Made by a program: the position numbers and the translations under genes
Shown: piece by piece, positions 1-64,000 of the stretch
How positions within the stretch are numbered: the first letter of the stretch is position 1
Layout of the letters: the number at the start of each line of letters is the position of its first letter
Assembly: GCF_025685395.1 (NCBI RefSeq)
Contig: NZ_JAGSYA010000004.1
Span: 1,116,001 to 1,180,000, forward strand
Origin: Terriglobus tenax
Lineage (GTDB): Bacteria; Acidobacteriota; Terriglobia; Terriglobales; Acidobacteriaceae
DNA: 64,000 nt
Direction of reading: 5' to 3'
Notes under the pieces: generated by a model
Told to the model about the DNA's origin: nothing
The model's input: the letters and a program-made list of their open reading frames with translations, nothing else
The model's database searches: none

Positions 1-171
1 ACGGAACTCGGCCCTTCGGCGCTGGAGCAGACGGAACGCCTGGAGCAGCTCCGGCTACTGGAAAACGGCTTTGCGCTTTACGTGGAGCCGGTACACTTCG
101 ACACCATCGGCGTAGATACCGAAACCGATCTGAAGGCGGCCGAAGCTGTGTTGCTACAGCGGCTGGGCTAA
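1..171 (+). CDS. kdsB: 3-deoxy-manno-octulosonate cytidylyltransferase, C-terminal part
   Basis: Only the last 56 codons are in the window, open from base 1 to a TAA. They read LEQLRLLENG, then a stretch with TIGVDTETDL and a short hydrophobic tail. This is the usual end of CMP-KDO synthetase, which activates KDO with CTP for lipopolysaccharide inner core synthesis in the cytoplasm. The assignment rests on the LEQLR..ENG and IGVDT.TDL segments and on the ending expected of a family of about 250 residues. The N-terminal nucleotide-binding part is upstream and not visible. A strong hairpin follows the stop. Confidence 0.85.
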   Translation, partial: TELGPSALEQTERLEQLRLLENGFALYVEPVHFDTIGVDTETDLKAAEAVLLQRLG

Positions 172-187
172 GCTTCACCACAAACAC

Positions 188-216
188 AAAGGGGAACCCG
201 CAATGGGTTCCCCTTT
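188..216. terminator. Bidirectional terminator between kdsB and frr
   Basis: A perfect 12-bp inverted repeat (AAAGGGGAACCC, loop GCAAT, GGGTTCCCCTTT) lies between the convergent kdsB and frr stops. The A and T ends of the arms supply a short U run on either strand, so it can serve both genes. Confidence 0.9.
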
Positions 217-235
217 CACTTGCCGCAGGCAACTG

Positions 236-820
236 TCAGATCGTCAGGATCTCTTTTTCCTTGTTCTTGAACAGCTCGTCAATGCGCTTGATCTCGGCGT
301 CGGTCAACTGCTGTACCTCTTCGGTGGCGCGCTTCTCGTCATCGGCGGAGATCGCCTTGTCCTTGGCGGCCTTCTTGATCTGGTCATTGCCATCGCGGCG
401 GATGTTGCGGATCGAGGTCTTGTACTCTTCCACCGAGCCGGCAAGCTGCTTGACGGTATCCTTACGGCGCTCTTCCGTCATGGGAGGAACCGGGATACGG
501 ATAACCTTGCCGTCGTGCATCGGGTTGAAACCCTGGCCGCTCATGCGGATGGTCTTCTCAATCAGGCCGACCACGCCGATATCGAACGGCTGCACCACGA
601 TCAACTGCGGCTCCGGCGTGTTGATCTGCGCCAGCTGGTTGATGGGCATCTCGCTACCGTAATAATCCACGCGGATGTTGTCGAGCATATGCACGCTGGC
701 GCGCCCGGTGCGGATACCCTGAAGATGGGTGCGGAAGTCTTCCACCGACTTCTCCATACGAACCTTCAGGTCCTGGTGCAGGTCCTTCAGCGCGGGAATA
801 TTTGCCATTACCGATGCCAT
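236..820 (-). CDS. frr: Ribosome recycling factor
   Basis: This factor works with EF-G to split the post-termination ribosome. The 194 residues cover the whole family: helical domain I at both ends (EDFRTHLQGIRTGRAS near the start, EEVQQLTDAEIKRIDEL near the end) and the small domain between, with YYGSEMPINQLA and RIPVPPMTEERR. The ATG at 820 is chosen because GAGGA sits 7 bases upstream. A second ATG at 808 has no ribosome site, and the open frame further upstream shows no family similarity. It lies downstream of lipA on the same strand after about 95 bases. Confidence 0.95.
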   Translation of the reverse strand: MASVMANIPALKDLHQDLKVRMEKSVEDFRTHLQGIRTGRASVHMLDNIRVDYYGSEMPINQLAQINTPEPQLIVVQPFDIGVVGLIEKTIRMSGQGFNPMHDGKVIRIPVPPMTEERRKDTVKQLAGSVEEYKTSIRNIRRDGNDQIKKAAKDKAISADDEKRATEEVQQLTDAEIKRIDELFKNKEKEILTI

Positions 821-914
821 ACAGTCGTCCTCAATGCGCGGATGCGCAAATGTTGATTCTAGAAGATTGACGCGTGTTTGTGGAGCCAGCGGGCACAGCT
901 TGTTTCTGCCGCTT

Positions 915-1829
915 TTAGACCAGCCCGGTCGACTGGGCCTGCTCGTGCGCGTGATAGCTGGACCGCACCAGAGGACCGCTCTCCACATGCCTGAAGCCCA
1001 TGCGCAGCGCCTCTTCCTTCAGGAACTCAAACTCCTGAGGCGTGTAATACCGCTTCATCGGAATATGGTCCTTGCTGGGACGCAGGTACTGGCCTATGGT
1101 CAGGATGTCCACCTTGATCGCAGCCAGGTCGCGGAAGACGTCAAGCAGCTCATGCGTTTCCTCACCCATGCCGACAATGATGCCGGTCTTGGTTACCTGC
1201 TTCGGGTTCAGGTCCTTGGCCAGCTTCAGATAACCGATGCTGCGCTCATAGCGTCCACCAGACTTTGCCACGCGATACAGCCGCGGCACCGTCTCAATAT
1301 TGTGGTTCAGAATCTCCGGGCCTTCAGCGACGACCATGCGGATGGCCTCTTCCGTCCCCTGGAAGTCAGGAGTCAGAATCTCGACCTGGCATCCGGGAGC
1401 CTGCGCACGAATCTGCCGCACCACTTCCACAAACGCGCGTGCTGCGCCCACGTTGTCATCGTCGCGGTTCACGCTGGTAATGACGGCGTGCTGCAGCCCA
1501 AGCGCGGCAACGGCCTCGGCCACGCGGCGCGGCTCGTCATGGTCAATCGGTTCGGGTTTGCCGCTCGGCACCGCGCAGAATCCGCAGCGGCGGGTGCAGC
1601 TGTTACCCAGCATCATGAAGGTGGCAGTCTTGTGGTTCCAGCACTCGCCAATGTTCGGGCAGTGGGCGCTCTCGCACACCGTGTGCAGACCCAGATCGCG
1701 GGTCAGCTTCTTCAGGTTGTGATAGGTTTCGCCCATGGGCGCCCGCGCCTTGAGCCACTCCGGCTTAGCGGCGGGCTTGCGCGGCGAAAGATCAATCTGT
1801 ACCAGGTCAGAAGCTGCGACGGGTGCCAT
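915..1829 (-). CDS. lipA: Lipoyl synthase
   Basis: This radical SAM enzyme inserts two sulfurs into protein-bound octanoyl groups to make lipoyl cofactor. Both iron-sulfur motifs are present: the auxiliary cluster Cys52, Cys57 and Cys63 in CESAHCPNIGEC, and the radical SAM triad Cys78, Cys82 and Cys85 in CTRRCGFC. The end carries RSSYHA, whose serine ligates the auxiliary cluster in this family. At 304 residues it is full length. No lipB is visible nearby. It reads toward frr and may share its transcript. Confidence 0.96.
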   Translation of the reverse strand: MAPVAASDLVQIDLSPRKPAAKPEWLKARAPMGETYHNLKKLTRDLGLHTVCESAHCPNIGECWNHKTATFMMLGNSCTRRCGFCAVPSGKPEPIDHDEPRRVAEAVAALGLQHAVITSVNRDDDNVGAARAFVEVVRQIRAQAPGCQVEILTPDFQGTEEAIRMVVAEGPEILNHNIETVPRLYRVAKSGGRYERSIGYLKLAKDLNPKQVTKTGIIVGMGEETHELLDVFRDLAAIKVDILTIGQYLRPSKDHIPMKRYYTPQEFEFLKEEALRMGFRHVESGPLVRSSYHAHEQAQSTGLV

Positions 1830-1894
1830 CGGTTAAATTGTACGCCGCAGAAAAGGAAAAAGCAGACCCCCACCGCTTCCCGATCTTTTCAGAA

Positions 1895-2260
1895 TCAATG
1901 AACCCGGTCGCGCACTTCCATCCGGATCAGGTACAGAAAGAACACCAGGCCAAAGCCTGCCATCACGATCAGGCGAAAGTCATGCGTCGCCGTGTAGCCG
2001 AACAGGTAGCCCAGGGACAGTAGCAGCGATCCGGCCGTGACAATCGCCCATCCCCAGCGCTTCAGCTTCAGCAGGCCGAACACACCCACCACCAGCAGAG
2101 TGGCCACCGGCAGAACCACATATTTTCCCTGCTGGTTCCACACGCCATTCAGCGCGCCAAAGACACCAAACAGCGCCACGACCAGCATGAAAATCGAGAT
2201 CATCGCCATGCCGGGCAACATGCGCGGCCCCTGCACAGGCTTCCTGGGAACTTCACTCAT
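1895..2260 (-). CDS. Small four-helix membrane protein, unknown function
   Basis: I do not recognise this 121-residue protein. It shows a short polar N-terminus and four hydrophobic segments (about residues 18-40, 47-65, 70-90 and 95-113) with a charged C-terminal end. Its ATG overlaps the stop of the cytochrome c gene by four bases (ATGA), so it is translationally coupled and last in a mutY - cytochrome c - membrane protein operon. The context suggests an inner-membrane partner of the cytochrome, but no motif supports a specific role. Confidence 0.7.
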   Translation of the reverse strand: MSEVPRKPVQGPRMLPGMAMISIFMLVVALFGVFGALNGVWNQQGKYVVLPVATLLVVGVFGLLKLKRWGWAIVTAGSLLLSLGYLFGYTATHDFRLIVMAGFGLVFFLYLIRMEVRDRVH

Positions 2261-2616
2261 AGGGTATGCAGATAGACCAGAAGATCGGCCATGTCCTTAT
2301 CACTTACGTTTCCGCCCATCGCGGGCATCATGTTGCGGCCATGCAGAATCGTCGCCTGGATACGCTCATCCGTCGCTGCAGCACCGCTCGGCAGATACTG
2401 CTTCTGGTAAACACCCAGCAGCGATGGTCCCTGCAGCGCCTTGCTCTCGCGGTCGCTATGGCACTGGCGGCAGTTGGACTGAAAGACCCAGTAACCGTGC
2501 GTCTGCTGTTCGTTCAGTTTTTCCAGCGGCACCGGAGGCTTCAAATGACGGCACCCCAGCAGTACGGCCGCCACCACGGCAGCCGCCAACGGAATGGATG
2601 TCTTCTGTATTGCCAT
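2257..2616 (-). CDS. Monoheme class I cytochrome c lipoprotein
   Basis: The 119 residues begin with a signal peptide ending in LLGC, with Cys22 as the likely lipidated residue, so the protein should be anchored outside the inner membrane. The heme site is CRQCH (Cys49, Cys52, His53). The likely axial methionine is in the MMPAMGG stretch (Met97 or Met100), followed by the helix DKDMADLLVYL typical of this fold. It should carry electrons in the periplasm; its partner is unknown. It starts 6 bases after the mutY stop and overlaps the next membrane gene. Confidence 0.88.
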   Translation of the reverse strand: MAIQKTSIPLAAAVVAAVLLGCRHLKPPVPLEKLNEQQTHGYWVFQSNCRQCHSDRESKALQGPSLLGVYQKQYLPSGAAATDERIQATILHGRNMMPAMGGNVSDKDMADLLVYLHTL

Positions 2617-2622
2617 GCAAAC

Positions 2623-3711
2623 CTATTGTCGCACCACTGCTTCCGGTTGCGGCATGCGAACCCCGGGTGACGCAATCAGGTGCAGCCGCCGAAGCGCCTT
2701 GCGCGCCAACCCGGTCAACGGCAGGTCCGGCAGCGTGCCCAGGCGCCACCATTCATAATCGCGCAGCGACAGCGGCAGTTGCCCCACCAGCGCCTGGTCC
2801 GCCGAGAACACCTCAACGTAATAATTCGTGTTCGTAATCGAATGGCGCACCTGCAGGGTAGCCGTATAACCGGCCACACTCTCCCCAGGCAGCTCCGGCA
2901 ACTCATACATCCCCGGCATCAGGGACGCCTCCGCGGGCCTGCGATGCAACATCACCTCAATCACACCCTCGCGCTTCCGCTGATGCAGCAGGTACGCCAC
3001 GCGACGGCTGCGCATCTTCTCCCTCGCCTCAGTCTTATGCTCTCCACGCGTCAGGCAAAAATCATGCACCGGGCACTGCAGGCACAACGGCCCGCGCGGA
3101 ACGCAGATCGTCGCACCCAGCTCCATCATGGCCTGGTTATGGTCTCCCGGAGCATTCTGCGCCCTGTTTGCCGCAGGTACCAGCGCAGCCGCCTGCGCCG
3201 CAACAAACCGCTTTGCCTCGGCCGTCGCTTCTTCCGCACGGCCAGTGATTCGCAGCAATACGCGCTCTACGTTGCCGTCCACCACGGCGATGCTTTCGCC
3301 AAACGCAATGCTGGCAATCGCAGCCGAGGTGTAATCCCCGATGCCCGGCAGTTTGCGGAGTTCCTGCGATGTGGAAGGAAGGCGGCCATCCAGCTCTGCC
3401 GTAATGAACTGCGCTGCCTTATGCAGCATGCGGGCGCGGCGATAGTAGCCCAGGCCGCTCCACACCGCCAGCACATCCTCCTCCGGGGCCAGCGCCAGCG
3501 ACACGAGCGTAGGGAAGCGCCGCAGGAAGCGGTCATAGTGCTCCAGCACCGCATTCACACGCGTCTGCTGAAGCATCACTTCGCTGACCCAGATGTGATA
3601 CGGGTCGCCGGTCTCGCGCCAGGGCAGAACGCGTGCGTGTTGTTGATACCACTTACTGAGCGCGCGCCGGAAACCGGCTACCTGCTCTGGGGGGAAACCA
3701 GCGTTCGGCAT
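2623..3711 (-). CDS. mutY: Adenine DNA glycosylase
   Basis: MutY removes adenine mispaired with 8-oxoguanine. The N-terminal half is the HhH glycosylase: WVSEVMLQQT contains the catalytic glutamate, LPGIGDYTSAAI is the helix-hairpin-helix, and VVDGNVERV holds the conserved aspartate. A C-x6-C-x2-C-x5-C cluster loop (CVPRGPLCLQCPVHDFC) binds 4Fe-4S. The C-terminal third has the Nudix-like domain that reads 8-oxoG. The 362 residues fit the family. It heads the operon that includes a c-type cytochrome, which is an unusual partner for a repair enzyme. Confidence 0.95.
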   Translation of the reverse strand: MPNAGFPPEQVAGFRRALSKWYQQHARVLPWRETGDPYHIWVSEVMLQQTRVNAVLEHYDRFLRRFPTLVSLALAPEEDVLAVWSGLGYYRRARMLHKAAQFITAELDGRLPSTSQELRKLPGIGDYTSAAIASIAFGESIAVVDGNVERVLLRITGRAEEATAEAKRFVAAQAAALVPAANRAQNAPGDHNQAMMELGATICVPRGPLCLQCPVHDFCLTRGEHKTEAREKMRSRRVAYLLHQRKREGVIEVMLHRRPAEASLMPGMYELPELPGESVAGYTATLQVRHSITNTNYYVEVFSADQALVGQLPLSLRDYEWWRLGTLPDLPLTGLARKALRRLHLIASPGVRMPQPEAVVRQ

Positions 3712-3775
3712 AACCCTCTGATTTTAAGGCTTTCTCTTCTCAAACGTTTTCACCAAATGAGATATTGTTTCGTAT

Positions 3776-5368
3776 ATGAAACGTCGCGATTTTCTGGCTG
3801 CCTCTTCCCTCACCGCCGGCCACCTTGCCCTCAGCCGCATGGGGCTTGCCCAGCAACTCGCACCGGCCTACCCGGAAGCTCCTGAGATCGAGTTCCACAC
3901 CGCCGACACCCGCTGGCAGACCGTCTACGACAAGGCGCTTGCCGTGCTCGCCGCCAACGTCCGCACGCTGCCCCGCTATACCGATCCCGTTCTGATTGAA
4001 GGCTCCGACTACCCCGGCATCTGGCAGGAGTGCGCCCCGCAGGAAGGCCTGCTCTACCGCCACTTCCGCCCCGACGCCGCGCGCAACAACCACCTTGGCT
4101 TCTTCCAGCTCCAGAAGCCCGACGGTCAGCTCCCGGCCAGCATCAAGGTCTCCGAAGTAGGCTACGGACAGATCCAGATGGTCGTCCCCATTGCCGCAAC
4201 AGCATGGGAATTGTCGCAAGCCACGGGCGACCACGAGCTGCTGGAAAAGGCCTACACCGCCTGCGGCCGCTGGGATCAGTGGCTAATGAAGTTCCATAAC
4301 TCGCGCGGCACAGGATTAGTCGAGGGCTACTGCACCTACGACACCGGCCACGATAACTCCTACCGCTGGCATGGTGTGCCCAACCGCCGCAAAGATGCTG
4401 ACGCAACCAAGTGGCCTGATGGCATCCCCGGCCTGCCGCGCCTCTCACCCGATCTCTCCGCCACCGCTTACGGTGGCCGCATCGCCCTCGCCGCCATGGC
4501 CAAGGCCCTGGGCAAGCCGCAGGAAGAAGCCCACTGGCTGGAGCAGGCCGCACACATCCGCGAGCTCATCCTCACGAAGCTCTACTCCGAAGAAGACGCC
4601 TGCTTCTACGACCTGGACAGCGACAACAAGTTCGTCCGCGTGCGCGGCGACGCCATGATTCGCGTCTGCGGCGAACACGTCCCCGACCAGAAGCTCTTCA
4701 ACACGCTATGGGAGCGCCAGATCCACAACCCAAAGGCCTTCTGGGCGCCCTTCCCGCTGACTTCCATCGCCATGGACGACCCCGGCTTCGAAAAACGTCC
4801 CTTCCCCCGCAATACCTGGAGCGGACCACCGCAGGCGCTGCTCGCCCTCCGCGTTCCCCGCTGGATGGAGCACTACGGCCACACCGCCGAGATGAGCCAC
4901 CTGATGGACCGCTGGTGCGACGCCATCCTGCGCGACGGCACCTTCCGCCAGCAGATGGACCCCGCTAACGGCGAGTTCACCCAGAGCGGCAACCCTAACT
5001 ACTCTCCCTGTGCCCTGGTTCTGATGGACTTCACCTGGCGCCTGGCGGGCGTCCGCAAAGAGGGCGACACGCTCGAATGGAACATCCGCCCCAACTACGC
5101 CGCCAGCAAGGACGCCCGCTTCTCTTTGAAGTTCAACAAGACCCACCGTGCGGAGCTCACCTATAAAGGCAACACAGCCACGCTTACGCTCGACGGCAAC
5201 AAGATCGGTACCGCCAGCGGCACCTTCCGCCTCACCACCACCTTGGATGGCAAAGTCACGCGCATCACCGGCATCGGGCAGGAAGCATCCAGGATCAGCT
5301 ACAAACTGAGTGGTTCTCCAGCACACTCTTCCACGATCAGCCCAAACCAAAACACCAGGCTGGGGTAA
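3776..5368 (+). CDS. Tat-exported glycoside hydrolase, MGH1/GH63-like alpha-toroid
   Basis: The 530-residue protein opens with a twin-arginine signal (KRRDFLAASS) and a hydrophobic stretch ending near GLAQQ, so it should be exported folded. The body alternates helices and conserved aromatic loops in an (alpha/alpha)6 pattern, with HNSRGTG, YDTGHDNS, RNTWSGPP and NPNYSPCALVLMDF. These resemble mannosylglycerate hydrolase-like and GH63-like enzymes. The last 80 residues look like a small beta domain. The substrate cannot be read from sequence; an alpha-linked glycan is only an inference. GTTTC and GAAAC arms flank the start codon. No neighbour shares its strand. Confidence 0.72.
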   Translation: MKRRDFLAASSLTAGHLALSRMGLAQQLAPAYPEAPEIEFHTADTRWQTVYDKALAVLAANVRTLPRYTDPVLIEGSDYPGIWQECAPQEGLLYRHFRPDAARNNHLGFFQLQKPDGQLPASIKVSEVGYGQIQMVVPIAATAWELSQATGDHELLEKAYTACGRWDQWLMKFHNSRGTGLVEGYCTYDTGHDNSYRWHGVPNRRKDADATKWPDGIPGLPRLSPDLSATAYGGRIALAAMAKALGKPQEEAHWLEQAAHIRELILTKLYSEEDACFYDLDSDNKFVRVRGDAMIRVCGEHVPDQKLFNTLWERQIHNPKAFWAPFPLTSIAMDDPGFEKRPFPRNTWSGPPQALLALRVPRWMEHYGHTAEMSHLMDRWCDAILRDGTFRQQMDPANGEFTQSGNPNYSPCALVLMDFTWRLAGVRKEGDTLEWNIRPNYAASKDARFSLKFNKTHRAELTYKGNTATLTLDGNKIGTASGTFRLTTTLDGKVTRITGIGQEASRISYKLSGSPAHSSTISPNQNTRLG

Positions 5369-5371
5369 GAC

Positions 5372-5445
5372 AGTTGCTGGTTCTTAGTTGCTAGTTTCAG
5401 AACGAAACTATTCTGCTAACAACTAAGGACAAACAACCAGCAACT
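5372..5445. repeat. Long interrupted palindrome built from TTGCTGGTT/TTGCTAGTT units
   Basis: Three nested pairs of perfect arms are visible: AGTTGCTGGTT (5372-5382) with AACCAGCAACT (5435-5445), CTTAGTTG (5383-5390) with CAACTAAG (5420-5427), and TAGTTTC (5392-5398) with GAAACTA (5404-5410). The left side is itself a near tandem of GTTGCTGGTT and GTTGCTAGTTT. It sits between convergent genes and could act as a two-way terminator. The repeated unit suggests an interspersed element. Confidence 0.8.
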
Positions 5446-5448
5446 GCT

Positions 5449-6072
5449 TTAGCAGTTCTGATACTTCCAGTTCCGCTGTTTCCCTTCGGCAATCCACGCA
5501 ACCGCCTGCTCAACGCGGGTTGTCCGCGTCGCGTCGCGCTTGGCCTCGTTGATCCACTCCAGGTACTCGCGCTGGCACGACGGACTGAACTCGGCATACA
5601 CCTTCGTCGCCGTCTTTGACTTCTTCAACGCCGCCGCAAACTCCGGGTGCATCTCGGGCAATGGCTTCGTCGCAGCCTTTTTGGGCCGCTTCATCAAGCT
5701 CTCGCCGCCTTCGACAGCCGCTGCAGCGGCCTTCGCCCACTTCACCAGTTGCTTGTCCGCTGGCAGGTCTTTCACCGAAGTGATCTTCCCCAGCGTCCCC
5801 ATGCCCTCGGAGGAATCAAACCCCGCAGCCGTCATCTCCGCGCGCACGCTGGACGACCACAGGCCGAAGCTGGCATGCGCCTTGAACGCCGCCATGTTGG
5901 CGATGATCCTGCCACTCTTCGTCGTGAAGAAGGGCATACTCCACTTGATCGTCTCCTGCACATCCGGCAATGCTTTGTGCATCACCTCACGAATGTGGTT
6001 CAGAATCGGCTGGGCAAAGGGCTGGGCCTTTGCAATGTAGGCATCCACACGGGCGTCCATGCGCACCATCAT
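5449..6072 (-). CDS. YdeI/OmpD-associated family protein with DUF1801-like N-terminus
   Basis: The 207 residues divide in two. Residues about 5-110 resemble DUF1801 (ILNHIREVMHKALPDVQETIKWSMPFF, read here as a description of the segment, then a FKAHASFGLW core). Residues about 140-207 match the YdeI/OmpD-associated module (LPEMHPEFAAAL, FSPSCQREYLEWI, AKRDATRTTRVEQAV). The biochemical role is not established; homologues are annotated as bacteriocin-protection proteins. Translation could start at the first Met or at Met5. Its stop is four bases from the palindrome on its 3' side. Confidence 0.85.
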   Translation of the reverse strand: MMVRMDARVDAYIAKAQPFAQPILNHIREVMHKALPDVQETIKWSMPFFTTKSGRIIANMAAFKAHASFGLWSSSVRAEMTAAGFDSSEGMGTLGKITSVKDLPADKQLVKWAKAAAAAVEGGESLMKRPKKAATKPLPEMHPEFAAALKKSKTATKVYAEFSPSCQREYLEWINEAKRDATRTTRVEQAVAWIAEGKQRNWKYQNC

Positions 6073-6116
6073 AACGCCGCTGTTGATCTGTCATCCCGTC
6101 CGAAATTTCCTTTTCT

Positions 6117-6156
6117 TGTCATCCCGGCCGGAGCGAAGCGAAGTGGAGGGACCTGC
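6117..6156. repeat. Interspersed repeat A, copy 1
   Basis: The copy begins TGTCATCCCGGCCGGAGCG and ends GTGGAGGGACCTGC. Similar sequences occur at 9082, 18268, 28024 and 52306. A partial copy (TGTCATCCCGTCCG) starts at 6090 just before it. It lies downstream of the TonB receptor stop. Confidence 0.85.
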
Positions 6157-6170
6157 ATTTTCTGCTTTTC

Positions 6171-8507
6171 TCAAAACGCAATCGTCACCCCTGCCTGAAT
6201 ATTCCGCGGAGGCACAAAGTGCGTCCCGCTGAAGGTCGAGAGGAAGTTATACAGAGCCACTTTGTCGAACAGGTTCGTCACCGACAGCTTCATCCCCACC
6301 GATACCCTGTCCCTTCGCCACAACGCATCATCGGCCACCGACACATCCACCAGCTGCCGGGGAGCCACCCTTACGGGGTTTCTGTCATCATCCTGCGTGC
6401 CCGGTGCGGGGATCCTCACACGGTCCGCTCCAAACAACGCATAGCTGCAGTTGCGGATCGGCTGCGATGGCGTGGCATACACTCCGCCGCAGTGCAGCCC
6501 CATCTGCTGCTGCTCATCCCCAGTCAGTACAAAGGTATCGGTGTACACAGGCGTCGTTCCCGGCAACGCCAGGCCACTGTTATATCCCCATGAGAAGCCC
6601 ACCCATGGCCGATGCCCGCGCATCTTCGGCAGCGTGTAATGCAGTGCCGTCGTCTGTTCAAACTCCTCGCCATGGTCGATGCGAAAAACACTGCCCGCCG
6701 GAGTCGCGCTAAAGATCAGCCCACCCACCTGCGGCGTAAAGAACCGCGACCTCACATGGCCCATCACGCTGTAACCGCTCACGCCATGCCAGTCTTCCAG
6801 GTTCACCCGCAGAGCCAGCCCATCGATCTTTGACTTCTCCCACGCCACGCTGAAAGTCACTGGCGTATTGAACAGTGTGTCGAAATCAAAAGCCGTGTGG
6901 GTGAACTTCCAGTAGTAGTCCGCGTCCACCGTCACATACTTGCCAAACGGCTGTGCAAAGCCCACGTTGAACTGGTTGCGCGTGCCCGGCTTTACCGGCT
7001 CACTGCGATACACCGCGAACGGGTTCGAAGTCGCCGCATCCTGCCCGGCATCGTTGGCAAAGATCAGGTTCTCGTTATACGGCGTCTCGAACAGCCGCGC
7101 ATAGCTGGCTCGCAGCAACGTCTTCGCACCGGGCACGCGCCACCCGATGCCCACACGCGGCTGCAGTTGCTTTCCCGTGCTCAGCCCGTCATAGACGTCA
7201 TACCGCAGCCCCGCGCTCAGCGTTACCGCACCCAGCCGCAGTTCCTCCTGCGCGTAGACGGCAGCCTGCGCAATGCCCGCCGTTTTGGAGAAGTGATACA
7301 GCGTGCCTCCACGGCTCAGGTCATACGGCAGCAACCGGGCCTGAAAGTCGGCGTTCGCCTTGTACCCGGCAGCAGCGCACGCCTGCGGATCGCGTACGCC
7401 CGCGGCCACCACCGCATTGCCACTGCCATCCACACACACCGCATTGAACAGAGGATCCGTCAGACCGACATCGAACCGCTCATTCAGCCGTGTCTGCCAC
7501 AGCGTCCCGCCCGCCTTCAAAGTCTGCCGCCCGCGCGCATAGACTGTCTCCGCGCGCACACCCATGTTCCACAGGCTGCGATCCTGCGCCAGCGTCGCCG
7601 TCTGGTCGCGCATCTCATCGGGCGACGGCAGATACCGCGCCTGCTGCACCCGCACAAATGGCGTCACCTGCACCAGCCACTCCGGCGACACCACATGCGT
7701 CCATCCCATCGCCAGGTTGCCGCTCGTCAGCAGGCTTCGCTGCTGCTGCCCCTTCGCCTCCGTGTCAAAGCTGTTCGGCGTCTGAAAGGCTGACCTCCCA
7801 TAACCCACATTCCAGTGAATCAGGTCATTCGCATGCGGATTCCAGTCAAAGCGATTGAACACACTCTCCACGTCGCCCCTTGCATGGATCGGCCGGAACT
7901 CCGGCGTATCCAGGAAGCGATTCGAACCCGCCGCGCCTGCCGCAATAAACTCGCCCCAGCGCTGGCCGCCCTTGCTCAGCATCAATCCCTGAGACCACGT
8001 CGCAAACGACCCACCTTCACTGCTCCACTCGCCCGCCAGGGGCCTCCCCACACCCGACTTCGTCACCACGTTGATCACCAGGCTGGTCTTGTCGCCAAAC
8101 TCCGCCGGCGGCGCCCCGGTCATCGCATCCATGCGATCAATAATTCTCGGATCAATCTGGTTGGCAAAGATCTTCGCCAACTGATCGGTCATCGGCTGCC
8201 CATCCAGGGACACCGATGTATCCGCATGCTCGCCCAGCGGATGGGCAAATCCGTTCGAATCCGCCGCCACTCCCGGCGTGGTCCGTGTAATCAGGTCGGT
8301 AAAGCCGCTTCCGGTTGATGACAGTGGCAACCGCCGCACCGTTCCTCCGTCCACGACGCCATGCGCGGTCGAAGGCATCGCCTCCAGCTCCGCCTCAATC
8401 GCCCGCACGGTCACCGTCTCGGTCACGGTCTTTGGTTTCTCTTCCTGCTGCGCGATCGCACTCACGGAGAGGCACAGCAGTAATGCGGTTTTCAGGGGAA
8501 AGGTCAT
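6171..8507 (-). CDS. TonB-dependent receptor, probable metal or siderophore uptake
   Basis: This is an outer-membrane receptor of 778 residues. A signal peptide ends near residue 19 (SAIAQ). ETVTV may be the TonB box, the plug runs to about residue 160 with the VINVVTKSG segment, and a beta-barrel follows to a terminal aromatic, ending in TIAF. There is no carboxypeptidase-like domain, unlike the receptor at 38-42 kb. A paired DtxR-type operator lies one base upstream of the ATG and a DtxR/MntR-type regulator diverges from it. Iron or manganese chelates are therefore the likely cargo (inference). The AGGT of the only candidate ribosome site is inside the operator. Confidence 0.88.
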   Translation of the reverse strand: MTFPLKTALLLCLSVSAIAQQEEKPKTVTETVTVRAIEAELEAMPSTAHGVVDGGTVRRLPLSSTGSGFTDLITRTTPGVAADSNGFAHPLGEHADTSVSLDGQPMTDQLAKIFANQIDPRIIDRMDAMTGAPPAEFGDKTSLVINVVTKSGVGRPLAGEWSSEGGSFATWSQGLMLSKGGQRWGEFIAAGAAGSNRFLDTPEFRPIHARGDVESVFNRFDWNPHANDLIHWNVGYGRSAFQTPNSFDTEAKGQQQRSLLTSGNLAMGWTHVVSPEWLVQVTPFVRVQQARYLPSPDEMRDQTATLAQDRSLWNMGVRAETVYARGRQTLKAGGTLWQTRLNERFDVGLTDPLFNAVCVDGSGNAVVAAGVRDPQACAAAGYKANADFQARLLPYDLSRGGTLYHFSKTAGIAQAAVYAQEELRLGAVTLSAGLRYDVYDGLSTGKQLQPRVGIGWRVPGAKTLLRASYARLFETPYNENLIFANDAGQDAATSNPFAVYRSEPVKPGTRNQFNVGFAQPFGKYVTVDADYYWKFTHTAFDFDTLFNTPVTFSVAWEKSKIDGLALRVNLEDWHGVSGYSVMGHVRSRFFTPQVGGLIFSATPAGSVFRIDHGEEFEQTTALHYTLPKMRGHRPWVGFSWGYNSGLALPGTTPVYTDTFVLTGDEQQQMGLHCGGVYATPSQPIRNCSYALFGADRVRIPAPGTQDDDRNPVRVAPRQLVDVSVADDALWRRDRVSVGMKLSVTNLFDKVALYNFLSTFSGTHFVPPRNIQAGVTIAF

Positions 8508-8508
8508 G

Positions 8509-8539
8509 TTTAGGCTTACCTAATTTAGGTTCGCCTAAA
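8509..8539. promoter_or_regulatory. Paired DtxR/MntR-type operator
   Basis: Two adjacent palindromes are visible: TTTAGGCTTACCTAA (8509-8523) and TTTAGGTTCGCCTAAA (8524-8539), each a TTAGG-N4-CCTAA box. Their junction also forms ACCTAATTTAGGT. The half-sites match the DtxR/IdeR/TroR box type. The operator sits between the TonB receptor and the regulator gene and touches the receptor start codon, so metal-loaded repressor should block receptor expression and perhaps its own. Confidence 0.85.
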
Positions 8540-8588
8540 TAAATCACCGCGTCAACTCAATTCGCACTTCTGAAATAATGGCTTGATC

Positions 8589-9068
8589 GTGGAGAAGCAG
8601 TCCCAAAGCCGTCGCAGTGAGTCGATCGACAACTACCTGAAGGCGATCCTCGCCCTCGGTGGCGGTGACGACCATCTCGTCGGCAGCAAGCAGATCGCCG
8701 ACCGGCTCGGCATCGCACCCGCCTCCGTCACCAATATGCTGCAGCGCCTGGCCGCGCAAACCCGTCCCATGGTGAAGTATGAGCGGCACAAGGGCGTCAG
8801 GCTCTCCGCCATCGGACGCAAGCGCGCACTCGAGATCGTGCGGCATCATCGCCTCATCGAGACCTTCCTCTTCGAAGTTCTGGGCTACAGGATGGAAGAG
8901 TTGCACGACGAGGCCGAGCGCCTGGAGCACTTCATCTCCGAGCGCTTCGAAGAGCGCGTCGCCGCACGGCTCGGCAACCCTACGCAAGACCCCCACGGCC
9001 ACTGCATTCCCGCGCTGGACGGATCGATGCCCGCGCAACACGGCATCAGTTGCAACTGCTACGTCTAG
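8589..9068 (+). CDS. DtxR/MntR-family metal-dependent transcriptional regulator
   Basis: The first 70 residues form the winged helix (SIDNYLKAIL, SKQIADRLGIAPASVTNMLQRL, YERHKGVRLSAIGRKRAL). The next 70 are the metal-binding dimerisation domain, with the RHHRLIETFL helix and DEAERLEHFISER, ending in DPHGHCIP. It lacks the SH3-like third domain of DtxR, so it is MntR/TroR-sized at about 159 residues. A GTG at 8589 and a TTG at 8583 are both possible starts; neither has a clear ribosome site. The Cys-containing tail CNCYV is unusual. Iron versus manganese cannot be decided by eye. Confidence 0.9.
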   Translation: MEKQSQSRRSESIDNYLKAILALGGGDDHLVGSKQIADRLGIAPASVTNMLQRLAAQTRPMVKYERHKGVRLSAIGRKRALEIVRHHRLIETFLFEVLGYRMEELHDEAERLEHFISERFEERVAARLGNPTQDPHGHCIPALDGSMPAQHGISCNCYV

Positions 9069-9081
9069 CGCGCTTTATTTC

Positions 9082-9126
9082 TGTCATCCCGACCGGAACA
9101 AAGCCAGGTGGAGGGACCAGCATTCC
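9082..9126. repeat. Interspersed repeat A, copy 2
   Basis: TGTCATCCCGACCGGAAC is followed by GGTGGAGGGACCAGCATTCC. It matches copy 1 with a divergent middle and lies just after the regulator stop, before a terminator hairpin. Confidence 0.85.
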
Positions 9127-9135
9127 CCCAAAAAC

Positions 9136-9159
9136 TTCAGCGGCCCCAAGGCCGCTGAA
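9136..9159 (-). terminator. Terminator between the metal regulator and the HAD gene
   Basis: A perfect 10-bp stem (TTCAGCGGCC, loop CCAA, GGCCGCTGAA) lies between convergent genes. On the minus strand it is followed by GTTTTTG, so it best fits the HAD gene transcript. Confidence 0.85.
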
Positions 9160-9182
9160 CGCTGTTCCGTTTGAATCTCTGG

Positions 9183-9848
9183 CTACTTCACCGAAGGAAA
9201 GCTCAACGTCAGCCCATCGGGCCCAGCCGTAAACTGCAGCTCTTCCAGCGTTGGAACCACCCAGTCAGCATGACTCAGCTCTTCCGCCGTGTGCGTTCCC
9301 AACACCGCAATCACGCGGCATCCTGCATCCTTGCCCGCCTGCACACCGCTTGGAGCATCTTCCACCACGATGCACTCCGCAGGCGCAAACCCCAGCAGAG
9401 CAGCGCCCTTCTCATAAGGCTCAGGGTGCGGCTTGCCGTTGGTCACCATGTCGCCAGCAACCAGGCGTTCCGGATATGGCAGACCCGCCGCCTTGAGCCG
9501 CGCCACCAGCAAACGGCTGGTGCCGGAGGTCACAATCGCCCAGCGCTCCGGCGGCAGAGAGGTCAACAGCTTGCGTACACCGGGCAACACCTCAATATCG
9601 CTGGTGTCGGCAATCTCAAGGTCTTCAATCACCTTCAGGCCGGCATCGGCGTCAATATCCGGGCGAAGCTGCCGCACAATCTCAATCGCGCGCATGCCAT
9701 GCGGAACGTTATAGTTCTCCGCATCGGGAATGCCGTACATCCTGGCCCACTGGCGCCAGCAGCGATTCACGCTGTTGATGGAGCTGATCAGAACGCCGTC
9801 ATTATCAAACAACAGTCCCTTGGCCTGTACGGTCACCTGCTCAGCCAT
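9183..9848 (-). CDS. HAD-superfamily sugar phosphatase, DOG/GPP type
   Basis: The 221 residues carry the HAD motifs: LLFDNDGVLISS with nucleophile and acid-base aspartates, IVTSGTS (motif II), the lysine region GKPHPEPY, and VVEDAPSGVQAG (motif IV). The helical cap follows the first motif. The SSINSV.R.W segment resembles glycerol-3-phosphatase and 2-deoxyglucose-6-phosphatase enzymes. Its start overlaps the end of the phosphohexomutase gene by 8 bases, so it is probably co-translated and acts on a sugar phosphate made or drained by that pathway. The exact substrate is not evident. Confidence 0.88.
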   Translation of the reverse strand: MAEQVTVQAKGLLFDNDGVLISSINSVNRCWRQWARMYGIPDAENYNVPHGMRAIEIVRQLRPDIDADAGLKVIEDLEIADTSDIEVLPGVRKLLTSLPPERWAIVTSGTSRLLVARLKAAGLPYPERLVAGDMVTNGKPHPEPYEKGAALLGFAPAECIVVEDAPSGVQAGKDAGCRVIAVLGTHTAEELSHADWVVPTLEELQFTAGPDGLTLSFPSVK

Positions 9849-11274
9849 TCAGCACAAACTCCCGCGCCGCTTCCAGCACCTTGTTTACGGATTCCACCGA
9901 ACACGACTCGCAGTAAACGCGCAGCAACGGCTCCGTGCCGCTGGCGCGCAGCAGCAGCCAGGTCTCGGCAGCGTTTGGCTTGGTTGCGGCCTCCGGATTG
10001 TCGAGGAAGAACTTGATGCCGTCCATCGTCTCCATCCGCAGCACCTTCATGCCGCTGATGGACTCCACACCCGCCCGCGCGCGCGCAATCGCCGACTGCT
10101 TCACCTCATCGGTAATGTGCATATCAATACGGCCGTACTGGTGCTCGCCATACTCGGCCTGCAGCGAAGCCACCAACTCACCCAGCGTCTTCTTTTCGTC
10201 GGCCATAATCTGCGCCAGCAACAGGCTGTTCAGCAGACCATCGCGCTCCGGCAGGTGCTTGCTGATGCCCATGCCACCGGACTCTTCGCCGCCGATCAGG
10301 ATCTCTTTTTCCAGCATCAGGTCGCACACATACTTGAAGCCGATGCCGTGCTCATTCAGCTTGCGGCCATACTTGGCGCAGATGCGGTCAATCATCTTGG
10401 TCGTGTTGAAGGCCCGCGTCACCTCACCCGGCCACTGCTTCCGCACAATCAGCCACTGCAGCAGGATGCAGAAGATCTTATGTGCATCCACCACGTTGCC
10501 ATGCTCGTCCACCGCGCCAATGCGGTCGGCATCGCCGTCCGTCACCAGGCCGGCGGCGCACTTCTCCGCGACCACGACCTTCTGGGTCAGGGCGATGTGC
10601 GGAAGAATCGGCTCCGGGTTAATGCCAGGGAAGCTCGGGTTCAGCTCGGAGCGCATCTCCACATTCGGAATACCGGCTTCGTCAAAGATGCCCTTGATGA
10701 CACCACGGCCCGCACCAAACATCACGTCGATCAGGAAGCGGTAGCCAGAGGCTTTAATCTCACCCAGGTCGACAAACTTCTTGATGGCGGTGATGTAATC
10801 CGGGTTGAAGTTGACCTCGGTGATCGGCGCTGGCTTCTCCGCAGGCGAAAGATCCACCGTCAGGTAGCTCTCAATCGAGGTCATGATGGACGGCTTGCCG
10901 CTGCCGCCATAGCTGCCCTTGTACTTCACGCCATTCCACTCCGGCGGATTATGGCTGGAGGTAATCATCACGCCGCCAGCCGCCTTGCGCTCACGCACGG
11001 CAAATGACAGTGCCGGGGTCGGTGTAATCTCGCTGGCCAGGAAGACCGGAACGCCGGCCGTTGCAAGCACCTCGGCGGCCACCTGGGCAAAGCGCTTCGA
11101 TCCGAAGCGCGTGTCGTAGCCGATACAGACGCCCGCTGCCGGGTTCTCATGCTTCAGCACGTAATGCGCAATCGCGCTCACGGCGACTCGAACATTGGCA
11201 TAGGTAAAATCGTCGGCAATAATGCCGCGCCAGCCATCCGTTCCAAACTTTACAACTGTCTTTATCTCGCTCAT
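9841..11274 (-). CDS. Phosphomannomutase/phosphoglucomutase family enzyme
   Basis: This alpha-D-phosphohexomutase has 477 residues with four domains. It shows FGTDGWRG, catalytic Ser107 in TSSHNP, the Mg site DGDADR, the sugar loop GGEESGG and the phosphate loop RASGTEP. Which hexose or hexosamine it prefers is not certain. It directly follows a mannose-1-phosphate guanylyltransferase gene (stop and start abut), so conversion of mannose-6-P to mannose-1-P for GDP-mannose is the best inference. It overlaps the HAD gene downstream. Confidence 0.9.
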   Translation of the reverse strand: MSEIKTVVKFGTDGWRGIIADDFTYANVRVAVSAIAHYVLKHENPAAGVCIGYDTRFGSKRFAQVAAEVLATAGVPVFLASEITPTPALSFAVRERKAAGGVMITSSHNPPEWNGVKYKGSYGGSGKPSIMTSIESYLTVDLSPAEKPAPITEVNFNPDYITAIKKFVDLGEIKASGYRFLIDVMFGAGRGVIKGIFDEAGIPNVEMRSELNPSFPGINPEPILPHIALTQKVVVAEKCAAGLVTDGDADRIGAVDEHGNVVDAHKIFCILLQWLIVRKQWPGEVTRAFNTTKMIDRICAKYGRKLNEHGIGFKYVCDLMLEKEILIGGEESGGMGISKHLPERDGLLNSLLLAQIMADEKKTLGELVASLQAEYGEHQYGRIDMHITDEVKQSAIARARAGVESISGMKVLRMETMDGIKFFLDNPEAATKPNAAETWLLLRASGTEPLLRVYCESCSVESVNKVLEAAREFVLNG

Positions 11275-12423
11275 TTAGATCAGCTCTTTTCTGCCGAGTT
11301 CCTGCAGCGCCTTCACAACCTTGCCCACGTCCTGCGAGTGCTCCCGCGTGGTTACCAGCAACGCATCTTCGGTTTCCACCACGACCAGGTCATTCACACC
11401 CACCAGGGCGACCATACGGTCCTTGGCATACACATAATTGCCACGGGCGTTCAGCGCCAACCGTCCCTGCGCGTCCACCACATTGCCATACTGGTCGCAA
11501 CCAGGAGCAGCAATCGACCGCTGATGCTCATGCAGAGCAGCCCACGACCCCAGGTCGTTCCAGCCAAACTCAGCCGGAATGCAGTAGATGCCCGAAGCCT
11601 GCTCGCCCTTGCCGGAACGTGGCTCCAACACCGCGTAGTCAATCGAGATGTTCTCGCACTCCGGATAAACCCGGTTGAACACCTCGTCAAACTCAGGTGT
11701 ACCCCAAGCCGCCGCAATCTCTTCCAGGCGTACCGCCACCTGCGGCACATGCTCCCGCAGAGCGTTAGCCAGCGTACGCGCCGACCAGAGGAAGATGCCG
11801 CTGTTCCAGGTGTAGCGGCCCGCCGCTACAAACTCTATTGCAGTCTGCTTGTCTGGTTTCTCGGTAAAGCGGTGCACGTGACGCACCGGCAGCAGAAGTC
11901 CCTGCGCCGGCATGGCCACATCGCCCTGCTCAATGTAGCCATAGCCCGTCTCCGGGCGTGTGGGCGGAACGCCCATGACCACAATGTTGTCGCCTGCGGC
12001 AGCTACTGCAATGCCCGCGCGCAGAGCCGCCGCAAAGCGGCCGGCGTCCTTCACCACGTGGTCCGACGGGAAGATGCCGATCACCGTATCCGGCTCATCA
12101 CGCTCCATCAGAAATGCGGCAAGTCCGCAGGCCGGCGCCGTGTTACGGGCAGCCGGCTCGCAGACGATATGCTGCGTCAGAACATCCGGCAGCTGCGTCC
12201 GGATCGTCTCGGACAGCACCGAGTTGGTGATCACCCAGATATTCTTCCGCTCGGTCGTCAGCGCAAGGCGATCGACGGTCTGCTGGATCATCGTGCGCTC
12301 GCCGTCCAGCGCCAGTACCTGCTTGGCCTTGGCTTTCCGGCTGCGAGGCCAGAAACGGGTTCCACTGCCGCCTGCAAGAATCACAGGCACAAAGTTAGGT
12401 GCTTTCGTAGATGTCGGTTCCAT
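11275..12423 (-). CDS. manC: Mannose-1-phosphate guanylyltransferase
   Basis: The enzyme makes GDP-mannose from mannose-1-P and GTP for surface glycans. The N-terminal signature VILAGGSGTRFWPRSR is followed by the lysine of KQVLAL, then FPSDHVV and RFTEKPD, all typical of the family. At 382 residues it is the single-function form without the C-terminal isomerase domain of longer ManC/AlgA proteins. Its stop touches the start of the phosphohexomutase gene, which supports a two-step GDP-mannose unit. aspC lies 32 bases upstream on the same strand. Confidence 0.93.
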   Translation of the reverse strand: MEPTSTKAPNFVPVILAGGSGTRFWPRSRKAKAKQVLALDGERTMIQQTVDRLALTTERKNIWVITNSVLSETIRTQLPDVLTQHIVCEPAARNTAPACGLAAFLMERDEPDTVIGIFPSDHVVKDAGRFAAALRAGIAVAAAGDNIVVMGVPPTRPETGYGYIEQGDVAMPAQGLLLPVRHVHRFTEKPDKQTAIEFVAAGRYTWNSGIFLWSARTLANALREHVPQVAVRLEEIAAAWGTPEFDEVFNRVYPECENISIDYAVLEPRSGKGEQASGIYCIPAEFGWNDLGSWAALHEHQRSIAAPGCDQYGNVVDAQGRLALNARGNYVYAKDRMVALVGVNDLVVVETEDALLVTTREHSQDVGKVVKALQELGRKELI

Positions 12424-12455
12424 GGGCTCCGTGTTAATCGTTAGCGTACAACCAC

Positions 12456-13658
12456 TTACGACAACTTCGCGAAAAATTCCTTCATGCGCGCCACACCCTT
12501 GTCGATGACATCTTCCGACACGGCATAGGAGAGACGGACATGCTCGGTGGTTCCGAAGGGCTCACCCGGTACCGTCACCACATGGGCTTCCGTCAGCAGC
12601 TTGGAAGCTACATCAGCGGCCGAGTTCAGGCCGCCCTTGCCCAGGAAAGCCTTGATATTCGGATACACGTAAAACGCACCTTCAGGCACCGTGCAGGTCA
12701 GCCCGGGGATCCCCTTGAAGCCTTCCAGGATACGGTCGCGCAGACGGATGTAGTCCGCACGCATCTCCGTGATGCACTCCTGGCTGGCCGTCAGAGCGGC
12801 AATCGAAGCATACTGAACCGGTGTCGCCACGTTCGACGTGCTCTGGCTCTGCAGCTTGCTCATGGATGCAATGATCTGCTTCGGACCAAGAGCGTAGCCC
12901 GCGCGCCAGCCGGTCATCGCATAGGTCTTCGACAGCGAACCCAGCACGATGATGTGCTCCTTGCAATCGGTGAACGAACCGCCGCTGATGCAGGCGCCCG
13001 TAAAGTTCAGGTACGCATAGCACTCGTCCAGCAGTACATAAATGCCCTTGGCGTGCGCCAAACGGATGATCGACTCCAGGTCCGACGGAGCGATGATCGC
13101 GCCCGAGGGGTTCGACGGAGTGTTCAGAATGATGACCTTGGTCTTCGGCGTGATCACAGCCTCAATCATCCTGGCCGTAATGCGGAAGTTCTCCGCTTCG
13201 CTCGACTCCACATACACCGGGATACCACCGGCGTACTGGATGATGTCCTTGAAGCTGACCCAGTACGGTACCGGCAGAACAACCTCGTCGCCGTGGTCCA
13301 CCAGCACCTGGATGGCGTTGAACAGCGCATGCTTGCCGCCGACGGAGAAGACACACTCCTCTACGGTGTAGTTGGTGTTGAAGTCAGCCTTATGGCGCTC
13401 CACAATCGCCTTACGCACCTCGGGGATGCCGGCAACCGCCGTATACCGCGTGTGGTTCTCCTCAATCGCCTTAATCGCCGCGTCTTTGATGTGGCGCGGA
13501 GTGGCGAAGTGGGGCTCGCCTGCGCCGAAATCGGCCAGGTCAATGCCCTGCGATTTCATCTTCAGCGCCTCGGCCGTAATGGCCATGGTGGCTGAGACTT
13601 CGATGCGGTTAATGCGGTCGGTAAGAACCTTCTTTTGCGTGGCTGCTGCGGTGGTCAT
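12456..13658 (-). CDS. Aspartate aminotransferase, class I PLP enzyme
   Basis: This fold-type I aminotransferase probably interconverts aspartate and 2-oxoglutarate. In the 400-residue reading, Lys244 in SLSKTYAMTGWRAGY binds PLP. Other marks are DFGAGEPHFATP near the N-terminus, NTPSNPSG and DECYAYL. The ATG at 13658 is preferred because the 23 residues of the longer frame starting at 13727 show no family similarity. Neither start has a strong ribosome site. Substrate choice inside this class cannot be read reliably, so other amino acids remain possible. Confidence 0.9.
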   Translation of the reverse strand: MTTAAATQKKVLTDRINRIEVSATMAITAEALKMKSQGIDLADFGAGEPHFATPRHIKDAAIKAIEENHTRYTAVAGIPEVRKAIVERHKADFNTNYTVEECVFSVGGKHALFNAIQVLVDHGDEVVLPVPYWVSFKDIIQYAGGIPVYVESSEAENFRITARMIEAVITPKTKVIILNTPSNPSGAIIAPSDLESIIRLAHAKGIYVLLDECYAYLNFTGACISGGSFTDCKEHIIVLGSLSKTYAMTGWRAGYALGPKQIIASMSKLQSQSTSNVATPVQYASIAALTASQECITEMRADYIRLRDRILEGFKGIPGLTCTVPEGAFYVYPNIKAFLGKGGLNSAADVASKLLTEAHVVTVPGEPFGTTEHVRLSYAVSEDVIDKGVARMKEFFAKLS

Positions 13659-13779
13659 AATATCTAGTTTCGCAGATTCAACACTTGGCGGGAACCCCGG
13701 AAGTTTTTTCGTCTGAAATCCGGTCATTTCATGCTACTGTCAAGACCTCCCCGAACATTTAAGAACACAGGACACTCCA

Positions 13780-15654
13780 TTGGCTGAGATTGGGCGTTCC
13801 GAAATCGACCGTTATCTGGCGTTTGTACACCTGCGCCTCCGCTTACTGCGGATTTTTACCTGGGCCGCCATCTTTTTCCTTTTAGCCGCGCTTGGCATTC
13901 TCGGCCAGGCGTACCTATACGCCGACACACTGCAAACCACTCCGCAGCAGAACCTCACCGTAACACTCGCTCCGGTTGCCCCATCGCCAGGGCCAGTCTC
14001 GCTCATCCTGCCGGCAACCCTGGGATGCAGGCCGCTGCTTCCGTCCAAGAGCAAACCCCTAACAACACCGACGAACAGCACACGGCCCTGCGCTGTCCCC
14101 TCTGGCTCCAAATCGTCCTGCTCCCTTCCGCAGCCGTGTCCGCCGAAAAAGCCGGTCATCTCAAAGCCTTCTCCTTGTTGCTGCATCCCGCAGATACAGT
14201 GCCCTGGCTCACCCTCCAGGGCGGAACTGCCACCCGGTGTGCAGGATATGAAAGACCGCACAACCCTGCTCCAGGCACAGATTGACAACAAGAAGGCGCA
14301 GAAAACCCTGGATGACCTCGACCAACCGAAACTCTCGATCGAGCCGTTGCTCCGAACGCTCCGCAACTCATGGTTTCAGGGCTTCATAGGACTCGCATTC
14401 CTCTTCGCCATGGCGGTTGCGATCCTCACTGTTTACTTTACCGAGACGCCCCCACTCAAACTGGCCCTTGCAGTCGCCGGAGTCTTTGAGTCTCACGCCC
14501 CCAAACGACCTTCACCCAACCAGTCCAAACTGCCCAACGATCAGAATGTCCCGGATCCACCACCAAGTGAGACAACCGCACGGCAGGACGACACAACCGC
14601 ACACCACTCCCGCGCCTACTATCTCGTCTCCGCAGAACTTGTAGCAGAAATCGCAGCCGAGAAAAGGGCAAAAGCACTGATCGACGAGAGCTGGGACGAG
14701 GACGGAAAGCTCGATATCCAGAAGCTCGCCTCCAACCAGGAGTTCGCTTATCTTGTCATCGCCGCTTCCCGCAAGATTCGCCACAACCAGCAAACCGCGC
14801 GGAAAATTTTGTCCTCCCTCTGGGAACACCCTTTCGGCCTGAAGGGAAAAGACAAGGAGTCCTCCGGCAGTTCCACCAGCAGCCCACTGATTCCCGTTCT
14901 TACGACATTCCTTCTGACAGGCCTGATCGCAGGGGTTGGCCAATGGGTCGTAGTGCACCACGCCGAAGATCAGCTCGAGCGGGCGAAAACCGAGGTGATC
15001 CGGGTCACGGAGCAGCAGACCGATAAAGAAAGCACAAACAAGGTGCTTGAAGCAATGAACGTCCTGCTGCAAAGGATGGCTGATATGCCGCAACAGTCAT
15101 CCACGCAACCGCAAGTGAGCACGACTCAATCATCCGTTCCGGCAGCAGAAGGGGATACCTACTACATCAGCAACGGGCAGACCTCCCAGCCCGTCTCCCC
15201 GGACCCGCTGGTTGCCAAGTCGCTGGAGACTTGCTGCCAGAAGTTCTCAGACAGTTTTACCGAACTGTTCAAACACTTGACTTCAGGAAACGACGGAGGC
15301 AACAATCACTCGCCTGCCAGTCGTACCATCGAAAAGGTTATTGTCTTCAGACCGGAGACTCTCTGCATCGACTTCCCAGCCTCTACGGGGAACAAATATG
15401 GTCTGCAATTGCTTTCGGCACAGGGCAAACGCCTCGGGTTCTGGTCACACTGGAATGCAAACCAGTACACCCTGCGCACCCAGGCCACTTGTAAAGACCC
15501 TGCGAGTCTCGGACCGGACTTTCAGATTGACAGCAATCAGACAGGTATCCGGCAAATCGACAATCTGAACTTTCGCATCGACTTCAGCAGCAGCCGTTTT
15601 TTGTGGGTTGGACGCCGCGTGCTGGCCGTGAGAATTACGGAGACCCTGCCCTAG
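13780..15654 (+). CDS. Unrecognised three-pass membrane protein with probable compensating frameshifts
   Basis: I do not recognise this 624-codon frame. It starts at a TTG with AGGA 7 bases upstream. Predicted membrane helices are near residues 26-47, 199-220 and 369-392. A charged stretch that looks coiled-coil follows the third helix, and the last 110 residues look like a beta-rich soluble domain. Codons about 82-152 read as Cys, Pro and Ser-rich sequence unlike the rest. The frame one base back gives ordinary protein there (HTALRCPLWLQIVLLPSA), so two small indels are likely. Its TAG shares a CTAG with the coaD stop on the other strand. No operon partner. Confidence 0.65.
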   Translation: MAEIGRSEIDRYLAFVHLRLRLLRIFTWAAIFFLLAALGILGQAYLYADTLQTTPQQNLTVTLAPVAPSPGPVSLILPATLGCRPLLPSKSKPLTTPTNSTRPCAVPSGSKSSCSLPQPCPPKKPVISKPSPCCCIPQIQCPGSPSRAELPPGVQDMKDRTTLLQAQIDNKKAQKTLDDLDQPKLSIEPLLRTLRNSWFQGFIGLAFLFAMAVAILTVYFTETPPLKLALAVAGVFESHAPKRPSPNQSKLPNDQNVPDPPPSETTARQDDTTAHHSRAYYLVSAELVAEIAAEKRAKALIDESWDEDGKLDIQKLASNQEFAYLVIAASRKIRHNQQTARKILSSLWEHPFGLKGKDKESSGSSTSSPLIPVLTTFLLTGLIAGVGQWVVVHHAEDQLERAKTEVIRVTEQQTDKESTNKVLEAMNVLLQRMADMPQQSSTQPQVSTTQSSVPAAEGDTYYISNGQTSQPVSPDPLVAKSLETCCQKFSDSFTELFKHLTSGNDGGNNHSPASRTIEKVIVFRPETLCIDFPASTGNKYGLQLLSAQGKRLGFWSHWNANQYTLRTQATCKDPASLGPDFQIDSNQTGIRQIDNLNFRIDFSSSRFLWVGRRVLAVRITETLP

Positions 15655-16133
15655 ACCTTCGCCTGCAGCCGCTCCATCACCAGCTTCGGCACCAGGTCGC
15701 TGACGTCTCCACCCAGCTGAAATACGCCCTTGATCAGCCGCGAACTGACATAGGTGTACTTCTCGTGCGGCAGCATGAAGATCGTCTCCAGTTCGGGAGC
15801 CAGCTTGCGGTTCATCATCGCCATCTGGAACTCATACTCGTAGTCGCTGATCGCCCGGATCCCGCGCAGTACGGCGATTGCGCCCTGCTGCCGGGCAAAA
15901 TCCACCAGAAGGCCGTCAAAGGCCTCCACCGTCACGTTCGGGAAGCGCCTGGTCTCCTCGCGGATCATCTCCAGCCGCTCCTCAATCGTGAACAAAGGCT
16001 TGCCCTTGTTCACATTGCGCAGGATCGAGACCACAAGGTGGTCAACAATCTTGGCTCCCCGCGCAATCAGGTCAAGGTGGCCGTTGGTCAACGGATCGAA
16101 GGTTCCGGGATAGATGGCTCGTACAGGCTGCAT
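15651..16133 (-). CDS. coaD: Phosphopantetheine adenylyltransferase
   Basis: This is the fourth step of coenzyme A synthesis, joining AMP to 4'-phosphopantetheine. The 160 residues have the nucleotidyltransferase motif YPGTFDPLTNGH (His19 of the HxGH-type site), VLRGIRAISDYEYE and the C-terminal YVSSRLIKGV. All are typical. The ATG at 16133 gives the usual length; the longer frame adds 34 residues without similarity and would run into the recA terminator. It ends tail to tail with the membrane protein gene, sharing CTAG. Confidence 0.95.
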   Translation of the reverse strand: MQPVRAIYPGTFDPLTNGHLDLIARGAKIVDHLVVSILRNVNKGKPLFTIEERLEMIREETRRFPNVTVEAFDGLLVDFARQQGAIAVLRGIRAISDYEYEFQMAMMNRKLAPELETIFMLPHEKYTYVSSRLIKGVFQLGGDVSDLVPKLVMERLQAKV

Positions 16134-16205
16134 CGCACATGCAGCATACACGCTTAGGAAGGCGCGATTCTTCCCGGCATGTCCTAGGCTGCCCCCGGGC
16201 GCAGC

Positions 16206-16230
16206 AAAAAGGGCTGCCGAAGCAGCCCCT
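16206..16230 (-). terminator. Intrinsic terminator after recA
   Basis: On the minus strand GGGGCTGC, loop TTCG and GCAGCCC are followed by five T. The stable UUCG tetraloop and U run make a textbook Rho-independent terminator 30 bases after the recA stop. Confidence 0.93.
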
Positions 16231-16261
16231 TGCATTTTCCGTACATCTTGAACCGTTCGAA

Positions 16262-17329
<1,068 letters not shown>

Positions 17330-17516
17330 GTGTTGTTTCTCCTCACTCCGCCTGGAACCTGCTCAAGTTGGCCGCAATCACTCCTGGGCTTTCACCATCA
17401 GGAAATCAGAGTCTAGCAGCAAATCCCGATCGACAGCAAAGAAAAAGCGAAAATACTTTCGCTCCATTCAGTGGAAAACCCGGTGCAAAACTCCCCGCGC
17501 TATCATCGGGAACGAC

Positions 17517-18257
17517 ATGGCTACCAAGTCCCTGAAGAAAGCCGCAACCGCCGTCCTGCAGAAGCCCGCTGCCCCTAAAAAAGCGGCCCCAAAGAAGCCC
17601 GTCTATAACCCGCTGGCGCCGGAGCGCATTGCGGCCATTCTCGATGGCCTGAGGAAGGCCTACCCCAATGCCGTTTGCGCACTGCACCACAACTCCGCCT
17701 GGGAACTGGTGGTAGCCACGGCACTTTCAGCGCAATGCACTGACGTCCGCGTGAACATGGTCACGCCGGAGCTCTTCCGCACCTTCCCCACCCCCAAAGC
17801 CCTGGCCGAAGCCCCGCTGCCCGCCATTGAAGAGATCATCCGCACCACCGGCTTCTTTCGCGCCAAGGCGAAGAATATCCAGGGCGCAGCCCGGGTGGTC
17901 GTGGAGAAGTTTGGCAACAAGGTGCCGGAGACGCTCGAAGAGTTGATCACCCTGCCCGGAGTCGCCCGCAAGACAGCGAATGTTGTCCTTGGTTCGTGGT
18001 TCGGAATCGCCGTCGGCGTCGTCGTGGATACCCACGTGCTGCGCATTTCAAAACGGCTTGAGTTAACGAAAAACACAGATGCAGTGAAGGTGGAACGCGA
18101 CCTGATCAAGATCCTGCCGCAAAGCGAGTGGATCAACTATTCACACCGCATCATCTTCCACGGCCGCCAGGTCTGCATCGCCCGCAAGCCCAAGTGTGCC
18201 GACTGCACGCTGGAGAAGCTGTGCAACGCTCCGGACAAGACCTGGAGCTCGCATTAG
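17517..18257 (+). CDS. nth: Endonuclease III
   Basis: This bifunctional glycosylase/AP lyase removes oxidised pyrimidines. The helix-hairpin-helix LPGVARKTANVVLG contains the catalytic lysine, VVDTHVLRIS the catalytic aspartate, and the end has the 4Fe-4S loop C-x6-C-x2-C-x5-C (CIARKPKCADCTLEKLC). The ATG at 17517 follows GGGAA by 5 bases. It gives 246 residues with a Lys/Ala/Pro-rich N-terminal extension of about 30 residues before the family begins. The frame continues upstream to 17196, but that part overlaps recA and is not credible. Confidence 0.95.
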   Translation: MATKSLKKAATAVLQKPAAPKKAAPKKPVYNPLAPERIAAILDGLRKAYPNAVCALHHNSAWELVVATALSAQCTDVRVNMVTPELFRTFPTPKALAEAPLPAIEEIIRTTGFFRAKAKNIQGAARVVVEKFGNKVPETLEELITLPGVARKTANVVLGSWFGIAVGVVVDTHVLRISKRLELTKNTDAVKVERDLIKILPQSEWINYSHRIIFHGRQVCIARKPKCADCTLEKLCNAPDKTWSSH

Positions 18258-18267
18258 AAACATAAAG

Positions 18268-18322
18268 TTTGTCATCTCGACCGAAGCGCGTAGCGGGGAG
18301 ACCCGCTACGGTCGGAATGACC
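18268..18322. repeat. Interspersed repeat A, copy 3, full hairpin form
   Basis: The outer arms GTCATCTCGACCG (18271-18283) and CGGTCGGAATGAC (18309-18321) pair at 11 of 13 positions. Inside is a perfect 9-bp stem, CGTAGCGGG and CCCGCTACG, with loop GAGA. It separates convergent nth and EamA genes and can act as a bidirectional terminator. Confidence 0.9.
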
Positions 18323-18337
18323 TAGCTTCGTCAAAAA

Positions 18338-18757
18338 TCACGCAAAGGCCAGCACGATGGCTCCGGCCGCGATCAACAGGCCTCCAAGCACCTTCAGCAT
18401 CGTCAGGCCTTCGCCCAGAAACAGCCATGCAAAGACGATGACCAGAGCCACGCTCAGCTTGTCGATGGGGGCTACTCTCGAGGCCTGCCCCATCTGCAGC
18501 GCGCGGAAGTAGCACAGCCAGGAAAGCCCCGTCGCCAGCCCGGAGAGCACCAGGAAAAACCACGAGCGCGTGTTGATGTGCCGCAGCTCGCCATGTTTCC
18601 CCAACGCAAGCGCAATGGCCCAGGCAAAGACAAAGATCACCGTGGTGCGCACCGCTGTCGCCAGGTTTGAATCAATGCCGGAGACGCCAATCTTCGCCAG
18701 AATCGCCGTAGCCGCCGCGAAGACAGCCGAAAGCAGAGCCCATACCAGCCAGCTCAT
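18338..18757 (-). CDS. Small EamA/DMT-family transporter
   Basis: The 139 residues form about five hydrophobic segments with one EamA repeat (ATAILAKIGV at the start, LSWLCYFRALQMG in the middle, VAPIDKLSVALVIVFAWLFLGE near the end). Single-repeat members usually act as dimers in the inner membrane. Its ATG overlaps the hemD stop by four bases, so it ends the heme operon. The substrate is unknown; export of a tetrapyrrole precursor is only a context guess. Confidence 0.87.
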   Translation of the reverse strand: MSWLVWALLSAVFAAATAILAKIGVSGIDSNLATAVRTTVIFVFAWAIALALGKHGELRHINTRSWFFLVLSGLATGLSWLCYFRALQMGQASRVAPIDKLSVALVIVFAWLFLGEGLTMLKVLGGLLIAAGAIVLAFA

Positions 18758-19539
18758 GACTGCGGCCCCAGCGCGGAAGCAATCGCCTCCGCCAGGGAGG
18801 CCACATTGGCCTCCTTCGCCTCGACCGTCGGTATATATCCGGCCTCGCGCAGAGTAGCGGAGGTGATGGGACCGATGGTGGCCAGCACCGTCAACTCCGG
18901 CAGCTCTCCCCCTCCCGCCTGCAGCGCCTGCAACAGGTGATGCACCGACGAAGACGAAGTAAACGCCACCGCCGATGGCCGGTCCTGCCCAATGAATAGT
19001 TCCTTCAGTTGCATGGGAGCATGGGCAGGTACCACCGTGCGGTACGCCTCGGCAATCTCAACCCTTGCGCCTGCCTGTTGCAGCACTCCGGGCAGTACGT
19101 CGCGGGCCACGGCTGCGCGCACCAGCAACATCCGCGCGCCGTCAGCATGCGGCAACAATGCATCGGCCAGTCCCTCGCCCGTGGCCTTTTCGGGCTGCAG
19201 CGTAACGGGAATGGAAGCCTGTTGCGCCGCCCGCGCGGTCACGCTGCCAATTACGGCTACGTGCAGGGTAGACGGCAGCTCGCCCGGAAAACGCTGACGG
19301 AAGACCTGCACCGCATTCGCGCTGGTGAACAGCAGCCAGTCGAACTCCTTGAGCCGCGCAAGCGCATCATCCAGCCCGGCAAAGCTTACCGGCGGAGCCA
19401 TCTCCAGCACGGGAATGATCACCGGCTCCAGCCCACACGCACGAAGCGCATCGGCCAGTTCAGGGCTCTGGTGAAGAGCACGCGTGACCAGCACCCGTGC
19501 AACCGGGCCCTTGCCGAGTGGGACGTGGGGATTCGTCAC
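18754..19539 (-). CDS. hemD: Uroporphyrinogen-III synthase
   Basis: HemD closes and rearranges hydroxymethylbilane to uroporphyrinogen III. The family is poorly conserved. The 261 residues show the bilobed pattern with VLVTRA near the start, LLFTSANAVQVF, VAVIGSVTARA, AVAFTSSSSVHHLL and TIGPITSATLREAGY. Those paired 'FTS..V' segments are diagnostic. It follows hemC by 15 bases and is coupled to the EamA gene by a 4-base overlap. Confidence 0.92.
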   Translation of the reverse strand: MTNPHVPLGKGPVARVLVTRALHQSPELADALRACGLEPVIIPVLEMAPPVSFAGLDDALARLKEFDWLLFTSANAVQVFRQRFPGELPSTLHVAVIGSVTARAAQQASIPVTLQPEKATGEGLADALLPHADGARMLLVRAAVARDVLPGVLQQAGARVEIAEAYRTVVPAHAPMQLKELFIGQDRPSAVAFTSSSSVHHLLQALQAGGGELPELTVLATIGPITSATLREAGYIPTVEAKEANVASLAEAIASALGPQS

Positions 19540-19554
19540 CAGAAAAGTATGCCC

Positions 19555-20493
19555 TTAAACCTCAGGATGCAGAAGCTCATGGGCTCCACGACGCTGCAGT
19601 TCCCCGGCAACAAATTCGCCAAAGCTCTGCGGCGTGTCGTCGTCTTCCGGCGCGAGCGAGAGCTGCACCATCTGCTCGCCGTCTTCAGCCACCACGCAGG
19701 CCAGCATGCGGCGGAACCTGCCTTCACCAGCGCAGTGCGCTCCAATCGGCACGCTGCAACCACCGCCCAGCGCAGCCAGAACGGCCCGCTCGGCGTCCAC
19801 GCACCAGGCTGTCGCCTCGCAATGCAGCACGCGGACAGCTTCCCGCACGGCAGCATCTCCAGAGCGGATTTCAATCCCCAGTGCGCCTTGTCCCGGGGCG
19901 GGACAGATGTCCTCCGGGTCAAAACGCTGGCGAATCCAGTCCGGAGGCATGCTCAGCTTCTCCGGCCCCAGACGGTCAAGCCCGGCTGCTGCCAGAATCA
20001 GGGCATCGCACTGGCCCTCACTCAGCTTGCGAAGACGGGTATCGATATTGCCGCGAATGGCCACAAACTGGAAGTCCGGACGGTGCGCCAGCAGCTGCGC
20101 GATACGCCGCGGGCTGGTGGTGCCAATGCGAGCTCCAATGGGCAGCGTGTGCATCAACAACCACTCCGGACAGATCAGGGCATCACGCGCGTCGGCACGC
20201 TCGGGAATCGCCCCCAATTCAAAGGTCGGATTCAACTCCGTCGGCAGATCCTTCAGCGAGTGCACCGCCAGGTCGATCCTGCCCTCGGCCAGAGCTTCTT
20301 CGATCTCCTTGGTGAAGATGCCCTTGCCGTCAACGCCCGTTGGAGGAACAAAAGCGGGGTCCTGCATGCGGTCGCCAGTGGTCTTGATGATCTCAATCGA
20401 AACTTCATGGCCATGCGTACGCAGCAGGCAGGCAACATGCTCTGCCTGCCAAAGCGCAAGCGCAGAACCGCGGGAGCCGATGCGAAGGTTCAC
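19555..20493 (-). CDS. hemC: Hydroxymethylbilane synthase (porphobilinogen deaminase)
   Basis: HemC polymerises four porphobilinogens. The N-terminal RIGSRGSALALWQA, GKGIFTKEIE, HSLKDLPT and TTSPRR segments are present. Cys246 in LGGGCSVPIGAHC should carry the dipyrromethane cofactor. The 312 residues are full length. Its ATG overlaps the hemA stop by four bases, so translation is coupled in the order hemA, hemC, hemD. Confidence 0.96.
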   Translation of the reverse strand: MNLRIGSRGSALALWQAEHVACLLRTHGHEVSIEIIKTTGDRMQDPAFVPPTGVDGKGIFTKEIEEALAEGRIDLAVHSLKDLPTELNPTFELGAIPERADARDALICPEWLLMHTLPIGARIGTTSPRRIAQLLAHRPDFQFVAIRGNIDTRLRKLSEGQCDALILAAAGLDRLGPEKLSMPPDWIRQRFDPEDICPAPGQGALGIEIRSGDAAVREAVRVLHCEATAWCVDAERAVLAALGGGCSVPIGAHCAGEGRFRRMLACVVAEDGEQMVQLSLAPEDDDTPQSFGEFVAGELQRRGAHELLHPEV

Positions 20494-21755
20494 TTGGAAT
20501 CTCCTTCTTCGTTAGGTCCAAAGGCGCGGCGAAGTGCATCCAGAGCCTCGGCATCGCCCTCGCGTGCCGCCTCGCGCACACCAGCCATGGGACCGTGCAA
20601 AAATTTGTTCATCAGGCCGCGAGTCAACGCCTCCACCGCCTGCTGCTGCTCCGGCGTAAGGCCGGTCAGCTTGGATTGTATGCGGCGCAACTCCGCCTCA
20701 CGCATCGCCTCGGCCGACATCTGCATGGCGCGAATCGCCGGCACGGCATCCAGTGTCTGCAGACGCTGCTCATAGCGGTCTACCTCGCGGGCCACGATGC
20801 GCTCCGCAGCCTGCGCTTCCTTACTGCGCTCCGCCATGTTGGCGGCGGCTACCTGCTGCAGGTCGTCAATGTCATAGACGAATGCACCATCCACCTGGTT
20901 CATCGCCGGCTCCACATCGCGCGGCACGGCAATGTCGATAAAGAACATTGGCCTGCCCCTGCGCCGTGACAGCAGGTCGCGCCCCATCTTCACGGTGAAG
21001 ACGGCATCCTGCGATCCCGTGGAGGTCACAACGATATCTGCCTGATGAGCCTGCGCGGCCAGCGACTCAAAGTCCATCACCGCACCATGAAATTCCTGCG
21101 CGATGCGCTCCGCCCGGCTACGCGTGCGGTTGGCCACGAACAGGTTGCCGGCCCCCTGTGCGATCAGGTGCCGTGCCGCCAGCTCGCTCATCTTGCCCGC
21201 TCCCACCAGCAGCACCGTCTTGCCCTTTAGAGAGCCGAAGATCTTCTGCGCCAGGTCTACCGCGACCGAAGCAATCGAGACCGAGGACGAGCCGATCTGC
21301 GTCTCACGACGGACCTTGCGGGCAACGGTGAACGCACGCTGCAGCAGCGGCTCCAGGGTGGCCTGCACCGCGCCAATCTCCCGGGCAACGGTATAGCTTT
21401 CCTTCACCTGGCCAAGAATCTGTGGCTCGCCCACCACCATCGAGTCCAGCGACGAGGCCACGCGGAACAGGTGCCGCACCGCCTCGCGCTCCGAATATTC
21501 ATAAAGGTGAGGCTCAATATCCTGCGTCGGCACAGAGAAATACTCGGCCAGAAAGCGGCGCAGGTCCGCCGTATCCTCATGCAGCGTCACCAGCTCCACG
21601 CGGTTACAGGTGGAAAGAATCATGCTCTCGCGCACGCCGGGCTGATGCAGCAGCGACCGCGTCGCATCCGCCAGTTGCCCAGTCGGAATCGCAAGGCGCT
21701 CGCGCACCTCGATCGGGGCCGTATTGTGATTCACACCCAGCAGCGCCAGCTTCAT
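20490..21755 (-). CDS. hemA: Glutamyl-tRNA reductase
   Basis: This enzyme starts the C5 route to heme by reducing glutamyl-tRNA to glutamate semialdehyde. GVNHNTAP and STCNRVE (catalytic Cys50) are at the N-terminus. SLDSMVVGEPQILGQVK, GAGKMSELAARHL and DIAVPRDVEP follow, and the C-terminal dimerisation helices complete 421 residues. The ATG at 21755 is chosen because the family begins there and it overlaps the upstream hemX-like stop as ATGA. The longer frame to 22064 lies within that gene and is not credible. Confidence 0.96.
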   Translation of the reverse strand: MKLALLGVNHNTAPIEVRERLAIPTGQLADATRSLLHQPGVRESMILSTCNRVELVTLHEDTADLRRFLAEYFSVPTQDIEPHLYEYSEREAVRHLFRVASSLDSMVVGEPQILGQVKESYTVAREIGAVQATLEPLLQRAFTVARKVRRETQIGSSSVSIASVAVDLAQKIFGSLKGKTVLLVGAGKMSELAARHLIAQGAGNLFVANRTRSRAERIAQEFHGAVMDFESLAAQAHQADIVVTSTGSQDAVFTVKMGRDLLSRRRGRPMFFIDIAVPRDVEPAMNQVDGAFVYDIDDLQQVAAANMAERSKEAQAAERIVAREVDRYEQRLQTLDAVPAIRAMQMSAEAMREAELRRIQSKLTGLTPEQQQAVEALTRGLMNKFLHGPMAGVREAAREGDAEALDALRRAFGPNEEGDSK

Positions 21756-22564
21756 GTGGTGAACCTGTGCACGTTCGAGAACTGGTTGGCTACCCACACC
21801 GCAACCATCACAAGGAAGACGAAGCTGGACAGATAGACCGCGCGCCGTCCGCGCAGACCCGAGATGCGCCGGATCTGGATCATCAGCACGTAGGCGATCC
21901 ACATGCCGAAGCTCAACAGGACTTTCGGATCGGCAAAGTACGCTGGTCCCACCGTCTCCTGCGCCACGACCGAGCCGATCAGCAGCCCGGCGGTCATGCA
22001 GGGCAGACCAAACAGCAGCGACCTCAGTGCGATCTGGTCCATGGTTTCGAGCGGCGGCAGCCATCCGGCCAGCGAGCCCAGCCCCTTGGTCTTGAGGTGG
22101 CGTTCCTGGATCAGGTAAAGCACGCTGGCGACCAGCGAGATCAGCATGGCGGCGTAAGCGGCAAGAATCAGAAGAACATGCAGCCAGATCCAGCCGCTGC
22201 GCACCAGCGCGGACTCCGCAAAATGCTGCCCCGGCACGAACCCGGCTACCAGCGCCAGGGTGAAAGCGATAGGCAGGGCAAAAACCCCGAGCTGCAGCGT
22301 ACGGTAACGCCAGTATGCCAGCAGAAACGCTCCGGCGATCAGCATAGCCAGCAGCGACTGCACCTCGCGCGCCTCCACCGGAACCCGGTGATGGGCCGCG
22401 TTCAGCGTCTCCGACAGAGCCACGAACTGGAAAAGAACCCCGGCAACGGTCGCCGGCAGAGCGATATGCCGCCAGCGCGGCCGCTCGTACAGCGCGGCAG
22501 GCAACACAGCCAGGCTGGCGATGCTATACAGAACAACCGCGACCCTGAGCCAGAGCAATGACAT
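21752..22564 (-). CDS. CcsA/HemX-family cytochrome c assembly-like membrane protein
   Basis: The protein has about eight hydrophobic helices. Its central WIWLHVLLILAAYAAM segment resembles the conserved core of CcsA/CcmC/HemX proteins, which handle heme at the membrane. Position directly before hemA and translational coupling to it match the HemX arrangement known from Bacillus, where HemX tunes glutamyl-tRNA reductase level. I therefore favour HemX-like over true cytochrome c synthase. The ATG at 22564 gives 270 residues; a TTG at 22594 would add ten. Confidence 0.85.
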   Translation of the reverse strand: MSLLWLRVAVVLYSIASLAVLPAALYERPRWRHIALPATVAGVLFQFVALSETLNAAHHRVPVEAREVQSLLAMLIAGAFLLAYWRYRTLQLGVFALPIAFTLALVAGFVPGQHFAESALVRSGWIWLHVLLILAAYAAMLISLVASVLYLIQERHLKTKGLGSLAGWLPPLETMDQIALRSLLFGLPCMTAGLLIGSVVAQETVGPAYFADPKVLLSFGMWIAYVLMIQIRRISGLRGRRAVYLSSFVFLVMVAVWVANQFSNVHRFTT

Positions 22565-22705
22565 AGCGATTTTTAAGTATATAAGGTCGCCCAACGGCTT
22601 TTTCTTTCATCAGCTTAGCCCCGTCCGGATACCGCCCGGAACGATTTGCCGTCCCTTCACTGCACAAGAGCAGATTCAATGACTTGATACCGATAGAATC
22701 GCCGG

Positions 22706-24079
22706 ATGCGCAGTTGGAAGCAGGACCTGTGGAGCATGGTGAAGCTGGCGACGCCCGTCGTCCTGGCCGAACTGGGCTGGATGCTGCAGGGCATCGTGGA
22801 CGTCATCATGGTGGGCCGCCTTGGGCCTGTCGGCATCGGGGCCGTCGCTCTGGGAAACGCGCTCTATTATGCGCCCTCCATCTTCGGCATCGGCCTCATC
22901 CTCGGCCTGGACACCGTGGTCGCCCAGGCCTTCGGTCGCAAGGACTTCGACGACTGCCATCGCTGGCTGGCGCAGGGCGTCTACATCGCCATCGCGGCCA
23001 CGCCGCTGCTCATGCTCCCGGTCTGGATTCTCGGCCATATGGTCGGACGCTTCGGCGTTGCGCCGTCCCTGGTGGAACCGACAACCCAGTACGTCGGCGT
23101 GCTGATCTGGGGCACCCTGCCGCTGCTGCTCTATGCCGCATCCCGCCGTTACCTGCAGGCCGTGGGACAAAGCCGTGTCGTCACACTTACGTACATTGTC
23201 GCCAACCTGGTGAACTGGGGCGGCAACTGGGCGCTGATCTACGGCCACTTCGGTCTGCCGGCCATGGGCGTGCGCGGATCGGCGCTCTCTACCGTCATTT
23301 CCCGCATCATCATGGCCTCCATGCTCCTCGGCTTTGTCTGGCGCTACGAGCGCAAGCGCGGGCATCCGCTCTTTGCGCGCTGGGCCAGGCCGCACTGGCA
23401 GCAGATCCGCCACCTGATCCACCTGGGCCTGCCCGCAGCCCTGCAGATCCTGCTGGAGATCGGCGCCTTCGGCACTGCCACCGTACTGGCCGGAAAGGTC
23501 TCCCCCGTCGCCCTGGCCGCCCACCAGATCGCGCTGAACTATGCCGCGCTGGCCTATATGGTGCCTCTTGGTATCTCCGCAGCAGCCTCGGTCGCCGTAG
23601 GCCACGCCGTGGGGGCGAAAGAGTTGTCCCGCGCCCGTAGCGACGGATGGATAGCCATGGCAATGGGAACGGCCTTCATGGCCATCGTCGCGGTGGTCTT
23701 TATCCTGCTGCCCCGCCCACTCATCGCGCTCTACACCACGGACGCCACCGTGCTGCGGGAAGGCGCGCGCCTGCTGTGGCTGGCTGCGGCCTTTGCTGTC
23801 TTTGACGCCATACAAACCATCGGCACCGGAGCCCTGCGCGGCCTTGGGCTCACGCGTATCCCCATGCTCAGCAACCTGTTCGGCTACTGGGCCTTTGGCC
23901 TGCCACTGGGGATTGCGCTCTGCTTCTGGAAAGGCTGGGGCGTCCTGGGCATCTGGATCGGCCTGACCGCCGCGCTGATCGTCATTGCCGGAGCCCTGTT
24001 CGTTTACTGGCGCAACCGTGCCGATGCGCTGGTGCGCGGTGAATTCACCGCCAACCCCGCGCCAGCCGGGTCCCACTGA
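22706..24079 (+). CDS. MATE-family multidrug efflux transporter
   Basis: The 457 residues have the twelve-helix, two-bundle layout of the MATE family. The first repeat begins with LATPVVLAELGWMLQGIVD and MVGRLGPVGIGAVALGN; the second begins at about residue 240 with LGLPAALQILLEIGAFGTA. The family exports cationic drugs or metabolites with Na+ or H+. The substrate here cannot be told. The gene is transcribed toward mutS, 48 bases away, and could be in the same transcript. Its start lacks a clear ribosome site. Confidence 0.92.
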   Translation: MRSWKQDLWSMVKLATPVVLAELGWMLQGIVDVIMVGRLGPVGIGAVALGNALYYAPSIFGIGLILGLDTVVAQAFGRKDFDDCHRWLAQGVYIAIAATPLLMLPVWILGHMVGRFGVAPSLVEPTTQYVGVLIWGTLPLLLYAASRRYLQAVGQSRVVTLTYIVANLVNWGGNWALIYGHFGLPAMGVRGSALSTVISRIIMASMLLGFVWRYERKRGHPLFARWARPHWQQIRHLIHLGLPAALQILLEIGAFGTATVLAGKVSPVALAAHQIALNYAALAYMVPLGISAAASVAVGHAVGAKELSRARSDGWIAMAMGTAFMAIVAVVFILLPRPLIALYTTDATVLREGARLLWLAAAFAVFDAIQTIGTGALRGLGLTRIPMLSNLFGYWAFGLPLGIALCFWKGWGVLGIWIGLTAALIVIAGALFVYWRNRADALVRGEFTANPAPAGSH

Positions 24080-24127
24080 TTCCACCCCGGAAATGCACAG
24101 GGCTGGGCAAGTATCCTGAAGGCTCCG

Positions 24128-26776
24128 GTGAGCGAGACGACACAGAGCACGATGACCCCTTTCATGCGGCAGTACACCGCCGCACAGCAGGCACATCCGG
24201 ACTGCCTGATCTTCTTCCGCATGGGCGATTTCTACGAGCTGTTCTACGACGACGCTATCAAGGTCTCGCGCGAGCTGCAGCTTACCCTTACCGCCCGCGA
24301 CAAGCAGAGAACACAGCCCATGTGCGGCGTTCCTTACCATGCCGCCGAAACCTATATTCAGCGCCTGCTGCGCAAGGGCTATCGCATTGCCCTGTGCGAG
24401 CAGATGGAAGACCCCAAGGCGGCCAAAGGCATCGTCCGCCGCGAAGTCGTCCGCGTGCTGACTCCGGGCACGGCGCTTGACCCCTCGCTTGGCTCGGCTG
24501 AAAACAACTTCCTCGCCAGCCTTGCACCCGTTGGTAAAGATGCCTTCGGCGTCGCCGCGCTCGACCTCTCGACCGGCGACTTCCGCGCGACGGAATTCCG
24601 TGGCTCCGATTCCCTGCTGCTCGCGCTCGATGAATTGGCCCGCCTGCGCCCGGTGGAGCTGGTACTACCCGAAGGCTTCCATCCCGGCAAGGCGGGTCTG
24701 CTGGCCGAAGACGAAGCCGACCTTCCCGGCCTCGAGGTTCGCACACGCACCCCGGTCGAAGACTGGGTCTTCACAAGCGATTACTCCCTGCCGCTGCTGC
24801 AGAACCACTTCCATGCCCACTCGCTGGATGGCTATGGTCTGGCCGGGCACACCGCCGCCGCCGTGGCCGCCGGTGCGTTGCTGCATTATGTTCGCAGCAC
24901 CAAGCAGGGCGAACTGCAACACCTGGACGGCCTGAAGTACTACCAGCGCGGCAGCTCCCTCGAACTCGACACCGTCTCCGTCCGCAACCTCGAGCTGGTC
25001 GATCCGCTGTGGACGCAGGAAGGCATCGAAAGCACGCTTTTCCACGCGCTGGACGCCTGCTCCACGCCGATGGGCAAGCGCCTTCTGCGTGCCAGCCTGC
25101 TGCGCCCCATGGCCGACGCCGTGGCGATCAATCGCCGCCTTGACGCCGTTGGCGAAGCTGTCAGCTCCCTCCGCCTGCGCGAGCAACTGCGCCGCGCTCT
25201 GGATGAGGTGCTCGACCTAGAACGCCTGCTGGCTCGCGTCTCCATGGACTCTGCCGGACCGCGCGACCTGCTTGCACTCGGTCGCACGCTGGGTGCGTTG
25301 CCCACGGTTCTGGCCGAGGCTGCGGCCTTCCACACCGAAGGCTGGCAAACGCTGGTGCAGAGCTTTGACGCACTGACCGACATCTACGCGGCCATATCCA
25401 ACACCATCGCGGACGAGCCTCCGGTCACACTGGCCGACGGCAACTTTATCCGCGCAGGCAAAGACGCCGAGCTCGATGAGTTGCGCGGCCTCTCGCAGTC
25501 CGGCCGCCAATCCATTGCCGCCATTGAAGAGCGCGAACGCGAACGTACCGGTATCGGCTCCCTTAAGGTGCGCTACAACTCGGTCTTCGGCTATTACATT
25601 GAGATCACCAAGTCGAACCTGGCCAACGTGCCTGCCGACTACGAGCGCAAGCAAACGCTGGTCAACGCCGAGCGCTTCACCACGCCCGAGCTGAAGGAAT
25701 ACGAAACCAAGATTCTTACGGCGCATGAACGCTCGGTCGAGATCGAGAAGCGTATCTTTGCCGAACTGCGTGTGACCGTGCTTGCCGCCGCACACAGGCT
25801 GAAAGAAACCGCACGCCGCGTCGCCGAGATGGACCTGATGGCCAGCTTCGCTCACCTGGCCGCTCTGCGCAACTACGTTCGCCCCCAGATTGAGGCCGAA
25901 GGCAGCCTGTATGAGGTCGTCAACGGACGCCATCCTGTGGTCGAGCGGCGTCTTGAGCTTGCAGGCAGCGGACGCTTCCATCCGAACTCTCTGCATCTCA
26001 ATGGCGCGGAAGGCCCGTCGCTGCTGCTGATCACAGGACCAAACATGGGTGGCAAGTCGACGTATCTGCGTCAGGCGGCGCTGCTGGTCATCATGGCGCA
26101 GATGGGCTGCTTTGTTCCGGCGGAGAGAATGCACCTCTCGCTGGTCGACCGCGTGTATACCCGCATCGGCGCAAGTGACAACGTCTCGCGCGGGCGCTCC
26201 ACCTTCATGGTGGAGATGACGGAGACTGCCGCCATTCTGAATACTGCTACCGCACGCTCGCTGGTGCTGCTGGACGAGATGGGCCGTGGCACCGCCACCT
26301 ACGACGGCCTTTCACTGGCATGGGCGACAGTCGAGCATCTGCATAACCGCATCGGCGCACGCACGCTCTTTGCCACGCACTATCATGAGCTCACACTGTT
26401 GGGCGAGCAGCTCACCCGGCTCGAAAACCTGCGTGTCGCCTGCAAGGAAACATCCACCGGTATCGTCTTTCTGCACGCCGTCGAACGCGGACCTGCGAGC
26501 AAGAGCTACGGCATCGAGGTGGCACGCCTCGCCGGCCTGCCGCAAACCGTGATCGACCGCGCCCGCGATGTGCTTCGGCTACATGAAAAGGCCGAAACAG
26601 CCTCCGTCCGCGGGGCGTCGCCTGCACCGCAACAGGCATCGCTGCAGATGACCATCTTCACGCCGCTCTCGCAGAAGATTGTCGACCGCCTGCAGGAGAC
26701 CGACATCAACTCCCTGACACCGATGCAGGCGCTGCAACTGCTCGACGAGTTGAAACGAGAACTGGAGGGACAGTGA
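24128..26776 (+). CDS. mutS: DNA mismatch repair protein MutS
   Basis: MutS recognises mismatches and recruits MutL. The mismatch-contact motif FRMGDFYELF is near residue 30. Connector, lever and clamp domains follow, and the ABC ATPase starts near residue 600 with Walker A GPNMGGKST (637-645), LVLLDEMGRGTATYDG and FATHYHEL. At 882 residues it is full MutS1. A GTG start is used with GAAGG 6 bases upstream; an ATG eight codons later is an alternative. Its TGA overlaps the anmK GTG (GTGA). Confidence 0.96.
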   Translation: MSETTQSTMTPFMRQYTAAQQAHPDCLIFFRMGDFYELFYDDAIKVSRELQLTLTARDKQRTQPMCGVPYHAAETYIQRLLRKGYRIALCEQMEDPKAAKGIVRREVVRVLTPGTALDPSLGSAENNFLASLAPVGKDAFGVAALDLSTGDFRATEFRGSDSLLLALDELARLRPVELVLPEGFHPGKAGLLAEDEADLPGLEVRTRTPVEDWVFTSDYSLPLLQNHFHAHSLDGYGLAGHTAAAVAAGALLHYVRSTKQGELQHLDGLKYYQRGSSLELDTVSVRNLELVDPLWTQEGIESTLFHALDACSTPMGKRLLRASLLRPMADAVAINRRLDAVGEAVSSLRLREQLRRALDEVLDLERLLARVSMDSAGPRDLLALGRTLGALPTVLAEAAAFHTEGWQTLVQSFDALTDIYAAISNTIADEPPVTLADGNFIRAGKDAELDELRGLSQSGRQSIAAIEERERERTGIGSLKVRYNSVFGYYIEITKSNLANVPADYERKQTLVNAERFTTPELKEYETKILTAHERSVEIEKRIFAELRVTVLAAAHRLKETARRVAEMDLMASFAHLAALRNYVRPQIEAEGSLYEVVNGRHPVVERRLELAGSGRFHPNSLHLNGAEGPSLLLITGPNMGGKSTYLRQAALLVIMAQMGCFVPAERMHLSLVDRVYTRIGASDNVSRGRSTFMVEMTETAAILNTATARSLVLLDEMGRGTATYDGLSLAWATVEHLHNRIGARTLFATHYHELTLLGEQLTRLENLRVACKETSTGIVFLHAVERGPASKSYGIEVARLAGLPQTVIDRARDVLRLHEKAETASVRGASPAPQQASLQMTIFTPLSQKIVDRLQETDINSLTPMQALQLLDELKRELEGQ

Positions 26777-27999
26777 GAAATTTACCCCGGGTGCCCCACC
26801 CTCGCAACGCCAGGGTGGGTTCGGAACCACAACCCCTCAACGTAGCCGGCGTCATGTCCGGCACCTCGGCCGACGGCGTCGACGTCGCCATTGTTCGCAT
26901 CACGCCGGGCAAAGCAGCTCCAAAGCTCAAGCTTCTCGCACACAAGAGCTTCCCTTACGCAAAACCGTTACGCTCCGCAGTGCTCGCGGCCATGGACGCT
27001 CAGTCCATCTCCGCCGCAGAGATGGCACGCCTGCACTGGCGTCTGGGCGAGGTCTATGCAGAATGCATCGCGGAGACGCTGGCAGAGAACAAACTCAAAG
27101 CCTCGCTCGTTGGCGTCCACGGTCAGACGGTCTATCACCAGGGCGTGCCGGAAAAATATCTGGGCACGCCGCTGCGCTGCACCTGGCAGTTCGGCGAAGC
27201 CAGCTGCCTTGCCGAACGCTTACGTCTTCCCATCGTCAGCGACTTCCGCCCTGCGGACATGGCCGCAGGAGGCCACGCTGCTCCGCTGGTGCCGATGCTC
27301 GACTACACACTCTTCGCGCACGCGAAACGCAATCGCATCCTGCAGAACCTTGGCGGCATCGCCAACCTCTCGGCTATCCCCGCCGGTTCTGATGCAGGCA
27401 AGCTGCTTGCCTTCGACACCGGCCCGGCCAACATGGTCGTGGACGCTCTCATGCAGCGGCTCTTCCAGAAGAAGTATGACCGCAACGGAGCCACCGCGAA
27501 GCGTGGCATCGTACTGCAGCCCGTGGTCAATGCGCTGATGCGTGACGCTTACTACGCAGCCGCTCCGCCGAAGTCCACCGGGCGCGAGCAGTACGGCATC
27601 GTCTTCGTCGACAAGCTGATGAAGCTTGCAGGCAAGGCGCGCAGCGAGGACATCATCGCCACTGCCACCGCTCTCACAGCCGAAACCATCGCGCATGCCT
27701 ACCGCACCTTTGTATGGCCTCACCTCGGCACCAACGCTCCGCTGGCCACAGGCACGGACTACATCGCCGCCGGCGGCGGAGCGAAGAACGCCACGCTGAT
27801 GCGCATGCTGCGCGAACGGCTGGAACCTCTGGGCATCACCTTCGCCGCCATTGAAGACTTCGGCCTGCCCGCCGAAGCCAAGGAGGCAGCCGCCTTCGCT
27901 CTGCTGGCATGGCTCACATGGCACCATCTGCCAGGCAACGTGCCCTCCGCCACTGGAGCATCGCGTCCGGTCATCCTCGGCAGGATCACGCATGTTTAG
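26773..27999 (+). CDS. anmK: Anhydro-N-acetylmuramic acid kinase
   Basis: AnmK opens and phosphorylates anhydro-MurNAc during peptidoglycan recycling. The core begins at about residue 23 with NVAGVMSGTSADGVD, followed by GVHGQTVYH, DFRPADMAAGGHAAP and NLGGIANL. The GTG at 26773 overlaps the mutS stop and has GGAGG 4 bases upstream. The first 20 or so residues do not belong to the family and are encoded largely by a repeat-B hairpin. GTG codons at 26791 and 26815 are alternative starts. The downstream binding-protein gene overlaps it by 8 bases. Confidence 0.93.
   Translation: MRNLPRVPHPRNARVGSEPQPLNVAGVMSGTSADGVDVAIVRITPGKAAPKLKLLAHKSFPYAKPLRSAVLAAMDAQSISAAEMARLHWRLGEVYAECIAETLAENKLKASLVGVHGQTVYHQGVPEKYLGTPLRCTWQFGEASCLAERLRLPIVSDFRPADMAAGGHAAPLVPMLDYTLFAHAKRNRILQNLGGIANLSAIPAGSDAGKLLAFDTGPANMVVDALMQRLFQKKYDRNGATAKRGIVLQPVVNALMRDAYYAAAPPKSTGREQYGIVFVDKLMKLAGKARSEDIIATATALTAETIAHAYRTFVWPHLGTNAPLATGTDYIAAGGGAKNATLMRMLRERLEPLGITFAAIEDFGLPAEAKEAAAFALLAWLTWHHLPGNVPSATGASRPVILGRITHV
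26791..26819. repeat. Interspersed repeat B inside the start of anmK
   Basis: GTGCCCCACCCT and AGGGTGGG form an 8-bp perfect stem (26795-26802 with 26812-26819) around a 9-base loop. The same GTGCCCCA/TTGCCCCA type hairpin occurs twice at 54335-54479. Here it encodes residues 7-16 of AnmK. Confidence 0.75.
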
Positions 28000-29575
28000 C
28001 AAGCCAAAGATCCGCTTTTTTGGTTTGTCATTCCGTAGCGCAGCGAAGGAATCTGCCTTTCTCGTTCTCGCAGCACTGCTACCTCTCACCGGCTGTCACT
28101 CGAAGCCGGAACCCAACACCGTTGTCATGGTCATCGAGTCCAGCCCCAATAACCTTGACCTGCGCATCGGCACCGATGCACAGTCCGAACGCATTGGTGC
28201 TCTGATCTTCGATCCGCTGGTGCGCAAGGACGACCACTTCAACCCGCAACCATGGATCGCCGAGAGCTGGCAGCAGCCCGAGCCCACGCGCATGGTCTTC
28301 CACATCCGCCACGGCGTCACCTTTCACGACGGCCGCCCGCTGCAGGCCGAGGATGTGGCCTACACCATCCGCTCGCTGCAGGATGGCTCTCTTGTCACCA
28401 GCAAGGGCGCAAGTCTGAACTCCATCACCAGTGTCGAAACACCGGATGATTACACGCTGGTGATGCATCTGAAACAGCCTGACGCCTCGCTGCTCTTCAA
28501 TCTCTCAGACGGACTCTTCGGCATCGTGCCGCGCGGCAGTGGTAAAGAACTGGGCAACGCACCCATCGGCAGCGGTCCCTTCCGCTTCATCTCGCAGGTA
28601 GTGGATAAAGACGTCGTCCTCGAACGAAATCCGCAGAGCTGGTCCGGCGTGCCGAAGCTTGAACGCATCCGCTTCGCCGTGATTCCGGATGCCGTCACCA
28701 CAGCGCTCGAACTGCGCAAAGGCTCCGCCGACATCGCCTCCAATGTCATCACGCAGGACATGGTATGGGCGATGCGCAACGAGAAGAACATCGTCATCGA
28801 CGTCGGTCCCGGCTCCATCCTCAACTACATCAACTTCAACTGCACGGACCCCCTGTTGAAGCGTCGCGAAGTCCGGCAGGCCATTGCCCTCGCCATTGAC
28901 CGCGCACCCGTCATCCACGCGCTCTTCCGCGATCACGCTCGTCCCGCTGCATCCCTTCTACCGAATGGACACTGGGCGCAGGCCACAGCAACCGAGCTAC
29001 CCGACTTCAGCTTCAATCCAGACCGCGCACGCAGGCTGCTGGACTCCGCAGGCTTCCCTGCCAAGGCCGACGGTACACGCCTTACGCTGACGATGAAGAC
29101 CTCGACCGACGAGACAACGCGTCTGCTCGCGGCTATTCTGCAGCAGCAGCTACGTGGTGTGGGGATTGACCTTCAACTGCGTTCGAATGAGTTCGGCACC
29201 TTCTACGCGGATGTGACCAAGGGAGCGTTCCAGATCTATGGCCTGCGCTGGATCGGATCAAACGAAGACCCCGACATCTTCCGCTACACTGCATCGACGA
29301 AGAGCTTCCCTCCCAAGGGAGCCAATCGCGGCCACTACAGCAACCCCGCAGTCGACGCGCTTATCGCCAGCGCCGCCATTGAGCCCGACCAGGCAAAGCG
29401 CCGTGTCCTCTATGTGCGCATCCAGCAAATCCTGGCCGAAGACGCCGCGGGCGTGAACCTCTGGTACCTGGACAACACCGTCATCCATTCACGCCGTGTG
29501 ACCAATATCCATCCCAACCCATCGGCCAGCTATGACTTCCTGCGCGAAGCAGAGCTTACGCAGGAAGCACGCTAG
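27992..29575 (+). CDS. Peptide ABC transporter substrate-binding lipoprotein
   Basis: This is a family 5 extracellular binding protein (DppA/OppA type) of 527 residues. The lipobox LTGC ends a signal peptide at Cys35. After it come LDLRIGTDAQSERIGALIFDPL, FHIRHGVTFHDGRPLQAEDV, IGSGPFRF and REVRQAIALAIDR, all family marks. Following mutS and anmK it may feed muropeptides or peptides to recycling, but no permease or ATPase gene is adjacent. The ATG at 27992 overlaps the anmK end and has AGGA 6 bases upstream. Residues 11-22 come from a repeat-A copy, so the signal peptide itself is repeat-derived. Confidence 0.93.
   Translation: MFSKPKIRFFGLSFRSAAKESAFLVLAALLPLTGCHSKPEPNTVVMVIESSPNNLDLRIGTDAQSERIGALIFDPLVRKDDHFNPQPWIAESWQQPEPTRMVFHIRHGVTFHDGRPLQAEDVAYTIRSLQDGSLVTSKGASLNSITSVETPDDYTLVMHLKQPDASLLFNLSDGLFGIVPRGSGKELGNAPIGSGPFRFISQVVDKDVVLERNPQSWSGVPKLERIRFAVIPDAVTTALELRKGSADIASNVITQDMVWAMRNEKNIVIDVGPGSILNYINFNCTDPLLKRREVRQAIALAIDRAPVIHALFRDHARPAASLLPNGHWAQATATELPDFSFNPDRARRLLDSAGFPAKADGTRLTLTMKTSTDETTRLLAAILQQQLRGVGIDLQLRSNEFGTFYADVTKGAFQIYGLRWIGSNEDPDIFRYTASTKSFPPKGANRGHYSNPAVDALIASAAIEPDQAKRRVLYVRIQQILAEDAAGVNLWYLDNTVIHSRRVTNIHPNPSASYDFLREAELTQEAR
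28024..28056. repeat. Interspersed repeat A, copy 4, inside a signal peptide
   Basis: TTTGTCATTCCGTAGCGC is followed by AGCGAAGGAATCTGC. It resembles the intergenic copies at 6117 and 52306 but is in frame in the binding-protein gene, where it encodes about residues 11-22 (start GLSFRSAAKES). Confidence 0.85.
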
Positions 29576-29583
29576 AGAATGAT

Positions 29584-30138
29584 TTAGCGTTCGGTCATGT
29601 ACGAGCGTCCCTGCCACAGCTTGAACGTAATGCCCGCGGAAACCCCGTACGGATGCAGTGAGCCGTAGGAGAACTGCGGCCACATCTGGTACTCCACATC
29701 CACCAGCTTCACGGCGAACCGCTTATGGTGCCACTCCACGCCGCCGCCCGGAGCAACCACGAAGTAGTTGCCGTTTGCATAGCCAAAGGGAAAGTTGAAG
29801 TGCCCTACGCCGACCAGCGCCTTGGCATAGGGGCGCAGGCTGTGTGTCATGACGGTGTAGCGCGGCCCCGCCAGGTACGTTGACTGGTCGCTCCCATTGA
29901 AGTCCTTGTTCTGGCGCAGCCAGCGGGCCTCGGCTTCCAGTCCCCAGCGATAGGTCACATTCGCATCCGCCCACAGCGTTACGCCGCCCAGCTTGCGCTT
30001 CCCGTAGTCTGAGTCAAACAGGCTGTAGCCGCCACCCACCATCACATGCGGGCCCGGGCCGACTCCCGCAGGAATCGCCTGGGCACCGGCAACAGCACTG
30101 CACAGAAAGGCCGCGATCACAGCAATCCAACGCCGCAT
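29584..30138 (-). CDS. Outer-membrane beta-barrel protein, OmpA-like barrel
   Basis: The 184 residues begin with a signal peptide (cleavage near GAQA) and then alternate aromatic and small residues as in an eight-strand barrel. GPHVMVGGGYSLFDSD opens it, and HPYGVSAGITFKLW near the end resembles barrel strands. No OmpA peptidoglycan-binding domain is present. Its ATG lies one base after the stop of the giant Ig-like gene, so the two are probably co-transcribed. Function beyond outer-membrane location is unknown. Confidence 0.8.
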   Translation of the reverse strand: MRRWIAVIAAFLCSAVAGAQAIPAGVGPGPHVMVGGGYSLFDSDYGKRKLGGVTLWADANVTYRWGLEAEARWLRQNKDFNGSDQSTYLAGPRYTVMTHSLRPYAKALVGVGHFNFPFGYANGNYFVVAPGGGVEWHHKRFAVKLVDVEYQMWPQFSYGSLHPYGVSAGITFKLWQGRSYMTER

Positions 30139-30139
30139 C

Positions 30140-33100
30140 TTACTGCCCCACCGTCAGGCTTACATTCACAGCCTCAGTTGCACCGCTCGTCGTTCCCACA
30201 CCCGTCACCTGGAAGGTGTAGGAGCCGGCAGGCGTCGTATTCACATGCAGCGATCCGCAGCCGGTCGCCGAGCCAATCACGCCGATCATCGCCAGCGCCA
30301 TCAGCAGACCGCCCAGCATCCGGCGACGCTTGCGCATCCCCAGGCCCAGCACTCCAAGCATGGCAGCACCCGGCCACAGCAGCGTCGCAAGCACCGCCGT
30401 ATCGTTTCCACGCACACTTGCCTGCGCTCCCGCTCCCAGCGGAGTGCCCGTGTCCACCGTGATCTGTACCTGCTGTGATCCATTGGCCGCCAGCTTGACC
30501 GTCGGTGACGAGAAGGTGCAGGTCACAGCAAACGGCAGGCCAGCACAACCAAGGCTCAGCGTATCCGCAAAGCCATTCTTCGAGGCCACGCTCAACGTCA
30601 CGGTCGTGTGATCACCACTGCTTAGCTTCACCGTAGAGGGCGACAGGGTCAGCGTGAACTGCTCAGCCTGCGCAATCGCAAGCCCGGTTGCCGATGAAAT
30701 CGAGCCCGCGTACAGTGCGTCGCCACCATAGGTCGCCACCACCTGGTAGCTTCCCGCGGCTGGCGTCAGCGTCAGCGTCGCCAGGCCATTTGCATCCACC
30801 CTGGCTGAGCCGAGTACCGATGCACCCGAGGTGAAGGTCACCATACCGGTCGGCAGCACTGGCCCGGTTCCGCGAATCACCGCCACCAGCGTTACCGGAT
30901 CCCCGGTCTGCGTGGAGTTCTTTGACGCAGTCAGACCGGTGGTCGTAGGCCGCAGCGCAATCTGCTGCGACAGGCTGGCCGTACTGCCCACGTTCAGCGT
31001 ATCGCCGCTGTACTGCGCTGTAATCGTATGCGTACCGGCCGCCAGCACTGCGCTTGAGAAGCTCGCGTTGCCGTTAGCGTCCAGCGCCGTCGAACCCAGC
31101 AGCGATCCGCCGTCCAGGAACGAGATCGACCCGGTCGGCTTGCCATCTACATTGGTTACTTTGGCAGTGAAGACAACCATGTCCGCCGTCAATGCAGGGT
31201 TCAGACTGGAGGCAAGAGCCACCTGGCTGTTCTGCCGCACCAGCACCTGCACGGCACCGGAGACAGCGGCCGTATTGTTCGCGTCGCCGGCGTAGCTTAC
31301 CGTCAGTGTATGGTTGCCAATGGCGAGCGATGAGTTGATGAAGCTGGCGGTGCTAAGATTTGTCAACGTTGCCGTACCCAACGCCTGTGCCCCATCCAGC
31401 AGCGTTACCTGGCCTGTCACCGCGCCACCATTGCCAGTCACCTGCACCTGCATGGTGAGTGGCGTTCCATAAACCAGCGTTGAAGCGCTGGGAGTCGCAA
31501 TGACAGTCGTCGTCGCCGCACGCACGATTTGCTGCACCGCCGCGGAGCTGGCAGCCGCGTTGGCGCTGTCGCCGCTATAGTTGGCCGTAATGCTGTGCGT
31601 TCCAACGGAGAGATTGGCCACCGGCAGCACTGCCACCCCGCCCTGCAACTGCACGGTTCCAAGCGGCTGCGAACCATCCCGGAAGGTGATAGCCCCTGTC
31701 AGGTTATTGCCACCAGTAACGGTCGCTGTAAAGTTCACCGTGCGTCCGGCAATCGATGGATTGTTATCAGAAGCAATGCCCACCGTAATGGCCTGCAGTA
31801 CCGTAAGCGAAAGCACGTTGGAGGTGGCTGACTGATACTTCGTGTCGCCCGCATACGTCGCGGTAATTGTATGAACGCCCGGCGGCAGCGTTGAGACCGG
31901 CAAGCTTGCGACACCACTACCGCTCAGTGTCGACGAGCCCAGCAACACACCGCCATCCAGGAACTGCACCTGGCCGGTCGGTACGCCGCCGTTGCTGGTC
32001 GCTGTTACAGTTAACACCGCCGGCTGTCCGCTGACCACCGGGTTCACGCTGGCCGAGAGCGCCAACCGGCTGGTGGCCTGCTGAATCACCTGGGTAAGCG
32101 GATTGGATGTCGCACTACCATTATTCGCATTGCCGGTGTACTCGGCGGTAATCACATGGGAACCAACACTCAGCGTTGAGCTCTGGAATATTCCTCTTCC
32201 CGCACCATTCAGTGTCGATGCACCAATCTGCACCCCGTCCGAATAGAGCAGCACCGTGCCCGAGGGAACACCGCCCGAACCTGTCACCACAAAGGAGAAG
32301 GTCACCACGCTGCCGGCAATTGCAGGCGAGCCGCTGCTCGTCAGTACAACCGAGGTCGTCGCCTGGCGGACCGTCACCGTAAAGCCGTTCGAAGTACTGG
32401 TGTTGTAGTTGGTGCTGCCACCGTAACTGGCCGTCAGCGTATGCGGTCCTACCCCCAGCGCCGTCGTGGTCAACTGCGCCACGCCGTTGGCCGGAACCGT
32501 TGCCGTTCCCAGAACAACCGCGCCATCGTAAAAGGTCACCGTTCCGGTCACCGTGCCGCCCGTAGTCTGCGCCGGCGATACCGTTGCCGAGATCGTCAAT
32601 GACGATCCCGCATCCAGAGTCGTCGAGGTCGCGGAAAGCAGCGTCGTCGTGCCAATCTTGTCCACCGAGTAGCTCAGCGCCGTCGACGTGCTGCCACTGT
32701 TATTCGTGTCGCCAGCATAGACAGCTGTCAGCGCGTGCGATCCGCCACCCAGCGCAGAGGTCGTCAGGGTCGCAATGCCGCTGGCATTCAGTGTCCCCGT
32801 TCCCAGCGTCGTCGATCCATCCCGGAAGGTCACCGTGCCGGTCACATCCACCTGGCCGCCATTGGTCACCGTCGCTGTCAGTGTCAGCGGCTCTCCAGCT
32901 TTGATGGAGGGCGGTGCAGCCGCCAGTGTTGTCGTGCTCGAATCCTTGTTGACCGTCTGCGTCAGCGTGCTGGAAGTTGCGGTCATCGTGTTGGTATCGC
33001 CGCTGTAGATGGCCTTGATGCCATGCGATCCGACGGTCAGCGTATCGATCGTCAACTGCGCCACACCCGCGCCGTTCAGTGCCACGATCTGCAGATTGGT

Positions 33101-35254
33101 CGATCCGTCCTGAAAGGTCACGCTGCCGGTAGGAGTGCCCGCCGAAGTCACCGTCGCCGTGAAGGTTACCTGCTGCTTCACTACGGACGGATTCAGGCTC
33201 GACCCCACCGAAACCGTAGCGCCCTGCTTCACCACCTGCGTCAGCGCGGCGGAGACACTGGGATTGTTCGCCGTATCTCCCGCATAGCTGGCCGTAATGG
33301 AATGGCTGCCCAGTGTCAGCGTGCTGGTGGAGAACGCCGCGACACCAGCCGCAAGCGTTCCGGTGCCAATCGTGGTGGAACCGTCCTTGAAGGTCACTGT
33401 TCCAGTAGGTACATTGCTTCCGCTGCTCTGCACCGTTGCGCGGAAGGTCACCGACGTGCCCACTGCCGACGGATTTGCGCTGGAGGTCAGTGTTGTCGTC
33501 GTCGGATCAAGCGTCAACGAGTTGCCACTCAGCGTCAGCAGAGCCGGATCGTTGATGGCTGCTGAATGTACGGCGATGGTTGCTGTAATCGGGCTGCCGA
33601 CTACTGTCGGAGCAAACTGCGCCCCCACAACGCAACTCGCGGAGGAAGCAAGAACCGTGTTGGTTGCGCAGGTTGTGGTCGTCCCATCCAGCGAAGAGTT
33701 CGCATCTGTCTCGACGCTGGTAATCGTCAACGAGCTGTTGCCAGAGTTCTCCACCGTGATGTTCTGCGTCGGTGAGGTACGACCCACACGGATATCCGCA
33801 AAGGCCATCTTCGCGGAGTTGGTCGTGATCTTGCGGATACGGTTGTGGAACATATCCGCGATATACAGGTTGCCAAAACCATCCAGCGCCAGGGAGTACG
33901 GACCGTAGATCTGCGCAAGATTCGCAGGGCCACCATCACCCACGGCAGACTGTCCACCGTTACCCGCAATCGTCTCTATCACGCCAGTAGCGGCATTGAT
34001 ACGGCGCACACGGTTATTACTGGCGTCGGAGATGAGCAGGTTCCCCGCAGCATCAAACAACAGAGCGGAAGGATAGTTCAGAACTGCGCTCAGCGCCGAA
34101 CCGCCGTCACCGGAATACCCCGGAGTCGTGCCGCCTGCAACGCGCTGCATGGTGCCGCCGGTAACGCAGCGGATCATGTGATTGTTCTGATCGGCGATGC
34201 AGACATGGCCGTCAGCCGCCACCGCAAGCCCCCATGGACCGTTAAGTTGGGCCGAGGTCGCCAGGCCGCCATCACCGCTGTACCCTGCTGCTCCCGTACC
34301 CGCAAATGTCGTAATCACGCCGGTTGCCAGATCCAGCTTCCGCACCACGTTGTTGCCGGTGTCGGCAATGTAAAGCACGCCCGCCACGGGATCGACCGCC
34401 AGACCGTTCGGTCCGTTCAGCATGGCCGCGGTTCCCTGCCCACCATCGCCCGTATACCCAGGTGCTCCGTTGCCGGCAATCGTCCGGATGATGCCGGTCG
34501 ACAGGTCGACAACGCGCACGGCATTCACAAAGCTGTCCGCGATATACAAGTTGCCGGCGCCATCCAGCGCCAGGCCGGTCGGGTTATTGAGAGCCGCTCC
34601 CGTGGCCAGGCCATTGTCACCCACATACCCGGTCGTCCCATTGCCGGCAATCGTCGAGATAAGCTTCGTCTGCGCATCGACCCGGCGAACGCGGTTGCTC
34701 TGCGTGTCTGTGACATACAGGTTGCCCGCCGCATCCACCACCAGCCCCTGCGGCAGGTACAGCGTGGAGGCCGTCGCAGCCATGTTGTCGCCCTGATAGA
34801 TCCAGTTTCCGTTGCCCACCACCGTGGACATTGTCCCCGGCAGCCATGCCACCAGCGGACCGGAACCTGTACCGCTCAACAGCACACGGCCCATCACCTG
34901 GCCGCTCCCGCTTTTCAGCACAATGGCGCCCTGCCGCACACCCGGGGCAGCAGGAGCAAACCTCACCGCAACCGTGCAGCTTTGCCCGGCAACATAACTC
35001 AGGCCGGTAGAACAGCTGCCACCCGTAGCCAGGGAAAAATCGTATCCCGAGAGTCCCTGTGTTCCCACAGTGATTCCACTCAACGTGCCATTGGAGGTAA
35101 TCGGGACCGTGATCGTTTGACTATCATTCCCAGTTCCCGCGGCCACTGCTGAAGGAAACTGGTAGACCTGCGCCAACGAAGAAGCAGCAGTAAACACAAA
35201 CGGAAGCACGCAGAGGCATTTCCAGAGGGGAGAGAAAGAGCTAAGAGACAGCAC
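30140..35254 (-). CDS. Giant NHL-propeller and Ig-like repeat surface protein
   Basis: The 1704 residues are arranged as follows: signal peptide (1-29, ending SSLAQ); a choice-of-anchor/ASH-like domain (30-135); six NHL repeats of about 55 residues (145-480) with the TIAGNG.xGYxGDGG pattern, enough for one propeller; a second ASH-like domain (485-580); ten Ig-like repeats of about 95 residues (583-1533) each with GTVTFxDG and GSHxITAxYxGD; a further beta domain; and two membrane segments around RKRRR with ATGC between the last helix and a short Ig-strand tail. It should be exported and membrane-anchored. Ligands are unknown. Adhesion or glycan binding is only inference. It shares a strand with the barrel gene downstream. 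Confidence 0.85.
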   Translation of the reverse strand: MLSLSSFSPLWKCLCVLPFVFTAASSLAQVYQFPSAVAAGTGNDSQTITVPITSNGTLSGITVGTQGLSGYDFSLATGGSCSTGLSYVAGQSCTVAVRFAPAAPGVRQGAIVLKSGSGQVMGRVLLSGTGSGPLVAWLPGTMSTVVGNGNWIYQGDNMAATASTLYLPQGLVVDAAGNLYVTDTQSNRVRRVDAQTKLISTIAGNGTTGYVGDNGLATGAALNNPTGLALDGAGNLYIADSFVNAVRVVDLSTGIIRTIAGNGAPGYTGDGGQGTAAMLNGPNGLAVDPVAGVLYIADTGNNVVRKLDLATGVITTFAGTGAAGYSGDGGLATSAQLNGPWGLAVAADGHVCIADQNNHMIRCVTGGTMQRVAGGTTPGYSGDGGSALSAVLNYPSALLFDAAGNLLISDASNNRVRRINAATGVIETIAGNGGQSAVGDGGPANLAQIYGPYSLALDGFGNLYIADMFHNRIRKITTNSAKMAFADIRVGRTSPTQNITVENSGNSSLTITSVETDANSSLDGTTTTCATNTVLASSASCVVGAQFAPTVVGSPITATIAVHSAAINDPALLTLSGNSLTLDPTTTTLTSSANPSAVGTSVTFRATVQSSGSNVPTGTVTFKDGSTTIGTGTLAAGVAAFSTSTLTLGSHSITASYAGDTANNPSVSAALTQVVKQGATVSVGSSLNPSVVKQQVTFTATVTSAGTPTGSVTFQDGSTNLQIVALNGAGVAQLTIDTLTVGSHGIKAIYSGDTNTMTATSSTLTQTVNKDSSTTTLAAAPPSIKAGEPLTLTATVTNGGQVDVTGTVTFRDGSTTLGTGTLNASGIATLTTSALGGGSHALTAVYAGDTNNSGSTSTALSYSVDKIGTTTLLSATSTTLDAGSSLTISATVSPAQTTGGTVTGTVTFYDGAVVLGTATVPANGVAQLTTTALGVGPHTLTASYGGSTNYNTSTSNGFTVTVRQATTSVVLTSSGSPAIAGSVVTFSFVVTGSGGVPSGTVLLYSDGVQIGASTLNGAGRGIFQSSTLSVGSHVITAEYTGNANNGSATSNPLTQVIQQATSRLALSASVNPVVSGQPAVLTVTATSNGGVPTGQVQFLDGGVLLGSSTLSGSGVASLPVSTLPPGVHTITATYAGDTKYQSATSNVLSLTVLQAITVGIASDNNPSIAGRTVNFTATVTGGNNLTGAITFRDGSQPLGTVQLQGGVAVLPVANLSVGTHSITANYSGDSANAAASSAAVQQIVRAATTTVIATPSASTLVYGTPLTMQVQVTGNGGAVTGQVTLLDGAQALGTATLTNLSTASFINSSLAIGNHTLTVSYAGDANNTAAVSGAVQVLVRQNSQVALASSLNPALTADMVVFTAKVTNVDGKPTGSISFLDGGSLLGSTALDANGNASFSSAVLAAGTHTITAQYSGDTLNVGSTASLSQQIALRPTTTGLTASKNSTQTGDPVTLVAVIRGTGPVLPTGMVTFTSGASVLGSARVDANGLATLTLTPAAGSYQVVATYGGDALYAGSISSATGLAIAQAEQFTLTLSPSTVKLSSGDHTTVTLSVASKNGFADTLSLGCAGLPFAVTCTFSSPTVKLAANGSQQVQITVDTGTPLGAGAQASVRGNDTAVLATLLWPGAAMLGVLGLGMRKRRRMLGGLLMALAMIGVIGSATGCGSLHVNTTPAGSYTFQVTGVGTTSGATEAVNVSLTVGQ
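30655..33508 (-). repeat. Ten tandem Ig-like coding repeats
   Basis: About 285 bases per unit, visible as repeated GTVTF.DG, LG..TL...GVA and HTITA.YAGD codons. Units are diverged at DNA level, so the array is old rather than recently amplified. It lies wholly inside the giant surface protein gene. Confidence 0.85.
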
Positions 35255-35407
35255 GGGGGCCTGACCTCGAGAGAAGCTTCAGCAATTCTGGCCCTCTGCT
35301 GCCTGCGCGTCGAAGACGATCGTTCAGCCATCGGTACGGTACACGACACTTAACTCAGGACGCAATTACATAAGGGAACGCGCGGCGAGTGGGAAAGGCT
35401 TGCTGAA

Positions 35408-35450
35408 GTGTTACCTAAAAGATAACACAGGTAACCATACTTTAGTTACC
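35408..35450. promoter_or_regulatory. Two tandem 21-bp palindromes upstream of the giant surface protein
   Basis: GTGTTA-N9-TAACAC (35408-35428) is followed after one base by GGTAAC-N9-GTTACC (35430-35450). Arms are perfect and centres are 22 bases apart, two helical turns. The pair lies about 155-195 bases upstream of the giant gene start and 10 bases after the glucoamylase-like stop. It looks like a tandem operator; weak tandem terminators are the alternative. The rest of the 205-base gap shows nothing clear. Confidence 0.6.
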
Positions 35451-35459
35451 CATTTGGTG

Positions 35460-36770
35460 TCATCTAGCCGTCAGACCAGCCTTCACCATCGCCAGCCGGA
35501 TCTCGTCGGCCTGCATAAACGTGGCCCAGATCATCTCGGTCCGCAGGTTTTCCGCCATCAGAACGCCAATTCCCTGGTCGATGCCCAATACGTCCGGATT
35601 GAACCAATGCGCAGATGGCCGGAAGGCGTCCGTAAAGCCATACCTGCCCCAGGCGTCCTTGCCATACTTCTGCCGGAGTGACATCAGCACACGCACACAA
35701 TCCTGCGGAAGAAATGCCACGGAGCCGGCCGTCGCGCATGGCACCACACTGCCGTCAATATGTCCCAACTCCGGCGGACCTCCCCAGGCCTGGTAACCAC
35801 GCTGCGAGTCGGACGCCGTCACCCCCCAGTAATCCTCGTTGTACCAGTGCTTCATCGACAGGCAGAACGCCTTGTGCGCCTTGGTCGCGGCAATCGAGTT
35901 GTCAAAATAGTTGGCGTACTTGTCGCGCACATTGCGAAAGTCGAACCACGCATGTGAAAACTGGTGCGTAAATAAAGGGTCCGGCCCGCTGATGTAGCGG
36001 ATACCGTCATAGCTGACAATGGGCCGCCGAAAGTACTGCCAGAAAATGCCGTCTACCGGATGAGTGTTCGAGCCGATCGCCAGCAGCACCAGCATCATCA
36101 GCTCGCAGTAATGCTGCCAGCGCACGGCCAGGAAGCCGAACTCCGGGGTCCATCCCATGCTGAACTGTGTCTCCTTGTTCAGCATCCACGGAAAATCCAC
36201 ACGGTCGTAGATCTTCGTGGCCAGTTCTGCAATCTGAGCACCGATACCCGGCGTGTTCTTGAAGTATTCGCGCGCCATCAGGGCACCGCACAAGAAGATG
36301 CAGGTGTCGATGGACGAGAGCTCGCACTTGAAAAAACGGGCCCCCGTTTCCATATCGTTGTAGTGATAGAAAAAACCGTGCTCGTGCGGCATCTGTTCCC
36401 AGTGCCACTGCAGGGTGTGCAGCACACGCTGACGGATGTCGTTGCGCGGCAGATACCCCCGCCAGTCCGCAATGCACAATGCCGTCAGGCCAAAGCCGGT
36501 GGCAGCAATGCTTGAAGCGCGGCGTGTCTCTTTGCCATGCGACGAAGGAATCTGCGCCATGGCGCGATCCCTCACCTGGCCAGTCTTTTCGCTTGCCTCG
36601 TCCCAGAAGTAGCGGCAGCCCGCCTGTGTCAGCTCCTCCAGAAACGCGTCCTGCGGTGCAGTCAGCTCGCGTTTCCTGGTGCTGCCAAAGGGAAAGGCAT
36701 GCGCCTCCGTACTCAGTCCCAACCCAGCCGCTCCCGCGGCCACCAGTTTCAGCGCGTCTCTCCGGTTCAA
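35460..36770 (-). CDS. Tat-exported glucoamylase-like protein (PF10091 type)
   Basis: The 436 residues start with a twin-arginine signal (NRRDALKLV, cleavage near EAHA). The alpha-toroid body has ASSIAATGFGLTALCIA, GFFYHYNDMETG, SSIDTCIFLCGAL, HQFSHAWFDFR, and WWGVTAS-like and GVTASDSQRGYQAWGG segments, typical of the glycoamylase-like family. That family includes beta-1,2-glucanases (GH144) and related enzymes, so a cyclic or linear beta-glucan is a fair guess. Its ATG overlaps the GH39-like stop (ATGA). With that enzyme and the TonB receptor upstream it forms a glycan-use operon. Confidence 0.85.
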   Translation of the reverse strand: MNRRDALKLVAAGAAGLGLSTEAHAFPFGSTRKRELTAPQDAFLEELTQAGCRYFWDEASEKTGQVRDRAMAQIPSSHGKETRRASSIAATGFGLTALCIADWRGYLPRNDIRQRVLHTLQWHWEQMPHEHGFFYHYNDMETGARFFKCELSSIDTCIFLCGALMAREYFKNTPGIGAQIAELATKIYDRVDFPWMLNKETQFSMGWTPEFGFLAVRWQHYCELMMLVLLAIGSNTHPVDGIFWQYFRRPIVSYDGIRYISGPDPLFTHQFSHAWFDFRNVRDKYANYFDNSIAATKAHKAFCLSMKHWYNEDYWGVTASDSQRGYQAWGGPPELGHIDGSVVPCATAGSVAFLPQDCVRVLMSLRQKYGKDAWGRYGFTDAFRPSAHWFNPDVLGIDQGIGVLMAENLRTEMIWATFMQADEIRLAMVKAGLTAR

Positions 36771-38290
36771 CGAATCTCCACCAGCGCCAGGCCGCGCGCC
36801 GGGACATGCACCGTCAGCTTGCCATTCTTCACTGCAAGCCTTTCCGGCGCGGCCAGGGCGCCGGCTTTCCTCAGTGCCGCGATCTGTAACCGGGTCGGCG
36901 TCGCTGGCCGGCCCATTTCGTCATACGCCTTCACCACGTTGCCGTGATTGGCATCCACACGCCACACGGTCGCCGTGGCTGCCGTTTTGCCCTTCAACTG
37001 TACCTCGAAGGTCTTCTCGGCGCCGGCATAGGTTTCCTTTGTATACGATGCTCCGGTTCCTTCCGGCGGTGCGTAATTCCATAACGCAATCTCCAGCGCG
37101 CCGGACTTCGTCTTCGTCGCCAGGGCACTCTCGCTGTCCACATCCAGACGACGATCGCCCAGTTTATGCAGAAGAACATACGCATTGAATGCCGGCTTGG
37201 GAATACCACGCTCCGCAATCAAACCAAAGCCGCCGTAGAACGGAGTCTTCACCACGCCCTGCTCCTCAAACACATCGGAGAAGGTCCAGTAGCTCATGAT
37301 GTCCACCATGCCATCGCACTGGCGAATCGTATCAGCCATCCACGGGCCCATGTATACCGAATCGGTCACATTCGGCTCGTTGGCATAACTGGCGTTGTAC
37401 TCACTCAGGATGAATGGCGTCTGCGGAAACGCCGACGCGGCAATCTCGTCATGCACCTTCTTCACCGACCGGCACACCATGCGGTCACGGGGAATCTGCT
37501 CGTCCGTCTTGAAGACATCCTTCGCCGTATCGTTCGCGTAGATGTGGCTGGAGACAAAGTCCACCGGAACCCCGGCTTCCTTGCAGTGCGCCAGGAACTC
37601 CGTGGTGAACGCCGCCTGCGCGGTGGAAGGTCCACCAACGCGGAGATGCTCGTTCACCGACTTCAGCGCGCGCACCGTATGGTCATACAGCTCGTAATAG
37701 GTAGGCATGGAAGGCTTGCCACCCCAGAAATCAAGGTTCGGTTCGTTCCACACCTCGAAGTACCAGGTAGATACTTCTTCAATGCCATAGCGGTCGACAA
37801 GGTGCGTCGCAAACGCCCGCATCATGTCGTCCCATTGCGCGTAGTCCTTAGGTGGAGAGATGTTCTGCTTGTACCAGAAGGCATGAAGCTGGTTCGGATC
37901 GGCCGCCATCTTCTTCGGCATAAAGCTCAGTTCGACAAACGGCTTTACTCCCTCATCCAGCAAGCCATCGTAGATCTGGTCCACGTAGGAGAAGTTATAG
38001 ACCGGCTTGCCCTGCGCGTCGACGTCATACACACCGACCTCGTCCATGAAGATGCCGTGCGGCCGGACGTAGGTAAAACCAGTGGCCTTCTTTACCGTGC
38101 GCATGTCCTGCCGGTAGCTGTCGCGCAGCGTAAGGATGGCGCGACCCGAGCCGAACATCTCCTCCCAGAAATGGCGCAACGGCCTTCCCTGCTGATGGGC
38201 ATCGACAACAACCTGCTCAAAATCCTGCGCAGGCAAAGAGGCTGCGGCAGCAAGAGCAAGAACCGACAGAGATGAGATCCAGCGACGCAT
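36767..38290 (-). CDS. GH39-family glycoside hydrolase, beta-xylosidase-like
   Basis: The mature enzyme is a secreted (beta/alpha)8 hydrolase of 507 residues. The signal peptide ends near SLPAQ. The acid/base Glu183 is in FEVWNEPNL and the nucleophile Glu297 in FILSEYNAS, in the clan A pattern of GH39. VRPHGIFMDEVGVYD and SYWTFSDVFEEQG also fit. A C-terminal beta domain of about 100 residues ends the protein. The ATG at 38290 has AAGGAG 4 bases upstream; the longer frame is discarded. Xylosidase is the usual family activity, but alpha-L-iduronidase-like and other specificities exist. Confidence 0.88.
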   Translation of the reverse strand: MRRWISSLSVLALAAAASLPAQDFEQVVVDAHQQGRPLRHFWEEMFGSGRAILTLRDSYRQDMRTVKKATGFTYVRPHGIFMDEVGVYDVDAQGKPVYNFSYVDQIYDGLLDEGVKPFVELSFMPKKMAADPNQLHAFWYKQNISPPKDYAQWDDMMRAFATHLVDRYGIEEVSTWYFEVWNEPNLDFWGGKPSMPTYYELYDHTVRALKSVNEHLRVGGPSTAQAAFTTEFLAHCKEAGVPVDFVSSHIYANDTAKDVFKTDEQIPRDRMVCRSVKKVHDEIAASAFPQTPFILSEYNASYANEPNVTDSVYMGPWMADTIRQCDGMVDIMSYWTFSDVFEEQGVVKTPFYGGFGLIAERGIPKPAFNAYVLLHKLGDRRLDVDSESALATKTKSGALEIALWNYAPPEGTGASYTKETYAGAEKTFEVQLKGKTAATATVWRVDANHGNVVKAYDEMGRPATPTRLQIAALRKAGALAAPERLAVKNGKLTVHVPARGLALVEIR

Positions 38291-38322
38291 ACTTCTCCTT
38301 ACGAAGGTAAGACGTAGAACAG

Positions 38323-38351
38323 CGCCGCGACGGTAAATACCCGTCGCGGCG
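38323..38351 (-). terminator. Strong stem-loop between the TonB receptor and the GH39-like gene
   Basis: CGCCGCGACGG and CCGTCGCGGCG form a perfect 11-bp stem around a 7-base loop, 16 bases after the receptor stop. There is no U run on the minus strand, so it may be an attenuator or mRNA-stability stem that lowers expression of the enzymes relative to the receptor. Confidence 0.65.
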
Positions 38352-38366
38352 TTTCTGCATTGTGGG

Positions 38367-41300
38367 TTAGAAGTTGAAGCGGCCCGTAAACTCAATCACA
38401 CGTGCCCCAAGAGCGCTCTGCGCTATGCCGAACTGCGGATTCGACGTAACTCCGTCCGAACTGATGGAGTTTGAGATGCTCGTCGGATTCAGGTTGAGCT
38501 TGTTCAGGATGTTGAAGAAATCCGCGCGAATCACGAACTTCGCATTCTCACCCAGAAAGCCCCACTTCGGCAGACCGAAGCCCTTCTGCGCCGCCATATC
38601 CAGGTTGAAGTATCCCGGACCGCGCAGGCTGTTGCGGCCCACGCCAGGAGCAGGCGGAATGCCAGACCCTGCCGTGTAGTTCGGAAGGGTGAAGTAATTC
38701 AATGCTCCACCGGAATAGTTGCTTCCGTTCCGGAAGGCGTCGTTGCTCTGGCTGCTGCCTGCACCGCCACGGTATCCGCCGGCGCGCAGCGTGCTGTAAC
38801 CGCTGCCGTTGTACACCACGTTCCCGGCATAGTTGGAGTAGACCGGCTGCCACGGATAACCGCTATGCCAGTTCATAATGCCGCTGAACTCCCAGTTACC
38901 CGCAACCTTTTCACGCCAGTTATTGCCACGGAAGAGCACCGGACGGAAGGTACCATACAGCTTCACGTTGTGCTTCACGTCATAATCCGAAGGGCCCGTG
39001 GCATAGCGGATATCATACGGATACTCGCCGATAAAATAATCGTTTGAGCCAGTGTCCATCGACTTCGCATAGCGATACTGCGCATCGATATCGAACATGC
39101 GCGAGAAGCGGTGATTGATCTCGGCCCATCCGGCGTTGAAGTTCGCATTGGCATCGTTCACGTAGTAATACATGTTCTGGACGCGAGCATTGCGAATGTT
39201 GGGATAGTTCCAGTTCAGGTTCAACTGGCGCGTGTAATGCCGCGTGCTGCTTCCCTGATAGCCAAAGGTCGCCACCCAGTTTGCACCCAAATCCTGGCTC
39301 ACCGTCATGGAGTAGCCATAGGTCACCGGCGTAGGAATAAAGCTCGGGAAGCCTGTCAGCGTCAGAGCGGTTCCCGTCGTTGGCAGACCGTTGGCATCAA
39401 AGGTCTGCCGCGCCGCCGGGTTTGAAGGATATCCATCAAACGAGGTCGGGCTGCTGGGCGTCTGGTACAGAATGTCGCCGCAACCCGTACGTGCATTCAC
39501 ATCCGAGCACTGCAGCGTCAGGCTCGTCACCAGCGGAGGATTCGCGCGGCCATTCAGTGTAATGGCCTGCTGCATACGGTTATAGCCAATACCGAAGCCA
39601 CCGCGAATCACCAGCGGCTTGCTCCACGCCGTCTTCGGCGTAAAGGCGAAGCCAATCTGCGGACCCCAGTTGTTCTTCGAGGCCTGGTACAGATCGCCAC
39701 CCACGCGAATAGAAGCTCCCGTCAGAAGAGCGCTGCCCTGCCCAAGGACCACGTTGCTGATGTTGCCGTACTTCTCACGCACAGGACTGTAGTACTCCCA
39801 GCGCAGACCGGCGTTGATGGTCAGATTCGGCAGCACCTTCCAGTCATCCTGAATAAAGCCTGCCCAGATATTCGAACGAATGTACTTCTTATTCGCTGTC
39901 GGCGATCCATTGCGCGGATCGAAGTTACCGGTCTCACGATACGGAACATCGTTGGCCACATCCCACAGGTTACGGAAGAAGTACTGCGGACGGGCAGCGC
40001 CGGACTGTACATCGTTGTCCTGCTCCCAGTAGAGATCGGCGCCGGCCTTGATGGTGTGCGACGCTATCGTCTTCGTCATCACATCACGGAAGTTATATGT
40101 CGTCTGATAGAAAATGCCCGGTCCCGGAGCCCCTGCTGGCTGGATACCTCCAGTCAGAGTACCTGGTGTGTCCGTCGTCAGCGTGGGCAGCCCCCACGGT
40201 TCCTGCGGGTTCGAGGTCAGTTCGTTGAAGTACCAGCGTGTCACATTGCCGCGCGCTTCATTCACCAGCGTCGGGCTGAAGGTATGGTTCCACACCACGG
40301 CGGCCGTGTAGTTCAAACGGTTGTTGTTCCACAGGTTCGCAGAACGTACCGGCCCGTTATACGACACCGTGTTCACAGGAACCCAGTACATGGTGTATGT
40401 CAGCAGGTCATGCTGCGTAATCTGAGCGTCCGCGCGCCCCTGGAACTGCTGCGCTGTGCTGCGCGTCGGGTTCACGGTCTGTACGTTGAAAATATCCGGA
40501 ACACCATCAAAGCCGCCGCCAATACCCGGCGTTCCGCTGCTGACATACGTCGGGTCAGGTGTGCCAAGTGCGGTGTTCGTCGGTGATCCCAGGTCAAGAC
40601 CTCCCGCTACATCGCGGCAGCTGGAGGCGCTCAAGCCGATCGACGCGCAGTTCTGTCCGCTGACCGCGCTGTACGACACACCCATGCCCTGGTAGTTATA
40701 GAGTCGCGTGCCGATGCCGTTCGGCTTACGGCTGGCCAGCGTCTGAATAAACTGCGGTGTCTCATACCATCCGTTGCCAAAGCTGGTGCCGTTGTTGCGC
40801 AGCGTCTCATACGAAAAGAAGAAGAAGATCTTGTTCTTCCAGATCGGCCCACCCACGCTGCCGCCAAACTGGTTGAAGCGGTTAGCATCACGCTGCACGG
40901 GCGAGTTATTGGGCCCGTTGTACTTCTGGTAGGCATTCAAACCCGGGCGGTGCATCTTGAAGAAGCCGCTGCCATGCCAGTCATTCGATCCCCCCTTCGA
41001 TACGACCTGCACCTGGCCACCGCTATTGTGACCACTCTCCGCGTCATACGGATTGGCAGAGACACGAACCTCTTTCACGCTCTCCTCGTTCGGTGTGATC
41101 ACCGCGGCGCCACCCCATGCAAGGCTGTTCACGGAGACGCCATCAATCTGCATATTGTTGGAGATATTTCGTGTGCCGTTGGCACTGACCTGCACCTGGT
41201 TCTCCGCCTGGAAAACGCTGCTCGTCGTTCCAGCTCCGCCAGGTCCGGCATTGCCAGGAAGATTATTCGCGCCGCCACCGCTGTTGCGAGACGAGTCGCC

Positions 41301-41798
41301 AAACATGCCTGGAGCAAGCTGCAACAACTGGAACGGATCGCGCCCGTTCGAAGGCAGCGATTGAATCTGTTGCGTGGAGATGGTGCCTCCCACCTGCGCA
41401 TTCTGCGTATTGATCAGTGGCGTCGCATCGGTCACTTCCACCGTCTCGGTAATGGCGCCGACCTGCATCTTCACATCCAGACCGGTCGTTGTCTCGCCCT
41501 GGATCGTGACGTTCGCAAGCTCCTGCTTCACAAAGCCAGTCACCTCAACCGTCATGCTGTAGTTCGAAGGCGCAAGACGCGGAAACGAATAGGTCCCTTC
41601 TGCGCTCGATGTCGTCTCCAGCGTACGGTTCGTCGCCTTGTCCACCAGCTTGATCTTTGCATTCGGAATTACCGCGCCATCGGTGTCCGTCACCGTGCCC
41701 TGCAGGCCGGCACGATACTGCGCCAGCACCATCACCGGCATTGCAAGCGCGAAGGCTACAAGCGCAGCCGCTCGCACCATCCATTTCAGATTGCTCAT
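38367..41798 (-). CDS. TonB-dependent receptor with carboxypeptidase-regulatory-like domain
   Basis: This outer-membrane receptor has 1143 residues. The signal peptide ends near MVLAQ. A CarboxypepD_reg-like domain follows (GLQGTVTDTDGAVIPNA, residues about 30-110), then the plug (TQQIQSLPSNGRDPFQLLQLAPG) and a long barrel ending in FTGRFNF. The type is the large Oar-like receptor common in Acidobacteriota. No SusD is present. Together with the two downstream glycosidases it should import an oligosaccharide (inference). The ATG at 41798 has GGAGG 7 bases upstream; the 81 extra residues of the longer frame are not family sequence. Confidence 0.9.
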   Translation of the reverse strand: MSNLKWMVRAAALVAFALAMPVMVLAQYRAGLQGTVTDTDGAVIPNAKIKLVDKATNRTLETTSSAEGTYSFPRLAPSNYSMTVEVTGFVKQELANVTIQGETTTGLDVKMQVGAITETVEVTDATPLINTQNAQVGGTISTQQIQSLPSNGRDPFQLLQLAPGMFGDSSRNSGGGANNLPGNAGPGGAGTTSSVFQAENQVQVSANGTRNISNNMQIDGVSVNSLAWGGAAVITPNEESVKEVRVSANPYDAESGHNSGGQVQVVSKGGSNDWHGSGFFKMHRPGLNAYQKYNGPNNSPVQRDANRFNQFGGSVGGPIWKNKIFFFFSYETLRNNGTSFGNGWYETPQFIQTLASRKPNGIGTRLYNYQGMGVSYSAVSGQNCASIGLSASSCRDVAGGLDLGSPTNTALGTPDPTYVSSGTPGIGGGFDGVPDIFNVQTVNPTRSTAQQFQGRADAQITQHDLLTYTMYWVPVNTVSYNGPVRSANLWNNNRLNYTAAVVWNHTFSPTLVNEARGNVTRWYFNELTSNPQEPWGLPTLTTDTPGTLTGGIQPAGAPGPGIFYQTTYNFRDVMTKTIASHTIKAGADLYWEQDNDVQSGAARPQYFFRNLWDVANDVPYRETGNFDPRNGSPTANKKYIRSNIWAGFIQDDWKVLPNLTINAGLRWEYYSPVREKYGNISNVVLGQGSALLTGASIRVGGDLYQASKNNWGPQIGFAFTPKTAWSKPLVIRGGFGIGYNRMQQAITLNGRANPPLVTSLTLQCSDVNARTGCGDILYQTPSSPTSFDGYPSNPAARQTFDANGLPTTGTALTLTGFPSFIPTPVTYGYSMTVSQDLGANWVATFGYQGSSTRHYTRQLNLNWNYPNIRNARVQNMYYYVNDANANFNAGWAEINHRFSRMFDIDAQYRYAKSMDTGSNDYFIGEYPYDIRYATGPSDYDVKHNVKLYGTFRPVLFRGNNWREKVAGNWEFSGIMNWHSGYPWQPVYSNYAGNVVYNGSGYSTLRAGGYRGGAGSSQSNDAFRNGSNYSGGALNYFTLPNYTAGSGIPPAPGVGRNSLRGPGYFNLDMAAQKGFGLPKWGFLGENAKFVIRADFFNILNKLNLNPTSISNSISSDGVTSNPQFGIAQSALGARVIEFTGRFNF

Positions 41799-41989
41799 CA
41801 CCTTGCCTCCAAATAGAACCGCACCAGGAGAGCCCGCTTCGTGTCTGGGCTTGGGGAATGAGGTCTCCCCCTGGTCCGTACTGGGTATCCGGAACGCAGA
41901 CGCACATATGCATCTGGAACCGTTTGCGCGCGTTAACCAGTCGCGACGCAGCCCGGAAACCGGGATGGCAAAAGGATGCAACTTCAGAA

Positions 41990-42017
41990 GGAAAGGGTTG
42001 TCTTTTGGAAAGGGTTG
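41990..42017. repeat. Direct repeat GGAAAGGGTTG upstream of the TonB receptor
   Basis: GGAAAGGGTTG occurs at 41990-42000 and 42007-42017, 17 bases apart, about 200 bases upstream of the receptor start. It could be a two-site activator target. The 261-base gap (41799-42059) otherwise shows only a small CCCGG/CCGGG stem at 41953 and no riboswitch-like structure I can support. Confidence 0.5.
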
Positions 42018-42059
42018 CCTTCGCGTCAAAATACGACGCACAATGTGAGCGGAAATGTT

Positions 42060-42608
42060 TTAGTGCACGACGCCCAGTTGATCAAAAGGCCAGAAGACCA
42101 GCACGGCCTTGCCATAGATGAACTTACGGTCCACAGCGCCAAAGTCACGGCTGTCGCTTGAGACCGAACGATGGTCGCCCATCACCCAGTACTGTCCGGG
42201 GTCAATCATCTGTTGTGATAACGAGCGCTCGTCCCGGTAGCGGGCCGGCACATAAGGCTCCGGCACCATGTAGCCATTCACATACACACGCCCATGACGA
42301 ATCTCAAGCGTGTCGCCCGGCAGCGCAATCACGCGCTTGATGTAGCTCTTCGAAGGGTCGCGCGGATAGTTGAAGACCACCACATCACCGCGATGAATCT
42401 GTCCAACACGATATGCAATCTTGTTGATGAACAAGCGGTCCTGGTCTTCGAGCCGTGGCAGCATCGACGTTCCTTCCACCACCACAGGCTGGTAGAGAAA
42501 GATGATGATGAACGCCGATATCGCGATCGAAATCATGAAGTCGCGAATCCAGCCCGTTACCTGGCGGGATGACTGCTTCGTCTGGATCGTTTGTTGCTCG
42601 TCCTGCAT
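42060..42608 (-). CDS. lepB: Signal peptidase I
   Basis: This inner-membrane serine protease cleaves Sec and Tat signal peptides. One membrane helix (residues about 24-42) precedes EGTSMLP with catalytic Ser48, and YIKRVIALPGD carries the general base Lys91. GDHRSVSSDSRDFGAV closes the conserved core. At 182 residues it has no large periplasmic insert. The ATG at 42608 follows AGG by 5 bases; a GTG two codons earlier is possible. It lies about 40 bases after the beta-lactamase-like gene on the same strand. Confidence 0.94.
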   Translation of the reverse strand: MQDEQQTIQTKQSSRQVTGWIRDFMISIAISAFIIIFLYQPVVVEGTSMLPRLEDQDRLFINKIAYRVGQIHRGDVVVFNYPRDPSKSYIKRVIALPGDTLEIRHGRVYVNGYMVPEPYVPARYRDERSLSQQMIDPGQYWVMGDHRSVSSDSRDFGAVDRKFIYGKAVLVFWPFDQLGVVH

Positions 42609-42647
42609 GACCACCTGAAATGTTAGACGGGGAATACTTCTAATCTA

Positions 42648-43613
42648 CTACTTCAGCCCCAATCCCGGTTTCATCTGGCGGCCGTCCAGCCCATCCGGCG
42701 ACCACTCCTTCACAATCGCCCGTGCAATGTGCGCCACCGTGCTTTCGCCTTCGTTATCCGTCGTCCAGCTCTTGTCCTCATTCTGCCAGGTAAAAATGCT
42801 CAGCACGATCGGCCCGGACTTCGCTGCCACAATCGCCACATCATTGCGTACGGCGTTCAGAGACCCTGTTTTGCTGGCAATCGCGGAACCGGCTTCACTC
42901 GAATCCAGCGTTTCCAGGTAGCGCGGAATGGTGTTGCGATAGAACTGGCTCCGCAGCATGGTCAACGCCGTCTGGCAGATCGCCTCATCCTGTGGCTGCG
43001 CCGGGCCGCCCAGATCGCAGCGGCCAATCTTCTCCATCACCACGGCCATCTCGCGCGCAGTCGTCTTTCCCAGGCCAAACTTCGGCTGATCCGCCGGCAT
43101 GGGCTCTGTCGCCGGCTTCATCACCTTCTTGTAGAAATGGGTATCCTTCAGCCCCACCGCGGCCATGCGGTCATTCACGGCCTTTACGCCAAAACGGTCA
43201 ATCGCCAGGTTGGTCGCAGTGTTGTCGCTCAAAATCACCATCAGCGTCAAAACGTCCTTCAGTGTCAGTTCCTTGGGAGCATCCAGAAGCCCCAGTACGC
43301 CAGAGCCGCTAACCGCTTCTCCCGGCTTCAGAACAATCTTCTCGTCCCAGTGAGCCTTGCCGTCGCGAATCTGCTCCATCGCCTCATACAGCATCGACAG
43401 CTTGATCACCGAGGCCGTCTGCACCGGCTCATTCTCGTCCACCGCAATGACCTTGCCCGTATTTAGCTGCCTGGCATAGACAGCGACCTTGCCATGGTGA
43501 GAAGTAATCAAGGCTCTCACCTCCGCCGGTACCTTTTGCTGGGCAAGTCCTATGACGGGCGCGGCAAACAACAGAAACAAATTCAACGCAAAACGGCAAC
43601 TGGAAACGGGCAT
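42648..43613 (-). CDS. Class A beta-lactamase-like serine hydrolase
   Basis: The 321 residues carry a signal peptide (cleavage near GLAQQ) and the penicilloyl-transferase motifs: Ser68-Val-Ile-Lys71, Ser129-Asp-Asn131 and KTG in ASKTGSLNAVRND. The omega-loop region reads KKVMKPATEPMPAD and lacks the ExxLN motif, so the deacylating glutamate is not evident. It may therefore be a slow beta-lactamase or a penicillin-binding, carboxypeptidase-like enzyme. The ATG at 43613 has GAGAGG 5 bases upstream. It is divergent from the SLBB gene and upstream of lepB. Confidence 0.87.
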   Translation of the reverse strand: MPVSSCRFALNLFLLFAAPVIGLAQQKVPAEVRALITSHHGKVAVYARQLNTGKVIAVDENEPVQTASVIKLSMLYEAMEQIRDGKAHWDEKIVLKPGEAVSGSGVLGLLDAPKELTLKDVLTLMVILSDNTATNLAIDRFGVKAVNDRMAAVGLKDTHFYKKVMKPATEPMPADQPKFGLGKTTAREMAVVMEKIGRCDLGGPAQPQDEAICQTALTMLRSQFYRNTIPRYLETLDSSEAGSAIASKTGSLNAVRNDVAIVAAKSGPIVLSIFTWQNEDKSWTTDNEGESTVAHIARAIVKEWSPDGLDGRQMKPGLGLK

Positions 43614-43723
43614 AACAACCTCTCTGCTCTGCAGCCAACCTTGAAAACGAATGCTATATGCTAATCCCAACGGTGTTATTGCATATCCTGCCGTTGAGAA
43701 ACCTTGTGGCCTTCCGCTATTTT

Positions 43724-46228
43724 ATGAATAGAATCTTCGCCTCTCCGGTCGTCCTTACAGCAGTTTTGGCTTGCACTTTTGCTTTACCTTCGCTCGGGCA
43801 ATCCACTCTTCCTTCAGACCAGTCGGATAACCAGAATGGCTCCAACTCTTCCGGCAATTCGACGTCGGGATCGAGTTATGATTCTGGATCAAGCAACGAC
43901 CCCTATAGCAGCGGAAATACTTCGGGCATCAACCAAAACGGCATAAACCAGAATGGATCAAACCAGAACAGGACGAACCTGAACGGAACATCGTCTGATT
44001 CATTCAATCTGCCCGATATCACCTGGGGTGACACCACGACCTCGACGCAGAACGGTTCCTCAGGACGCACGTCTGACCAGCAGACACCGACCACGAATCT
44101 TCGTCCGCTCCAGCCCCAGGTGCCGCCGCCACCGGTTATTACGGATTTTCAACGGATGGTGCAGGCCTCTACAGGCCAGATGCTGCCGATCTTCGGGCAA
44201 AACCTCTTCGAATCTCCCTCTACCTTTTCCCCGGTCTCCAATATCCCGGTAACACCGGAATATGTCATCGCTCCCGGAGACGAGGTCATCGTACGCATCT
44301 GGGGCTCTATTTCGATTACCCAGAGGATTATCGTTGACCGTGCCGGCGATATCTTTCTTCCCAGGGTCGGAACTCTGCACGTGGCAGGCCTTCGTTATTC
44401 CGAGCTTGAGAGTCATCTGAAATCCAGCGTAGACCGTGTGTTCCGCAACTACGAACTCTCCGCCCAGCTCGGCCAGTTGCATGCCATCCAGATTTTTGTT
44501 CTGGGCGCGGCAAAACGGCCCGGTGCTTATACCGTTAGTTCCCTTTCAACTCTGGTCAATGCAATCTTTGCATCGGGCGGCCCTTCTTCTGAAGGTTCCA
44601 TGCGCCGCATCGAGTTGCGCCGCGAAAGCAAGACCGTTTCCTCATTTGATCTTTATGACCTGATCATTAACGGCCATACCAACAATGACAGTCGCCTGCT
44701 TCCGGGCGATGTCCTGTACATCCCTCCGGCTGGCCCTCGTGTCGCCTTGTCGGGCAGCGTGAAGGTTCCGGCCATCTATGAAGCCACGGACACTTCTACC
44801 CTGCAGCAGGTTCTCGAGTACGCCGGCGGTTTCAATACAACGGCATCCCTGCAGGTCGGAACGCTGGAACGCATCCAGGACCACCGTGAGCGCGTTGTCA
44901 CCAACCTGTCCTTCACCAGCGCTGGCCTCTCCATTCCGGTTCGTGACGGCGACCTGATTCGTATTCGGACCGTCTCCCGCCGCTACAGTGCCGGAATTAC
45001 GCTCCGCGGCAACGTAGAAACCCCCGGCCGCTTCGCCTGGCACGAAGGAATGCGGCTGCATGAAATCATTCCGGACCGTGCGTCCCTTCTGACGCCTGAC
45101 TACTGGCAGCGGAGAACCAAGGAATCTCTTCCGACACCTTTCTTTACTCCCATGGACCAGGTCTCCGCGGGAGATCGCACAGCTTCGTCTGCTGTTCAAA
45201 GCTCCTCCAACACATCAGGTACGTCTACCCGGCTTACAGGACGCGAAAACGTAAGCCGGCCGCTGGCACCACTCAATGTCGTCCAGATTCCGGCAGCCGA
45301 AATCAATTGGAACTATGCCGTGATCGAGAGAACCGACGCGACGACGCTGAAGCACGAGCTTATCCCCTTCCATCTGGGAAGACTCGTGTTTGATCACAAC
45401 GACGCAGACGACCTCGAACTGCTTCCGAATGACACCGTCACTATCTTTTCCCAGGCGGACTTTCAGGTACCCATCCTGGATCGCACGAAGTATGTGCGCC
45501 TGGAGGGTGAAGTCGTCAATGCTGGAATCTACAGCGTCGAAAAGGGCGAGACTCTTCGCCATCTGCTTATCCGCGTCGGAGGTCTGACTCCCAACGCCTA
45601 CCTGTACGCCTCGCAACTCAAGCGCGAATCCACACGCTTTCAGCAGCAATCACGCCTTGAGGAGTATTTGTCAAAGCTGCAGATCGAGCAGGAGCATAGC
45701 GCCACCAATCGCGCGCTCAGCTCTTCCAATCAAAGCGCAGACGCCCTTCTGCGAACAACACAGCAGAATGTACTCAACCGCATCCGTGATCTGCGCGCCT
45801 CCGGTCGGGTCCTGCTTAGCTTCAAGCCCAGTTCTTCGAATCTTGCGGATGTCCCGGATATCCCACTGGAAGATGGTGACGTCTTCACCGTCGCCAACCG
45901 CCCTGCGATCATCTCCATCATCGGATCGGTCTATAGCCAGAACTCCGTACTTTACGTGCCCGGAGCAAACGTCAAATACGCTCTCCGCATGGCTGGCGGC
46001 CCGGACCGTAACTCGGACAGGAAGCATACCTTCATCATTCGGGCTGACGGAACGGTCACCAGCAAGGACAACCGCAGCTGGGGCGATAACTTCAATTCAG
46101 TCAAACTCTACCCCGGAGACACCGTAGTCGTGCCGGAACAGCTCTATCCCACGCCTATCCTCCAACAACTGACATCCATCGCCTCTATCTTTGGACAGAT
46201 TGGAATTGCCGCCGCCGTAGTGAGATAA
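43724..46228 (+). CDS. SLBB-domain polysaccharide export protein (Wza-like)
   Basis: The reading from 43724 gives 834 residues. A signal peptide (near PSLGQ) is followed by a long Ser/Asn/Gly-rich linker to about residue 115 and a Pro run. The polysaccharide export domain then begins (PVTPEYVIAPGDEVIVRIWG, about 175), and several SLBB domains follow, with VLGAAKRPGAY, LSGSVKVPAIYE, LRGNVETPGRF and LEGEVVNAGIYS. It should form or gate an outer-membrane polysaccharide pore, but no polymerase or Wzc neighbour is adjacent. An ATG at 43658 would add 22 residues. Confidence 0.88.
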   Translation: MNRIFASPVVLTAVLACTFALPSLGQSTLPSDQSDNQNGSNSSGNSTSGSSYDSGSSNDPYSSGNTSGINQNGINQNGSNQNRTNLNGTSSDSFNLPDITWGDTTTSTQNGSSGRTSDQQTPTTNLRPLQPQVPPPPVITDFQRMVQASTGQMLPIFGQNLFESPSTFSPVSNIPVTPEYVIAPGDEVIVRIWGSISITQRIIVDRAGDIFLPRVGTLHVAGLRYSELESHLKSSVDRVFRNYELSAQLGQLHAIQIFVLGAAKRPGAYTVSSLSTLVNAIFASGGPSSEGSMRRIELRRESKTVSSFDLYDLIINGHTNNDSRLLPGDVLYIPPAGPRVALSGSVKVPAIYEATDTSTLQQVLEYAGGFNTTASLQVGTLERIQDHRERVVTNLSFTSAGLSIPVRDGDLIRIRTVSRRYSAGITLRGNVETPGRFAWHEGMRLHEIIPDRASLLTPDYWQRRTKESLPTPFFTPMDQVSAGDRTASSAVQSSSNTSGTSTRLTGRENVSRPLAPLNVVQIPAAEINWNYAVIERTDATTLKHELIPFHLGRLVFDHNDADDLELLPNDTVTIFSQADFQVPILDRTKYVRLEGEVVNAGIYSVEKGETLRHLLIRVGGLTPNAYLYASQLKRESTRFQQQSRLEEYLSKLQIEQEHSATNRALSSSNQSADALLRTTQQNVLNRIRDLRASGRVLLSFKPSSSNLADVPDIPLEDGDVFTVANRPAIISIIGSVYSQNSVLYVPGANVKYALRMAGGPDRNSDRKHTFIIRADGTVTSKDNRSWGDNFNSVKLYPGDTVVVPEQLYPTPILQQLTSIASIFGQIGIAAAVVR
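43925..43984 (+). repeat. 15-bp coding minisatellite (GINQN repeats)
   Basis: Four 15-base units encode GINQN, GINQN, GSNQN and RTNLN (residues about 68-87 of the SLBB protein). It lies in a flexible linker, and unit number could vary between strains. Confidence 0.8.
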
Positions 46229-46232
46229 GCCC

Positions 46233-46264
46233 GGGCCGCGCTTTCGCACATGTTTGCGCGGTCC
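46233..46264 (+). terminator. Possible terminator after the SLBB gene
   Basis: GGGCCGCGC and GCGCGGTCC can pair around a 14-base loop right after the stop. A T run (CGCTTTTT) comes only about 10 bases later, so this is a weak call. Confidence 0.45.
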
Positions 46265-46349
46265 AGCCAACGCTTTTTGAGACAGCCGCCATCCAAACTG
46301 AAGTATGGTACTGGTCCACACGCAAGACCGTAAGAAAGGACACCGCATC

Positions 46350-47093
46350 ATGTCTCGTACTTTCCCTCTCACCGCCGCCCTCGTTCTGGCCACCGTTGGA
46401 TTCACGGGCTGCAAGAGCTCGACTCCCGAGCCGCCTCCGGGTCAGGCTCCGAACAGCGCCAGCCTGCCGGTCAACGGCCAGCCGGCCCCTGAAGGTGCAG
46501 CTCCGGCCAGCACCACCGCGACTGCACCGGCTCCCGCTCCGGCGGCTCCCCGTGCGGCAACTCCGGCACCACGCCCGGCGGCGCCCGTGGTGACCACGAT
46601 TACCGTACCGGATGGCACACGCGTACCGGTCCGCATCAACCAGACCATCTCCGCCAAGGCGTCCAATGTGGGCGATGGCTGGAGCGGAGTTCTGAATGCT
46701 CCCATTACCGTCGACGGAGCTACCGTCTTCGCGCGCGGCACTGAGGTAAGTGGCACCGTCACCGCAGCCAAGGGCCAGGGCCGCTTCAAGGGCGCCGGAG
46801 CCCTGGGCATCGAACTGACGGAGATCAACGGCATGCACGTCTCTGGCTCCTCCTACGAGGTCGCCGTAAAGGGTAAGGGCAAGCGCACCACCGGCTTCAT
46901 CGCTGGCGGCGCGGGTCTCGGCGCCCTGATCGGTGGACTGGCGGGCGGAGGCAAGGGCGCAGCCATCGGTGCAGCCTCCGGCGCAGGAGCTGGTACCGCA
47001 GGCGCGGCCTTCACCGGCAACAAGGACGTCACCATCCCCTCGGAGAGCCTGATCAACTTCCACCTCACGGCTCCCCTGACGGTCCGCAAATAA
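46350..47093 (+). CDS. Glycine-zipper lipoprotein
   Basis: The 247 residues start with a lipoprotein signal ending FTGC (Cys21) and an Ala/Pro linker to about residue 80. A small beta domain follows (TVPDGTRVPVRINQTISAKA). The glycine zipper FIAGGAGLGALIGGLAGGGKGAAIGAASG around residue 190 is typical of membrane-inserting or oligomerising segments and is described here only in outline. I do not recognise a named family. It is read downstream of the SLBB gene after 121 bases, and the ATG at 46350 has AAGGA upstream. Periplasmic envelope location is likely. Confidence 0.8.
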   Translation: MSRTFPLTAALVLATVGFTGCKSSTPEPPPGQAPNSASLPVNGQPAPEGAAPASTTATAPAPAPAAPRAATPAPRPAAPVVTTITVPDGTRVPVRINQTISAKASNVGDGWSGVLNAPITVDGATVFARGTEVSGTVTAAKGQGRFKGAGALGIELTEINGMHVSGSSYEVAVKGKGKRTTGFIAGGAGLGALIGGLAGGGKGAAIGAASGAGAGTAGAAFTGNKDVTIPSESLINFHLTAPLTVRK

Positions 47094-47118
47094 AACAACC
47101 TGTCAGGCAAAAACACCT

Positions 47119-47146
47119 CGGGCGCGGAGATCACTCTCCGCGCCCG
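47119..47146 (+). terminator. Terminator-like stem after the lipoprotein gene
   Basis: CGGGCGCGGAG and CTCCGCGCCCG form a perfect 11-bp stem with a 6-base loop. No U run follows, and engB starts 14 bases later, so it may also lie in the engB leader. Confidence 0.7.
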
Positions 47147-47160
47147 CTACACTTAACAAC

Positions 47161-47751
47161 GTGAAGTTTTCCGTCAAATTCCTGCTCTCGGCCACAAGCC
47201 CTTCGCACTTCCCCGCACCCTCGGTGCCGGAAGTCGCCTTTCTTGGCCGCTCCAATGTTGGCAAATCCAGCCTGATCAATGCCCTGCTGGGCGAAACCGT
47301 GGCGCGCGTCTCCTCAACACCGGGCCGCACACGCGCGATCAACTTCTTCGCGCTGCACAACAACCCCAATACTCCTCCCAAGATGATCTTTGCCGATCTG
47401 CCCGGTTACGGCTACGCCAAGATCTCCAAGTCCATCTCGGCCGAGTGGCCCTCATTCATTGAGCCCTACCTCACCGAGCGCGAGACACTGGCGCTGGCCG
47501 TCTGCCTGGTGGATACCAACATCCCACCGCAGCCCAGCGACAGCATGCTGATTGACTTCCTCCAGCAGCACCAGCGGCCCTACATTGTGGTTGGTACCAA
47601 GGCGGACCGTCTCTCCAACAACACGCTCGCCAAGTCCATTGCCGCACTCAAGCGCGAGCACCAGGTGGACAACGTAATCCCCTGCACGGTCAATAAGCAG
47701 AATGGGACAAAGGCTCTATGGTCAGCCCTGCTGGCAGCACTGCCAGCATAG
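47161..47751 (+). CDS. engB: Ribosome biogenesis GTPase YihA/EngB
   Basis: EngB is a small GTPase needed for large-subunit assembly. The 196 residues have G1 GRSNVGKSS, G3 DLPGYGYAKIS and G4 TKAD, with the G2 threonine in SSTPGRTR. A GTG at 47161 is used and has no clear ribosome site. Its 3' end overlaps the oppositely transcribed Rossmann protein gene by 62 bases. The family boundary falls within a few residues of the stop, so the overlap is real for this reading. Confidence 0.93.
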   Translation: MKFSVKFLLSATSPSHFPAPSVPEVAFLGRSNVGKSSLINALLGETVARVSSTPGRTRAINFFALHNNPNTPPKMIFADLPGYGYAKISKSISAEWPSFIEPYLTERETLALAVCLVDTNIPPQPSDSMLIDFLQQHQRPYIVVGTKADRLSNNTLAKSIAALKREHQVDNVIPCTVNKQNGTKALWSALLAALPA

Positions 47752-48373
47752 CCTCAAGCTCCGGGTCATCCAGCCATACATAGCGGCGGGGTGGCTGCTC
47801 CCGCACAAAGAACTTCGGCGCGCCGGTCGCCCAGGCACGGCGCGGGTCACCCTCGGGGATAATCTCCGCAATCGCACGGTCGGCACCGCGCAACTCGGCA
47901 TTGGAGTTGGCCGTCACCACCATGGCAAGCAGGCTGTGCGCCGCATCCGCCGTTGCCAGCATGGCGGAAAGTTCTTCGACTCGCCCGGTGGGAATCGGCT
48001 CTTCCCCTTCCCGGATGACCTGCAGCTGGGGATACACGCCGCGTTCCTTCATCTCAGCCCGGTGCGCCGCGGCGTCGCCTTCCAGGATCACCGTCAGCGG
48101 ACGGTGCTTGCGCACCTCGTTCTTCATCGCGCGGAGAGCTTCATCCAGCGTGTTCACCAGGAAATCGCAGAAGCCGGCACGCATAACGACGCGCGCCTGC
48201 GCAGGGTCAGGCTCCAGGCCCAGGAACACCGCGCCGCAGAGGTTGGCCGCAACCGCCAGAGCCATACCATCGTTGTCCATTCCCTGGTGCACCACGATGC
48301 TGCCGCCCCAGTCCTGCGACCGGACACGCAACACCGTGTAAAGACGCCATGCCGTGTATTGCCGGTCTACCAT
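47690..48373 (-). CDS. Urocanase-like Rossmann protein in the secretin cluster
   Basis: I do not recognise a named family. The 227 residues hold a Rossmann-like fold with SIVVHQGMDNDGMALAVAANL, VFLGLEPDPAQARVVMRAG and NTLDEALRAMKNEV. These are reminiscent of the NAD-binding domain of urocanase (which has a similar DTLDEAL segment), but the active-site regions are absent. The C-terminal 80 residues are unmatched. It is the last gene of the secretin and pseudopilin group, with a 7-base overlap, and it overlaps engB tail to tail. Function unknown. Confidence 0.6.
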   Translation of the reverse strand: MVDRQYTAWRLYTVLRVRSQDWGGSIVVHQGMDNDGMALAVAANLCGAVFLGLEPDPAQARVVMRAGFCDFLVNTLDEALRAMKNEVRKHRPLTVILEGDAAAHRAEMKERGVYPQLQVIREGEEPIPTGRVEELSAMLATADAAHSLLAMVVTANSNAELRGADRAIAEIIPEGDPRRAWATGAPKFFVREQPPRRYVWLDDPELEAMLAVLPAGLTIEPLSHSAY

Positions 48374-48768
48374 GTCGAGTACATGCTGCCGTCCGTGCCA
48401 ATCTCCTGCGACCCGCTATGCACGTCCTGGATCCCTGTATCCGTCTGGTCCACCGAGCTGTACGACCCGTCGGAGCTGGTCTGCCAGGTGTCCTTGTTAT
48501 GGGTAAACGGGTCAATCGGCATCGACTTCAGATATCCGGCCTGTACCAGGTCATCCAGCGTCTGCGGACCTTTTTCCTTATCGACCGTGTACGAATCAAT
48601 GGCCTGCCGCATCGTCTGAAGATCCTCCTTCAGCACGGCTTCCTTGGCCTTCTTCACCGAGTTCTGGTAAGCGGGAATCGCCATCGCCATCAGCAGCAGG
48701 ATGATGGTCATCACGATAATCAGCTCAATCAGCGTGAAGCCTCGCTCCGCGCTCCGCCTTCTCACCAT
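48367..48768 (-). CDS. Type II secretion-like pseudopilin 2 (GspG-like)
   Basis: A prepilin leader with MVRRRSAERG and the cleavage motif G-FTLIELIIV is followed by the long hydrophobic N-helix and a small C-domain. At 133 residues it resembles GspG. Its end, IQDVHSGSQEIGTDGSMYSTW, carries the DVHS...DGS.YS.W pattern shared with the upstream pseudopilin. It overlaps the urocanase-like gene by 7 bases and the first pseudopilin gene by 7 bases, so translation is coupled. No prepilin peptidase gene is visible. Confidence 0.9.
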   Translation of the reverse strand: MVRRRSAERGFTLIELIIVMTIILLLMAMAIPAYQNSVKKAKEAVLKEDLQTMRQAIDSYTVDKEKGPQTLDDLVQAGYLKSMPIDPFTHNKDTWQTSSDGSYSSVDQTDTGIQDVHSGSQEIGTDGSMYSTW

Positions 48769-49229
48769 TCGGAGTACCTCGATCCGTCCAGCGCCGTCGC
48801 CGTGCTTTTCGTGTGCACGTCAAATACATTCTGACCGCCCCAGCTATCCGTACTCGGGTCGTCCTGCATGGACCGGATTCCCCAGTCCGTGTTGCCGGTC
48901 ATCGGGTCCTTTGGAAGCTCGCGCAAAAAACGCACCTTGTGCCCCTGCACATCCACGCCCTTCACCAGGGTCTCAATATCCGGGGGATAGTTGTAGCTGT
49001 CCAGCTTCGTCTGGAAAGCTCCACGGTCGGCCGCGTCTTTATAGCGGTCAATCGCATCCCGCATCATCCACAAATCGCGCCGCAGTTCGCGCTCCTTCTG
49101 CCGCTTCACCTGGAAGCGTGCAATCGGCACCACCGCCGACGCAAGAATGGCGATGATTGTCACCGCGACAATCAGTTCCACCAGGGTGACACCTGCCTCA
49201 CCCTTACGGTTTGGAGCATGCTTCGGCAT
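48762..49229 (-). CDS. Type II secretion-like pseudopilin 1
   Basis: The leader ends G-VTLVELIVAVTII, followed by a charged helix (KRQKERELRRDLWMMRDAIDR) and the C-domain ending DVHTKSTATALDGSRYSEW. The ATG at 49229 gives 155 residues; a TTG at 49250 would add seven. The conserved glutamate at mature position 5 is present. It sits just after the secretin stop (49234) and before pseudopilin 2, in the order secretin, pseudopilin 1, pseudopilin 2. It probably forms the minor or major pseudopilus of that system. Confidence 0.88.
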   Translation of the reverse strand: MPKHAPNRKGEAGVTLVELIVAVTIIAILASAVVPIARFQVKRQKERELRRDLWMMRDAIDRYKDAADRGAFQTKLDSYNYPPDIETLVKGVDVQGHKVRFLRELPKDPMTGNTDWGIRSMQDDPSTDSWGGQNVFDVHTKSTATALDGSRYSEW

Positions 49230-49233
49230 GGCT

Positions 49234-51561
49234 TTACTTGACGTGAACAACGCCCTGCGAACCCACCGACGGCAGATTCACCTGCGCCGAATTCTGAGCG
49301 CCAACCTTGGTCAGCGACAGGTTCGAATCGCCCGCGGCCAGAGCCTTGAAGGTCAACACGCAAATGCTTCCCTGTCCATCCACGCCCTTGGTCGATGGCG
49401 GACGTGAAGCCGAGATCGTCACCTGTCCGTTGCCCTCATCCCGGTGCGCCAGCGCAACCGCCTGGCCGTCACGACCCAGCATCTCGCCACTGTCGACGTT
49501 CACCAGCTGCAGCACCTGCGGGTTGAACTGCATCTGCAGCGGCACCGAGTACAGGTCGCGCGCATTCGAAGCCATCACCGCCACCTGGAAGGTGCTGCCA
49601 ACCGCCTGTGTAGCATTTGCCGGAGTCACTGCAAAGTTGATCGGAGGCGCCACCGGAGGGGCTACCGTGCCGTCCTGCTGCAACTGCTGCATCGCGGCAT
49701 TCGCCGCCGCGGCTGCGGTGGTCCGCTGGCCCGGAGCGCTCGTCGCTCCAGCCGCCGCCGTTGCTGCAAGGCTGGCCGCAGCGGCCGCCTCGGCAGTGGG
49801 ATCGCGGCGCAGCTCAATCGACTGGCTGGTGCCGGTATCAATTGCGCGCGTGTTCATGCGGCTCAACATGCTCTCACGCACCAGATGCGGAATCAGCAGG
49901 AACACCACTTCATCCTGCGCCTGCGTCTTCTGCCGCGATCCAAAAACGTACTTCAGCAGAGGAAGCTCGCCCAGACCGGGGGTTCCGCTCACATCCAGCG
50001 AGTCCTGCCGCGTCAAAATGCCCGCCAGGATGCTCGGCTCGCCTTCCTTCAACTGGATCGTATGCTCCACGCTGCGCTGGCTGATGATCGGCTGCGTCAC
50101 CGAGCTGATCGTTACCGATCCGCTCTGCGAGGTGACCTCGAGCTTCATCTTCAGCGTAATGTCGCGGTCCGTATGCACCGTTGGCGTCATGTCGATGTTC
50201 ACACCAACGTCGATGTACGTGAACTGCGTGTTCACCAGGGCGCTCACCGCCGCCGTCGTACCGGAGGCAAACGAACCCGTTGCGATCGGAATCTTCGAAC
50301 CGATCTTCAGCGTCGCCTTCTGGCCGTCCGTCGCACGAATCCGCGGATTCTGCAGAACGCGCGTGTCGTTGTCCGTCAGCAGGGCATTCACAGTGCCCGT
50401 ACCGATGGTGACGTTGAAGTTGTTGCCGTTCAGATGAGCCAGATTGTTCAGCGTCAGATTGCTGGTCGTCGTCGTGGACGAGTTGGAGCTTGAACTGGAG
50501 CTCGAAGTCGTCGTGGTGGTCGTCGGCGTCACGCCAAACGATTGCGGCAGCGTAATGCCCAGGTTGCGAACCTTGTTGCGGTTCACTTCCAGCACCGCTA
50601 CATCCACAACCACCTCGGGCTTCGTGCGATCCAGATCGTTCAGCAGCTTCTGCGCCAGCAGCAGCTGGTCCGGCGTCGCGCGCATCACAATCGCGTTCTG
50701 ACTGGGGATAGCATAGACGCCAACATTCTGTCCCTGGCCGAAAACATTCCGCAGCGCGGTCACAATCTCGTTCGTGTCCGCCGTCTGCGTGGCATTCGTC
50801 AGGTAGAAGGTCTGCACTGCCATCTCATCCAGATCCTGGCGCTTGTTGCGGGTGTTCTGCGCCACAAGGATGGTGTTGTCCGTCACCGGCTTCCAGAAGG
50901 TGCCGGAGATCGCACCGACAATACGCAACGCGTCATACAGCGAGACGTTGTTCAACTCCACCGGAATGCGCGTCGAGGTATAGGCCGGATCGAACAGCAC
51001 GTTCAGTCCCGCAGCCTTGCCAATCGCCTGGTAGATATTCTTCGTGTCCTCCACCATGCGCAATGTAATGGGGTCGTTCGAAATCGGCTTCAGCGTCACC
51101 GGACCGCCCAGGCCGGCAATCTCCGCCTGCGTCGCCACAACGCCGCTGTCCAGAATCTGCTGTTGTTGCTGCGCGGGAGTGGCCGCAGCCATCTTCTGCG
51201 TCAGGTCCAGCTCCTGCTGCGCCGTCTCATTGGCAGGGTCAATCTGCAGGGCGCGGGCAAACTCCGTCAACGCGCCTCCGCTGTCGCCGCTTTGCCGCAG
51301 AATACGGCCACGGTCCACGTGCGCCGTGGCAGCTTCAAAGCGCAACCGCTCGACCTTCACCTTGTAACGTAAGTCCTTTGGCTTCTTTGCCTGGGCCTGA
51401 CGATACGCCTCGTAGGCAGCATCGTAGTCCTGCGTCGCCTCTGACTGCTGGCCACGCTTGTACAGCGATCCGGCCGACTGGGCGTGCATCACCCCTCCAG
51501 CAAGCGCCAAAACGGCGGCAACAAAGGCTGCATGACGAATGGGCGCGAAGCTGCGATCCAT
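49234..51561 (-). CDS. Secretin with N-terminal TPRs and C-terminal cohesin-like domain
   Basis: The 775-residue reading starts at the ATG at 51561. After a signal peptide (near GVMHAQS), TPR helices run from residues 30 to about 110. An STN/N0-like domain (PITLRMVEDTKNIYQAIG) and N1 domain (VQTFYLTNA, TPDQLLLAQKLLNDLD) precede the secretin core (NPRIRATDGQKATLKIG, VGVNIDMTPTVH, PGLGELPLLKYVFGS, VVFLLIPHLVR). A Thr/Ser run sits in the gate region. The last 130 residues, NFAVTPANATQAVGSTFQV to GVVHVK, resemble a cohesin-type domain. No GspE, F or C gene is nearby. Confidence 0.88.
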   Translation of the reverse strand: MDRSFAPIRHAAFVAAVLALAGGVMHAQSAGSLYKRGQQSEATQDYDAAYEAYRQAQAKKPKDLRYKVKVERLRFEAATAHVDRGRILRQSGDSGGALTEFARALQIDPANETAQQELDLTQKMAAATPAQQQQQILDSGVVATQAEIAGLGGPVTLKPISNDPITLRMVEDTKNIYQAIGKAAGLNVLFDPAYTSTRIPVELNNVSLYDALRIVGAISGTFWKPVTDNTILVAQNTRNKRQDLDEMAVQTFYLTNATQTADTNEIVTALRNVFGQGQNVGVYAIPSQNAIVMRATPDQLLLAQKLLNDLDRTKPEVVVDVAVLEVNRNKVRNLGITLPQSFGVTPTTTTTTSSSSSSSNSSTTTTSNLTLNNLAHLNGNNFNVTIGTGTVNALLTDNDTRVLQNPRIRATDGQKATLKIGSKIPIATGSFASGTTAAVSALVNTQFTYIDVGVNIDMTPTVHTDRDITLKMKLEVTSQSGSVTISSVTQPIISQRSVEHTIQLKEGEPSILAGILTRQDSLDVSGTPGLGELPLLKYVFGSRQKTQAQDEVVFLLIPHLVRESMLSRMNTRAIDTGTSQSIELRRDPTAEAAAAASLAATAAAGATSAPGQRTTAAAAANAAMQQLQQDGTVAPPVAPPINFAVTPANATQAVGSTFQVAVMASNARDLYSVPLQMQFNPQVLQLVNVDSGEMLGRDGQAVALAHRDEGNGQVTISASRPPSTKGVDGQGSICVLTFKALAAGDSNLSLTKVGAQNSAQVNLPSVGSQGVVHVK

Positions 51562-51737
51562 GGTTCTGTAAAGGCTCAAATCTTTGCGTGAAATCGGACC
51601 GCTCCCGGCTTCCTGATGGCGAAAGTATAGCATCGCGGGCCTGCCCGCCTTGGGCTGTCCGTCCATGCTATGCCTATGATCCCAAAAGCGGAATCCCCCG
51701 CCGAATCCTTTGCTGCGTGTTAACATCAAACCTTCGT

Positions 51738-52271
51738 ATGCCTCGTCCTGGAAGCCAACCTGTTGCCGGAGCCGTCAAGGCGCGTCCCACGCGCCCACGT
51801 GACCCCGTGGCTAATGGGGAGCGCGATGCAGCCCAGAACCGCATCGCCAGCCATAACTACTTTCTTACCGACCGTTTTGAGGCCGGAGTCGCCCTGCGCG
51901 GCACCGAGGTTAAATCTGTCCGCGAGGGTAAGGCTAATCTGAGAGACGCCTACGGCCTGATCAAAGACGGTGAAATTTACCTGCTCAACGCCCACATCGG
52001 CCCTTTCTCGCACGGCAATTCCATGAATCACGAGGAGCTGCGTACCCGCAAGCTGCTGCTGCACAAGGAAGAGATCCGTAAGCTAATCAGTAAGACGGCC
52101 CAAAAGGGCTTTACGCTTATCCCCACCCGGCTTTATTTCCGGCACGGCCGCGTAAAGTGCGAGTTGGCCCTGGCCAAGGGTAAGCAGGACTGGGATAAGC
52201 GCGAGACCGAACGCAGCCGCGAAGCCGACAAAGAAGCCAAAGCCGCCATTGCCCGCAGCCAGCGGCGGTAG
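51738..52271 (+). CDS. smpB: SsrA-binding protein SmpB
   Basis: SmpB delivers tmRNA to stalled ribosomes. The OB-fold core starts near residue 37 with NRIASHNYFLTDRFEAGV, then TEVKSVREGKANL, NAHIGPFSHG, RTRKLLLHKEEI and RHGRVKCELALAKGK. The C-terminal helix is rich in Lys and Arg. The ATG at 51738 leaves about 35 extra N-terminal residues, rich in Pro, Arg and Ala; a later start is possible, but that would have no ATG. The ssrA gene itself is not in the window. Confidence 0.95.
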   Translation: MPRPGSQPVAGAVKARPTRPRDPVANGERDAAQNRIASHNYFLTDRFEAGVALRGTEVKSVREGKANLRDAYGLIKDGEIYLLNAHIGPFSHGNSMNHEELRTRKLLLHKEEIRKLISKTAQKGFTLIPTRLYFRHGRVKCELALAKGKQDWDKRETERSREADKEAKAAIARSQRR

Positions 52272-52305
52272 ATTCCCTTTCCCTCAATCTTTCCTGATAC
52301 CGCAC

Positions 52306-52390
52306 TTGTCATTTCGACCGGAGTAAGCAGGCATGCCCGGCTTACGAAGCAGATACGGATCTCTTCCCTGCGATACGGTCAAGATGACAA
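52306..52390. repeat. Interspersed repeat A, copy 5, full hairpin form
   Basis: TTGTCATTTCGACCG (52306-52320) pairs with CGGTCAAGATGACAA (52376-52390) at 13 of 15 positions. Inside, GTAAGC and GCTTAC flank AGGCATGCCCG. It lies between smpB and pepA, both on the plus strand. Confidence 0.88.
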
Positions 52391-52448
52391 CGGTTTGAGT
52401 TTTCGTCTGGCACAACGATGACCGATCCCCGGCGTTACCATAGTCCTC

Positions 52449-53966
52449 ATGCAGACCAAGCTCCTCTTCGAGGACGTCGCGTCCTCCACCTCTCCGCTCC
52501 TCGCCGTCTTCGCCACCGACCTGAACACCGAGAAGGACGGCACGCCGCAGATCACGCTGCTCACCGCCTCCACGGACGTGAACTACGCTGCCTCCGCTGT
52601 CCTGTCCTCCGGCGAGTTCAAGGCCGGCGTCGCTGAAACCGTACTTCTGCACTCGCCCGCCGGACTGAAGTCCGAGCGCCTGCTGATCATCGGCGTCGGC
52701 AAGCCTAAGTCACTCTCCACCGTGGAGTTGCGCAAGGCCTCCGGAACCGCCGTCCGCTTTGCCAAGCCCCGCGGTATCCGCGAACTCAGTGTGCTCTTCC
52801 CCTCGGGAGAAGCCTTCACCCTCGACCCCACCCGTTCCGCACAAGCCATCCTCGAAGGCGCAACGCTCGCTGACTTCGACCCCGACACCTACAAGTCCGA
52901 CCGTAAGGACCAGAGCATCAGCACCCTTACCCTGCTTGCTCCATCTGCCGTGAAAACCGCCGTGGAAACCGGCGCAGCCGAAGGCAGCATCATCGCCGAG
53001 GCGCAGAACTTCGCCCGCTCCCTGGTCAACGAGCCAGGCAACAAGCTCACCCCCACCGTGCTTGGCCAGCGCGCCGCCGAAATGGCGAAGACCTCCGGCC
53101 TGGCCGCCGAGGTCTACTCAACAGACAAGCTTAAAGAGCTCGGCATGGGCGCTTTTCTCGGTGTCGCCCAGGGCAGCTATGAGCCGCCCGCGCTCATCGT
53201 ACTGACCTACACGCCAGCCACCTCCCCGGCGCCAGACGCCCCCGTCTTTGGGCTGGTCGGCAAGGGCATCACCTTTGACACCGGCGGTATCTCCATCAAG
53301 CCCTCCGATGGCATGGAGAAGATGAAGTACGACATGGCCGGCGCCGCCGCCATGATCGGAGCCATGCAGGCCATCGCCGCGCTCAAGCCCGCCTTCAAAA
53401 TCATCGCTGTCATCTGCTCGGCAGAGAACATGCCCTCCGGCCGGGCCTACAAACCGGGAGATATTCTCACCGCCGCCAGCGGCAAGACCATTGAAATCAA
53501 TAACACCGACGCCGAAGGCCGCCTGGTGCTGGCCGACGGTCTCTGGTATGCCAGGCAGCTCGGCGCTACCCGCTTGATCAATGCCGCCACCCTCACCGGT
53601 GCCTGCGCCGTTGCCCTGGGCCAGATCAACGCCGGCCTGTTCACCAATGACGAAGCCGTCAGCGCTGGGTTTGCCGCCGCCGCCAGGGTCGCGGGCGAAG
53701 GCTTCTGGCCCCTGCCCTGCAACGACGACTACCTGCAGCCCATGAAGTCTGCCATCGCCGACCTGATGAACACCTCCAACACCCGCTGGGGCGGAGCCTC
53801 TACCGCTGCCGCCTTCCTCAGCGAGTTCGTCGGCGATACTCCCTGGATGCACCTCGACATCGCCGCCATGGCCTGGCAGGACGCCGACAAGCCGTGGTCG
53901 CCCAAAGGTCCCAGCGGCTTCGCGGTGCGTTCCATCGTAGAATGGGTCCGTTCCACCGCCCAGTGA
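52449..53966 (+). CDS. pepA: Leucyl aminopeptidase
   Basis: This is a family M17 cytosolic metallo-aminopeptidase of 505 residues. The N-terminal macro-like domain runs to about 170. The catalytic half has KGITFDTGGISIKPSDGM and the signature NTDAEGRLVLADGL, which hold the two-metal ligands and the catalytic Lys and Arg. Its ATG follows the repeat hairpin by about 59 bases. The response regulator starts 4 bases after its stop and may be on the same transcript. Confidence 0.94.
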   Translation: MQTKLLFEDVASSTSPLLAVFATDLNTEKDGTPQITLLTASTDVNYAASAVLSSGEFKAGVAETVLLHSPAGLKSERLLIIGVGKPKSLSTVELRKASGTAVRFAKPRGIRELSVLFPSGEAFTLDPTRSAQAILEGATLADFDPDTYKSDRKDQSISTLTLLAPSAVKTAVETGAAEGSIIAEAQNFARSLVNEPGNKLTPTVLGQRAAEMAKTSGLAAEVYSTDKLKELGMGAFLGVAQGSYEPPALIVLTYTPATSPAPDAPVFGLVGKGITFDTGGISIKPSDGMEKMKYDMAGAAAMIGAMQAIAALKPAFKIIAVICSAENMPSGRAYKPGDILTAASGKTIEINNTDAEGRLVLADGLWYARQLGATRLINAATLTGACAVALGQINAGLFTNDEAVSAGFAAAARVAGEGFWPLPCNDDYLQPMKSAIADLMNTSNTRWGGASTAAAFLSEFVGDTPWMHLDIAAMAWQDADKPWSPKGPSGFAVRSIVEWVRSTAQ

Positions 53967-53969
53967 GCC

Positions 53970-54326
53970 ATGCCCCGGCAACCCACCATCCTCTTTGTCG
54001 ATGACGAACCCCTGCTGCTCCAGCTATTTCCGATATGGCTGGCGCGGCAGGGGTATCACGTTTTAACGGCTGCCAGCGGCGAGGATGCTTTGAAGGTTCT
54101 GGCCGGCGAAGCAATTGACGCCCTGCTCGTCGACTACAACCTGCCAGGGATGAACGGCCCACAGTTGATTGAGCAATGCGGCGGCAGACCCGCCATCCTG
54201 CTCGCCTCCGGCCTTGAAGAAATTGCGGACGAAGAACAGCACCGCCTGAACATCATCGCGGTGCTCTCCAAACCCATTCAGCGTGACCAGATGCTCGCCG
54301 CCCTCGCACAGGCGGCAAAACTTTAG
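53970..54326 (+). CDS. Stand-alone response regulator receiver protein
   Basis: A single receiver domain of 118 residues with Asp11 and Asp12, phosphoacceptor Asp55 in LLVDYNLPGMNG, Ser80 and Lys101 in LSKPI. No output domain follows, so it probably acts by protein contact or phosphotransfer. No histidine kinase is adjacent. It lies 3 bases after pepA, suggesting shared transcription rather than a shared pathway. Confidence 0.92.
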   Translation: MPRQPTILFVDDEPLLLQLFPIWLARQGYHVLTAASGEDALKVLAGEAIDALLVDYNLPGMNGPQLIEQCGGRPAILLASGLEEIADEEQHRLNIIAVLSKPIQRDQMLAALAQAAKL

Positions 54327-54334
54327 AGTCCCTT

Positions 54335-54479
54335 GTTGCCCCATTCTTCGCATAGCGAAGGGCGGGGTATGGAGCGAAGCGAGATCAGAGCGCCTCGTAT
54401 TTGCAGAATAAGAAACTCGTCGCGTAAATGCGCAAAACCCACCCTTTGTGCGATACAGCCGCACAAAGAATGGGGCAAC
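54335..54479. repeat. Two inverted copies of repeat B between convergent genes
   Basis: Outer perfect 14-bp arms GTTGCCCCATTCTT (54335-54348) and AAGAATGGGGCAAC (54466-54479) frame two hairpins: CTTCGC/GCGAAG near 54350 and CTTTGTGCG/CGCACAAAG near 54452. They are oppositely oriented copies, like the paired units of bacterial REP/BIME elements. Between response regulator and argS stops. Confidence 0.88.
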
Positions 54480-54488
54480 GCAATCGGT

Positions 54489-56465
54489 TTACATCACCTC
54501 GGGCGCTTCAATCCCCAGCAGACCAAGCGCACGCACCATCTCGCGTTTAGCTACAGCCGCTGTCGCCAACAGAAGCTTCTTCTTCGCCTCGTCCGTCTCG
54601 GTCAGGATGTGGTGCTTGTGGTAGAAGTTGTTGAACTGCTGGGCAAGCTGGAAGACATACTTGGCCAGGATCGCCGGCTCCGCATTCTGGATAGCCTGTT
54701 CAATCACCAGCGTCAGCTTCGACGCCGTCAGCCACACCTCCCAGATGCTCACGCCCGCCTCACCCGCCAACAGATCTCCGGCGTTGATTGCGGTCATGGC
54801 CTCGGCCTCGCTCACACCCGCCTTACGGAAGATGTTGCCCGCGCGCACGATAGCGTACTGGATGTACGGCCCGGTCTCGCCCTCAAAGCTCAGCGCATCA
54901 CGGAAGTCAAACGCAATCACCGTATTGCGCGTGTACTTCAGCATGAAGTAGCGCAGCGCACCCACGGCGATCTTGCGGGCAATCTCCGCCCGCTCTTCCT
55001 CAGCAAACTCCGGACGCCGCGCGTCTATCTCTGCCTTCGCCGCGGCAATCAGTTTGTCCAGCAGGTCGTCGGCTTTCACGCCGAATCCCTTGCGACCGCT
55101 CACTTCGATATACGCCCGTTGCTGGTCTTCCTCGCTCACGGCATAACCAAGGTCCAGGGCGCAACGCGGCGTCAGCGCCACCATCTCGTAGTTCAGATGG
55201 GTGTAGCGGTCGGCGGCATCTTCATAGCCCATACCGCGCAGCGCTTCTTTCACGTTGTTCTGCGGATCGTTCTGACGCGAGTCAATCACGTTGTAGATTG
55301 CGTCCGCGCGACCAAAGTACGGATGCGGCTCCACGCCCTGTTCCGTCGAGATCCAGCAGGTGTGCGAAGCATATTCATGGAACGGCTTGTAGCCAAAGTC
55401 CAGGCCCAGCAGACCGAACTTCCACAGGTGATACGCGATGTCCTTGCCGACATAGGTCACCGTTCCGTTCGAGCGGACGATGATCTTCGCCTCTTCATCC
55501 GGTCCTTCGGAAACGCCTTCTGTACCGGCACGGCGCATCACCCAGCAGCCCTTGTTCTTGCCTTCGGTCTCCTGGTACAGAACACCTTTTTCAATCATCA
55601 GAGAGCGCGCCGCATCCCAGAACTTCAGGTGCAGAATCTCGCTCTCGCGCGGCAGAAAGTCGTACTCGATATCGAGCCGCTCCATCGTCTCCAGGTGACG
55701 CTTCAGCACGGCCGTCGCTACCAGGTCGGCGATCTCCGCCGTCTCGTTGCCGCCATGCTCAATCGCGTGCAGCGTATCCAGGCGCAGCTTCTTGCGGACG
55801 TCCTTCTCGGCCTCGTCAGCCGTGTACCACTGCGAGACCCGCGCATACAGGTCCCACATGTAGTAATCGATGCGCTCACCCTTTACGGCAAGCTCTGCCA
55901 GCAAGGCCTTCACCTCGGGCAGCTTCTTGCCTTCCAGGGCTTCAAGCCCCACCACTACATCCGCCACCTGCACTCCGGTGTTGTCAATGTAGTTCTGCAC
56001 GCCTATGTCGTAGCCGCTCTTGTATTCGTCCTTGCGCAGCAGGCGCTGGAAGGTGTCACCAAGAATAGCGTTGCGCAGGTGGCCGATATGCGCTGCCTTG
56101 TTCGGATTGATGCTGGTATGCTCCAGCAGGCGGAACCCCGACCCGCCGACATCGGCGTGCTCCTCTGCGGCCATGCGCGCAACAATTGCCGCCCGGTCCA
56201 GCTTGATGTTCAGGTAACCCGGCCCGGCAATCTCCACCGCGGCCACGCCATCAATCGACTCCAGCTCCGGGCGCAGCTCCTCAGCCACGGCTCGCGGAGC
56301 CTTCTTCACACGCTTGGCCAGCTGCAGCGCAACCGGCAGCGCGTATTCGCCGAACTCGATCTTCGGCGGCTGCTCCACCGCAAACTGCGGCAGCTCAATC
56401 CCGTACTTGCTCTCAACCACGACGGCAATCTGCCGCAGCAGCTCTAACTGAATCTTGCGATACAT
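54489..56465 (-). CDS. argS: Arginyl-tRNA synthetase
   Basis: This class I synthetase has 658 residues. The HIGH motif is in AAHIGHLRNA near residue 123, after the N-terminal tRNA-recognition domain that the family has. The usual KMSKS position instead reads EVSGRKGFGVKADD, and the end has the DALR-type anticodon-binding helices. The longer length relative to about 580 residues comes from insertions before the KMSKS region. VSGRKG rather than KMSKR is unusual for bacteria. The ATG at 56465 has no clear ribosome site; the flippase-like gene is 14 bases upstream. Confidence 0.94.
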   Translation of the reverse strand: MYRKIQLELLRQIAVVVESKYGIELPQFAVEQPPKIEFGEYALPVALQLAKRVKKAPRAVAEELRPELESIDGVAAVEIAGPGYLNIKLDRAAIVARMAAEEHADVGGSGFRLLEHTSINPNKAAHIGHLRNAILGDTFQRLLRKDEYKSGYDIGVQNYIDNTGVQVADVVVGLEALEGKKLPEVKALLAELAVKGERIDYYMWDLYARVSQWYTADEAEKDVRKKLRLDTLHAIEHGGNETAEIADLVATAVLKRHLETMERLDIEYDFLPRESEILHLKFWDAARSLMIEKGVLYQETEGKNKGCWVMRRAGTEGVSEGPDEEAKIIVRSNGTVTYVGKDIAYHLWKFGLLGLDFGYKPFHEYASHTCWISTEQGVEPHPYFGRADAIYNVIDSRQNDPQNNVKEALRGMGYEDAADRYTHLNYEMVALTPRCALDLGYAVSEEDQQRAYIEVSGRKGFGVKADDLLDKLIAAAKAEIDARRPEFAEEERAEIARKIAVGALRYFMLKYTRNTVIAFDFRDALSFEGETGPYIQYAIVRAGNIFRKAGVSEAEAMTAINAGDLLAGEAGVSIWEVWLTASKLTLVIEQAIQNAEPAILAKYVFQLAQQFNNFYHKHHILTETDEAKKKLLLATAAVAKREMVRALGLLGIEAPEVM

Positions 56466-56479
56466 AAACTCTCTCTACT

Positions 56480-57496
56480 TTACGGAAGCTCGGCCGGAAG
56501 CTGTTCCATCTCTTCTCCCAGCGACGGGTGTGGCCCACGTTTGGCACGGTGCAGCAGGAACATCACACCGCCGGCAACCGTCACCGTGAACAGGATAAAG
56601 ACATGCACTACCAATGCAAAGGCCACGGCAGGCGTCTCCGCCGCGCCGTGCGAAACCATGGCCAGCTTGGCCGTGAACTCAAAGGTGCCCACCGCTCCGG
56701 GCGAGCTGGGAATCAGGTACGACAGGTTGGCAAAGGCCAGCGCCTGCCACGGACCGATCCAGTCACTGACAATCCCCAGCGTCCGCGCCACCGAGACAAA
56801 GATCATGCCCTCGCATGTCCACAGGATGAACGACTCCAGAACCAGAAAAATCCGCACCGGCAGCGAAATCAGCGCAATCGCGTCCAGTGCCGACACCAGG
56901 CGGCCCTCAAGCTTGCCCACCAACCCGGGATGCGGCAGCAGGCTCAGCAGCTTCCGCAGGGGCGTCTTCAATGCTCCGGCAGCCAGCAGCAGAACCAGCA
57001 CCGCCAGGCTGACACACAGCAGCAGAACACGCGCCATCATCTGCGACTTGTGGGACAGCAGCGTCGAGTTGCGGCCCATCGTAATCATGAACAACAGCAG
57101 CAGCGTAAAGACGTCCAGCACGCGTTCCAGCACCACCGTGCTCAGAATCGCCGGAGCCGTCGAATCAAGGTCATTCGCATAGCTGAAGACGCGCAGAAAA
57201 TCGCCAATGCGCAGCGGCATGATGTTGTTAGCCGCAAAACTGGTCATCAGTACACGCGCACAGGCGCTGAATTTTGCCTTGCTCGACGCCCGCATCATCA
57301 GCCACCAGCGGTGCGAACGCAACGTGTACCCAGCCACCAGAAACACCACCGCGACCACAATCCAGCCCGGCGCGACCAGCCGCACCTTGCTCAACCCCGC
57401 ATAATCCACGCTGCGGAAGGTGTACCAGAGGAAAAATCCACTGATCAGGAACCCGGGGATCGTCTTCAGCAGGTTGCGGCGCTGCTGTGGCGTCAT
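56480..57496 (-). CDS. Lysylphosphatidylglycerol synthetase-like/UPF0104 membrane protein
   Basis: The 338 residues have about eight helices in the pattern of the flippase-like domain of MprF and UPF0104 (AglD2-like) proteins. FAANNIMPLRIGDFLRVF and SYLIPSSPGAVGTFEF are the family's conserved loops. The ATG at 57496 follows GAGGA by 7 bases; the longer frame is dropped. It probably moves a lipid or lipid-linked glycan across the inner membrane. It is read into argS after 14 bases. The two functions look unrelated, so the linkage is probably positional only. Confidence 0.87.
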   Translation of the reverse strand: MTPQQRRNLLKTIPGFLISGFFLWYTFRSVDYAGLSKVRLVAPGWIVVAVVFLVAGYTLRSHRWWLMMRASSKAKFSACARVLMTSFAANNIMPLRIGDFLRVFSYANDLDSTAPAILSTVVLERVLDVFTLLLLFMITMGRNSTLLSHKSQMMARVLLLCVSLAVLVLLLAAGALKTPLRKLLSLLPHPGLVGKLEGRLVSALDAIALISLPVRIFLVLESFILWTCEGMIFVSVARTLGIVSDWIGPWQALAFANLSYLIPSSPGAVGTFEFTAKLAMVSHGAAETPAVAFALVVHVFILFTVTVAGGVMFLLHRAKRGPHPSLGEEMEQLPAELP

Positions 57497-57684
57497 GCAG
57501 TCATCCTCGCGCAAACAACGGCGGCGAGCCTTGGCAACAATTCGTGGGTGCGGGGCATCGCTCTTATTATAGTGAGGACAGACGGAGCAGCTTTTTCCCA
57601 GGCCCCTATCAAAAGCGGGTTTCTCGAAACTTTTTTCAATTTCCCACCCGTCTAAGCAAATAACTCATCGGAGCGCTCTCGGAA

Positions 57685-59211
57685 TTGGCAACGCTTGTCG
57701 CAAACCAGCCACAAACGGCAGAACACTCCGTACGCCAGTTTGCCGCTTCATCCGGCGGCCAGGCAGCGCTGTTGGGGCTGCTCACGCTGTCAGCCCTTGC
57801 TATCCACGGCTACCACCCCTACAGCGAAGACGGCGGCATCTACCTGGCAGCGGCGGAACACGCCCTTCATCCGCAGCTGTTCCCGCACCTGCCTCAGTTC
57901 GCGGACGCCCACGTCACCTGCGTCTTTTTCTCACGCATCATGGCGGGAATCGCCACACTGACCCACCTGTCCCTGACGTGGGTCTTCTTCCTCGCCTACA
58001 TCGTGTCCCTCTATCTCACGCTCGCCAGCCTGCACCTCATCCTGCAGCGCTGCATGCGGAGCTCCGCTGCCCGCTGGTGCAGCCTGCTGATCTTCACGGT
58101 CACCATGACGGCGCCGGTCGCCGGTACCTCTATCATCACCGTCGACCCCTACATCACCTCGCGCTCCCTCAGCCTGCCCCTGGTGCTTTTCGCCATCGCC
58201 GAATCGCTGCGCCTGCAGCCGCGCTGGCTACGTATCGCGCTTCTTCTGCTCGCGGGCGGCCTGCTGCACCCCCTTGTCGCGGCCTGCGGCGTCTTCCTGA
58301 TCGCTCTTACGCTGGCATTTCGCGATAGCCGCCGGTACGCCATGGCCGGTATTCTCGGTTTCGCCCTGCTCACGGCCCTGGTTGTCCATCGCCTGGCGCC
58401 GCCGGAGTCCGCTGCCTATCACCAGGCTGTCCTCTCGCGCCCTTACTGGTTCCTTACCCAGTGGAGCTGGGACGAAATCTTCGGCGTTATCGCTCCGCCC
58501 ATCGTTCTGCTCGCTCTTGACCGTTTCCGGCCTGCCTACCTGACCGGCACCTGCTCGGACTTCGTCCGCGCCCTCTGCCTTGGCGGAGCCGCCGTCGTCG
58601 CGCTCAACCTGATCTTCGCGCATCCTGACTCCGGCAACCACCTGGTTGCCAGCCTGCAGCCCCTGCGCTTCTTTACCTTCCTCTATATCTTCATGACGCT
58701 GGCCCTCGGCTCGCTGCTTTCCCTGCTGCGCAGTAAGGTTCCGGCCATCGTTCTCTGCGCCGCACTTGCCGGCCTGATGTTCTGCGTGCAACGCAGCACC
58801 TATCCATCCACAGCTCACCTGGAGCTACCCGGCCGTCCGCTTTCAAACGACTGGCAGAACGTCTTCCTTTGGGTGCGGGATAACACGCCAAAGGATGCGC
58901 TCTTCGCCATGGATGCCGACTACAACGACATCTCCGGCGAGGACACACACCTGTTCCGCTCGATCGCCCTGCGGGATGCCCTGCCCGACTACTCCAAGGA
59001 CGGCGGCATTGCCGCCGTCAAGCCCTCGATTGCCGGACAGTGGGCGGATGGTATCCGCCTGCAGCATGGTCTGGATAACATGGACGACGCAGAACGCATC
59101 GCCAGAATGAAACCGGCGGGTGTGACCTGGGTCATTCTTTCTCCCACGGCCAGCACCCGCCTCGATTGTCCCTACCTCTACAAAGGAATCCGCGTCTGCC
59201 GGATTCCTTAA
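57685..59211 (+). CDS. Polytopic membrane protein, GT-C glycosyltransferase-like
   Basis: I recognise only the general layout: about ten hydrophobic segments over residues 30-370, then a soluble C-terminal domain of about 130 residues. An acidic pair EDGGIYLAAAEHAL follows the first helix, which resembles the catalytic loop of GT-C enzymes. The C-terminal part has DNTPKDALFAMDADYND and ALPDYSKDGG, as in uncharacterised DUF6798-like proteins. Start is a TTG with GGAG 11 bases upstream. It ends 4 bases from the opposing DUF3857 gene. Confidence 0.7.
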   Translation: MATLVANQPQTAEHSVRQFAASSGGQAALLGLLTLSALAIHGYHPYSEDGGIYLAAAEHALHPQLFPHLPQFADAHVTCVFFSRIMAGIATLTHLSLTWVFFLAYIVSLYLTLASLHLILQRCMRSSAARWCSLLIFTVTMTAPVAGTSIITVDPYITSRSLSLPLVLFAIAESLRLQPRWLRIALLLLAGGLLHPLVAACGVFLIALTLAFRDSRRYAMAGILGFALLTALVVHRLAPPESAAYHQAVLSRPYWFLTQWSWDEIFGVIAPPIVLLALDRFRPAYLTGTCSDFVRALCLGGAAVVALNLIFAHPDSGNHLVASLQPLRFFTFLYIFMTLALGSLLSLLRSKVPAIVLCAALAGLMFCVQRSTYPSTAHLELPGRPLSNDWQNVFLWVRDNTPKDALFAMDADYNDISGEDTHLFRSIALRDALPDYSKDGGIAAVKPSIAGQWADGIRLQHGLDNMDDAERIARMKPAGVTWVILSPTASTRLDCPYLYKGIRVCRIP

Positions 59212-59214
59212 CCG

Positions 59215-61233
59215 CTAGTTCGCCGCTGTTGGAGTTCCTGTTGCCGGCGCCACCTGCAACACCACGTTCTCCTGGTCCTTGGCCTGCAGCTTGTTGTAGA
59301 ACGTCCGCATTGTCGGATAGTCGCTGATTGGATAGACCAGCCCGTTCCGAGCCAGGTTGCGGCGGATAGTGATCGTGTTCGCCACCTGGTCTGATTTCAG
59401 GTCATACATCATGCTCTGCAGAATCGTATCCTGCGCCGTAGCAGGAGCAGACTCCACCTTCATCCCCGCAGGCAGCACGTAACGCACCGCATCGCGCTCC
59501 CATACCTCGTAGCTGAAGTACACCGGAAGCTCGCGTTTCTCATGAGGAAAAGCCGCCTTGGTACGCGACTCATAAATGTCGCCGGGCAGAATCATGCGCT
59601 TGGAGGTCACAACACCCACCGGACCGTTGACCTTCAATGTGACCTTCAGCGGTTTCTCGTACTCTTCCTGCTGCTCGATCCTGGTGACCTCGGCCTCCAT
59701 GCCGTTCGGCAACATCGCCTCCACCGCATCCTTCAGATCACGCTTCAGCTCCGTCTCGTCGGTCCGGGCTCCTCTCTGGCGCCACCGGACAGCCGGCGCT
59801 CCCAGGAACGTGAAGATGGCGCTTCCAGTTGCGTTTCCGGCCTCGTTCAGCTTCAGGTCTGCCACGCGCTGCACCTGCGAGTACTTGTAGTTCTCTCCCG
59901 GAGCGTTGTCCACCTTCACGCCCTGGTCCGTCTGCCGGATACCGCTGGCAAACGTATGCTTCCAGTCCAGATGGCCATACGGAACATACTTCATGCCAGG
60001 ATCAAAGAACTGCTCCTTGCCATCCACCGTCACAATCGCAATCATGTCATCCAACTGCGAGAATGAAAGCCAGCCAGGCATGAACATGCGGTCATCGCGA
60101 CGCACGACCTCCATGCCATAGGACTTCATCCCCGCCGACCGCGTCATCGCCAGGAAGAGCTCCGTCAATTCGTCTCCACTGCCACGCTTACGGGCAATCA
60201 CGTCGTCAGCCGACTTCACAACCTTCAGCCCATTTGCCTTATCCTCCGATGCCGTCCGCGCACGAGAAAAGTCTGTGTTCTCCATCGCCATCACGGCTGC
60301 GTAGATCTTCTTCAGCTTCTCTTCCTGCGTGGTCGCACCCGTAGTCGTCTCAGTTGTAAATGCACGCACCGCCGAGGAAGGGTCGGAAAATTTATCCACG
60401 GACTTCGACCACTTCTTCCCTTCCTGCTGCCAGAACTCCTCTGCTGTTCTGTAGTTCAGGTAATAGAACAGGACGCGGTACGCGTTGCTTTTCACCGGCG
60501 GCATATACTCTTCCTCCACCTGGCTGGCAACATCGTTTGCATTCAACTCAAAGATCAACTGGCCCGCATTGCCGTTCACACCAGGCAACTGCGTCTGTTT
60601 CAGATCCGTTCCTTTCGGCAGAACCGGGGTCCACGAAATCCGGCTGTTGCTTGTGCCGTCGCTCGAATGCAGTTCGCGCGTCGTAGGCTTCCACACGAAA
60701 TGCGACTTCACAACGTACAACTCGCGCTGCACATACCACCGCGGCAGCGTGTACCAATAGTCGTCCCAGCGTCCCTTGTATCGCACTTCGATGATGCTGC
60801 CCACGGTTACATCGGGCAGCGTGATCACCTTCGCGGAATGCTGATGCTCCTTGTCCTTATCGATCATCTTCAGGTACGGCTTACCCGTAAACGGAATGAT
60901 CGTTCCGTCCGGATGGATCGTACGCCCTTGCACATCATCGACCGTATACGCCCAGCCATCCGACCCCTTGTTCTGGAACAGCTCCATATCCGCATACTTC
61001 CGGCCTTCTTCATTCAGAATTTTGATGCGGACGTAGTGGCTCTCCATGTGCAGCGAGTCTTCCGTCAGCTCGTCATAATTCAAGATCACCGCCGCAGCGC
61101 CCGGAGCCTTCGCGAAGCTCGTCATCTTCAACTCATCCGGGGTCGGCGAAATCCACTGATCCGCCGCAAACCCAACCCCCGACCCCATCAGAAATGCCGC
61201 TCCAAGATATGCGGCCCGAACCATGCGTAACAT
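59215..61233 (-). CDS. DUF3857 protein with inactive transglutaminase-like domain
   Basis: The 672 residues have a signal peptide (near GVGFAAD), a DUF3857 beta region up to about residue 250, and a transglutaminase-like domain. At the place of the catalytic Cys the sequence reads RGSGDELTE, and the His position reads LDDMIAIV. Only the FFDPG aspartate is kept, so the enzyme is probably dead. The end has another beta domain. The ATG at 61233 has GGGAGGG 5 bases upstream. It lies 24 bases after the catalytically complete paralogue and may act as its partner. Confidence 0.88.
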   Translation of the reverse strand: MLRMVRAAYLGAAFLMGSGVGFAADQWISPTPDELKMTSFAKAPGAAAVILNYDELTEDSLHMESHYVRIKILNEEGRKYADMELFQNKGSDGWAYTVDDVQGRTIHPDGTIIPFTGKPYLKMIDKDKEHQHSAKVITLPDVTVGSIIEVRYKGRWDDYWYTLPRWYVQRELYVVKSHFVWKPTTRELHSSDGTSNSRISWTPVLPKGTDLKQTQLPGVNGNAGQLIFELNANDVASQVEEEYMPPVKSNAYRVLFYYLNYRTAEEFWQQEGKKWSKSVDKFSDPSSAVRAFTTETTTGATTQEEKLKKIYAAVMAMENTDFSRARTASEDKANGLKVVKSADDVIARKRGSGDELTELFLAMTRSAGMKSYGMEVVRRDDRMFMPGWLSFSQLDDMIAIVTVDGKEQFFDPGMKYVPYGHLDWKHTFASGIRQTDQGVKVDNAPGENYKYSQVQRVADLKLNEAGNATGSAIFTFLGAPAVRWRQRGARTDETELKRDLKDAVEAMLPNGMEAEVTRIEQQEEYEKPLKVTLKVNGPVGVVTSKRMILPGDIYESRTKAAFPHEKRELPVYFSYEVWERDAVRYVLPAGMKVESAPATAQDTILQSMMYDLKSDQVANTITIRRNLARNGLVYPISDYPTMRTFYNKLQAKDQENVVLQVAPATGTPTAAN

Positions 61234-61257
61234 CCCAACCCTCCCCAAGGCAGTTCG

Positions 61258-63255
61258 CTATTTCTTCTTCAGTACGACGTTGCTTTGCTCGTCGTATCCA
61301 ATCACACCGGCCAGCTTTTGCACTTCGGCATACTTGTCAGCCGGTAATTCCACTTGCCGCACAACATACGTCCGCGAGTAGTGGAGCTTGTTACCCTCCA
61401 CCCTGCTCGCACTTTCATACGCTGCCCAGCCCATATCAAGCTTCACCGGATCGGGAATCTCGTCGGCGACATATCCCTCCGGCAGCTCGATCTCGAACTC
61501 GTCCTTCACCTCGCGCGCCGCTCCCAGGTCAATGGGATACACGCGCGGCCTCTTGTCCGTCTCCAGCGTTTCCGTCCCCAGCACTCGCGGCCGCACCATC
61601 AACAGGCCACCGGCAGGCTTCGCAAAGGAGTTCGCCTTGAGCGCATAGGACACCCGCAGGTCCTTTGTCAGCTCCATCGCATTCTCCACCTTCAACCCGT
61701 CATAGCTGAAGCTCACCAGGTCATGCCCCAGCAGACGGTCGATCACCTCGCGCTGTTCCTTCTCCGTTGCCGTGCGGAACAAGCGGCGATGGCGATCGGC
61801 GATATCGCCAAACCGGCTCTCCACCATCTGCCCATTCAGCGAACCATCCGCCGCCAGCTTGAACTCGCCCGTACGGTGAATTGTGTTCACCTTCGGATCA
61901 AGCACCGGGAAAGCAATCGCCTGGCTGTCCTTGCCATCCATCAAGAGGCCGTAGCCTCCTTGCAGGTTGTACTCCAACTGGCCAAAAGGGGTGTACTCCC
62001 ACGTTGGATCAAAGATCAGGAATCGCTTGCCGCTGGCCGCCGTCACGATAGCGCTCAGCCTTGTGGATTCATATCCCTTCGGAAGTTCGATGGCTGCAAT
62101 CATGTGGTTACCGGCCATCGACGGCGCGTTCAGGTCAACCACTCCACGATCCGTATCCACCATCACCCACGTAGATCGAATTCCGATGCCAGCCAGCATG
62201 GCTGAAAGCAGCGTTGCCTTGTCTTTGCAGTCTCCGTACTTATTCTTGAAGACCAGCGGAGCCGGATGCGGTTGGTTTCCGCCAATGCCAATCTCAATGG
62301 CCACATACCGTATCTGGCTTTGCACATACTCTGAAATCGCCTGAACCTTATCGGCGAAATCCGTTTTTCCAGCAACCAACTCCTGGGCCTTGGCAGCGAT
62401 CTCAGGTGTCGTCTCGTTACGTCCCTTGGCCAGCACCTCGTACCACTCGCCGATGCTCTCCCAGTTCCCCCTGGTCGCATTCGCAATCGAAGGCCCGTAG
62501 TAATGGACCGACATCCGCTTCCGCTGGCCCCGCCACTCAGGAGACATCGTTACATCGCGCAGGTCCACAGGTGGCTCATCGCTGACCTCCCACAGATACT
62601 TACCCTTCTCCAGGTCAACCGCGGTCGTCTCTTTCTTGCCCTTCCAGACCTCTTTGTACTCCACGCCTGGCGGCAGTTCCAGCTTCAACCGTTCTTTCAA
62701 AACGGGAATCTCGCGCTGCACGCTCCAGATGTATTCGGTGTAGTACGGGCGAGCTTCCTGTTCATACTCCATCGCCACAATCGCACCGGGATCGCCGGCA
62801 GGGGCTTTCCCCCCGCGATAGCGGTTGTCGGAGTAAAGCGAGAAACCGTCATAGGCCGCAACATCGCCAATCTCATTCTCTTTCAGCTCATACTCATGAG
62901 CATCCGTCCCGATGCTCCAGATCTTCAGTGACCGCACCTTGGACAGACTGTCGTAATACGTCCCCATCTGCGCATAGCGGCGTCCCTGAGGCCGCAGGAT
63001 CTTGATCGCCAGCCGCTGATGCTCCACTGCGTGCAGATCTGCGCCGACCGTGTAGGTCGTCTCATCCAGCAGGACTACGGCATTGGTATTGGCAGGATAG
63101 GAGGGAACCGGTTGCTTCGCCGCTTCCTTCAACCAGTCAGGCAGCACAGGTTTCTTCTCCGCCATGGCGGAGAAGCCGAGAAGCGCCACGACGCAGGCGC
63201 ACTGAACAACCGGAACCAGAAGAGAACGAACAGAAGGAGAACGCTTAGGAAGCAC
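61258..63255 (-). CDS. DUF3857/transglutaminase-like protein, catalytic triad intact
   Basis: The 665-residue reading begins at a GTG at 63255 with AAAGGG 9 bases upstream. It gives a basic, hydrophobic signal peptide (LPKRSPSVRSLL to FSAMA). DUF3857 follows to about residue 250, and then the transglutaminase core with Cys343 in YGDCKDKATLL, His384 in GNHMIAAIELP and Asp416 in IFDPTWEY. A C-terminal beta domain ends it. A TTG at 63318 would lie inside a palindrome and is rejected. It follows the BcsC-like gene on the same strand after about 145 bases. Confidence 0.9.
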   Translation of the reverse strand: MLPKRSPSVRSLLVPVVQCACVVALLGFSAMAEKKPVLPDWLKEAAKQPVPSYPANTNAVVLLDETTYTVGADLHAVEHQRLAIKILRPQGRRYAQMGTYYDSLSKVRSLKIWSIGTDAHEYELKENEIGDVAAYDGFSLYSDNRYRGGKAPAGDPGAIVAMEYEQEARPYYTEYIWSVQREIPVLKERLKLELPPGVEYKEVWKGKKETTAVDLEKGKYLWEVSDEPPVDLRDVTMSPEWRGQRKRMSVHYYGPSIANATRGNWESIGEWYEVLAKGRNETTPEIAAKAQELVAGKTDFADKVQAISEYVQSQIRYVAIEIGIGGNQPHPAPLVFKNKYGDCKDKATLLSAMLAGIGIRSTWVMVDTDRGVVDLNAPSMAGNHMIAAIELPKGYESTRLSAIVTAASGKRFLIFDPTWEYTPFGQLEYNLQGGYGLLMDGKDSQAIAFPVLDPKVNTIHRTGEFKLAADGSLNGQMVESRFGDIADRHRRLFRTATEKEQREVIDRLLGHDLVSFSYDGLKVENAMELTKDLRVSYALKANSFAKPAGGLLMVRPRVLGTETLETDKRPRVYPIDLGAAREVKDEFEIELPEGYVADEIPDPVKLDMGWAAYESASRVEGNKLHYSRTYVVRQVELPADKYAEVQKLAGVIGYDEQSNVVLKKK

Positions 63256-63299
63256 AGCTACAAACCCTTTGCAGATCAAGCCAACGAGTGGGTTATCGC

Positions 63300-63335
63300 A
63301 TGGATCAAGCCACGGCAAGGCCGCGCTTGATCCAT
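63300..63335. repeat. 11-bp inverted repeat upstream of the transglutaminase gene
   Basis: ATGGATCAAGC (63300-63310) and GCTTGATCCAT (63325-63335) are perfect arms 14 bases apart, 45-80 bases upstream of the GTG start. It could be an operator or a leader stem. On the plus strand it is followed by TTTTTT, but no plus-strand gene ends there. Confidence 0.7.
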
Positions 63336-63366
63336 CCTGATTTTTTATGTAGCTGCTTTATATCGT

Positions 63367-63385
63367 TTGCCACGGGGAGTGGCAA
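63367..63385 (-). terminator. Possible terminator after the BcsC-like gene
   Basis: TTGCCAC and GTGGCAA form a 7-bp stem with loop GGGGA, 16 bases after the BcsC-like stop. It is followed on the minus strand by AAACGATATAAA rather than a U run, so the call is tentative. Confidence 0.5.
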
Positions 63386-63400
63386 GTAAATTTCGGCGGC

Positions 63401-64000
63401 TTACGGCACACGCAGCGGACGGAAGCCCTCAAACGGGAACAGGCCCGTCGGATACTCTTCGCTCGGCACCTGCGGCTTGAACAGGTAGCGGAAGAAGAAA
63501 CCGCCCGTGATGGTATTGAAGTTACTCGTATTGTTGCCGGTCAGAATGCCACCCACATACCAGTGGTCGGCAATGCGGTAGCTCATCTCGGAGTTCAGCG
63601 AGTAGTTCAGGCCCGTGCCCGTGTTCACCGGATACTCACCGCAGGTATGCGCCGCAATGGAGGGCAGCGTGCAACCCGAGTACGCTCCCGTCTGCAGCGA
63701 AACGTCCAGCGGATAGTACTTGGCGTAAGCCTCCTGGAACGTCTGAATACCGACTGCGCCGGCGATGGAGTAATGCCAGCTCGTGCCATAGTGGCCATTG
63801 AAGGTCACCGGCACCGCTCCCAGGAAGTACGCGTTCGGGCTGAAGTAGCCACCCATGCCGTACGTCATGTTGCGCTGGTTGTTGTCGTAGTGCGTTCCAT
63901 AGAAGCTGGCGCCAATATTCAGGCTGCCGTAACCGGGAATGTACTTGGCTAGCCAGTACGCACCGACTGAGCCTTCAAAGCGCTTGTTATCCAGCACGTG
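63401..64000 (-). CDS. Cellulose synthase operon protein C, C-terminal beta-barrel (partial)
   Basis: The frame is open to the window edge, so the N-terminus is missing. Visible are about 200 residues of the BcsC-type outer-membrane barrel: LNIGASFYGTHYDNNQ, MGGYFSPNAYFLGAVPVTF, YYPLDVSLQ, YRIADHWYVGGI and FFFRYLF. BcsC exports cellulose or modified cellulose through the outer membrane; its TPR part should be upstream. Whether bcsA and bcsB are next cannot be seen. The two DUF3857/transglutaminase genes follow it on the same strand. Confidence 0.9.
   Translation of the reverse strand, partial: HVLDNKRFEGSVGAYWLAKYIPGYGSLNIGASFYGTHYDNNQRNMTYGMGGYFSPNAYFLGAVPVTFNGHYGTSWHYSIAGAVGIQTFQEAYAKYYPLDVSLQTGAYSGCTLPSIAAHTCGEYPVNTGTGLNYSLNSEMSYRIADHWYVGGILTGNNTSNFNTITGGFFFRYLFKPQVPSEEYPTGLFPFEGFRPLRVP

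Follow-up and report, generated by a model that had tools for sequence, protein, structure and literature searches.

Results

Organization of the locus

Within the window, by which we mean the whole 64-kb stretch of DNA analysed here, two palindromic boxes lie between divergent genes, one for a receptor-like protein on the minus strand and the other, mntR, on the plus strand. The features of the locus are as follows.

6171..8507, minus strand: outer-membrane TonB-dependent-receptor-like protein, 778 aa, with a signal-peptide-like N-terminus; ATG at 8507-8505
8510..8523, no strand: box A (receptor-proximal), TTAGGCTTACCTAA, an exact 14-bp DtxR/MntR-type box
8518..8530, no strand: junction palindrome ACCTAATTTAGGT, lost in relatives with wider spacing
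8519..8521, minus strand: AGG in box A, 11 nt from the receptor ATG and the closest to it of the ribosome-site-like triplets
8525..8538, no strand: box B (mntR-proximal), TTAGGTTCGCCTAA, an exact 14-bp box
8538..8543, minus strand: TTTATT, a weak -10-like hexamer directly adjoining box B and aligned with the TAGAAT/TATAAT/TATATT of relatives; fails the sigma-70 scan
8550..8555, minus strand (that of the receptor): TTGACG, -35-like, starting 17 bp before the box
8571..8579, plus strand: TGAAATAAT, extended -10-like element, 8-9 nt before the mntR GTG; recurs upstream of mntR in relatives
8589..9068, plus strand: mntR, DtxR/MntR-family regulator, 159 aa; starts at GTG 8589, with TTG 8583 also possible

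A scan of the window for TTAGG-N4-CCTAA returns two exact copies, 8510-8523 and 8525-8538, with a single base between them. A first-order Markov model built from the window predicts 0.008 exact boxes and 1e-9 abutting pairs per 64 kb; with one mismatch allowed, shuffled sequence gives 0.49 expected matches against the two observed, both of them exact; and the reversed control pattern yields no pairs in 396 genomes of the phylum. On these grounds, and on that of the conservation described below, we rejected a chance origin, and the two boxes reported by the first-pass annotation are confirmed. Two base pairs (8508-8509) separate the 14-bp core from the receptor ATG, and the one-base distance originally given is recovered if the outer T/A of TTTAGG..CCTAAA is included. 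Both boxes conform to the TTAGGNNNNCCTAA palindrome of DtxR/IdeR-type operators, as the half-site type assigned at first reading implied, and binding to them is predicted. This 14-bp consensus, to which the earlier 19-bp IdeR site was reduced in Saccharopolyspora erythraea, is bound by one dimer in gel shifts (PMC8464063), and we therefore read the window as containing two separate one-dimer sites. We judge the element to be a real and conserved operator that looks functional; its class is known, its position unusual.

A third palindrome had been described at the junction of the boxes. It is indeed present, but any CCTAA beside a TTAGG creates one, so it is a by-product of box abutment; it is not conserved in relatives, and we rejected it as a functional site.

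The receptor and the regulator

The receptor-like protein matches OMP_b-brl_4 above the cut-off and Plug below it (0.018). A Plug domain was found in all 11 receptor homologues (best 8e-5), and profile matches to TonB receptors were obtained (6ofr, 5e-8; 6v81, 3e-4), which together support the initial description of a TonB-receptor-like outer-membrane target. Its sole NCBIfam match is a weak haem-receptor model. The other receptor homologues encoded in the same genomes of the genus carry no boxes. In other genera of the family the outer-membrane proteins beside box pairs vary, some being 39-61% identical to the window receptor and others giving no match to it at 1e-5. In the window's own genome a second receptor homologue (G000:C4:2070685-2072925, L195), 45% identical and without a box of its own, lies about 7 kb from the boxed mntH gene considered below.

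The product of mntR contains PF01325 (Fe_dep_repress N-terminal, 5e-12) and PF02742 (Fe_dep_repr_C, 3e-27), both above cut-off, and its closest solved structure is 8pvt ("iron dependent repressor, putative", E 3e-38), so the neighbouring gene does belong to the DtxR/MntR family, as had been proposed. Its best NCBIfam model is that for MntR (NF047407), which it matches at 155 bits, below the equivalog cut-off of 350. Matched by eye, the protein carries the AExxEH motif, Glu included; this is the MntR-type motif, and DtxR has Cys at that place. The residue that we take, by eye, to correspond to Asp8 of Bacillus subtilis MntR is Asn in the window regulator and in 17 of 28 orthologues, with Asp in the other 11, and the selectivity for Mn is uncertain for this reason. 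Among the regulator and its orthologues, the short forms end in a Cys-x-Cys tail (CNC, CRC or CQC).

Boxes in the genome and in relatives

The exact 14-mer occurs four times in the 4.36-Mb genome, always in pairs of 15-bp period: one pair between the receptor gene and mntR, the other ahead of an Nramp gene, mntH (PF01566, 2e-117), and 9 nt from its start. In three close relatives a pair of 15-bp period is likewise found at mntH, 6 nt ahead of the GTG. One 16-mer with a single mismatch (G000:C4:6697-6712; L163, about 1501-1516), between L14- and L24-like ribosomal protein genes, was excluded from the regulon as probably a chance match.

Among 19 genomes of the genus, an mntR orthologue is present in 12, each of which carries boxes, single or paired, ahead of mntH or of a receptor homologue. 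Boxes were found in only one of the seven genomes that lack the orthologue (G013, a fragmented assembly), an association with a Fisher p of 0.00026, to be read in the knowledge that the species are related and the events not independent. G004, G010, G011, G015, G017 and G018 have neither mntR orthologue nor boxes, and most of them retain mntH; the mntH of G007 lacks a box despite the presence of mntR. Other genera of the family have their pairs either at mntH or in the interval that separates mntR from a gene for an outer-membrane protein. The search of related genomes that the first-pass annotation had suggested finds the boxes conserved in the genus wherever mntR is present, and in other genera of the family as well. 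The metal control it had proposed gains support from the association with mntH and with the presence of the regulator (12/12 versus 1/7), which is predicted to bind these sites. Given the boxes at mntH, the co-occurrence with mntR and the unboxed state of the other receptor homologues, the pairs most likely define an MntR-type regulon for Mn uptake comprising mntH and the outer-membrane receptor.

Similar pairs occur far from this phylum. In many Actinomadura a pair of 15-bp period is found (L063 2267-2295, L108 461-489, L113 2027-2055, L121 7951-7979 and others), several lying about 12 nt upstream of an S4-like ribosomal protein ORF, an unexpected place for a metal box. In archaea, including Marine Group III (L059, L068, L060, L061, L110, L123), pairs stand between a DtxR-like gene and a gene for an FTR1-like iron permease or a lipoprotein-like product, some loci carrying a third box, which suggests that archaea use the pair for iron.

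Start codons and promoters

The receptor cannot start earlier than the ATG at 8507-8505: the box contains a TAG in the same reading frame, 13 nt from its end, and between that stop and the ATG there is no start codon. AGG-type ribosome-site candidates for this gene occur only within the boxes, as the first-pass annotation had observed. Across the receptor loci of the genus the box and the start codon are in contact, with distances of 0, 0, 0, 0, 1, 1, 2, 2, 2 and 3 nt in 10 of 11 cases; the exception is G007, whose ATG lies between the boxes. Contact is not universal, the receptor start being tens of bases downstream of the boxes in several other genera. At mntH the overlap goes further: in five species the box encloses the GTG (TTAG-GTG-AGCCTAA), and TATACT or TATGCT precedes that codon by 7-8 nt. 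This is how leaderless genes are laid out, with a -10 hexamer about 10 bp upstream and no Shine-Dalgarno (SD) sequence, a pattern less clear at the window receptor. For G008 and G003 the in-box GTG is the sole usable mntH start, there being no further ATG, GTG or TTG ahead of the conserved Nramp core.

The -35-like element at the receptor has counterparts in about a dozen relatives, where TTGACA/G/T starts 16-18 bp before the box. A standard sigma-70 scan of 8450-8650 found no promoter, and our promoter assignments therefore draw on comparison only. The candidates seen would give the receptor a leader of about 7-24 nt; since the promoter is weak by consensus, the length is not fixed, and the leader would be short under any of them. 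Ribosome-site usage in the window, at 6 of 35 mechanical starts against 2 of 35 in the background, is a noisy measure. About 13% of genes are predicted to be leaderless in three Acidobacteria genomes (PMC3160421). It had been argued that either the receptor mRNA is leaderless or the operator also forms part of its leader, and the ten start contacts and five in-box GTG codons point the same way: leaderless or near-leaderless mRNAs with a box over the start appear to fit best.

Discussion

Overall, we consider it probable that the paired boxes are a tandem MntR-type operator through which the metal-loaded product of mntR represses both the receptor gene and mntH, and that these genes are read from leaderless or very short-leadered mRNAs. 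When Mn(II), or possibly Fe(II), is sufficient, the DtxR-family protein encoded by the adjoining gene would bind with one dimer on each 14-bp box, covering the presumed transcription start and the start-codon region of the receptor gene and turning the outer-membrane receptor off. At the equivalent pair upstream of mntH the same protein would turn off the inner-membrane importer, and because the sites at both genes are the same, the two are probably shut off together. When the metal is scarce the repressor would leave, and both uptake steps would be made. In this lineage of Terriglobus-type soil Acidobacteria the receptor and mntH messages would have leaders that are absent or very short, which would explain how the boxes can press against the start codon and, in relatives, contain it. 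We are evenly divided over a bolder proposal, that metal box and translation start have merged, one sequence serving as repressor site, transcription start region and leaderless start codon, as TTAG-GTG-AGCCTAA at five mntH genes might be read, with a second box as an optional addition upstream or downstream.

Which metal is sensed, and which gene the operator serves, admit of other answers. The boxes might form an IdeR/DtxR-like operator for iron, with a receptor that imports the metal as such or in a complex: their sequence matches the IdeR/DtxR consensus, pairs of 15-bp period lie beside FeoA/FeoB-like, FTR1-like and DtxR genes (named by eye) in other phyla, and the only NCBIfam match of the receptor, though weak, is to a haem receptor. 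The only other exact boxes of this genome are nonetheless at mntH; the motif of the regulator is of the MntR type, at the place of the DtxR Cys, and its best NCBIfam match, albeit below cut-off, is an MntR model. Partly because of the Asn at the Asp8-matching position, and with DR2539 (see below) sensing both Mn and Fe, we leave iron control a small share of the probability and regard it as quite unlikely. Less probable still is that the operator serves mainly for autoregulation of mntR, with the receptor an incidental neighbour, as its place between divergent genes and the adjacency of mntR to pairs in many relatives might suggest. In G002, G009, G016, G003, G008 and G014 the pair remains with the receptor homologue and mntR lies elsewhere. 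Moreover, the boxes touch the receptor start, and TGAAATAAT, common to relatives whose mntR does not adjoin a pair, lies near the mntR start about 33 bp beyond them; the operator is thus probably off the mntR core promoter and would act mainly on the receptor.

Two further readings are compatible with the repression model and concern its details. The AGG of box A may be a ribosome-binding site, in which case the receptor would have an ordinary led mRNA that the operator merely overlaps. An AGG does lie 9-12 nt before the start wherever contact is 0-3 nt, and in several loci a -10-like hexamer abuts the first box; at the same time, the receptor ATG of G007 falls in the gap between the two boxes and precedes the second AGG, and the in-box GTG of mntH in five relatives leaves no room for such a site, so that we find this reading doubtful, if less so than those concerning metal and target. 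It is unlikely, in turn, that the 15-bp arrangement reflects a fixed, cooperative complex of two dimers on opposite faces of the helix. In its favour, the 19-bp IdeR site, which can be read as two 14-bp sites shifted by 5 bp, is occupied by a pair of dimers on opposite sides of the DNA (PMC8464063), and 15 bp, close to 1.5 turns, recurs in five pairs from four species (the window pair and four mntH genes). Yet the period at equivalent genes elsewhere is 17, 18, 19, 20, 21, 22 or 23 bp, a range that spans opposite to same face, and seven mntH genes in relatives have a single box. With period and box number this variable, the operator is unlikely to depend on a fixed opposite-face contact, and the first-pass suggestion of dimer pairs on both faces does not survive as a required geometry.

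The abundant and little-studied Acidobacteria of soils would gain a concrete Mn (or Mn/Fe) regulon, comprising an outer-membrane receptor and mntH. This contrasts with a study of Granulicella that listed mntR-like ORFs and attributed Mn homeostasis to some other, unidentified regulator (PMC7315648). The lineage also offers natural cases in which the bases of a predicted repressor site are those of a start codon, useful for studies of leaderless initiation and of operator evolution. In the literature searched, which extended to papers available without subscription, we came across no description of such a pair placed on a start codon.

The boxes share with the IdeR/DtxR site of S. erythraea (PMC8464063) an identical 14-bp consensus, bound there by one dimer per site. 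In the classical two-dimer box of that system, however, two such sites overlap at an offset of 5 bp; those of the window do not overlap, follow each other at 15 bp (17-23 bp in relatives) and lie on the start codon. DR2539, a DtxR homologue of Deinococcus radiodurans, represses mntH through an inverted repeat there when Mn or Fe is supplied (PMC3327659), and the window regulator is likewise a DtxR homologue predicted to bind at mntH; the passages of that account consulted here mention no box pair at the start codon of a receptor gene. MnoT of Burkholderia thailandensis, as cited in PMC13217887, is a TonB-dependent Mn transporter for outer-membrane uptake, the role that we propose for the window receptor. 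MntR control of a TonB receptor is already known from Stenotrophomonas maltophilia, where MntR controls mntH and a TonB receptor in a TBDR-pTFP module (PMC13217887); in both systems an MntR-family regulator has predicted binding sites at mntH as well as at the gene of a TonB-dependent receptor close to mntR. Unlike the boxes of the window, the 25-bp MntR box of S. maltophilia lies 75 bp upstream of the start, between -35 and -10, and its receptor is of the CQNC type with a thioredoxin-fold partner.
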